39,793 nucleotides of DNA from Rhodothermales bacterium (GTDB taxonomy: Bacteria; Bacteroidota; Rhodothermia; Rhodothermales; ISCAR-4553): positions 1 through 39,793 of the forward strand of contig JALSSK010000407.1 of the NCBI GenBank assembly GCA_026984335.1. The letters are read 5' to 3'. The notes beneath the pieces were generated by a model. It searched no databases. It had not been told where the DNA came from and worked only from the letters and a program-made list of their open reading frames with translations. Below, piece after piece: positions 1 through 39,793 of this stretch; the stretch's first letter is position 1, and each line of letters starts with the position of its first letter. A program made the position numbers and the translations under genes.

Positions 1-138
1 GTGGCGGAGCGTGCGGCGGCGTACGGGATCCGCTCCGTTCCGGCGGTAGTCGTCGATGGCGAGCCGGCGTCGTGTTGCGCCGGGCGAGGGGTCTCGGAGG
101 AGGGGCTTCGGGCCGCCGGCGTCGGCGCGCCGCTGTGA
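1..138 (+). CDS. Thioredoxin/glutaredoxin-like protein, C-terminal fragment (5' truncated by window)
   Basis: Frame 1 open from window edge to TGA at 136-138: VAERAAAYGIRSVPAVVVDGEPASCCAGRGVSEEGLRAAGVGAPL; GIRSVPAVVVDG is typical of the thioredoxin cis-Pro region. Confidence 0.6.
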   Translation: MAERAAAYGIRSVPAVVVDGEPASCCAGRGVSEEGLRAAGVGAPL

Positions 139-155
139 GCTTCGGGTCCGGCTCG

Positions 156-197
156 CGGGAGGGACGTCGTCCTTCTCCCGGGCCGGGCCTTCGTTTT
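156..197 (+). terminator. Possible rho-independent terminator after thioredoxin-like gene
   Basis: Imperfect inverted repeat CGGGAGGGACGTCGTCCTTCTCCCG (156-180), then GGCCGGGCCTTCGTTTTT; spacing to T-run not ideal. Confidence 0.3.
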
Positions 198-236
198 TGA
201 ACGGGAGAAACACGAACCAACCAACGGTGAGCAGAC

Positions 237-632
237 ATGAAACGCATCATTCAAGGCAACACGGGACTGTTGCGCCCGGCATGGGTGCGCGCGCTCGGGC
301 TCCTGGCGCTCCTGGCTTTCTTCACGATGACGGCCCTCGCGCCGGAGGCGCGGGCGCAGGACGACAAGCGCCTCGAAAATCCCGACGTGATCATTGAGGT
401 CGGCGGGCTGGCGTGCCCGTTCTGCGCCTACGGCATCGAAAAACGCCTCAAGAAGCTCGACGAGGTCGCCGAACTGTCGGTACTGCTGGAGGAGGGGAAG
501 GTCGAGCTGAAGGTGAAAGAAGGCGCGAAGATTTCCGAGGAGAAGATCCGCAAGGCCGTCGCCGACGCGGGGTTCGAGGCGAAGAGCGTCGTTTTCGTGA
601 ATGAGAACGTGAAAACACCTACGAGCGAATGA
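237..632 (+). CDS. MerP-like periplasmic heavy-metal-associated (HMA) domain protein
   Basis: Signal peptide ending ARAQ, then HMA fold with GLACPFCAYGIEKRLKKL (CxxC) and EGKVELKVKEG...IRKAVADAGF. Confidence 0.8.
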   Translation: MKRIIQGNTGLLRPAWVRALGLLALLAFFTMTALAPEARAQDDKRLENPDVIIEVGGLACPFCAYGIEKRLKKLDEVAELSVLLEEGKVELKVKEGAKISEEKIRKAVADAGFEAKSVVFVNENVKTPTSE

Positions 633-1558
633 GAGCGAAAATGATGGCTATGACCTACGAGAAAGCGCGCGTATGGACGGCGCTTGCGGTCGTCGCGCTC
701 ACGATAGCGGCGGTCGTTCCGGCGCGCGCGCAGATCACCACGAACACGGCCCTTCCGGTGGGCAAAGGCGAGGCGATCATCCGGCTTCAGACGAAGGTCA
801 TACGATCCACGGGCGATCCCATGCCGACGGATCGGGATCTGCGCGTGACGGCGTTCCCGCTGGTCGGCGTCTACGGCGCCACCGGGCGGCTGGCGCTCTT
901 CGGCGTCTTCCCCATCCTCGACAAGAACATGGAGGTGACGACGCCGTCCGGGCGCATCACGCGGAACACGACCGGCGTGGGGGATGCGCGTCTGTTTGCG
1001 CGGTACACGCTTTTCCAGCATAACCGCCGGGGGCTCACGGTGCGGCTTGCGCCCTTCGCGGGGATCGAGCTGCCCACCGGCACGGACGACGCCCGCGACG
1101 CTGCCGGGCCGCTGCCGCGTCCGTTTCAGCTCGGCTCCGGCTCGTGGGATCCCTTCGTCGGCGTCGTCCTTACGCGGCAGAGCTTCGCCTGGCAGGTCGA
1201 CGTCTCGGCGTCGTACAAGCGCAACACCGAGGCGGGCGGTTTCCGTTTCGGCGACGAGGCGCGCCTCGACGTCGCCGCGAAGGTGCGGGTGCTTCCGAGG
1301 CGGCTCGGGCCGGGGCTCCCCCGGTTCCTCTACGTCGCGCTCGAGAGCAACCTGATCGGGCTGGGCAAGAACGAACTCGGCGGCGCGGACGATCCGAACT
1401 CGGGCGGCGTGACGTGGCGCCTCGCGCCGGGCCTCCAATACGCCACCCGCCGGGTCATCCTTGGCGCGGCACTCCAACTCCCGGTCGTGCAGGATCTCAA
1501 CGGGGCCGCCCTCGAAAACGACGCCATCCTCACCCTCAGCGTCCGCTTCAGCCTTTGA
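629..1558 (+). CDS. Outer-membrane beta-barrel transporter-like protein
   Basis: 309 aa, signal peptide, amphipathic strands, C-terminal aromatic VRFSL; 4-bp ATGA overlap with upstream gene. Confidence 0.6.
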   Translation: MRAKMMAMTYEKARVWTALAVVALTIAAVVPARAQITTNTALPVGKGEAIIRLQTKVIRSTGDPMPTDRDLRVTAFPLVGVYGATGRLALFGVFPILDKNMEVTTPSGRITRNTTGVGDARLFARYTLFQHNRRGLTVRLAPFAGIELPTGTDDARDAAGPLPRPFQLGSGSWDPFVGVVLTRQSFAWQVDVSASYKRNTEAGGFRFGDEARLDVAAKVRVLPRRLGPGLPRFLYVALESNLIGLGKNELGGADDPNSGGVTWRLAPGLQYATRRVILGAALQLPVVQDLNGAALENDAILTLSVRFSL

Positions 1559-1569
1559 CGGAGATTGAC

Positions 1570-2544
1570 ATGATGAACCTTTCCAGGAGAAAAAACGCGG
1601 CGGCGTGGATCGCCGGAATGCTGGCCCTCGTCATCCTTGCCGCGGGCTGCCGGACGGAGGCGGAGGGGCCGCCCGCCTATCGCTTCGTGAAAGCGTGGGG
1701 GCAGCGCGGCGAAGCGCCGGGCGCGTTCCGCGAGCCGCTCGGCATCCTCGTCTCCGGCGACGAGGTCTTCGTGAGCGACGCCGGGAACGACCGCATTCAG
1801 GTCTTCGACCGCGACGGGCGTTTCCTCCGGCAGTTCGGCGCATCGGGCGACGGGCCGGGCGAACTCGGACGGCCCATGCACCTCGGACTGAAGGGCGACA
1901 CGCTGTTCGTCCCCGAGTATCTCAACGACCGGGTGCAGCTTTTCTCCCGCGAGGGCGTTCCGCTCGGCTCCTTCGGCACGTCGGGCGACGGGCCGGGCGC
2001 GTTCGACGCCCCCACGAGCGCCGCCGTCAACGCCCGGGGACGGGTCTACGTCGCCGACTTTTACAACCAGCGCATTCAGGTGATCGACCTCGCGCGCGGC
2101 ATGGTCCGGCAGTACGGAACCACGGGGACGTACGGCGCCGAGCCGGGGCAGTTCACCTATCCGACCGAAGTGGCGCACTTCGCGGACGGCGGCTTCGTCG
2201 TGGCCGACGCCTATAATCACCGCGTGCAAACCTTCGGCCCCGACGGCGCGTTCCGGTGGATGGTTCCGGACGACATCAACTGGGCCGACACCACGCGGGG
2301 ACATTTCAACGTCGCCACTTCGGTGACGGTCGGGCCGCGCGAGGACGTGTACGTCGCCGATTTTTACAACCACCGCCTTCAGGTGCTCTCGAAGGACGGC
2401 GCGTGGCTGGCGATCCTCGGCGGGCGGGGTTCGGAGGAGGGCCGCTTCGAGCGTCCGACCGACATGGCCTTCGACGAGGACGGCAACCTGTACGTCGTGG
2501 ATTTCGGAAACGACCGGATACAGAAATTCGCTCCGGAACGATGA
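1570..2544 (+). CDS. NHL-repeat beta-propeller lipoprotein
   Basis: Lipobox ALVILAAGC; repeats such as FREPLGILVSGDEVFVSDAGNDRIQVFDRDGRFLRQFG, FYNQRIQV, FYNHRLQV, FGNDRIQKF. Confidence 0.85.
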   Translation: MMNLSRRKNAAAWIAGMLALVILAAGCRTEAEGPPAYRFVKAWGQRGEAPGAFREPLGILVSGDEVFVSDAGNDRIQVFDRDGRFLRQFGASGDGPGELGRPMHLGLKGDTLFVPEYLNDRVQLFSREGVPLGSFGTSGDGPGAFDAPTSAAVNARGRVYVADFYNQRIQVIDLARGMVRQYGTTGTYGAEPGQFTYPTEVAHFADGGFVVADAYNHRVQTFGPDGAFRWMVPDDINWADTTRGHFNVATSVTVGPREDVYVADFYNHRLQVLSKDGAWLAILGGRGSEEGRFERPTDMAFDEDGNLYVVDFGNDRIQKFAPER

Positions 2545-2987
2545 AAAAGCGGGGGATCGACATGAAAAGCATGACGCGGGGAGTGGTGGCCGCCCGGGCG
2601 GGGGTCCATCCCGAGACGGTTCGTTATTATGAGAGGCGCGGGCTCTTGCCGAAACCCTCGCGCACGGCGTCGGGCTATCGGATCTATACGGAGGACGATG
2701 CGGCGCGCATCCGTTTCATCAAGCGGGCGCAGGAGTTGGGCTTCACGCTGGAGGAGATCCGGGAGTTGCTCTCGCTCCGCGTCGATCCCGGCACGGACCG
2801 GCGGGCGGTGCGGGAGCACGCCGCGGCCAAGCTCGCCGACCTCGAAGGCAAGATCCGCGACCTCGAACGGATGCGGCAGGCGCTCTCCACGCTCGTCACC
2901 GCCTGCGACGGGTGCGGCCCCACGAGCGATTGCCCGATCCTCGACGCCCTGCAGTCCGACGACGCGCTGCCCGTCCTCGCTCTGTGA
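2541..2987 (+). CDS. MerR-family transcriptional regulator
   Basis: N-terminal wHTH AARAGVHPETVRYYERRGLLPKPSRTASGYRIYTEDDAARIRFI; C-terminal ACDGCGPTSDCPILDAL metal-loop-like segment. Confidence 0.9.
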   Translation: MKKRGIDMKSMTRGVVAARAGVHPETVRYYERRGLLPKPSRTASGYRIYTEDDAARIRFIKRAQELGFTLEEIRELLSLRVDPGTDRRAVREHAAAKLADLEGKIRDLERMRQALSTLVTACDGCGPTSDCPILDALQSDDALPVLAL

Positions 2988-3144
2988 ATTTTCGGCGCGG
3001 GAGCGCGTCCGAAACGCCGGATGGTCTCCCTTTCTTTCGCGTGTGCGCGCGCCTTCGCCCGAAGACGGACGCTCCGGGAAACAAAACGGGGCCGGGGGCG
3101 ATAGACGGGGTTCAGAAACCGTCGGGTGCGTCGATCACTCCGAT

Positions 3145-3630
3145 ATGCTCACCGTCCCTGTGTCCATGTCCCTCAACCTGCGACAGATCAGAAAACGAAG
3201 CGCCCCGGTGGTGTGGCTGCTCACCGGTATGTTTCTGCTCTTTCCGGTGGGGCAGCACGCCCTGGCGGGCATCGTGCTCTGTTTCGAGGGGGACGGACGG
3301 GTGGAAGTCGAAACCGCGCACCTCAACGATTGCGGCTCCGACTTCTGGTCGATGGTGACGGAGATCCACGAGGAACGCATGGTCTTGCCGGCGGGCGCAA
3401 CGCCTGCAGAGATCTGTGAGGACTGCGTGGACGTGCCGCTCTTCGTGAGCTTCTCCGACGCGCAGGCTTTCTTCCCCGTCAAGGCGACGGCCGGCCCCTC
3501 GGCGAAACTGCCGGTGGCCGCCGTGCTGCCCACGCCCTCCCGCTCTTCGATCCCGATGGGGCCGGTGCGTGCCGCCTCTCATGCCGCTTCTTCGCTCCTC
3601 TCTCTCAGCACCGTCATTCTGCTGATCTGA
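3145..3630 (+). CDS. Small secreted Cys-containing protein upstream of RND efflux genes
   Basis: Signal-like N-terminus, conserved-looking LNDCGSDFW and CEDCVDVPL motifs; located directly before the OM factor gene. Confidence 0.5.
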   Translation: MLTVPVSMSLNLRQIRKRSAPVVWLLTGMFLLFPVGQHALAGIVLCFEGDGRVEVETAHLNDCGSDFWSMVTEIHEERMVLPAGATPAEICEDCVDVPLFVSFSDAQAFFPVKATAGPSAKLPVAAVLPTPSRSSIPMGPVRAASHAASSLLSLSTVILLI

Positions 3631-3789
3631 TCCACTCCGGATCGCTCCGGGCGCGTGTGTCTTTCGCGTCCGGCTTCTCTCTGACGTGACGGCACGGGCC
3701 GTGGTGTATCCGTGCGCCACCGCCGCGCCGCGCCGCTGCGCGGGGCTTGCCGTCTTCCTGTCTTTCCATCCTTGTTCCGGAGTGACTTC

Positions 3790-5157
3790 ATGAGACTTCT
3801 CTACCTGGCGCCGGCCGCGCTGGGGATGCTGGCGGCGCTTTCCGGCTGCGCGACGACGTACGACGCAGCCTGGCCGCCGCCCCGACCGCTCGGCGACGCC
3901 GTTTCCACATACCACCCCCCGCAATCCCCGGCGAGGGCCGATTCCCTTGCCGCGCTCGTTCCTTCCCCGGAAGGCGTTCTCACGTTGCGTGAGGCGCTTG
4001 CGCTGGCCCTCCTGCACAACCCCGACCTCCGCGCCTTCGGGTGGGAGGTGCGCGCCCGCGAAGCCCGCGCGTTGCAGGCCGGGCTGCCGCCCAACCCGGA
4101 GATCGGAACCGACCTCGAAAACTTTGCCGGAAGCGGCTCCGTGGGCGGCTTCGACGCTGCCGAGGTGACCGTGGGGTTGAGCCAACTCATCGAGCTCGGC
4201 GGCGACCGGCGCAGGCGTCGGGATGTGGCGGCCCTCGAACGCGACCTCGCCGGTTGGGACTACGAGACCGTTCGCCTCGACGTGCTCACCGAGACGGCGC
4301 AGGCCTTTACGGACCTGCTCGCGGCGCAGGAGCGCATGTCGCTGGCCGACAGCCTGTTCGGGCAAGCGGAGCTTTTCTACGAGAGCGTGACCGCGCGCGT
4401 GGAGGCCGGCAAGGTGTCGGCGCTCGAGGAACGACGGGCGCAGATCGTCCGCTCGACGGCGGCCATACAGCGCGAACGCGCCGCGCGCGAGCTGGCGGCG
4501 GCCCGCGTGCGCCTTTCCGCCGGCTGGGGTCGGACCGATCCCCTCTTCGAACGGGTCGTCGGCGACCTTTCGGCCATCGCGCCGCCGCCGCCGGCGGCGG
4601 ACGTCGAGGCGTTCATCGAGCGCAACCCCGACGTGGCCCGGTGGAGCGCCGAGATGGCGCTTCGCCGCGCCGACGTGGCGCTCGAAAAGGCGCGTCGCAT
4701 CCCCAACCCGAGTCTCCTTCTCGGCGTTCGGCGCCTCCGCGACCTCGGCGAGACGGCCCTGACCGCAGGCGTCTCGATCCCCCTTTCGATCTTCGACCGC
4801 AACCAGGGCGCGATCCGCGAGACCGAGTACCGGCTCCGGCAGGGGGAGGAGCTCCGGCGCTCCGAAGAGACGCGCGCGCGGCGCATGCTCGCCGAAGCCT
4901 ACGCGTTGCTGGCCGCCGGATACGACGAGGTCCGCACGCTTCGGGAAGAGGTCTTGCCCGCGGCGCGGGAGAACTTTGCCGCCACGCAGGAAGGCTACCG
5001 CGAAGGCAAGTTCGACCTCCTCACGGTGCTCGATGCCCAGCGCATCCTCTTCGAAACCACGAACCGGTACGTCGACGCGCTGGCCGTCTATCACGCGGCC
5101 CGCGCCGAAGTCGAGCGCCTCATCGGCACGCCCCTCTCCGACGTCACAAACCGATAA
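3790..5157 (+). CDS. Outer-membrane efflux protein, TolC/CzcC/CusC family
   Basis: Lipobox ALSGC; LTLREALALALLHNPDLRAFGWEVRAREARALQAGLPPNPEI and SIPLSIFDRNQGAIRETEYRLRQGEEL. Confidence 0.9.
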   Translation: MRLLYLAPAALGMLAALSGCATTYDAAWPPPRPLGDAVSTYHPPQSPARADSLAALVPSPEGVLTLREALALALLHNPDLRAFGWEVRAREARALQAGLPPNPEIGTDLENFAGSGSVGGFDAAEVTVGLSQLIELGGDRRRRRDVAALERDLAGWDYETVRLDVLTETAQAFTDLLAAQERMSLADSLFGQAELFYESVTARVEAGKVSALEERRAQIVRSTAAIQRERAARELAAARVRLSAGWGRTDPLFERVVGDLSAIAPPPPAADVEAFIERNPDVARWSAEMALRRADVALEKARRIPNPSLLLGVRRLRDLGETALTAGVSIPLSIFDRNQGAIRETEYRLRQGEELRRSEETRARRMLAEAYALLAAGYDEVRTLREEVLPAARENFAATQEGYREGKFDLLTVLDAQRILFETTNRYVDALAVYHAARAEVERLIGTPLSDVTNR

Positions 5158-5162
5158 AAACC

Positions 5163-6371
5163 ATGAATATGTACGATAGATTGAAGCGGGCGTTTATGCG
5201 GCCCTTACTGGCATTCCTGATCCTGAGCGTCGTCGCGCTGACCGGCTGCGGCGGCGACGAACCCCCGCCCGGCGACACGCACGAAGAAGCCGAGGGCGAT
5301 CACGACGAGACGCCGGTCGTGCGGATGCCGCCCGAAGCGCTGGCGGAGTTCGACATCGAGGTGGCGACGGCGGGCCCCGGCGCGCTCCACATCACGCTGA
5401 CCTTTCCCGGCGAGGTGAAGGTCAACGAGGACCACTTCGCCCACATCGTGCCGCGGGTCTCCGGCGTGGTGCATTCGGTGTACAAATCCATCGGCGACCG
5501 GGTGCGGGCCGGCGACGTGCTGGCCGTCCTCGACAGCCGCGAGCTGGCCGACCTGAAGGCGATGTATCTGGCGAACCTCGAACGGCTGGCCATCGCCGAG
5601 TCGAATTTCCGGAGAGAGGAGACGCTTTTCGGGAAGAAGATCACCTCCGAGCAGGAATACCTGGAAGCCCGGCAGGCCCTTGCCGAAGCGCGCATCGCGT
5701 TGCGTTCGGTCCGGCAAAAGCTCCTCGCGCTCGGGTTCTCGCAGGCGTACATCGACGCGCTGCCCGAACAGCCGGAACACGCGCTGGTGCATTATGAGCT
5801 CACCGCTCCGATCTCCGGCGTGGTGGTCGAGAAGCACGTCAGCCGGGGCGAGGCGCTCAATGCCGACGCCGACGCCTTCGCCATCGCGGACCTGAGCACG
5901 GTGTGGGTGGACCTGAACGTGTTTCAGAAGGACCTCGACTTCGTCCGGGAAGGACAGCGGGTGGACCTCGTCACCACCGGCGGGCAACTGCGCGCTCAGG
6001 GGACGATCTCATACGTCCGTCCCATCGTGGGGGAGGAGACGCGGACGGCCATCGCCCGCATCGTGCTGCCCAACCCCGACGGGCGGTGGCGGCCCGGCAT
6101 GTTCGTCAACGGGACGATCACCGTCGACGCCGTGGACGTGCCGTTGTTGACGCCGAAGTCCGCCGTCATCACGATGGGCGGGGAGACCGTCATCTTCGTC
6201 GAGACGCCCGAAGGCTTTGTTGCGCGTCCGGTCACCCTCGGGCGGGAGAACGGGACGCACGTGGAAATCACCTCGGGTCTTAAGCCGGGGGAGCGGTACG
6301 TCGCGCGCGGCGGTTTTGCGCTCAAGGCCGAACTCGAAAAAGATCAGCTGGGCGAAGGTCACGCCCATTAA
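5163..6371 (+). CDS. RND efflux periplasmic adaptor, CzcB/CusB (HlyD) type
   Basis: Lipobox VALTGC; PRVSGVVHSVYKSIGDRVRAGDVLAVLDS and YELTAPISGVVVEKHVSRGEAL; acidic/His N-terminus (THEEAEGDHDET) and C-terminal GEGHAH. Confidence 0.9.
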   Translation: MNMYDRLKRAFMRPLLAFLILSVVALTGCGGDEPPPGDTHEEAEGDHDETPVVRMPPEALAEFDIEVATAGPGALHITLTFPGEVKVNEDHFAHIVPRVSGVVHSVYKSIGDRVRAGDVLAVLDSRELADLKAMYLANLERLAIAESNFRREETLFGKKITSEQEYLEARQALAEARIALRSVRQKLLALGFSQAYIDALPEQPEHALVHYELTAPISGVVVEKHVSRGEALNADADAFAIADLSTVWVDLNVFQKDLDFVREGQRVDLVTTGGQLRAQGTISYVRPIVGEETRTAIARIVLPNPDGRWRPGMFVNGTITVDAVDVPLLTPKSAVITMGGETVIFVETPEGFVARPVTLGRENGTHVEITSGLKPGERYVARGGFALKAELEKDQLGEGHAH

Positions 6372-6388
6372 GCGAGGAGCACAGGATC

Positions 6389-9300
6389 ATGAACAAACTC
6401 ATAGAACTATCCTTACGGAGCCGGTTGCTCGTCCTCGTGCTGGCGGTGCTGGTCATGGCGGCGGGCTGGCTCAGTTACCGGCAGTTGCCCGTCGATGCGT
6501 TTCCGGACGTGTCGCCTTCGCTCGTGCAGGTCTTTACCCTCACCAGCGGCCTCGCGCCCGAGGAGATCGAGCAGTACGTCACGTATCCCATCGAGACGGC
6601 CATGAACGGGCTGCCGAACCTGGAACGGATCCGGTCGGTGTCGAACTTCGGCCTCTCGGTGGTCAACATCTACTTCGAGGACGGGACGAACATCTACTTC
6701 GCGCGGCAGCTCGTGGGCGAGCGCCTGCAGGAAGCGCGCGACCAGATCCCCGAGGGCTTCGGCGAGCCCGAGATGGGGCCGATCTCCACCGGCATGGGGC
6801 TCGTGCTCTTCTATTACCTCGACGACACCACCGGGCAGTACAGCCTCGAAGAACTGCGCACGATGCAGGACTGGATCGTCAAGTACAACCTCCAGACCGT
6901 GCCGGGGGTGACCGAGGTGCTCGGCATCGGCGGCTTCGAGAAGCAGTTTCAGGTGCAGGTCGATCCGGCGGCGCTCTTGCAGTACGGCGTCACCATCCAG
7001 GAACTGCTGGAGATCATCGAGGCGAACAACCTGAACGTCGGCGCGCAGTTCATCGAGCAGAACAGCGAGGAGTTCATCGTGCGCTCGGTGGGCCTGGCGA
7101 CGGGGCGCTCGGACCTCGAAAACATCGTCGTCAAGACGGTCGACGGCACGCCGGTCTTCGTGCGGGATCTGGCCGAGGTGACCATCGGCGGGGCCATCCG
7201 GCGCGGCGTGGAGACGATGGACGGCCGCGGCGAGATCGTGGCCGGCATGGTGATCAAGCTCTTCGGCTCGAACGCCTCGACGGTCATCGGCCGCGTGGAA
7301 GAGAAGGTGCGGGAGATCAACGACATTCTGCCCGAGGGGGTGCGGATCGTGCCGTATTACGAGCAAAAGACGCTCGTCGAGTCCGCCGTGTCCACGGTCA
7401 CGAATGCGCTGTGGCAGGGCATCGTGCTGGTGGTGCTGGTGCTGTTCGTCTTCCTCGGCAGCTTCCGCCCGAGCGTGGTGGTGGCGCTGGCGATCCCGTT
7501 CTCGGTGCTCTTCGCCATGATCTGGATGAAGCAGTTCGGCATCTCGGCCAACCTGATGTCGCTCGGAGGGCTGGCCATCGCCATCGGCATGATGGTGGAC
7601 GGGGCCATCGTGATGGTCGAGAACGTGGACCGGATGTTGCGCGAGGCGGCCCCGGACGAGCCGCGCGTGCACGTGGTGGCGCGGGCGTGCAAAGAGGTTG
7701 CGCGGCCCGTGGCCTTCGCCATCCTGATCATCGTCGTGGTCTTTCTGCCGCTGTTCACGCTGCAGGGCGTCGAGGGCAAGACGTTTCGCCCGCTGGCCTA
7801 TACCGTGGCGCTGGCAATGTTCGGCTCGCTCATTTTTGCCCTCTTCGTGGCCCCGGTGCTTTCGGACATCCTGATGCGCCGCGCGGCGCGGCAGGCCGAC
7901 GGCTCGAAGCCGAAGCCGGGTCTGGCCGAGCGCGCCCTGGCCCGGGCCATGGAGGCCTACCGCCCGCTGGTGAGCTTCTTCGTGCGCTCGCGGAAGTGGG
8001 CCGTCGCGCTGTCGGTGGCGCTGCTCATCCTCGGCATGACGATCTTCCCGTTCCTCGGCTCCGAGTTCACGCCGACGCTTCAGGAGGGGACGCTCGTGCT
8101 CCGGCTGACGATGGCCCCCTCGATCTCGCTCCGGGAGAGCACCGAGACGACGCTCCGGGTGGAACGCCGTCTGATGCAGATCCCGGAGATCCGCCACGTC
8201 GTCAGCCGCATCGGGCGGGGCGAAGTCGGCGCGCACACCGACCCGATCAACAGCGCCGAGATGTACCTCATCCTCGAACCCGAGGACACCTGGCGCTTCG
8301 ACGATCAGGAAGCCCTGCTCGAAGGCATCCGCCGGGACGTCGGCGAGATCCCGGGCGTGCTGACGAACTTCACGCAGCCCATCCAGATGACGGTGGACGA
8401 ACTGCTCGAAGGCGTGCGCGCCGAACTGGCGATCAAGCTCTTCGGCGACGACCTCGACGTGCTCAAGGAGAAGGCGGATGAGATCGTGGCCGCCGTGCAG
8501 CAGGTGCCGGGCGCCGCCGACGTGCAGGCCGACCAGATCAGCGGCACGCCGCAACTCCGCATCCGGGTGGACCGCCAGGCCATCGCCCGCTACGGCGCGA
8601 GCGTGGCCGACGTGCAGCAGACGATCCGCGCCGCCATCGGCGGCGAGACCGCCGGGCAGATCTTCGAGGGCATCCGACGCTTCGACATCTACGTGCGTCT
8701 CAAGCCCGAGTATCGCGCGACGCCGGAAGCCATCGCGGGGTTGCTCATCCCCACCCCCGGCGGCGCACTCGTGCCCCTGAACGACCTCGCCGAGATCGAC
8801 GAGATCATCGGTCCGCGCCAGATCACGCGCGAGAACAACCAGCGCTTCATCACCATCCAGCTCAACGTCGAGGGGCGCGACATCGGCTCTTTCGTCGAGG
8901 AAGCGCAGGGGTTGATCCGCCAACGGGTGGATCTGCCGACGGGCTATTTCACGACGTGGGGCGGGCAGTTCCGGCTTCAGCAGGAAGCGAACAAACGGCT
9001 GGCCGTGGTCGTGCCGATCACGCTGTTGTTGCTGTTCCTGTTGCTCTACGCGAGTTTCAACTCGCTCCGGAACGCGGCGCTGATCGTGCTCAACATACCG
9101 CTGGCGCTCGTGGGCGGCATCGTGGCGCTCTTCATTACCGGGCAGAACCTTTCGGTGCCGGCTTCGGTGGGCTTCATCGCGCTCTTCGGCATCGCGCTCG
9201 AAAACGGGATGGTGCTCGTGACGTACCTCAACCAACTCATCGAGGACGGCGTGGAGATGAACCGCGCTTCGGTGGAGGGGGCGTTGCTTCGCCTGCGCCC

Positions 9301-9553
9301 GGTGCTCATGACGGCCCTCACCACGGCGCTCGGCCTCATCCCGCTGCTCTTTTCCTCGGGCACGGGCTCGGAAGTGCAACGGCCTCTGGCGACCGTGGTG
9401 GTCGGCGGCCTCGTCACCTCGACGATCCTTACGCTGCTGGTGCTCCCGGCCTTCTATAAGTGGTTCTCCATCGAGCCGGAACGCGCCCTTCCCGCACATC
9501 CGGCGTCCGCCGAACCGGATGCCTCGACCGAACCGGACGTTTCCGACGCCTGA
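6389..9553 (+). CDS. Heavy-metal efflux RND permease, CusA/CzcA family
   Basis: 1054 aa; SLGGLAIAIGMMVDGAIVMVENVDRML TM4 segment, PVDAFPDVSPSLVQVFT N-terminus and repeated RND architecture. Confidence 0.95.
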   Translation: MNKLIELSLRSRLLVLVLAVLVMAAGWLSYRQLPVDAFPDVSPSLVQVFTLTSGLAPEEIEQYVTYPIETAMNGLPNLERIRSVSNFGLSVVNIYFEDGTNIYFARQLVGERLQEARDQIPEGFGEPEMGPISTGMGLVLFYYLDDTTGQYSLEELRTMQDWIVKYNLQTVPGVTEVLGIGGFEKQFQVQVDPAALLQYGVTIQELLEIIEANNLNVGAQFIEQNSEEFIVRSVGLATGRSDLENIVVKTVDGTPVFVRDLAEVTIGGAIRRGVETMDGRGEIVAGMVIKLFGSNASTVIGRVEEKVREINDILPEGVRIVPYYEQKTLVESAVSTVTNALWQGIVLVVLVLFVFLGSFRPSVVVALAIPFSVLFAMIWMKQFGISANLMSLGGLAIAIGMMVDGAIVMVENVDRMLREAAPDEPRVHVVARACKEVARPVAFAILIIVVVFLPLFTLQGVEGKTFRPLAYTVALAMFGSLIFALFVAPVLSDILMRRAARQADGSKPKPGLAERALARAMEAYRPLVSFFVRSRKWAVALSVALLILGMTIFPFLGSEFTPTLQEGTLVLRLTMAPSISLRESTETTLRVERRLMQIPEIRHVVSRIGRGEVGAHTDPINSAEMYLILEPEDTWRFDDQEALLEGIRRDVGEIPGVLTNFTQPIQMTVDELLEGVRAELAIKLFGDDLDVLKEKADEIVAAVQQVPGAADVQADQISGTPQLRIRVDRQAIARYGASVADVQQTIRAAIGGETAGQIFEGIRRFDIYVRLKPEYRATPEAIAGLLIPTPGGALVPLNDLAEIDEIIGPRQITRENNQRFITIQLNVEGRDIGSFVEEAQGLIRQRVDLPTGYFTTWGGQFRLQQEANKRLAVVVPITLLLLFLLLYASFNSLRNAALIVLNIPLALVGGIVALFITGQNLSVPASVGFIALFGIALENGMVLVTYLNQLIEDGVEMNRASVEGALLRLRPVLMTALTTALGLIPLLFSSGTGSEVQRPLATVVVGGLVTSTILTLLVLPAFYKWFSIEPERALPAHPASAEPDASTEPDVSDA

Positions 9554-9567
9554 TCTTCGGAACCCGC

Positions 9568-9612
9568 GCAGCCGCCCGGCATCCGGTCGGGCGGCTGCGG
9601 CGTTCGTTTTTT
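9568..9612 (+). terminator. Intrinsic terminator between RND permease and PII-like gene
   Basis: Perfect 11-bp stem GCAGCCGCCCG/CGGGCGGCTGC with 9-nt loop, then GGCGTTCGTTTTTT. Confidence 0.85.
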
Positions 9613-9636
9613 ATTCTCGACCAGAAGGTATTCTTT

Positions 9637-9978
9637 ATGAAAGCAATCATTGCCTACATTAAACCGCACAAGCTGGAGTCCGTGACGCTCGCGTTGCACC
9701 ACGTGGAGGGACTCTCCGGGGTGAGCGTGTCCGACATCCGGGGCTTCGGACGCGGGCGCGGCGTCGGCGTCGCTCAAACGATCAAGGAAGGGCCGGCGGA
9801 TTTCATCCCGCACGTGCGTCTCGAGATCGTCTGCCGCGATGCGCTCGTCGAGCCGATCGTCGAGACCATCCGCCGGGAGGCGCACACCGGCCTGCGCGGC
9901 GACGGGAAGATTTTTGTGTGGCCGGTGGAAGAGGCCGTGCGGATCTCGACGGGCGAACGGGGAGAGGAGGCGGTCTGA
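9637..9978 (+). CDS. PII-like signalling protein (PII-NG-like), linked to RND efflux genes
   Basis: MKAIIAYIKPHKLESVTLALHHVEGLSGVSVSDIRGFGRGRGVG...LEIVCRDALVEPIVETIRREAHTGLRGDGKIFVWPVEEAVRI; T-loop lacks the canonical Tyr segment. Confidence 0.85.
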   Translation: MKAIIAYIKPHKLESVTLALHHVEGLSGVSVSDIRGFGRGRGVGVAQTIKEGPADFIPHVRLEIVCRDALVEPIVETIRREAHTGLRGDGKIFVWPVEEAVRISTGERGEEAV

Positions 9979-10093
9979 GGGCTCGCCGGTGGGCTTCGTC
10001 GTCATGGGGTCGCCTTTCGGCTCGGGTCAGGGGCTCGCGTTCGCTCGTGTCAGGGTCATACACCCAACCACCCACACACCCATACGGTTCGCT

Positions 10094-10133
10094 AACGTTC
10101 CAACGCCCCAACGTTCAAACGCGATAACGCTCC
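10094..10133 (+). repeat. Five AACG-N4 units at exact 8-bp period just upstream of P-type ATPase start
   Basis: AACGTTCC AACGCCCC AACGTTCA AACGCGAT AACGCTCC; ATG at 10140. Confidence 0.8.
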
Positions 10134-10139
10134 CACGTC

Positions 10140-12266
10140 ATGCAACAGACGCTCGAACAACACCCGCACGAAACGCTGGAGGTCCGCGTCGGCGGGCTCG
10201 ACTGTGAACACGACGCCGCTGCGATCCGGCGCGGGCTGAAGGATGCGCCGGGACTGGAGGCCGTCGAGGTCTTTCCGAAGTCGGCGCGGGTGCGGCTCAT
10301 GTATGATCCGGGACGAACGACGGAAGAAAGCCTTCTCGAGCGGCTCTCGACGCTCGGATTCGCGCCGGCGAAAGGGATGGAGACGCCCGCCATGCCGAGC
10401 CCGTGGCGCAATCCCAAGGTGTTGTTTTCTCTGGCTTCCGGCGCGTTTCTCCTCGCGGGGTGGCTCGTGGGCTTCACCGCCGCGCCGCCCCTCGTCTCGC
10501 GCGCGCTGTACGTCGCCTCGCTGCTCTCCGGCGGGTATTTCTTCGGGCGCGAAGCCGTCGAGGACCTGATCTTCGAGCGTCGTGTGGGGATCGAGCTGTT
10601 GATGAGCGTGGCGGCGGTGGTGGCCGCGCTCATGGGCGCGCCGGCCGAGGGGGCGATGCTCGCCTTCCTGTACTCGATCTCGGAGGCCGCCGAAGGGTAC
10701 ACCGAGGAGCGAACCCGTTCGGCCGTTCGAGCGCTCATGGACCTCGCGCCGAAGACGGCCCTCGTGCTCCTCGACGGGCGCGAAGTGGAAACGCCCGTCG
10801 AGGAAATCGCCGTCGGAGACGTGTTCCTCGTCCGCCCGGGCGAGGCCGTGCCCACGGACGGACGCGTGAGGGCGGGCCGGAGCGGCGTCAACGAAGCGCC
10901 GGTGACGGGCGAGAGCGTGCCCGTGGAGAAAGGCCCGGGCGATCCGGTCTATGCCGGGTCGATCAACGGGGAAGGGGCGCTGGAGGTAGAAGCGACGAAG
11001 GTCTTCGCGGACAACACCATCTCGCGCATCATTCGCATGGTGGAGGAGGCGCAGGAACGGAAGGGGAGCAGCGAGCGCTTCATCGAACGGTTCGGGCGAA
11101 GGTACAGCCCGGCGGTGCTCGCGCTCGGCGTGCTCATCGCCGTGGGGCCGCCCGCGCTCTTCGCCGCCTCGTGGTCCGTGTGGATCCTCCGGGCGACGGT
11201 CTTCATCGTGGCGGCGGCGCCGTGCGCGCTCGTCATCTCCATCCCCATCACGATGGTGGCTACCCTGGGCCGCGCCGCAAGGGACGGCGTGCTCATCAAA
11301 GGCGGCATCTACGTCGAGGAGCTGGCAAAGGTGCGCGTGGCGGCTTTCGACAAGACGGGCACGCTGACCACCGGACGGCCGGAGGTGACCGACGTGCGGG
11401 CGTGGGGCGCGCGGACGGCTCGGGAGGCGCTGGCCGCGGCCGCCGCCGTCGAGCGACAGAGCGAGCACCCGCTGGCGCGGGCCGTCGTGCGCCGGGCGGA
11501 GCGGGAGGGGGTCGCGCCGGTCCCGGTCGAGGACTTCCGGGCGCTCACCGGAGCCGGCGCGACGGCCCGCCTCGAAGGAAGGCCGACGTTCGTCGGCAGT
11601 CCGGCGCTCTTCGCGGAGAGGCTCGGGCGCGACCTCTCGGACGTCGAGCCGGAGATCCGTCGCCTGCAGGGGGAGGGCAAGACCGTCGTGCTCGTGGGCA
11701 CGGAGACGGAGCTTTACGGGCTGATCGCCCTCCGCGACCACCTGCGCCCGGATGCGCCGCGCGTCCTCGCGGAGCTGCGGCGGCGGGGGCTCCGCGTGGC
11801 CATGCTCACCGGAGACAACCGGCGCACCGCCGAAGCCCTCGCCCGCGAACTGGGCCTCGACGAGGTGTATGCCGGGCTGAAGCCGGACGAGAAGGCGCTG
11901 CAGGTGCGGCGTCTGCACGAGCGGTACGGCCACGTCGCCATGGTGGGCGACGGCGTCAACGACGCGCCCGCGCTGGCCGAGGCGACGGTCGGCGTGGCCA
12001 TGGGCGCCATCGGCACGGACGTGGCCATGGAGACGGCGGACGTGGTGCTCATGGCCGACGACCTCGACAAGCTCGTCTATGCGCTGGATCTGGCGCGGAA
12101 GAACGGGCGCGTCGTGCGGCAGAACCTGTGGCTCTCCGCCCTCGTCATCGGCGCGCTGGTCGTGGGCGCCGTCGCCGGGGCGTTCACGCTGCCGGTGGCC
12201 GTCGTCGGGCACGAGTTGAGCGAGTTCGCCGTCATCGGAAGCGGCCTCCGGATGCTCCGCGCGTGA
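10140..12266 (+). CDS. Heavy-metal-translocating P1B-type ATPase (non-canonical APC motif)
   Basis: HMA-like N-terminus (GGLDCEHDAAAIRRGL), APCALVISIPI in TM6 position, [25 protein letters not shown]. Confidence 0.95.
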   Translation: MQQTLEQHPHETLEVRVGGLDCEHDAAAIRRGLKDAPGLEAVEVFPKSARVRLMYDPGRTTEESLLERLSTLGFAPAKGMETPAMPSPWRNPKVLFSLASGAFLLAGWLVGFTAAPPLVSRALYVASLLSGGYFFGREAVEDLIFERRVGIELLMSVAAVVAALMGAPAEGAMLAFLYSISEAAEGYTEERTRSAVRALMDLAPKTALVLLDGREVETPVEEIAVGDVFLVRPGEAVPTDGRVRAGRSGVNEAPVTGESVPVEKGPGDPVYAGSINGEGALEVEATKVFADNTISRIIRMVEEAQERKGSSERFIERFGRRYSPAVLALGVLIAVGPPALFAASWSVWILRATVFIVAAAPCALVISIPITMVATLGRAARDGVLIKGGIYVEELAKVRVAAFDKTGTLTTGRPEVTDVRAWGARTAREALAAAAAVERQSEHPLARAVVRRAEREGVAPVPVEDFRALTGAGATARLEGRPTFVGSPALFAERLGRDLSDVEPEIRRLQGEGKTVVLVGTETELYGLIALRDHLRPDAPRVLAELRRRGLRVAMLTGDNRRTAEALARELGLDEVYAGLKPDEKALQVRRLHERYGHVAMVGDGVNDAPALAEATVGVAMGAIGTDVAMETADVVLMADDLDKLVYALDLARKNGRVVRQNLWLSALVIGALVVGAVAGAFTLPVAVVGHELSEFAVIGSGLRMLRA

Positions 12267-12317
12267 GCTTCGCAAGGCCGGGGGCCTCATGCGCTTCGCC
12301 CCGGGCAGCCGCCTCCC

Positions 12318-13280
12318 TCAACGTTCGGCCACGGCCACCCCGATGCCCGAATCGCCCATGCCGAAGTAGAGCAACCACCGGTTCCGAAAAGACACGAGTC
12401 CCTCGATGAAGACCACGTTGGGCGCCTGACCCTCCTGTTCCAGCCGGGTCGAGGGCGCCAGGAACGGCGCCTCGGAGCGCTTGAGAAGACGGGTCGGGTC
12501 GGCGGGGTCGAAGAGGGCCTGCGCGTTGACGTAGACGAGGTCGTCGTCGGCGCCGTTGTAGAGCAACAGAATGCCGTCGTCGGTGCGCACCGGCGGAGGG
12601 CCGGGCTCGACGAGGCGGCCGTCGAACCGCCCCGGCCGGCGACGCAACACCGGCTCCTCGACGACGGTCCAGTGCAGCAGGTCCGGTGAATGGGCGGCCC
12701 ATATGTCGGTGTCTCCGAAGTACATCCAGTATTCCCCGTTGACGGGAACGTCGAGGATGGCTCCGGACTTGGTCCAGCCGCGTTCGGGAAAGACCGGGCC
12801 ATGTTTTTGCCAGGTGTGGAGGTCCGTCGAGGTCGCCAGGGCCAGGCGGGCCGTCCGACCGTCATAGGCGGTATAGGTGAGATAGAAGGTGTCGCCGACC
12901 TTCACGAGGCGAGGGTCCTCGCAACCGCCGGGTCGTTCCCAGTCCTCTGTGGGTTCGAGGACCGGCGCGGGTTCGCGCTCAAAGCGCAGGCCGTCGCGGC
13001 TCGTGGCCAGGCCGATGCGCGAGACGCCGTTCCACACGCCCGCGCCGGTAGTGTCTTCGGCGCGGTAAAGCATCCACACCGTCTCGCCGTCGGTCCACGC
13101 GGCGGGGTTGAAGACGTCCTTGGCCTCCCACGTCGTTCCCCGGGGAGTGAGGATGGGGTTTCCGTCGTATTTCTCGAAGGGGCCGATCTGCCAGTCGCCC
13201 GGGGGCGCCTCACGGCATCCGAGGTTGCTCGAGAGCAGGGCGCCCGTGCAAAAAAGGAGGGCAAGGATACGCATAGGCAT
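12318..13280 (-). CDS. Secreted lipoprotein with five-bladed propeller glycosidase fold, GH130-like
   Basis: Lipobox SSNLGC; NPILTPRG, DVFNPAAW, GCEDPRLVKVGDTFYLTYTAYDG, KSGAILDVPVNGEYWMYFGD, LLLYNGAD. Confidence 0.75.
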   Translation of the reverse strand: MPMRILALLFCTGALLSSNLGCREAPPGDWQIGPFEKYDGNPILTPRGTTWEAKDVFNPAAWTDGETVWMLYRAEDTTGAGVWNGVSRIGLATSRDGLRFEREPAPVLEPTEDWERPGGCEDPRLVKVGDTFYLTYTAYDGRTARLALATSTDLHTWQKHGPVFPERGWTKSGAILDVPVNGEYWMYFGDTDIWAAHSPDLLHWTVVEEPVLRRRPGRFDGRLVEPGPPPVRTDDGILLLYNGADDDLVYVNAQALFDPADPTRLLKRSEAPFLAPSTRLEQEGQAPNVVFIEGLVSFRNRWLLYFGMGDSGIGVAVAER

Positions 13281-13508
13281 CAGAGGTAAGCGGAGAAGGG
13301 TCGGTGGGGGCGCGCGCTCGTTTCATGCCGCCGCATCCGGGACGGGGAGCCGAAGCTCCGGCCCACGCGCAAAGATAGCCGTTCCGCCCGTGAGACGAAA
13401 CCGCAACGAGGGCATGGCGCCCGCTCGGTTCCCCCTCATCGGCCCGGATCGACGCCGTTTCGCCAGGCTTTTTCGCGGAACGCCCTTGCAAAAGGAAGGT
13501 CGCTTGCC

Positions 13509-13540
13509 TGATATTATCCTATATCCGCGATAAGCGATCA
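13509..13540 (+). promoter_or_regulatory. Candidate ArsR operator
   Basis: AT-rich dyad TTATC-N10-GATAA inside tgATATTATCCTATATCCGCGATAAGCGATC, ending about 12 bp before arsR-like ATG. Confidence 0.45.
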
Positions 13541-13551
13541 TCAAGAAGAAA

Positions 13552-13887
13552 ATGCAGGCGAAATCCGATCTCTTCACTCCGTCGCTCGCGCATCTGGCGG
13601 AGCAGGCGAAGGCGCTGGCGCATCCGGCGCGGCTGGCCATTTTGCAGGTGCTGGCCGAGCGGGGCGTGTGCATCTGCGGCGAAATCGTGGACGAACTGCC
13701 GCTGGCGCAGGCGTCGGTTTCGCGTCACCTCAAAGCTCTGAAAGCGGCGGGGCTCATCCGGGGCGAAGTCGAAGGGCCGCGCTCGTGTTATTGCCTCGAC
13801 CCGGACGCCGTCGCAGCCCTTCGCGCGGCGCTCGCCGCCTTCTTCGAGGGATTGCCCGCTCCGCCCTCCGAACCGAACTGCTGTTGA
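13552..13887 (+). CDS. ArsR/SmtB-family metalloregulator
   Basis: [64 protein letters not shown]...NCC. Confidence 0.92.
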
Positions 13888-13900
13888 GACGCCGCCTCGT

Positions 13901-14605
13901 ATGAATCCCGCCATTCCCGTTTTTCGCGCCTATCTGGCGGAGGTCATCGGCACGTTTGCGCTCGTCTTCGCCGGGACGGGGGCCATGATCGTCGATGAGC
14001 TTTTCGGCGGCGTCGTCACGCCCGTGGGGATCGCCGTCACCTTCGGCCTCGTGGTGCTGGCGGTGGTCTATGCCGTCGGCGAGGTCTCGGGCGCGCACAT
14101 CAACCCGGCGGTGACGTTCGGCTTCTGGGTGTCCGGGCGATTCTCCGGGCGGCACGTGGGGCCGTACGTGCTCGCGCAGACCCTCGGGGCCGTGGGGGCG
14201 AGTCTTTTGCTCAAAGGGCTCTTCCCCGGGTATGAGACGCTCGGGGGGACGCACCCGGCGGGTTCGGCCGGGCAGAGTTTCGCGCTGGAGACCGTGCTCA
14301 CGTTCCTGCTGATGTTCGTCATCCTTTGCGTCGCCATCGGGGCGAAGGAGAAAGGGCTGATGGCCGGCGTCGCCGTCGGCGCGACGGTGTGCTTCGCGGC
14401 GCTCTTTGGCGGTCCCGTCTCCGGCGCTTCGATGAACCCGGCCCGCTCGCTGGCCCCGGCGCTCGTCTCCGGAGCGTTCGAGGCGCAATGGATCTACGTC
14501 GTCGCGCCGCTCCTCGGGGCCGCGCTCGCCGTGCTCGCCTACCGGGGCGTCTACGGGCACGCGACCCGCCGGCCCGCTTCCGTTTCCGAGGAACTCCATC
14601 CGTGA
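13901..14605 (+). CDS. MIP-family channel (aquaporin/aquaglyceroporin)
   Basis: Two NPA-type motifs: HINPAVTFGFW and SMNPARSLAPALV; about 6 TM segments. Confidence 0.92.
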   Translation: MNPAIPVFRAYLAEVIGTFALVFAGTGAMIVDELFGGVVTPVGIAVTFGLVVLAVVYAVGEVSGAHINPAVTFGFWVSGRFSGRHVGPYVLAQTLGAVGASLLLKGLFPGYETLGGTHPAGSAGQSFALETVLTFLLMFVILCVAIGAKEKGLMAGVAVGATVCFAALFGGPVSGASMNPARSLAPALVSGAFEAQWIYVVAPLLGAALAVLAYRGVYGHATRRPASVSEELHP

Positions 14606-14611
14606 TCCGAC

Positions 14612-15397
14612 ATGACTCTTGCCTTTTTCAGCGACGTCCACGCCAACCTCCCGGCGCTCGAAGCCGTCTTTGCCGACCTCGACGCGGATCCGCCGGACAT
14701 GCTCTTTTGCCTCGGCGATCTCGTGGGCTACGCCCCGTGGCCGAACGAGGTCGTCGCCGCCGTGCGCGCCCGGCGCATCCCGACGATCGCGGGCAACTAT
14801 GACGAGGGCGTGGGGCTGGCTTCGGACGACTGCGGGTGCGCGTACAAGACGCCGGAGGACGAGGCCCGGGGCGCGCGGTCCATCGCCTTCACGAACGAGG
14901 TCGTCACCGGGGAGACGAGGGCCTATCTGCGCGACCTGCCCCGGCACCTCCGCCTCACGTTTCAGCCGCCGCGCCAACCTCGCGCGCCGAAGATGGAGGT
15001 CCTCATGGTCCACGGCAGCCCGCGCCGGATCAACCAGTACCTCTTCGAGGATTTTCCCGAGAAACATTTGCTCCGGATGATGGCCGAGGCGGGCGCGGAC
15101 GTGATGCTCTTCGGGCACACGCACAGGCCATATCACCGCGTCCTCCCGTACGAAGCCGACGGCGAGCGGCGGTATCGTCACGCCGTCAACATCGGCTCGG
15201 TGGGCAAGCCGAAGGACGGCGACCCGCGCGCATGCTACGTGCGCCTCGATCTCGCCTCCGACGCCTCGGCGCGCGACCCCGAGCGCGTGCGGGTCCGCTT
15301 CGTCCGCGTGGCGTACGACGTGGATCTCGCCGCCCGCGCCGTCGAGGCGAGCCCGCTTCCCGACGCCTTCGCCGACATGCTCCGGAACGGGGGGTAG
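14612..15397 (+). CDS. Calcineurin-like metallophosphoesterase
   Basis: FSDVHANLPAL, CLGDLVGYAPWPNEV, IAGNYDEGV, LMVHGSPR, LFGHTHRPY; insert DDCGCAYKT. Confidence 0.9.
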   Translation: MTLAFFSDVHANLPALEAVFADLDADPPDMLFCLGDLVGYAPWPNEVVAAVRARRIPTIAGNYDEGVGLASDDCGCAYKTPEDEARGARSIAFTNEVVTGETRAYLRDLPRHLRLTFQPPRQPRAPKMEVLMVHGSPRRINQYLFEDFPEKHLLRMMAEAGADVMLFGHTHRPYHRVLPYEADGERRYRHAVNIGSVGKPKDGDPRACYVRLDLASDASARDPERVRVRFVRVAYDVDLAARAVEASPLPDAFADMLRNGG

Positions 15398-15399
15398 CT

Positions 15400-15999
15400 T
15401 CAACCGTTGCCGATACTTTCCGGCGCTTCGTCCCACGGCCACATGCGCGCCTCGGGGCTGTCCGGATAGCGCCGGATGAGCTCTCGCATCTCTTCCCGAA
15501 ACGCCCGGTTGTCCCACGTCTTGAGGTACCGCGCCATGGCGCGTGTGAGCATCACGCCCGGGGCGCGGGGGTGGTCGGGGAAGCGTTTCAGCCCTTCGTC
15601 GAGGCGGGCGATCACCTCGTCGTATTTGCCTTTCGGAAGAGCGACGGCGGCCCAGCCGAGACGCATCACGAGGCGGAAGTCCTCGGGCGGGAGGTAGCCG
15701 TCGAGGTGGTGATAGGCTTTGCCGTGATAGTCGAGGAAATAGAACGAGGGCGTCCACACGGCGTGGTACCCGGCGCGGATGCGGCGTTCGCGGAGGATAT
15801 CGAGGCGGAGGGGGACGAACCACTCGGAGAGTTCCGCCTGCACGCCGGAGTCGCGATAGGTCACGGCTTCGAGCTTGCGGCATCCGGCGCACCGGTCGCG
15901 CTCGAACTGAAGCAGGATGGGCTTGCGCTGCCGTTTGGCCTCGGCGGCGGCCGCCTCGAAGTCGGTGAGCCAGGTCGGTTCGTTGCCTTGCGTTTCCAT
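15400..15999 (-). CDS. Thioredoxin-fold protein with CAGC motif
   Basis: KPILLQFERDRCAGCRKLEAVTYRDSGVQAELSEWFVPLRLD...WTPSFYFLDYHGK. Confidence 0.8.
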   Translation of the reverse strand: METQGNEPTWLTDFEAAAAEAKRQRKPILLQFERDRCAGCRKLEAVTYRDSGVQAELSEWFVPLRLDILRERRIRAGYHAVWTPSFYFLDYHGKAYHHLDGYLPPEDFRLVMRLGWAAVALPKGKYDEVIARLDEGLKRFPDHPRAPGVMLTRAMARYLKTWDNRAFREEMRELIRRYPDSPEARMWPWDEAPESIGNG

Positions 16000-16332
16000 G
16001 AGAGCATCCGATCATTGGTGTGTGAGAGGGCGGCGCGGTATGTTGCGTGCCGTGAGGTCGGTATCTGGCATTGAGCCGCACGACCGGGCGATCAATCGGA
16101 GCCTCGTCACGGCTGCCCCGAGGATCGTCTCTTTCAGGTATATGCAGTCCTGGTGTTTCCCCAGATACGGCAGATGCAGGAAAATTTCACCCCGTATACC
16201 TACCTTGAGTCCTGTCAGCCAACGTTGCTGGAGAAGGGCGGCGGGCGCCGGGAGCATGTGGAAACCATCGCCGGTGCGTTGTTCGGCCTCTGGTGCGGCT
16301 CTTCCTCATTCATTACTGGCACAGCATAGACC

Positions 16333-16659
16333 ATGAGCGAACCTCCGAAACGATTCCTCCGGTTCCTCGCGAAACACAAATACGTGGGCGAGGTCTATCA
16401 GGCGCTCGGCGAAGCCACGACGCAGGGCGGGCCGCCCGGTCCGAAGGAGGTCGCCCTCGTCAAGGTTGGGATCGCCGCGGGAATGCGCCACGAAGGGGCC
16501 GTGCACGCGCATGCCCGCCAGGCGTCGGCCGCCGGGTGCACGCCGGAGGAGATCCGCCACGCCGTCGTGCCGGCGACCACCACACTCGGCTTCCCGAGCA
16601 TGATGGCGGCCTACGGCTGGGTGGACGACGTGCTGAAATCCGAGAGGGCGCGCCAGTGA
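16333..16659 (+). CDS. Carboxymuconolactone decarboxylase/AhpD-like protein
   Basis: LVKVGIAAGMRHEGAVHAHARQASAAGCTPEEIRHAVVPATTTLGFPSMMAAY. Confidence 0.8.
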   Translation: MSEPPKRFLRFLAKHKYVGEVYQALGEATTQGGPPGPKEVALVKVGIAAGMRHEGAVHAHARQASAAGCTPEEIRHAVVPATTTLGFPSMMAAYGWVDDVLKSERARQ

Positions 16660-17327
16660 AACGTGCGTTGATCATCGACAACCACCCGCTTTCCCGCAAA
16701 GGGCTCGCGGCCATCATGGAGGAGGAGGGGCTCTCCGTCGTCGGGGCCGTGGGGACGGCTGAAGAAGCCTGGACGATCCTGAACGATCAGGTCCCGGACC
16801 TCCTCGTGGTGGACATCAAGCTGCCCGATGAGAAGGGGCCGGCGTTCGTCCATCGACTGCGAGAGGTTGCCCCGGAGACGCCCATTCTCGTTTTCACGGA
16901 GGACACGAGTTGCCTGACGGCGCTCTTCCGCGGAGGCGTTCGCGGCTTCGTGCTCAAACGGGGAGCGCGTGTGGAAGAAGAGCTCGTCGAGGGCTTCCGC
17001 GCCGCGCTTGCGGGGAAATTCTACGCGAGCCCGGACGTGTGCGGAGAGATCCTCGCCGCGCTTGCCGAGGGGCAGACGTTCGGCGTCGTGGAGCGCTTGA
17101 GCCGCCGCGAGCGGGAGGTCTTCGAAGGGCTCGGCCGGGGGATGCGCCTCCGTGAGATTGCCGAACGGCTGGGCTTGTCCTCCAAAACCATCGATACGTT
17201 CTTGCGCCGCATCAAGGCGAAGGTGGGGCTTCAGGACAACGCGGAAATCCGGCGGCTGGCGGCGCGGTGGGTGGAGGAGCACGGGGCGTGCGCGTTCGAG
17301 CAAGACCCCGGAAACGGTGATTCATGA
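16656..17327 (+). CDS. NarL/LuxR-type response regulator (GTG start)
   Basis: Receiver MKRALIIDNHPLSRKGL...LLVVDIKLPDEKG...VLKRG; C-terminal LSRREREVFEGLGRGMRLREIAERLGLSSKTIDTFLRRIKAKVG; GTGA overlap with upstream stop. Confidence 0.9.
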   Translation: MKRALIIDNHPLSRKGLAAIMEEEGLSVVGAVGTAEEAWTILNDQVPDLLVVDIKLPDEKGPAFVHRLREVAPETPILVFTEDTSCLTALFRGGVRGFVLKRGARVEEELVEGFRAALAGKFYASPDVCGEILAALAEGQTFGVVERLSRREREVFEGLGRGMRLREIAERLGLSSKTIDTFLRRIKAKVGLQDNAEIRRLAARWVEEHGACAFEQDPGNGDS

Positions 17328-18550
17328 AAAAAGACCTCCCGAAGTCCGGCTCTTCGATCGCATCCGCCGTTGCCGCTTCGCCCGGGATGGCGGGCTTGTT
17401 CTCCACCTTTACGATGATCGGGCTGACGTCGTACGGGATGGCGATCCTCCAGAATCTGAAGACCATCCCGGTTCGGAAAGGCTGGCTGACGGTGGAGGAG
17501 TTGGAGGAGGGGTTGGGACTGGTGCAACTCTATCCCGGCCCCATCATGATCGACCTCGTGGCCTACATCGGCTATCGGAAGCGGGGGATCGGAGGGGCGT
17601 TGGTCTCGGTGGCAGGCTTCATCTTGCCGTCGCTGGCGTTGATGCTGGCGCTTTCGTGGGCGTATTTCCGGTACGGCTCCGCGCCTCATCTGCAGAGCGT
17701 GATGCTGGGGCTCAATGCGATGGTGGTGGCGGTGGTGCTGAACGTCACGCTCGATTTCGGGGCGCGCAACCTGAAGGGGCCGCTCGATGCCACGCTGGCG
17801 CTGTTGGCCTTCGGGTTCGGCGTGATGGGCGGCAACATGATCTGGGCCATCGGGATCGGGCTCATCGTGGGAGCCTGGGTCCGGCGGGCCGAGCCGACGG
17901 GCATCGAGAAGACGGAGCAACCGTTCTCGTGGCGGCGGGTGTGGCGGGCGGCGTTGCCGGGGCTCGTGGTGATCGTTTGGGCGGTATACGCGGCGCTCAC
18001 GCCCGGCACGCTCCATGCGCTCAATGCCGGCCTATTAAAGGTCGGAGCGGTGGCCTTCGGCAACGGCATGACGATCCTTCCTCTCCTCCAACAAGACGTT
18101 GTCGATGTACACGGCTGGTTGACGCCGCAGGAACTGGCCTCAGGCGTGGCGTTCGGGCAGATCACACCGGGGCCGTTCCTCATCACGGCGACGTTCATCG
18201 GGTTCAAACTGGGCGGATGGGTCGGTGCGCTGGTTGCGACGGCCGCCATCTTCGCGCCGAGCTTTGCAATGACGATGGTCTTCAGCGAGGTCTTCGTCCA
18301 CGTCCGTCATCTGGGAACGGTGCGGGGCGCCCTCCGGGGGATCATGGCCGTCTTCGTTGGTCTGCTGGCCACCGTGGTGCTGAGTCTGGGGCGTCACACG
18401 TTCGTGCTCCCGGAAGCGTTCGTGCCGGGAGGCGCGGCGCTGGTGCTGGTGCGCTATTACAAATGGGATCTCCTGCGGGTCTTCGGCCTCGGCGTGGCGC
18501 TCTGGATCGCCTACCTCGCCTGGCTCGGGTGGCCCGCGTCGCTTGCGTAG
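17324..18550 (+). CDS. chrA: Chromate transporter ChrA family
   Basis: FTMIGLTSYG, LGLVQLYPGPIMIDLVAYIGYRKRGIGG, AFGNGMTILPLLQQDVV...LASGVAFGQITPGPFLITATFIGFKLGG; ATGA overlap with regulator. Confidence 0.92.
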   Translation: MKKDLPKSGSSIASAVAASPGMAGLFSTFTMIGLTSYGMAILQNLKTIPVRKGWLTVEELEEGLGLVQLYPGPIMIDLVAYIGYRKRGIGGALVSVAGFILPSLALMLALSWAYFRYGSAPHLQSVMLGLNAMVVAVVLNVTLDFGARNLKGPLDATLALLAFGFGVMGGNMIWAIGIGLIVGAWVRRAEPTGIEKTEQPFSWRRVWRAALPGLVVIVWAVYAALTPGTLHALNAGLLKVGAVAFGNGMTILPLLQQDVVDVHGWLTPQELASGVAFGQITPGPFLITATFIGFKLGGWVGALVATAAIFAPSFAMTMVFSEVFVHVRHLGTVRGALRGIMAVFVGLLATVVLSLGRHTFVLPEAFVPGGAALVLVRYYKWDLLRVFGLGVALWIAYLAWLGWPASLA

Positions 18551-18589
18551 GCGGCCTCCGGAAGCTCCCCGCTCGCGCTCCGGCAAAGG

Positions 18590-19495
18590 CTATTCTTCCG
18601 GGACCACCCGGACCACGAGCACGAGGCTGTTCACGGCGCGCATGACCTTCTCGGCGACGCTCCCCAGCAAAAACCGCTTCCATCCCGTGCGCCCGTGCGA
18701 GGCCATCACCACGAGGTCCTCGTCGTGTTCGGCGGCGAAGTCTACGATCACCTCGGCGGGGTAGCCGCTCGCGAGGTGCAGGTCGCTCGCGAGGTCAGGG
18801 ACGGCAGCCGCTTCGAGCAATTGCGCCATCTGCGCTTCGGCCCTTTCCTTGAGGGTCTCGCGGTCCACCGGCGGAGTTGCGTATTCCAGGCCGTACTCGG
18901 CGAGAGGCAGGGTTTCCTTGACCACGTGGAGGAGGTCCAGGTGAGCGCCGAAGCCGGCGGCGAGGGTCGCAGCCCATGCCACGGCGATGCGGCTGTGGGG
19001 CGAGAGGTCGACCGGAGCGAGCACGCGGTCGACTTCAGGCATGCCTTCGCCGGGACGGACGAGGAGCACGGGACGCGTGGCCGTGTGCGCCACCTCCTCG
19101 GCCACGCTGCCGAGCAGGAGGTGCTTCACACCGCGCACGCCATGCGTGCCCATCACGATCAGGTCGAAGTCGAACTCCCGGGCATACGCCTCGATAGTCG
19201 GGGCGACGGCGCTGCCGAAACGCGCCTCGTAATCGGCGGGGACACCCTCGGTGTCGTGCTCGGCCAGGAGCCTGGCAAGCCGGTCGGTGACGACTTTCCG
19301 GGGGGTCTCATGCAGCACCCGCTCTTCGGGCATGAGGCTAAGTGGTCCCCAGGCGTCGGCCTCGAGCGTGCCCATCACGTGGAGGAGCCGCACCTCGGCC
19401 CCGTGTTGACGGGCCAGGCCGAAAGCAAGGGTCAGCGCCCGGTCGGCCGTCTCGGAAAAGTCGGTGGGGACGAGGATTTTCTTGATCTGAATCAT
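18590..19495 (-). CDS. Tandem universal stress protein (two UspA domains)
   Basis: KKILVPTDFSETADRAL...VMGTHGVRGVKHLLLGSVAEEVAHTATRPVLLVR then DRVLAPVDLSPHSRIAV...VMASHGRTGWKRFLLGSVAEKVMR. Confidence 0.92.
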   Translation of the reverse strand: MIQIKKILVPTDFSETADRALTLAFGLARQHGAEVRLLHVMGTLEADAWGPLSLMPEERVLHETPRKVVTDRLARLLAEHDTEGVPADYEARFGSAVAPTIEAYAREFDFDLIVMGTHGVRGVKHLLLGSVAEEVAHTATRPVLLVRPGEGMPEVDRVLAPVDLSPHSRIAVAWAATLAAGFGAHLDLLHVVKETLPLAEYGLEYATPPVDRETLKERAEAQMAQLLEAAAVPDLASDLHLASGYPAEVIVDFAAEHDEDLVVMASHGRTGWKRFLLGSVAEKVMRAVNSLVLVVRVVPEE

Positions 19496-20616
19496 GGTCT
19501 CAGCGGGGTCAGTTCCGTCAGGGTGCGCAGATAATTGATGACGTCGTCGCGGCTGAGCAGGCCGACGAGCCGCCCGTCCTCGAGCACCGGCAGTTGATTG
19601 ACGCCGTCGCGGTCCATCTCCTGCAGGGCCGACCAGAGCTCGGCGTCCGGACGGGTCGTCCTGAGGTCGTCGAGCGGGATCATGGCTTCGGCGGCGGCGG
19701 TCTCGGGCCAGGCTTCCCGGGGCACGTGCTTGATGCGGTCGAGCGTCAGCAGACCCACGATTTGCCCGCCCCGTTCGACGATGAGCGCGCGTTGCCCGCC
19801 GCCGAGGATATGCGTGTGGACCACCTCTTCGAGCGGGGTGGCGGCGTCGATCGCGGCATAGTGGCGGCTCATGGCCTCGGAGACCCGGTGGCCGGAGAGC
19901 AGGGTCTGGATACGCTGTTGCTGGATCTGCCCGACGGCGGCGCTTTCGAGGAACCATCCGATGAAGGCGATCCACAGGCCGTCGAAGAGGTCGCCCAGGA
20001 GGAGGAACCACACGCCGATCATGATGAAGAAGTAGCCGAAGAAACGGCCCGCGTTGCCGGCGGTGGCGGTGGCGCGGCGGAAGTCCTTCGTGCGCGCCCA
20101 CACGAGCGCCCGGAACACACGCCCGCCGTCGAGCGGGAAACCCGGCACGAGGTTGAACACGGCCAGCACGAAGTTGATCAACGCGAGGTATTGGAACACG
20201 GCCAGCACCGGTTCCTTTCCGGCCGCGAGCGGCTCGAGCACGAAGAAAAGTCCCGCCAGCGCAAAGCTCACGAGCGGCCCGGCCAGCGCAACCCAGAATT
20301 CCACCTTCGCGTTGGGCGGCTCCGTCGTGATCTCGGACACGCCGCCGAAGATGAAGAGCGTGATGCTCCGGACCTTGAGCCGGTAATGACGCGCCATGAG
20401 CGAATGGCCGAACTCGTGCAGCAGCACGCTCACGAAAAGCATAATCGTCGTCGCCGCGCCCGTCACCCAGTACAGGTAAGGAGGCCAGTCACTATATTTG
20501 AGCGGGAAGTACCCGACCGCGAGCATCCACGTGAAGAGGATGAAGACGAGGAACCATGAATAGTCGAGTCCGACCGGGATGCCGAACATGCGACCCAACG
20601 GGATCTTGTTTCGCAC
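19492..20616 (-). CDS. Site-2-protease-like M50 zinc metallopeptidase with C-terminal CBS pair (GTG start)
   Basis: LLHEFGHSLMARHY (HExxH), NLVPGFPLDGGRVFRALVW, two CBS-like segments; overlaps Usp gene by 4 bp. Confidence 0.92.
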   Translation of the reverse strand: MRNKIPLGRMFGIPVGLDYSWFLVFILFTWMLAVGYFPLKYSDWPPYLYWVTGAATTIMLFVSVLLHEFGHSLMARHYRLKVRSITLFIFGGVSEITTEPPNAKVEFWVALAGPLVSFALAGLFFVLEPLAAGKEPVLAVFQYLALINFVLAVFNLVPGFPLDGGRVFRALVWARTKDFRRATATAGNAGRFFGYFFIMIGVWFLLLGDLFDGLWIAFIGWFLESAAVGQIQQQRIQTLLSGHRVSEAMSRHYAAIDAATPLEEVVHTHILGGGQRALIVERGGQIVGLLTLDRIKHVPREAWPETAAAEAMIPLDDLRTTRPDAELWSALQEMDRDGVNQLPVLEDGRLVGLLSRDDVINYLRTLTELTPLRP

Positions 20617-20751
20617 CGTGAGCCCTCCATATGATGGGATGTGCGGGAAGGTTACGGACGATTGAGCGCTAAGGCAACCCTCGTCCGGTGCGCGCGACTA
20701 CGGCTGTGAGGACCTTCCTACCGATCCTTTTGGCCCCGACCCACTGAGACC

Positions 20752-21882
20752 ATGGAGCAGAAAATCGACCGGAAACGGTACCTGGCCAACATGCAGGATG
20801 AGATCGACAGCGCGATGCTCTATCGCACGTTCGCCGAGATCGAGACCGACGAGCGACTGGCGGAGGTCTACCGGCGGCTGGCGGAGGTGGAGGAGCGGCA
20901 CGCGCGGTTCTGGGAGGAGCAGCTTCGGAAGGCGGGCGAGGCCGTTCCCACGACGCGCCCGAGCCGCCGCGCGCGAACGCTGGCGTGGCTGGCCCGGCGC
21001 TTCGGGCCGTCGTTCGTGCTGCCGACGATCACGGCGCTCGAAGCCTCGGACAGCGCCGACTACCTCCAACAGCCGGAGTCGCGGGATACGTCGTTGCCCG
21101 CAGATGAACGGTCGCACCAGCGCATCTTGCAGGCCATCGAGGGCAGCGTGCCGGGCGGGCTGGAGGGCTCGGCGGTGGCGCGCCTGGAAGGGCGACACCG
21201 GGCCATCGGAGGCAACGCGCTCCGCGCCGCCGTGCTCGGAGCCAACGACGGCCTCGTCTCGAACCTGAGCCTCGTCATGGGCGTGGCCGGGGCGGAACTC
21301 TCGAACCAGGCCATCCTCATCACCGGCCTGGCCGGTCTGCTCGCCGGCGCGATCTCGATGTCGCTCGGCGAATGGCTTTCCGTGCAAAGCTCACGCGAGC
21401 TCTACGAGCATCAGATCGCCATCGAAGGGGAGGAGCTTCGGACGAACCCCGAGGAAGAGGAGCTCGAACTGGCGCTCATCTATCAGGCCAAGGGGCTCTC
21501 GGAAGAGGAAGCGCGCAAGATGGCGAAGGAACTCATCCGGAGCGAGGACAAGGCGCTCGACACGCTCGCCCGCGAAGAACTCGGCATCGACCCGGAGGAA
21601 CTCGGCGGCTCGGCGTGGGAGGCGGCGGGGATGTCGTTCGTCCTCTTCTCCCTCGGCGCGATCTTCCCGGTGGCCCCGTTTGCGTTCACGTCGGGATATA
21701 CCGCCGTGGCGGCCAGCCTGGCGATGAGCGGCGCGGCGCTCTTCGGCATCGGCGCGGCCATCACGCTCATGACCGGGCGCGGCGTGCTCTTTTCCGGGTT
21801 GCGGCAGATGGCCTTCGGCCTGGCCGCCGCCGCCGTCACGTACGGCATCGGCTGGGTGATGGGCGTCTCCATCGCCGGGTAA
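20752..21882 (+). CDS. Ferritin-like domain fused to VIT1/CCC1-type transporter (MbfA-like)
   Basis: N-terminal EIDSAMLYRTFAEIE...EEVEERHARFWEEQ-type helices; C-terminal ALRAAVLGANDGLVSNLSLVMGVAGA...GAISMSLGEWLSVQSSRELYE. Confidence 0.85.
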   Translation: MEQKIDRKRYLANMQDEIDSAMLYRTFAEIETDERLAEVYRRLAEVEERHARFWEEQLRKAGEAVPTTRPSRRARTLAWLARRFGPSFVLPTITALEASDSADYLQQPESRDTSLPADERSHQRILQAIEGSVPGGLEGSAVARLEGRHRAIGGNALRAAVLGANDGLVSNLSLVMGVAGAELSNQAILITGLAGLLAGAISMSLGEWLSVQSSRELYEHQIAIEGEELRTNPEEEELELALIYQAKGLSEEEARKMAKELIRSEDKALDTLAREELGIDPEELGGSAWEAAGMSFVLFSLGAIFPVAPFAFTSGYTAVAASLAMSGAALFGIGAAITLMTGRGVLFSGLRQMAFGLAAAAVTYGIGWVMGVSIAG

Positions 21883-21935
21883 GACTGATTCGTGTCCCCG
21901 AAATGCAATGATTGCCGGGAGGCTCCGGAATTGTC

Positions 21936-22541
21936 ATGCACGAACTGATACAGGCGCTTGCAGCCCTCTTCGCCATCGCCAACCCTATCGGAGCGGCTCC
22001 CGTGTATCTGGGGCTGACGGCGGAGATGGACCGGCGGGACCGGATGCGCGGGGCGGCGCGGGCCTCGGTGGCGGTCTTCGTCATCCTGGCCGTCTCGGCG
22101 GTGGGAGGCAACTGGGTGCTGAGCGCGTTCGGCATCTCGTTCGCCGCCTTCCGCGCGGCGGGCGGGCTGGTCATTCTCCTCATGGGGCTGGAGATGCTCG
22201 CCGGGAGCCGGACGCGCGCGCAGCGGGATCCCGGCCAGGGCGCGCCGAAAGACGACCCCGTCATCGTGCCTTTCGCCATGCCGATGATTGCCGGGCCGGG
22301 CGCCATCACCACGGTCATCACGCTGACGGCAAGGGGACCGGGGTGGAAAGTCCCGGTCCTCGGCGCGGTCGCGGTGCTGGCCGGGTCGCTGTTCGTATGG
22401 CTGTGGGCCACGGTGAAGCTGGGCGCGCGCATCGGCAAACACGGGCACGGCATCCTGCTGCGCTTCCTCGGCCTCATCCTCGTGGCGATGGGCGCGCAGT
22501 TCCTGCTCACGGGGCTGAAAACGTTTCTGGCCGCGGGATGA
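21936..22541 (+). CDS. MarC-family integral membrane protein
   Basis: ALFAIANPIGAAPVYLGLTAEM...PFAMPMIAGPGAITTVITLTA...LRFLGLILVAMGAQFLLTGLK. Confidence 0.9.
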   Translation: MHELIQALAALFAIANPIGAAPVYLGLTAEMDRRDRMRGAARASVAVFVILAVSAVGGNWVLSAFGISFAAFRAAGGLVILLMGLEMLAGSRTRAQRDPGQGAPKDDPVIVPFAMPMIAGPGAITTVITLTARGPGWKVPVLGAVAVLAGSLFVWLWATVKLGARIGKHGHGILLRFLGLILVAMGAQFLLTGLKTFLAAG

Positions 22542-22572
22542 ACCCTGCTTCTTTCACACAACTCCCGAACCC

Positions 22573-23913
22573 ATGAATGTCCGAAAACCTGCCGCACGCA
22601 CTCACAAAAGGAGCGATGCGAAAAAAGATGGAGGGGCGCTGGGGCTGAAGGAACTCATCGCCATGGGGGTGGGCGGCATGATCGGCGGCGGCATCTTCTC
22701 CGTGCTCGGGCTGGCCGTGAGCATCAGCGGCCACGCCGCGCCCCTCGCCTTCGCCATCGGCGGCATCGTCGCCCTCACGGCGGGCTACTCGTACGTCAAG
22801 CTGGCGCTGGCCTACCGCGACGACGGCGCGAGCTTCACGTACCTCGAACGCGCCTTTCCCCGGCAGCCGAACGTCGCGGGCGTCGTCGGCTGGACGGTCA
22901 TCATCGGATACATCGGCACGCTCGCGCTCTACGCGTTCACCTTTGGCGCGTACGGAGCGGAACTGTTCAACATGGGCGGCGCGGCGAACGTGCGGATGGT
23001 CCTCTCGGCGAGCATCATCCTGTTCTTCATGCTCGTCAACCTGATGGGGACAAAGGCGAGCGGTGACGCCGAGGACCTCGTCGTCTATACGAAGATCATC
23101 CTGCTCACCCTGCTGGGCATCGCGGGACTGAGCACGGTCAGGCATGCCAACCTGTTTCCGGTGTTCGACAAGGGCGTCACCTCGGTTTTCATGGCGGGCG
23201 CGCTGATTTTCGTCGCATATGAGGGGTTTCAGCTCATCACGAACGCCGTCACGGAGACCCGCGATCCGGAGAAGAACATTCCGCGCGGCATCTATGGAGC
23301 GGTCGGGATCGTGGCGTTCATCTACGTGACGCTGGCGATCGTGGGCGTGGGGAGCCTTCCGCTGGCTCAGCTCGTGGCGGCGAAGGAATACGCGCTGGCG
23401 GTGGCGGCGGAGCCGGCGCTGGGCAATGCCGGGCGGGTGCTGGTGGCCATTGCCGCCCTCCTGGCGACGGCCTCGGCCATCAATGCGACCATGTTCGGCG
23501 CGGCGCGGATGATGGCGGAGATGACCCGCTCGAAAAAGATGCCGCACGCCTTCTCGTTCCGGAACCGCGTGAACGTGCCGTGGGTGGCCGTGGTGGCGCT
23601 GACGGCCTTTGCGCTGGCGCTGACGCTCCTCGGCGGGCTCGAACTCATCGCCTCGTTTTCGAGCATGACGTTCCTGCTCGTCTCCATCGGCGTCTCGGTG
23701 GCGAACATCCGGCTGCGCAGGCAGACCCACAGCAAGATCGGCCTGATCCTGCCCGGCTTCGTGCTGATGCTGGCGACGGTCACTACGCTGGTCTATTATC
23801 TCTGGCACACCGCCCGTCCCACGCTCTTGTGGATCCTCGGCATGTACGCGACGGTCTTCATCATGGAGTTCGTCTTCAGCAGGCGCGGGCTGCTCTTCAG
23901 GCATGGCGGATAG
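22573..23913 (+). CDS. APC-superfamily amino acid permease
   Basis: LGLKELIAMGVGGMIGGGIFSVLGLAVSISGHAAPLAFAIGGIVAL, AYEGFQLITNAVTETRDPEKNIPRGI. Confidence 0.92.
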   Translation: MNVRKPAARTHKRSDAKKDGGALGLKELIAMGVGGMIGGGIFSVLGLAVSISGHAAPLAFAIGGIVALTAGYSYVKLALAYRDDGASFTYLERAFPRQPNVAGVVGWTVIIGYIGTLALYAFTFGAYGAELFNMGGAANVRMVLSASIILFFMLVNLMGTKASGDAEDLVVYTKIILLTLLGIAGLSTVRHANLFPVFDKGVTSVFMAGALIFVAYEGFQLITNAVTETRDPEKNIPRGIYGAVGIVAFIYVTLAIVGVGSLPLAQLVAAKEYALAVAAEPALGNAGRVLVAIAALLATASAINATMFGAARMMAEMTRSKKMPHAFSFRNRVNVPWVAVVALTAFALALTLLGGLELIASFSSMTFLLVSIGVSVANIRLRRQTHSKIGLILPGFVLMLATVTTLVYYLWHTARPTLLWILGMYATVFIMEFVFSRRGLLFRHGG

Positions 23914-24046
23914 GCGCGCCGAGGCGCAAGGGGCCGCGCGTTCCGCAGCGAGGGAAGGCGTCCGGCAAAGAGGCGAAGGCCCACGGAGCGGGGCCCCACG
24001 CCGATCGCCCTTGCCCTCGGAAAGAAGCGATCCCCGGCAGGCGCGT

Positions 24047-26674
24047 TCATGCCTCGGTCACGGCGGTGTGGAGCTTCTTCATCGCACGGAGCCGCTCCCG
24101 CCGGATGAAGCGATACGTGGCCATCTTGACGGCGTCGTTGAAGACGAACCACGCCAGCGCATAGCCCCACATGTAGAGCGCGTACGTCCAGCCGATGGGC
24201 GTGATGAGGAAGCCGTAAACGGCGATGAGTGTGCCGATGACCCGCGTCGAGAACGTCGCGCCGAAGAGGATGAGCGACGGGTAGGGGCGCTTCCAGAACC
24301 AGTCGTCGATGCGGGTATTGTAGATCGTCCCGTGCCCGGCGATGACCAGCTTGGCAAAGATCATCGACTGGATCATCGGCTCGGAAAACTGGAAGTATTC
24401 GAGCAGGAAAAAGAGCAGGAAAGACGAGATCACGCCCGCCACGCCGAGCGTAGAGGAGATCGTGAGCATCTCCTTCATGTTCCACCGCACGGGCTTCCGG
24501 TCGATCCGGGTATTGTCGTAGGCGATGGCCAGGATGGGGATGTCGTTGAGCAGGGCCAGGATGATGATCATCAGGGCCGTGATCGGATAGAAGTTGAAGA
24601 CGATGATGCTCAGCGTCATGAAGAGGATGATGCGCAGCGTCTCGGCGATGCGGAAGATGGCATAGCTCTTCATGCGCTCGAAGGTGATGCGCGCCTGCCG
24701 GATGGCCTGGTTGATGACGCCGAGGCCGGGGGCCGTCAGGATGATGTCGGCGGCGGCGCGCGCGGCGTCGAGCGCGTTCGAGACGGCGATGCCGCAGTCG
24801 GCCTTCTTCAGCGCCGGCGCGTCGTTGACGCCGTCGCCCGTCATGGCCACGATGTGCCCGGCCTTTTGCAGGGACTCCACGATCCGATACTTGTCCTCCG
24901 GCGCCACCTCGGCGAAAATGTCGGCCTCCTCCACGAGCCGGATGATCGAGGACTCGTGGGTATAGACGAACTCCCGGTTGAGTTTTTCGGTGTCGAACCG
25001 TTGGCGGACCTCCTCGATCACCTCCTCGGCGAAATGTCGGGCCTCGGCGTCGGATACGTCGGGCTTGAGCCGATGGTAGATGGCGCGGGCCAGCACCGAG
25101 GCGAGCTCGAGCAGGCCCGTTCCGGCGCTGCCGCTGAGATCGGCCGACCGCACGGCGCGCGTGCCGAGGCCGAGCTGACGGGCGATCTCTCGGGCGATGG
25201 CCGCGTTGTCCCCGGTGATCATCTTCACGTGCACCCCGTATTCGTTGAGGCTTCGAATGACCTCCTTCGAGTCCTCACGCGGCGGATCGAAGAGCGGGAT
25301 CAGCCCGACGAGCGTGAGCTTCCCGTCGGTTTTCCTGCCTACGAGGAGCGTCCGGTATCCCTTCACGGCCAACGACTCGACGATGCTCTCGATGTGCCGG
25401 CGCTCCTGTTCGGGCGGGTCCGCCAGTTCGAGCAGCACCTGAGGAGCGCCCTTCATCACCACGAAACGCTTGCCGTCTTTCTCGACCTCGGCCTCGGTGC
25501 GCTTGATGTTGGGGTTGAACGGGGTGAAATGCACCTGCCGGAAGGGCGTCAGGTCCGTCCCGGGAAAGTGCTCGGAGAAGTACCGGTAGATCGCCAGGTC
25601 GATGGGATCCTTGTTTTCGAGATGCGAGGCAAGCACGGCATAGCGCAGCAGGTCCGCTTCCTCGAAACCTTCGAAGACGACGGGCTTCGACACCTCCAGC
25701 TTGTTCTGGGTCAGCGTGCCGGTCTTGTCGCTGCACAGCACGTCGACGCCGGCGAGTTCTTCGATGGCCACGAGACGGCTGACGATGGCCTGCCGCCGCG
25801 CCAGGTTGAGCGCGCCCACGGCCATCGTGACGGAAAGCACGGCCGGCAAAGCCACCGGAATGGCGGCCACGGTGAGCACGAGGCTGAACCGAAGGATTTC
25901 GAGGAACGGCTCGTGACGGAACAGCGCCACCATCAGGATGAGCAACACCAGCGCGATGGTGACCAGGATCAGATAGTTGCCGATCTGAATCACCATCTTC
26001 TGGAAATGGCTGCTCTCGTCCCGCTCCGCGCGCGCCACCAGCGAGACCACCGTGTGGAAGTTCGTATGCGCCCCGGTGTTGACCACTACGGCCAGCATCT
26101 CGCCCTGCTTGACGATGGTGTTGGCGTAGGCGACCTCCTCCCGTTTCTTGCCCACCGGCAGCGACTCTCCCGTCAGGGTGGACTGATCGACGAGCAGATA
26201 ATCGCCCTCGACGAGCTGCACGTCCGCCGGGATGATGTCGCCGATCTTGAGCTTGATGAGGTCGCCCGGCACGAGTTCGCGCGTGGGGACGGCCTTGAAG
26301 CTGCCGTCGCGCAGGACGATGGCCTCGGTGGAGAGTTGTCGTTTGAGCGCCTTGAGGGCGTTGAGCGCGCGGTGCTCCTGAAAGAAGTCGATGAAGGCGT
26401 TGACGAGAAGCATCACCATGATGATGCCGAAGTCCTCCCACTTTTGCACGAGGGCCGAGAGGAGGGCGGCGATCTCGATCATCCACGGGATCGGCCCCCA
26501 GAAGCGGCGGAAGATGCGGCGCCACAGAGGCTCTTCCTTTTCCTTGATCTCGTTGTAACCGTATTCCTGAAGCCGCTTCTTTGCCTCTTCTTCGCTCAGA
26601 CCTTTCTCTTTGTCCGTCTTCAGGGCGTTGAGGGTCTGGAGGACGGACTGTCGGGCGTATTCGTCGGTTTTCAT
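24047..26674 (-). CDS. Plasma-membrane-type (P3A-like) proton-translocating P-type ATPase
   Basis: [71 protein letters not shown]. Confidence 0.92.
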   Translation of the reverse strand: MKTDEYARQSVLQTLNALKTDKEKGLSEEEAKKRLQEYGYNEIKEKEEPLWRRIFRRFWGPIPWMIEIAALLSALVQKWEDFGIIMVMLLVNAFIDFFQEHRALNALKALKRQLSTEAIVLRDGSFKAVPTRELVPGDLIKLKIGDIIPADVQLVEGDYLLVDQSTLTGESLPVGKKREEVAYANTIVKQGEMLAVVVNTGAHTNFHTVVSLVARAERDESSHFQKMVIQIGNYLILVTIALVLLILMVALFRHEPFLEILRFSLVLTVAAIPVALPAVLSVTMAVGALNLARRQAIVSRLVAIEELAGVDVLCSDKTGTLTQNKLEVSKPVVFEGFEEADLLRYAVLASHLENKDPIDLAIYRYFSEHFPGTDLTPFRQVHFTPFNPNIKRTEAEVEKDGKRFVVMKGAPQVLLELADPPEQERRHIESIVESLAVKGYRTLLVGRKTDGKLTLVGLIPLFDPPREDSKEVIRSLNEYGVHVKMITGDNAAIAREIARQLGLGTRAVRSADLSGSAGTGLLELASVLARAIYHRLKPDVSDAEARHFAEEVIEEVRQRFDTEKLNREFVYTHESSIIRLVEEADIFAEVAPEDKYRIVESLQKAGHIVAMTGDGVNDAPALKKADCGIAVSNALDAARAAADIILTAPGLGVINQAIRQARITFERMKSYAIFRIAETLRIILFMTLSIIVFNFYPITALMIIILALLNDIPILAIAYDNTRIDRKPVRWNMKEMLTISSTLGVAGVISSFLLFFLLEYFQFSEPMIQSMIFAKLVIAGHGTIYNTRIDDWFWKRPYPSLILFGATFSTRVIGTLIAVYGFLITPIGWTYALYMWGYALAWFVFNDAVKMATYRFIRRERLRAMKKLHTAVTEA

Positions 26675-27067
26675 GACTTGAACCCAGAGGGTTGCTAAAC
26701 GATGGATGGATCGGGACGGCGTCGTCGTCTCGGGGACGACCTTCGTGGAAAAGAACCGGGGGCACGGGCATTGCGAAGATAAAGACGGGAAAGATTATCT
26801 TGGGACGACCAAAGCCGTCGCCGGGGATTGCCGCCGTGTCTTGTGGGGGAATCCCGGATGCCGGGAGCAGGGCCTTTTTCCGCACCGTGAACGAAAAGCT
26901 CCGGGGAGGCGTACCTACGTGCAGTTTCCCGGAACGAGCGGATCGCCTCGTTGCGGAACGGGCATGCGAACCTGCGAGGCATGGCGCCGGCGTCGTTTCG
27001 CATGCGCGGGCGCTAAAGAATCTTTTGTGCCGCCGTCTGCCTTTCGCGTTCGCCTTGTTGTTGCGAT

Positions 27068-30052
27068 ATGAACACTATTCTGTTTTTATCGATTGCCCTT
27101 CGGTTGATCGGGCTCGGGTGGGCGCTGGTGTTGGTGTGGCGCTTGCGGGACTGGCGCCTGGGATTCCTCGCGGTTTTATATGTCCTGATGGCCCTTCGCC
27201 AGACGCTCACGCTGGCGACGGTATGGGAGGGGACGGCGCTTTTGGCGCCCGGGCATATGGTCGAACTCCCGGGACTGCTCGTCAGCCTGTTGATGCTGCC
27301 CGTCCTGCTGGGGCTGGAGCGGTTCATCACTTCGCAGAGGCAAGCCAAAGAGCGGATCGAAGCGGCGGAACAACGCTACCGCAAGCTCTTCGAGTCCGCG
27401 CCGATCATGTACCTCAAGACGGAGGATCGCGACGGGGCGTCGTACGTCACGGCCTGCAACGATCGTTTTCTTGAGCGCCTCGGGTATGCGCGCGAAGAGG
27501 TGGTGGGGCAACCACTGGCCCGTTTCTATACGCCCGGTTCGAAGGAAAAGCTTTTTGGAAGCGGGTATCATCGCAGTCTTCAGGGGCTCTCCGTCGAAGA
27601 AGAACGCAACCTGGTGAGACGCGACGGAGGCGTGATCGAGACGCTGATGCACGCCGTGCCGGAGTTCGACGAGCGGGGGCGGGTCAAGGGCGTCCTTGCG
27701 ATGTACGTGGACATGACGGAGCAGCGGCGGACCGAGCGCGCGCTGGAGGAGCGCATCAAGCGGATGCGTCTGCTCTACGAGATCACTTCGCAGAGGGGGC
27801 GGGACCTGGACGCACAATTGCACGAAGCCCTTCGGCGAACCACGGAGCTGCTGGGCATGGAGATCGGCCTCCTGAGCCGCATCGAGGACGGGCAATATCA
27901 CATCGAGGCATGCTTTGCCCCCGGCACCGGGCTGGAGCCGGGGCAATCCTTCGATCTCCACCATACGTACTGCGAAGAGGCTTGGCACAACGACGAGGTG
28001 CTGGCGATCGATCATGCCGGGGCCTCGGCCTATGCCCGGCATCCCTGCTACGTCCACTTTCATCTGGAGTCCTACCTCGGCGTGGCCGTCAGGACGGGCG
28101 AGAAGCGCTCCGGCACGCTGAGTTTCTCGAGCACGAAGCCGAAGCGCCCGCCCTTCTCCGAGGCGGATCGCGAAACGATACGGCTCTTGTGCCAGTGGAT
28201 CGGCTCGATGCTGGAACGCCGGCAGGCGCGGGCGGCGCTGGAGGCCTCCGAAGAGCGGTTCGCCAAAGCCTTCCACGCCAGCCCGGACTCCATCACCATC
28301 ACCCGGGTGCGGGACGGCCTCTTCATCGACGTCAACGAAGGGTTCCACCGCCTGAGCGGATACGCGCGCGAGGAGGTCATCGGCCAAACTTCCGAAGCGC
28401 TCGGGATATGGCGGTATGCCGACCGCAGCCGGATGGTGGAGGGGTTGCAACGCGAAGGCCGCGTGCGAGACCTCGAACTCCCGCTGGTCGACAAAACGGG
28501 AGCGGTGCACATCTGCCGCGTTTCTTCCGTCGTGATAGAACTCGGCGGAGAACCGTGCCTCGTGGCCATCACGCATGACGTCACCGAACAGAAACGCATC
28601 GAACAGGCGCTTCGCCTCCACGAATATGCCATCGCCTCGTCGGTCGAACCCATCGCGTTCGTCGATATGGAGGGCGTGCTCACCTACGTGAACCGCGCTT
28701 TCCTGGAAGCGCTCGGATATGCGCGCGAAGAGGAGGTCGTCGGAAAGCGGATCCTGGAGTTCCGGGTCGAGCCTTTTTCCCTCGACGTGCTCGAAAAACA
28801 GATCAGAGCCGGAGGATACTGGAAAGGCGAACTCAGGACCGTTCGCTCCGATGGGAGGTGGATAGACATCTATCTGGCGGCCAACCTGATCGTGGACGAA
28901 AACGGCAAGCCGCTGGCGATCATGGCTTCCTTCCGGGACATCACCGAATGGAAACGGGCCCAGGAGGACCTGCGGAAATCGGAGGAGAAGTTTGCCAAGG
29001 CGTTCCATGCGAGCCCCGACATCATCGGCATCGCGACGTTGGAAGAGGGACGCTTGATCGAGGTGAACGAGGGGTTCGAGCGCGTGCTCGGGTATCGCCG
29101 CGACGAGGTGATCGGGCGCACGACCGCCGAACTGGGCATCTGGGGCAAGATGAGCGATCGCGCCGACTTCATTCGCCGCATCCGCAGCGGGGAGTTCGTG
29201 AGCAACGTCGAGGTGACCTTCCGCACCCGTTGGGGCGAGCTTCGGACGGGCCTCTTCTCCGGCGATCGGATCGAACTCAACGGCCGTTCATGCCTGCTGA
29301 CCATCACACGCGACATCACCGAGCGCAAGCGCATCGAGGAGCAGCGCGAGGAACTCGTGCGCGACCTCGAAGCGAAGAACGCCGAGCTGGAACGCTTCGC
29401 CTATACCGTCTCGCACGACCTGAAATCACCGCTGGTGACGATCAAGGGCTTCCTCGGACTGCTCGAAAATGATGCGCTCCTCGGGGACGTGGAAGCGCTC
29501 CGCCGGGACGTGGCTCACATCAACAGCGCCGCCGACAAGATGGCCCGGCTGCTCCGGGATCTGTTGGAGCTCTCGCGGATCGGGCGCGTGGTCAACCCGC
29601 CGGAGGCCGTCGACCTGTCGGGTCTGGTGCGCGAAGCCGTGGAGATGCTGGGCGGTCGGCTCGCCGAGCGGGGAGCCGAAGTGCGCGTGCCCGCCCGCAT
29701 GCCGGAAGTCTTCGGCGACAGGCTTCGGCTGCTGGAAGTGTTTCAGAACCTGATCGACAACGCCCTCAAGTTTATGGGCGATCAGCCGGCGCCGCGTGTG
29801 GAGGTGGAGGCGCGCGTCGCAGAGGGCGAGGTGGTGTGCTCCGTGCGGGACAACGGCGTCGGCATCAATCCCCGGTATCTGGAGACCATCTTCGGCTTGT
29901 TCAACCGCCTGGACAACAACGTCGAGGGCACCGGCATCGGACTGACGCTGGTGAAGCGGATCGTCGAAGAGCACGGAGGACGCATCTGGGCCGCCTCGGA
30001 GGGAGAGGGCCGGGGCGCGACGTTCACCTTCACGCTGCCGCTGCGGTCATGA
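27068..30052 (+). CDS. Multi-PAS/GAF sensor histidine kinase
   Basis: N-terminal TMs, several PAS/PAC blocks, GAF-like block, H-box LERFAYTVSHDLKSPLVTIKGF, N/G boxes NALKFM, DNGVGINPRYLETIFGLFNRL, GTGIGLTLVKRIVEEHGG. Confidence 0.95.
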   Translation: MNTILFLSIALRLIGLGWALVLVWRLRDWRLGFLAVLYVLMALRQTLTLATVWEGTALLAPGHMVELPGLLVSLLMLPVLLGLERFITSQRQAKERIEAAEQRYRKLFESAPIMYLKTEDRDGASYVTACNDRFLERLGYAREEVVGQPLARFYTPGSKEKLFGSGYHRSLQGLSVEEERNLVRRDGGVIETLMHAVPEFDERGRVKGVLAMYVDMTEQRRTERALEERIKRMRLLYEITSQRGRDLDAQLHEALRRTTELLGMEIGLLSRIEDGQYHIEACFAPGTGLEPGQSFDLHHTYCEEAWHNDEVLAIDHAGASAYARHPCYVHFHLESYLGVAVRTGEKRSGTLSFSSTKPKRPPFSEADRETIRLLCQWIGSMLERRQARAALEASEERFAKAFHASPDSITITRVRDGLFIDVNEGFHRLSGYAREEVIGQTSEALGIWRYADRSRMVEGLQREGRVRDLELPLVDKTGAVHICRVSSVVIELGGEPCLVAITHDVTEQKRIEQALRLHEYAIASSVEPIAFVDMEGVLTYVNRAFLEALGYAREEEVVGKRILEFRVEPFSLDVLEKQIRAGGYWKGELRTVRSDGRWIDIYLAANLIVDENGKPLAIMASFRDITEWKRAQEDLRKSEEKFAKAFHASPDIIGIATLEEGRLIEVNEGFERVLGYRRDEVIGRTTAELGIWGKMSDRADFIRRIRSGEFVSNVEVTFRTRWGELRTGLFSGDRIELNGRSCLLTITRDITERKRIEEQREELVRDLEAKNAELERFAYTVSHDLKSPLVTIKGFLGLLENDALLGDVEALRRDVAHINSAADKMARLLRDLLELSRIGRVVNPPEAVDLSGLVREAVEMLGGRLAERGAEVRVPARMPEVFGDRLRLLEVFQNLIDNALKFMGDQPAPRVEVEARVAEGEVVCSVRDNGVGINPRYLETIFGLFNRLDNNVEGTGIGLTLVKRIVEEHGGRIWAASEGEGRGATFTFTLPLRS

Positions 30053-30110
30053 AAGCAGCGGCCCGCGCGCGCTTCGCTCGCAGCCGTGGGGCTCACGCAT
30101 GACGCGCCGC

Positions 30111-30308
30111 CTACACGAGCCCCTCGTTCGCCCCGGAAGCGGACGGATCCGTAAGGTTCGGAGGATCGGTCGCGTAGCGCTCCGGGTGTTGCTCAAACGT
30201 TCGCCGGCAATCCTCGGAGCAGAAAAAGTACGTTCGTCCCCGGTAGTCCATCCGGGCCGGCGGGTTGTGCCGGTCGATCGCCATGCCGCAAACAGGGTCT
30301 TTTTCCAT
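30111..30308 (-). CDS. YHS-domain protein
   Basis: MEKDPVCGMAIDRHNPPARMDYRGRTYFFCSEDCRRTFEQHPERY. Confidence 0.92.
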   Translation of the reverse strand: MEKDPVCGMAIDRHNPPARMDYRGRTYFFCSEDCRRTFEQHPERYATDPPNLTDPSASGANEGLV

Positions 30309-30352
30309 GTCGGGCGCCTCCGAGATTCAGGAGTTGTGAGGGAAGAACGTTC

Positions 30353-30691
30353 CTACAGGCCGGTCTCGTCGACGGCTCCGGTGCGGATCTTCACCGCCAT
30401 CTCCACCGGAGAAACGAAGATGATGCCGTCTCCCGGCAAACCCGTGTAGGCGTTCTTTCGAATGAGTTCCACGACGCGATGAACGTCTTCATCCCGGCAG
30501 ACGACCTCCAGTTTGGCGACGTCCGAGTACCGTTCGACGCACTTGATCGAGTATTTGCTCGCGTGCGGGTCCGCGAGTTGCCCGAGCCCCATCACGTCAA
30601 TGACGGTGATGCCGGTGATCCCGTTCTCTTCCAGCGCCTCGATGACGCTCTCCACCTTCGGGCAACGCAGGTAGGCTTTGACTTCCTTCAT
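30353..30691 (-). CDS. PII-like signalling protein (second copy, divergent T-loop)
   Basis: MKEVKAYLRCPKVESVIEALEENGITGITVIDVMGLGQ...AKLEVVCRDEDVHRVVELIRKNAYTGLPGDGIIFVSPVEMAVKIRTG. Confidence 0.88.
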   Translation of the reverse strand: MKEVKAYLRCPKVESVIEALEENGITGITVIDVMGLGQLADPHASKYSIKCVERYSDVAKLEVVCRDEDVHRVVELIRKNAYTGLPGDGIIFVSPVEMAVKIRTGAVDETGL

Positions 30692-30751
30692 GGCAACGCG
30701 CTCCGTTGTGTTTCCTGTTCGACGCTCACGTCTCAAGATCGACCCGCCAAC

Positions 30752-30789
30752 CTTAAGCAAGCCTTAAATCCGCCTTAAACTTTTTTCAG
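30752..30789 (-). promoter_or_regulatory. TTAAG array, site 1 (upstream of PII-like gene)
   Basis: Plus-strand CTTAA at 30752, 30763, 30774 and TTCAG at 30785: period 11 bp. Confidence 0.75.
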
Positions 30790-30818
30790 CGTAAGGCGCG
30801 GGAGCCTTGAAGGGACGA

Positions 30819-31292
30819 TCAGGTCACTTTCATCACGCCTCGCATGAGCACGTAATGGCCGGGAAACGAGCAGATGAACGGATATTCTCCCGGTTCGGAG
30901 GGGGCGGTGAAGGTGACCTCAACGGTCTCGCCGGGTTGGGCGAGCGGGGTGTAGAAGAGGATGGCCTCGTCTTCGGGGATGTAGTCGTTGGCGGCGGCGG
31001 AGAGAGCGGCCGTCCCGACGCGGTCGATGGCTTCGGCGTCGGTGAGGATGACGACGTTGTGGGCGAGCCCCTGAACGGTGGCGTCGTTCTTGAAGACGAG
31101 GCGCACTTCCTGGCCGGCCTTGACGCTGAAGGCGGTCGTGTCGAAGCGCAGTTCGTTGCCGACGGAACGGATGACGACCTCGACCGGGTCGGCTTCCGGC
31201 GCGGTGAAGGGGGCGGTCGTGAAGGCGGTGAGCGCCAGCGCCGCCAGGGCCGACGCGAGCATGGTCAGGGGGAAACGCACGTGTCTGTTCAT
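30819..31292 (-). CDS. Cupredoxin (azurin/auracyanin-like)
   Basis: Signal peptide; LAHNVVIL and YPFICSFPGHYVLMRGVM supply His...Cys...His...Met type-1 Cu ligands. Confidence 0.9.
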   Translation of the reverse strand: MNRHVRFPLTMLASALAALALTAFTTAPFTAPEADPVEVVIRSVGNELRFDTTAFSVKAGQEVRLVFKNDATVQGLAHNVVILTDAEAIDRVGTAALSAAANDYIPEDEAILFYTPLAQPGETVEVTFTAPSEPGEYPFICSFPGHYVLMRGVMKVT

Positions 31293-31325
31293 GGACTTCT
31301 CCGTTGGGAAAAACATGGCGCGGCC

Positions 31326-31384
31326 CACGGAAGCACGTTGCGCGAAACGGATGCCCGGAAGCCGGGCATTCCCGTGCCTCCGTG
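31326..31384 (-). other. Nested inverted repeats between cytochrome c and cupredoxin genes
   Basis: Outer arms CACGGAAGCACG/CGTGCCTCCGTG (one mismatch), inner perfect ATGCCCGG-AAG-CCGGGCAT (31351-31369). Confidence 0.7.
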
Positions 31385-31422
31385 AACCGTCGCCATATTC
31401 TTGAGGATGAGACAAAGAGGGG

Positions 31423-32058
31423 TTAGCGGTCGACCCGGCCGTGGGAGACGGCCCACACGTAGGCCGCCACTTGCTGGGCCTGTTCGTCGGTGATGCCGCC
31501 GGGGTAGGCCGCCATTGCGGTGCCGGGCACGCCGTTGCGGATGATGCCCAGGATGTCGGCGTAGTCGCCGGAGCCGTTTTTCCATTGCGCGTCGCTCAGG
31601 CTCGGCGCGATGGGGCCGCCTTCGAGGTTGCCGCCGTGGCAGGCAAAGCACGTCCCGGCGCCCTGATACACGAGCCGTCCCTTTGCGATGAGGTCGTCGG
31701 TGATCTCGGTGGGCGTTTCCAGGTCGGAGCGGAGCCGTCCGGGGACGAGGTCGGCGTCGTTCGAGGCGAGCAGGAAGTCGCGCACCAGGCGGGCCTGTCC
31801 CCGCGTGAGGTTGGCGCGGGTCTGCATGTGCTGCATGATGATGACCCACTCCCGATCGGTCCGCTCGGCCGGTCCGCGCGGGTTGTGGCAGCGCTGGCAG
31901 GTGCGCGAGAAGAGTTCGGCGCCGAGGCCGATGCGCGCCGCCAGCGTGGTGTCGGAGAGGGCGATCTCGTCGCCGGGCTCCGGAAGGACGGACGTCTGGG
32001 AGGCCAGCCCCAGGTAGGCGATCACAAAGAGCAGAAGCGAAGAAGCTAAGAGTCGCAT
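31423..32058 (-). CDS. Secreted c-type cytochrome
   Basis: Two CxxCH motifs: TCQRCHNPRGP and CFACHGGNLEGG; signal peptide. Confidence 0.9.
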   Translation of the reverse strand: MRLLASSLLLFVIAYLGLASQTSVLPEPGDEIALSDTTLAARIGLGAELFSRTCQRCHNPRGPAERTDREWVIIMQHMQTRANLTRGQARLVRDFLLASNDADLVPGRLRSDLETPTEITDDLIAKGRLVYQGAGTCFACHGGNLEGGPIAPSLSDAQWKNGSGDYADILGIIRNGVPGTAMAAYPGGITDEQAQQVAAYVWAVSHGRVDR

Positions 32059-32073
32059 ATCGGTACCTCCGGG

Positions 32074-33327
32074 TTAGAACCCAAACGCCAGTTGAAGGGC
32101 GAGACGGTTGTTGTCGATGTCCACCTCCTCATCGTTGATGAGGTATTCCAGCTTGAGCACGAACGAGGGTTCGAACCAGTAGTCGAGGCCGAGGGCCAGT
32201 TGCCGCCCGGCGTCCGTGAGGGTCTCGCTGCCGGCCTTGCCGTCGAAGAGCTGCGACCAGCGCACGACCGGCTGCCAGGGGCCGGTCCGATAGGCCAGCT
32301 GCACCCAGTAGCCGCTGCGCGCGAGCGTCTCGACGAGGCCTTCATTGAGCGCCCCCGTGGCGGAGGCGCCTTTGGCCGCGGCAAGCCCCTCGTGGTCCTC
32401 CTCCTCCAGAAGATCCTGCCACGTCCGAATGAACTCGCTGTGGAGGGTAAATGGGCCATGACGACCCTCGAGGTGTAACGCCAGGGCGCTGAAGTTGAGA
32501 TCGCCCGCGGCGTCGTAGGCGGCCGTCATGCCGGAGACGTTGGCCTCGAAATACGGAGAGATGCTGAAGCCGAGACGCCCGCCCACCATCTTGTTGTTGT
32601 TGTTGTCCGAGGTGTTGCTGCCGAAGGCAAGGCCGCCGGCGCCTCCACCGCTGAGGATGGCTGCTCCCTTCCCGGCGGCGGCGAGCGGTCCGCCTTCATC
32701 ATGCCCGCCGGCGCTTTCCTCCTCGTCCGGGGCGACGACCGGCCCCTGCGTCACGAACACTTCCGCCGTGACGGTCTGGAAATTCCCCAGGTCGAAGGCG
32801 CCGCGCAGTTGCACGCCGATGTCCGAGAGGATCGGCAACATGGGGTCCGTCGGGGCGGCCGCGGCGCCGTGCGAGCCGTAGACGGCCGGGACGCTCGGCA
32901 GCCGGTTGATCCAGGTCGGATGGAACCGCTCGGAGAAGTTGGCGAAGGGAAGCAGGAACTTCCCGGCCACCAGCGTAAAGTGATCGTTGAGCGAGACGTC
33001 GAGCTGGGCGTATTCCAGGTCGGTCGCCGTCACGCCTTCCTCGATCTCGAACTCGAACTCTCCCTCGAAGAGAAAGCGGTCGGAGATCTGGAAGAGCATG
33101 ATCGGGGCGAAGATGGTCGAGAAGTTGTTGGGGGTCTCGCCGTCGGCCAGGAGCACGTTGTAGCCGGCTCCGCCGTACCCGGTTAGCATGAACCCCTGGC
33201 GCGGGAAGAACCGGTCCGCGTCCGAGGGGCCGTCGGCCTCCTGTCCCGAGGCGGGAACGATGCCCGCCAGGGCAAACAGGACGAGCCCGATCCAGAAAGG
33301 GAGATGGTGTGGTAACGGTTGTTTCAT
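32074..33327 (-). CDS. Outer-membrane porin-like beta-barrel protein
   Basis: Signal peptide ASGQ; alternating amphipathic strands; C-terminal NNRLALQLAFGF with terminal Phe. Confidence 0.7.
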   Translation of the reverse strand: MKQPLPHHLPFWIGLVLFALAGIVPASGQEADGPSDADRFFPRQGFMLTGYGGAGYNVLLADGETPNNFSTIFAPIMLFQISDRFLFEGEFEFEIEEGVTATDLEYAQLDVSLNDHFTLVAGKFLLPFANFSERFHPTWINRLPSVPAVYGSHGAAAAPTDPMLPILSDIGVQLRGAFDLGNFQTVTAEVFVTQGPVVAPDEEESAGGHDEGGPLAAAGKGAAILSGGGAGGLAFGSNTSDNNNNKMVGGRLGFSISPYFEANVSGMTAAYDAAGDLNFSALALHLEGRHGPFTLHSEFIRTWQDLLEEEDHEGLAAAKGASATGALNEGLVETLARSGYWVQLAYRTGPWQPVVRWSQLFDGKAGSETLTDAGRQLALGLDYWFEPSFVLKLEYLINDEEVDIDNNRLALQLAFGF

Positions 33328-33472
33328 GGCGTTCACCGGTTGTGGCTGGAAGGAACGCCGCGCAGATCGGCCGAGCCCCGGCCTCCACGCAACGTCGTCG
33401 AACGGAGATCGGGGAACGGACCTTGATTTGAAAAGAACCACTACGCAGCGGAGGCAAGGTGTCGTCGGGAAC

Positions 33473-33510
33473 CTTAAAATCACCTTAAAGCAACCTGAAA
33501 TACTTTTCAG
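33473..33510 (-). promoter_or_regulatory. TTAAG array, site 2 (upstream of porin/cytochrome/cupredoxin genes)
   Basis: Plus-strand CTTAA at 33473 and 33484, CTGAA at 33495, TTCAG at 33506: period 11 bp. Confidence 0.75.
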
Positions 33511-33606
33511 GAAAAGGCGATTCGCAGGTTCTTCATCGGTCCCGGAAAACCTGAAGCGAAGGGGAAGGGAGAGCGTTTGACGCCGTTTACCGGGTGTTTC
33601 GCCTCT

Positions 33607-35718
<2,112 letters not shown>

Positions 35719-35806
35719 GTCGATGGGGGATGAGGGAGAAGGTGGGAAATGAGGCCTGCAGCCGGAGGATGCGCCTGCTCCCGGGGAGCGAAGAAGCCCG
35801 GTGCGC

Positions 35807-36100
35807 TCAACCTGCTCCGGCGGCGGATCGCGCCGAGAAAAAGTTGTAGAGCGGGACGAAGACCACACCGACGTAGATGCCGTAGAGGAAGGACTCCACG
35901 AGGCCGAGGAAGAAGCTTCCCCAACTCAGCCACGTGAAGCCCGGCAAGAGTTGCATCCAGGACTGATACATGGCCTGTCCCGGGATCAGCAGATCCCAGA
36001 TCACGCAAAGGATGAAGGAAAGGGCGAGAAAAGAGCCGAGGGCCAGCCCCACGGGTTTCCAGTGGAGACGGCTTCGGATCGGGGGCGTCATCGTTTCCAT
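35807..36100 (-). CDS. Small two-to-three-TM membrane protein (DUF5676-like)
   Basis: 98 aa; [23 protein letters not shown]...[38 protein letters not shown]. Confidence 0.65.
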
Positions 36101-36267
36101 GGCATTTCCTCCCGTATGATTGAGGGATGTGCGCAACCGGAACGACCGGACCGTCACGGGGATCGGGGCCCGCACCCGCCACCCGACTCAGGAACGTGTG
36201 TGCGGGCCCCGCACCTACCGCCGTGACGGGCGACCCGTGTTCGCCCCCCTAAGATCGCCCATCGTTT

Positions 36268-36305
36268 CTTAAAAGAACCTTAAGCAAGGCTTAAAAAACC
36301 TTCAG
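36268..36305 (-). promoter_or_regulatory. TTAAG array, site 3 (upstream of DUF5676-like/CopB genes)
   Basis: Plus-strand CTTAA at 36268, 36279, 36290 and TTCAG at 36301: period 11 bp. Confidence 0.75.
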
Positions 36306-36355
36306 AAAGCGAATGTGCGATGCTCGCTTCAGACGCGCGCTTCAGACGCGCCTGA

Positions 36356-37183
36356 TTACCGAACCTCGAAGGTCAGCGTCGCCCACTTCGACTCGTAGTC
36401 CGCCTCGCCGTCATCGACCCTGGCCATGTGGATGAGCTTCACGTACCACCGTCCGGCGGCTTCGAGGGGGATGCGCGCCACGCCCGTCTCATCCGTGCGC
36501 GTCCGGACGGCGACCCGGTGTTCGCCCGCCGCATCGTGGCCGTGATAGCCTTCATGGCTGGCCTCGACGTACTGGTTGGCGACGGGCCGGCCGTCAACGA
36601 GGACGAGGACCTCGAACGTGTCGCCGACGCCGAGGGCGTAGGGGTTGTTCACCGGCACGATCTCGGCGGGATAGCCGAGGCGATGCCCGTAGGCGCCGGT
36701 GCGCCGGTCGCCTACCTGAAGGACGGCCTTGACGTGTTTGGAATACCGCTCCCGCGCATCGAGGTCCAGTTCTCCGTCCCGTTTCCGCGCTGCGAGCACG
36801 TCGAGGACGCCGTCGTGCTCGAGGTATTCGTTGAAATCCTTGGCGGAGAGCGCGATCATGTTCGGAGCCGTCGAGACGCCGACCACGTAGGTGCCGGGGG
36901 CGTCCGTCTCGAGGTCGAGGAGCGTCAGCGTGCCTTGCTCGCGCCAGCGGGACGTGTCGGGGTGCGTCACCTCGTCGCCGGGCCCGACGACGCTCACGTC
37001 GGTCATGCGGCGACGCGCGATCGTGCCTTCGCTCTTGTCGAACGTGCCGTTGACCAGCGCAATCGTGACGCTCGAGTGGGGCTTGAGAAAATAGGTGTCC
37101 AGTTTGATGAAGAGGGTGTGGGCGTTCAGGAGGCCGGCGAAAAGGAGGAAGGCCACGCCCGTCAGGAGGGCTTTCTTTTTCAT
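36356..37183 (-). CDS. DUF4198-like secreted protein
   Basis: MKKKALLTGVAFLLFAGLLNAHTLFIKLDTYFLKPHSSVTIALVNGTFDKSEG...; Ig-like periplasmic architecture. Confidence 0.8.
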   Translation of the reverse strand: MKKKALLTGVAFLLFAGLLNAHTLFIKLDTYFLKPHSSVTIALVNGTFDKSEGTIARRRMTDVSVVGPGDEVTHPDTSRWREQGTLTLLDLETDAPGTYVVGVSTAPNMIALSAKDFNEYLEHDGVLDVLAARKRDGELDLDARERYSKHVKAVLQVGDRRTGAYGHRLGYPAEIVPVNNPYALGVGDTFEVLVLVDGRPVANQYVEASHEGYHGHDAAGEHRVAVRTRTDETGVARIPLEAAGRWYVKLIHMARVDDGEADYESKWATLTFEVR

Positions 37184-37242
37184 AGGATCGTGGGGTTGGG
37201 GATCACGAAGAAAGAGGACGATGCAGGGTACGACGCTTTGAA

Positions 37243-37288
37243 TAAAAAAACGACAGCCGGGTCGCATCGTCTGCAGACCCGGCTGTCG
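37243..37288 (-). terminator. Intrinsic terminator in the leader of the DUF4198 gene
   Basis: Perfect 13-bp arms CGACAGCCGGGTC (37251-37263)/GACCCGGCTGTCG (37276-37288), T7 on the minus strand at 37244-37250. Confidence 0.88.
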
Positions 37289-37424
37289 CTAGCCACACAT
37301 GTTCGGACGGTTTTGCTGCGTTTCCCTCGTCGCGCCTCTCCTTGATGAGCGGGCGAGGAGGGGAGTGGTTCCAGGTGGGTCTTCCGGTGAGTGGTTGCAA
37401 GCCTGCCGCCTGGCCGTCCGAACA
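37244..37424 (-). ncRNA. Candidate structured leader RNA / riboswitch-like element of unknown class
   Basis: Perfect 11-bp closing stem TGTTCGGACGG/CCGTCCGAACA (plus-strand arms 37300-37310 and 37414-37424), internal helices, then terminator hairpin. Confidence 0.6.
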
Positions 37425-37446
37425 CCCGCAAGAAAGGAAGGAGAAC

Positions 37447-37483
37447 CTGAAGACTTCCTTAAAAACTCCTTAAATTTTCTTAA
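37447..37483 (-). promoter_or_regulatory. TTAAG array, site 4 (upstream of structured leader and DUF4198 gene)
   Basis: Plus-strand CTGAA at 37447, CTTAA at 37458, 37469, 37479: periods 11, 11, 10 bp. Confidence 0.7.
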
Positions 37484-37522
37484 GGTGTTCGAGCGAGGGC
37501 CGCCTTTTTGGCACGGGTGCGA

Positions 37523-38791
37523 TCATCGCAGGGATTGGATGACGATGAGCCGGAGGAGCACGGTTCCGGAGCCCTCGAGCCGGAGCCCGACGGGGCCGGG
37601 CGCGGGAGCGTCGCTGTGCCCGTGGACGACGAGCTTGCCGTTGACGTAGCCGCGAAAGTGGGTTCCGTCGGCGACGACGCGCAGGGTGAACCAGCCGGCG
37701 CCGGCCTGTTCTTCCTCGTCGAAGATCTCGGTGACGCCGTCGCGCACCCGTCCCTGGCGCATCTTCCCGTCTTCGAGACCGAGGAAGTTGTAGTTCTGCG
37801 CGTCGCGCACGTGGTGGACGACGCGGACGGAGCCGTCGAACCGGTCGAGGTTGAGCGTCACGTCGCCCTGAATGCTTGCCAGCGAATCGCCGGTCACGAA
37901 GAGGACGGGGCCGCCTTCGAGGCGCAGGGCCAGTTGCCCGTCCTGTTCCTCCACGTTCAGGTCCTCGGGACTGCCTTCGAAGAAACGGAACCGTTCGGTG
38001 AGCGCGCGTTGCGCACCCGCGCCGGGCTCCCAGCTCCACGAGCCGTCTTCGGTCGTGACGGGATGCATGACCATGGCGGCCGCGTCGTGTTCTTCGCCGG
38101 GGGCGTGCTCGTGGTCCGCCTCTTCGGCCGCGTCGTGTTCTTCGCCGGGAGCGTGCTCGTGGTCCGCCTCTTCGGCTTCTTCGTGCTCTTCGCCGGGAGC
38201 GTGCTCGTGGTCCGCCTCTTCGGCTTCTTCGTGCTCTTCGCCGGGAGCGTGCTCGTGGTCCGCCTCTTCGGCTTCTTCGTGCTCGGCGTTGGGATTATAC
38301 GGCTCGAGCCCTTCCTGAGGGACGGCCTGCACTCCGAGTCCGTATTGGAAGACCATCTGCGCGCCACGGTCCCCGGTCTGGAAAAGCAGGAAAATGCCTC
38401 CGGCTCCGATCACGACGGCGAGGAGGTTCAGGACTTTCCCGGCCGGCAGGCGCTCTTTGTGATCGAACCAGAGCATGGCCAGGCGAGCGAGGGCGAAGAG
38501 CCCGTAGAACCATACGGTCCGCTCGGCCCAGTCGGCATGGTCGGTGAGGAGCGTTTGAGCGGCGGCGGGCGCCAGGACGGCGTCGGCGGCGGCGCGGCCC
38601 GTGAAGAACGCCGCGAGCGCGGCAACGGCTCCGAGCGTGAACAGCGCGACGGCGACGGCGCGGATCTCCGACCGCTTCGCGGGCACGACCAGCGCGACGA
38701 CGTCGAACAGCACGGCGATGGTGAGCAACGCTATCGGGAAATGGATGAGGAGCGGGTGAATGCTTGGCGCCCATTCGGGAAGAGAAAACAT
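37523..38791 (-). CDS. DUF2231-like membrane domain, His/Glu-rich repeats, DUF1080/lectin-like C-terminal domain
   Basis: N-term IHPLLIHFPIALLTIAVLFDVVAL; middle (HEEAEEADHEHAPGEE)n; C-term jelly-roll-like YNFLGLEDGKMRQGRV...GYVNGKLVVHGHSDAPAPGPVGLRLEG. Confidence 0.8.
   Translation of the reverse strand: MFSLPEWAPSIHPLLIHFPIALLTIAVLFDVVALVVPAKRSEIRAVAVALFTLGAVAALAAFFTGRAAADAVLAPAAAQTLLTDHADWAERTVWFYGLFALARLAMLWFDHKERLPAGKVLNLLAVVIGAGGIFLLFQTGDRGAQMVFQYGLGVQAVPQEGLEPYNPNAEHEEAEEADHEHAPGEEHEEAEEADHEHAPGEEHEEAEEADHEHAPGEEHDAAEEADHEHAPGEEHDAAAMVMHPVTTEDGSWSWEPGAGAQRALTERFRFFEGSPEDLNVEEQDGQLALRLEGGPVLFVTGDSLASIQGDVTLNLDRFDGSVRVVHHVRDAQNYNFLGLEDGKMRQGRVRDGVTEIFDEEEQAGAGWFTLRVVADGTHFRGYVNGKLVVHGHSDAPAPGPVGLRLEGSGTVLLRLIVIQSLR
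38081..38288. repeat. 48-bp in-frame tandem repeat, about 4.3 copies
   Basis: Copies begin about 38081, 38129, 38177, 38225, with a partial copy at 38273; encodes EEADHEHAPGEEH(D/E)(A/E)A on the minus strand. Confidence 0.9.
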
Positions 38792-38906
38792 AGCGGTGGC
38801 TTGTAAGAGGTAAATGGAAGAGGGTGGGGGAAGCGGCGGAGCCCCGGGTGAGAGCCGAAACGGAAGATTTCCGTGGGACGCTCCCGGAGAAGGCCGCCCC
38901 AAGCGA

Positions 38907-39365
38907 TTAACGCTTTGCGTAGACCGTCTGCCGGCCTTTGCGGTCGAAGGCGACGACGTCGTACGGTTGCGGTCGCCTGCCTTCCATGCCCGGCGACCCG
39001 ACGGGCATGCCCGGAACGGCGAGGCCGGTCACGTCGGGCTTCTCGGAGAGCATGCGCCGGATGACGTCGGCGGGGACGTGCCCTTCGACGACGTACCCGC
39101 CCACGACGGCCGTATGGCACGACCCCAGGCGCGCCGGCACGCCGAAGCGGGTCTTCATGGGCGAGACGTCCGGCATGTCGACCGTTTTCACGGGGAAGCC
39201 GTTCTTTCGAAGATGCTCCGTCCATTGCTCACAACAGCCACAGGTGGGGCTTTTGTAGACGGTTACGGTGGGAAGGCCGGCGTCCGAGGGGGTGCAGCCG
39301 ACGAAGAGCGCCGACGTAAGAAGCGCCAGCGCCGTCAGGATGAAGAAGGGTCGTAATCGGTGCAT
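38907..39365 (-). CDS. DUF411 metal-binding lipoprotein
   Basis: Lipobox ALFVGC; VTVYKSPTCGCCEQWTEHLRKNGFPV, LGSCHTAVVGGYVVEGHVPADVIRRML, GLAVPGMPVGSPGME. Confidence 0.92.
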   Translation of the reverse strand: MHRLRPFFILTALALLTSALFVGCTPSDAGLPTVTVYKSPTCGCCEQWTEHLRKNGFPVKTVDMPDVSPMKTRFGVPARLGSCHTAVVGGYVVEGHVPADVIRRMLSEKPDVTGLAVPGMPVGSPGMEGRRPQPYDVVAFDRKGRQTVYAKR

Positions 39366-39382
39366 ATTCGTTCAGGAGCGTG

Positions 39383-39616
39383 TCATTGGTCTCGTTCGAG
39401 GCGCGCCTTACGCTCCTCGTATTCTTCCGTGGATATTTCCCCGGCGGCATAGCGCCGCTTGAGGATCTCCAGCGGGGATTCCTTGCGGGAATTCGGGGGA
39501 GGACCGGGGGGCGGCGGCGTCTGATTTCTCCAGAGGAGAGACACCAGAATGATGATGACGAGAATCCAGAAGATCCACCAGCCCCAGTGCATGCCCCACA
39601 TCCATCCGTCGTACAT
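39383..39616 (-). CDS. SHOCT-domain small membrane protein
   Basis: GMHWGWWIFWILVIIILVSLLW TM plus C-terminal PLEILKRRYAAGEISTEEYEERKARL. Confidence 0.88.
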   Translation of the reverse strand: MYDGWMWGMHWGWWIFWILVIIILVSLLWRNQTPPPPGPPPNSRKESPLEILKRRYAAGEISTEEYEERKARLERDQ

Positions 39617-39635
39617 GATTTTCTCCGCATTCGTG

Positions 39636-39669
39636 CGCGCATGCCCGGGAATGACCCCGGGCGTGCGCG
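39636..39669 (-). other. Strong hairpin between Met-rich gene and SHOCT gene
   Basis: 14-bp arms CGCGCATGCCCGGG/CCCGGGCGTGCGCG (one wobble), 6-nt loop. Confidence 0.7.
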
Positions 39670-39695
39670 CGATGTTGTGGCTGTCACGGTGAAAC

Positions 39696-39793
39696 CTATT
39701 GCCGGTTCATTCCAGCTTTTTTCTTGCTCTTCATGCCGCCGTGCTTCATGCCGCCCTGCATCATGCCGCCGCCCATCATGCCGCCGCCCATCA
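39696..39793 (-). CDS. Met/Gly-rich C-terminal tail of a truncated protein
   Basis: Minus strand: ...MGGGMMGGGMMQGGMKHGGMKSKKKAGMNRQ*; upstream part beyond window. Confidence 0.6.
   Translation of the reverse strand, partial: MGGGMMGGGMMQGGMKHGGMKSKKKAGMNRQ

Follow-up and report, generated by a model that had tools for sequence, protein, structure and literature searches.

The 340-nt gap between the DUF2231 and DUF4198 genes of this Rhodothermales genome appears to encode, on the minus strand, a small terminated RNA whose best explanation as a whole, and one to which we lean, is that of a copper-inducible sponge for a small RNA (sRNA) that probably represses outer-membrane proteins. A motif within this RNA, GCAACCACTCACCGGAAGAC, led to a conserved sRNA that at least 28 genomes within the order encode on the strand opposite to the motif. 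The more specific proposition, for which we see about even chances, is that transcription of the sponge is driven directly by a copper-sensing two-component system, and that the sponge neutralises an ECF-sigma-dependent sRNA, conserved across Rhodothermales, by which a SusC/TonB receptor is repressed, whereby metal stress would lead to outer-membrane remodelling via RNA-RNA titration.

Layout and promoter of the predicted RNA

Throughout, the window is the whole stretch of DNA that was analysed (39,793 nt), and the RNA predicted at 37424-37244 is referred to as the window RNA. Read along the minus strand, the gap contains, in this order, an array of TTNAG boxes, a CTTG element, a stem (P1) that encloses two hairpins, a 13-bp hairpin and a T7 tract. 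The features are:

37523-38785, minus strand: DUF2231 gene, upstream; ends the DUF411-DUF2231 run and is a syntenic anchor common with the sister genus
37447-37485, minus strand: four-box TTNAG array, CTTAA / TTAAG / TTAAG / TTCAG, 10-11 bp apart; expected to bind an OmpR-family response regulator
37429-37432, minus strand: CTTG core-promoter element, exactly 19 nt from the start of the last box
37244-37424, minus strand: predicted terminated RNA of ~180 nt, its start placed by promoter geometry
37414-37424, minus strand: 5' arm of P1, TGTTCGGACGG
37371-37413, minus strand: P2 hairpin, CCAGG...CCTGG, the loop presenting the target-like motif
37379-37398, minus strand: target-like site GCAACCACTCACCGGAAGAC, complementary to the conserved sRNA seed
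37363-37370, minus strand: second AACCACUC, between P2 and P3, a partial repeat of the motif, assigned from sequence and fold
37324-37362, minus strand: P3 hairpin
37300-37310, minus strand: 3' arm of P1, CCGTCCGAACA
37251-37288, minus strand: intrinsic terminator hairpin, 13 perfect pairs (37276-37288 / 37251-37263)
37244-37250, minus strand: T7 tract of the terminator
36356-37180, minus strand: DUF4198 gene, downstream; if it lacks a separate promoter, transcription gets there only by reading through the terminator

The architecture described in the initial annotation was largely recovered: the perfect 11-bp P1 (37414-37424 / 37300-37310), the 13-bp terminator hairpin with its T7 and the TTAAG site upstream (site 4 there, the fourth TTNAG array here) are all present, and the proposed inner helices stand as regards CCAGG...CCTGG and the existence of two inner hairpins, whereas the second helix takes a slightly different form in the energy model. 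By itself P1 is unremarkable in this GC-rich contig, with 8 seed hits in the window vs. 4.9 expected. The whole 125-nt domain (37300-37424) has a fold z of -4.1, and a value as low was found in 2 of 400 random windows of the same contig. Across the 39.8 kb, no hairpin other than the terminator, on either strand, combines 8 or more perfect pairs with a T-run (5 or more T in 8) after it. Promoter array and terminator, both sequence predictions, would give a discrete transcript with its own ends, the predicted start coinciding with the first base of P1 or adjoining it.

The TTNAG-N6-TTNAG-N6-TTNAG pattern occurs 12 times in the genome and 0 times in the reversed control. Four arrays lie in the window, upstream of genes for P-II, a 469-aa protein and DUF5676/copper-type ATPase, and of the window RNA, and the 19-nt spacing to CTTG is common to nearly all the other arrays. 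With a matrix derived from 22 sites (four boxes 11 bp apart plus A-N2-TTG), the array of the window RNA scores 67, and 2 Mb of random sequence never scored above 12. Of 40 relatives, 9 have TTNAG arrays with CTTG at a fixed spacing (14 nt past the last box), and matches in controls are few, which marks the array as a real promoter element. On contig C125 of the same genome, and likewise in the sister genus (G001), genes for an OmpR-type regulator and a membrane kinase run divergently from the array, which makes a CusRS-like two-component system the likely regulator of TTNAG arrays. CusRS and CopRS are copper two-component systems that consist of an OmpR-type regulator and a membrane kinase; the likeness lies in such a pair adjoining copper efflux genes, and the difference in the array, which here comprises four TTNAG boxes at 11-bp intervals and a CTTG 19 nt further along. 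Gene content and the type of two-component system point to copper as the inducer.

Several other features were observed in the course of this analysis. Further TTNAG arrays are located in L106 (G000 contig C213) at 5637, 7892 and 9074-9122, upstream of a cupredoxin-like/FAD-enzyme operon, a patatin-like gene and a SusC-like receptor, and one of them has at least 5 consecutive boxes. Just past the TTNAG promoter of DUF5676/ATPase, the window contains a long GC-rich near-perfect hairpin (36145-36230, minus strand; CCGTCACGG...GGGGCCCGCAC...GTGCGGGCCCC...CCGTGACGG) that has a fold z of -2.9 and is without a T-run. In the DUF2231 protein, an Asp/Glu/His-rich segment (EEADHEHAPGEEH; window 38060-38270) is tandemly repeated and possibly binds metal. 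A gene for a 994-aa multi-PAS/GAF histidine kinase (27068-30052, plus strand) lies near the copper genes but on the other strand.

A conserved small-RNA family and its apparent SusC-like target

The motif is widespread across the order. Its opposite strand carries the sRNA family at the following loci:

L254:1188-1275, minus strand (G000 contig C22), and 27 others, e.g., L117, L121 and L256-L280

The layout of the 28 copies is GNAAC-N16/17-CGYA, 9-11 nt, GTCTTMCGRTGAGTGG, a GC hairpin and a T-rich tract, with a near-invariant seed, GTCTTCCGATGAGTGG; promoter and terminator suggest that this is the transcribed strand. The promoter, with AAC at -35 and CGT at -10 separated by a spacer of 16-17, fits 27 of the 28 members, the exception (G153) fitting the spacing less well, and the AAC/CGT pair is what characterises ECF-sigma promoters (PMC4153023). 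A T-rich tract past the hairpin was found in 25 of the 28 members. RNAalifold yielded no consensus on all 28 members, among which the hairpin misaligns across families, and a subset of 13 members from one family was used instead. In this subset, the terminator hairpin covaries: 15 of its 21 pairs show compensatory changes on both sides, 94.9% of cells are paired, and covariation as high was reached in 0 of 500 shuffles.

No Rfam family matched in the 21 sRNA loci scanned, and searches of the literature found no description of sRNA regulation in Rhodothermales; the family is previously undescribed and absent from Rfam. Among known regulators, RybB and MicA are sigma-E-dependent sRNAs of E. coli that repress outer-membrane proteins (OMPs). 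The family described here resembles them in its ECF-sigma promoter, 5' seed and OMP targets, and differs in phylum, in its TonB/SusC target and in having no sequence relation to them. The combination of a seed with a terminator is also common to FopS of Bacteroides thetaiotaomicron, another member of Bacteroidota, which has a single-stranded 5' seed and a Rho-independent terminator and pairs at the start codons of SusC homologues (PMC11697453). However, FopS has canonical sigma-ABfr promoters and 14 paralogues (PMC11697453), in contrast to an ECF-type promoter and about one copy per genome here, the two seeds are unrelated, and FopS is deposited in Rfam (PMC11697453), where the family described here is without a match.

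In six genomes (G000, G001, G172, G228, G229 and G165), a sequence complementary to the seed, CCACTCATCGGAAGAC or closely similar to it, is located three bases before an ATG. All six genes encode a protein that starts with a signal peptide and a CarboxypepD_reg-like domain, and both of the target proteins that were scanned (G000, G172) contain TonB Plug domains, which identifies them as SusC-like. The G001 frame is short, so that this target gene may be broken. Predicted pairing energies at the susC starts are -32 to -41 kcal/mol. The sRNA probably represses a SusC-like TonB outer-membrane protein by blocking its translation.

Predicted pairing with the window RNA and its counterpart in the sister genus

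Allowing up to 3 mismatches, the 16-nt consensus CCACTCATCGGAAGAC occurs once in the 40-kb window, inside the window RNA and on its transcribed strand, where the site (37379-37394) differs from the consensus by one mismatch. The predicted sRNA-pairing site in the window RNA is CCACTCACCGGAAGAC. Predicted pairing of the window RNA with the sRNA of the same genome (-30.2 kcal/mol) makes this the best site of the contig, barely ahead of the next (-29.5); over 19 nt, the site has 3 differences from the complement of that sRNA and pairs less well than the corresponding site in G001. In the predicted fold, the motif is unpaired at 0.72 vs. 0.40 for the rest of the window RNA. Cofolding without pseudoknots prefers the window RNA's own fold over pairing with the sRNA, and a contact through the loop must therefore be assumed. 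The other loops of the window RNA matched the starts of the copper regulon no better than shuffles did.

G001, which represents another genus of the same family, has a predicted counterpart RNA, expected to be ~130 nt long, in the same place after the DUF2231 operon. Its SHOCT-DUF411-DUF2231 run includes one extra SnoaL-like gene, and beyond the run come a degenerate TTNAG array (score 16, random matches never exceeding 12), an ORF-free hairpin-rich stretch (fold z = -3.8), a GC terminator and then another TTNAG promoter. The two copper-locus RNAs have CCACTCAYCGKAAGACNCACC in common, with a local alignment score of 28; dinucleotide shuffles score as high in 0.02% of cases and real pieces of the G001 locus in 0.3%. 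The G001 copper-locus RNA is predicted to pair with its own sRNA at 19 of 19 positions (-40.3 kcal/mol), which beats the pairing at susC (-33.6), so that complementarity to the sRNA seed is found in both copper-locus RNAs, completely in G001 and more weakly in the window. Each of the genomes G000 and G001 contains three near-exact copies of the motif, in the sRNA gene, the susC leader and the copper-locus RNA, of which the susC-leader copy has diverged in G001. The other strand of both copper-locus RNAs has no correctly spaced ECF promoter and no T-run past the hairpin, and we therefore read these RNAs as the target-like and not the seed-like strand. Their fold is without covariation support because only two such RNAs are known and their structures differ.

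Under the sponge model, 37424-37244 (minus strand) would be a stand-alone RNA of ~180 nt ending at its own terminator, turned on by a CusRS-like system alongside the copper-efflux genes via its own TTNAG promoter. The P2 loop would show a copy of the mRNA site that is recognised by the ECF-sigma-type sRNA (5' seed GUCUUCCGAUGAGUGG plus terminator). During copper stress, the window RNA would pair with this sRNA and titrate it, relieving the repression of the SusC-like protein, and DUF4198 would probably be reached by partial readthrough.

Alternative readings and relation to known sponges

The leader has a closing stem, a multi-branch fold, a terminator and a T-run, as a riboswitch would, and the initial annotation had proposed a metal- or metabolite-sensing attenuator for DUF4198. 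Against this, P1 and the terminator fold independently and coexist in folds of growing transcripts, in which no antiterminator competing with the terminator was found; when P1 is forbidden, the best alternative structure is 13 kcal/mol worse, and there is therefore no competent antiterminator. The homology expected of DUF4198 leaders did not materialise, as no leader like the window RNA lies upstream of DUF4198 relatives in the loci fetched from other genomes. Comparison of the window RNA to Rfam produced nothing that reached the gathering score, the hits at E <= 10 being sub-threshold chance matches, in agreement with the annotation's failure to recognise a known riboswitch consensus. The fold was not found elsewhere by a structure-based search (a single-sequence covariance model over 115 genomes) or by a DNA search of 252 genomes of the class, and a search of plasmids gave zero matches. 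The matches of the DNA search looked chance-level at first, and two of them, in G236 and G165, later turned out to belong to the sRNA family. As no true homologues of the fold came to light, covariation is absent; the conserved part is not an aptamer but a 16-20-nt sequence that matches the predicted target site of a separate sRNA. We regard a riboswitch as very unlikely, and it is the annotation's other suggestion, a terminated sRNA under the control of the TTAAG regulator, that survives. Two further candidates were rejected: the one covariance-model match of low E value, G156:C60, falls beside parS-like sites in the mnmG-rsmG interval and has not preserved the helices, and an integron attC was ruled out by inspection, its arms being wrongly oriented.

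The motif could instead make the leader itself a target, with the ECF-type sRNA pairing with the 5' leader of DUF4198 and altering its stability or readthrough, which would place DUF4198 under envelope-stress control and involve no sponge. The RNA does lie upstream of DUF4198, for which a separate promoter was not recognised, and its site matches the motif of the susC leader; however, the site is ~200 nt from the start codon and is followed by a strong terminator, and in G001, since the following gene is served by a separate TTNAG promoter, the equivalent RNA is no leader, so that we consider this unlikely. The recurrence of the motif in the same sense in all three contexts would also be expected if the sRNA family were transcribed in the sense of the window RNA and the motif were a protein site, the RNAs acting as CsrB-like decoys that capture an RNA-binding protein whose sites would include the susC leader. 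We dropped this very unlikely model because of the ECF promoter on the other strand, where -35 and -10 elements at fixed spacing are found in nearly all members and a T-rich tract in 25 of 28, whereas T-runs on the sense strand have no obvious preceding stem. That the element has no function, being the terminator of the DUF2231 operon together with a copy of the motif that arose by chance or has decayed, is a reading to which we give little weight: it would account for the presence in two genomes only, for the differing folds and for the mismatch of the window copy to the consensus, but not for the full TTNAG promoter that precedes the RNA or for the recurrence of the motif at the same syntenic place in G001.

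The sponge model has precedents in E. coli, where sponge RNAs are derived from 5'-UTRs and from within ORFs, as in the pairs ChiZ/ChiX, IspZ/OxyS and FtsO/RybB (PMC7815308). These resemble the window RNA in being short terminated RNAs that carry an sRNA's target site, and one of the sponged sRNAs, RybB, represses outer-membrane proteins; in contrast to them, the window RNA has its own promoter, predicted to be regulated by a two-component system, and sits in a copper locus. What emerges from the analysis is an sRNA family that spans the order and is missing from Rfam, whose seed is near-invariant, whose promoter is of the ECF type and whose target is apparently SusC-like. It further suggests a stress-inducible sponge inside a metal-resistance locus and, as the regulation of sponges themselves is little known and left open (PMC7815308), this RNA would provide a concrete regulated case.
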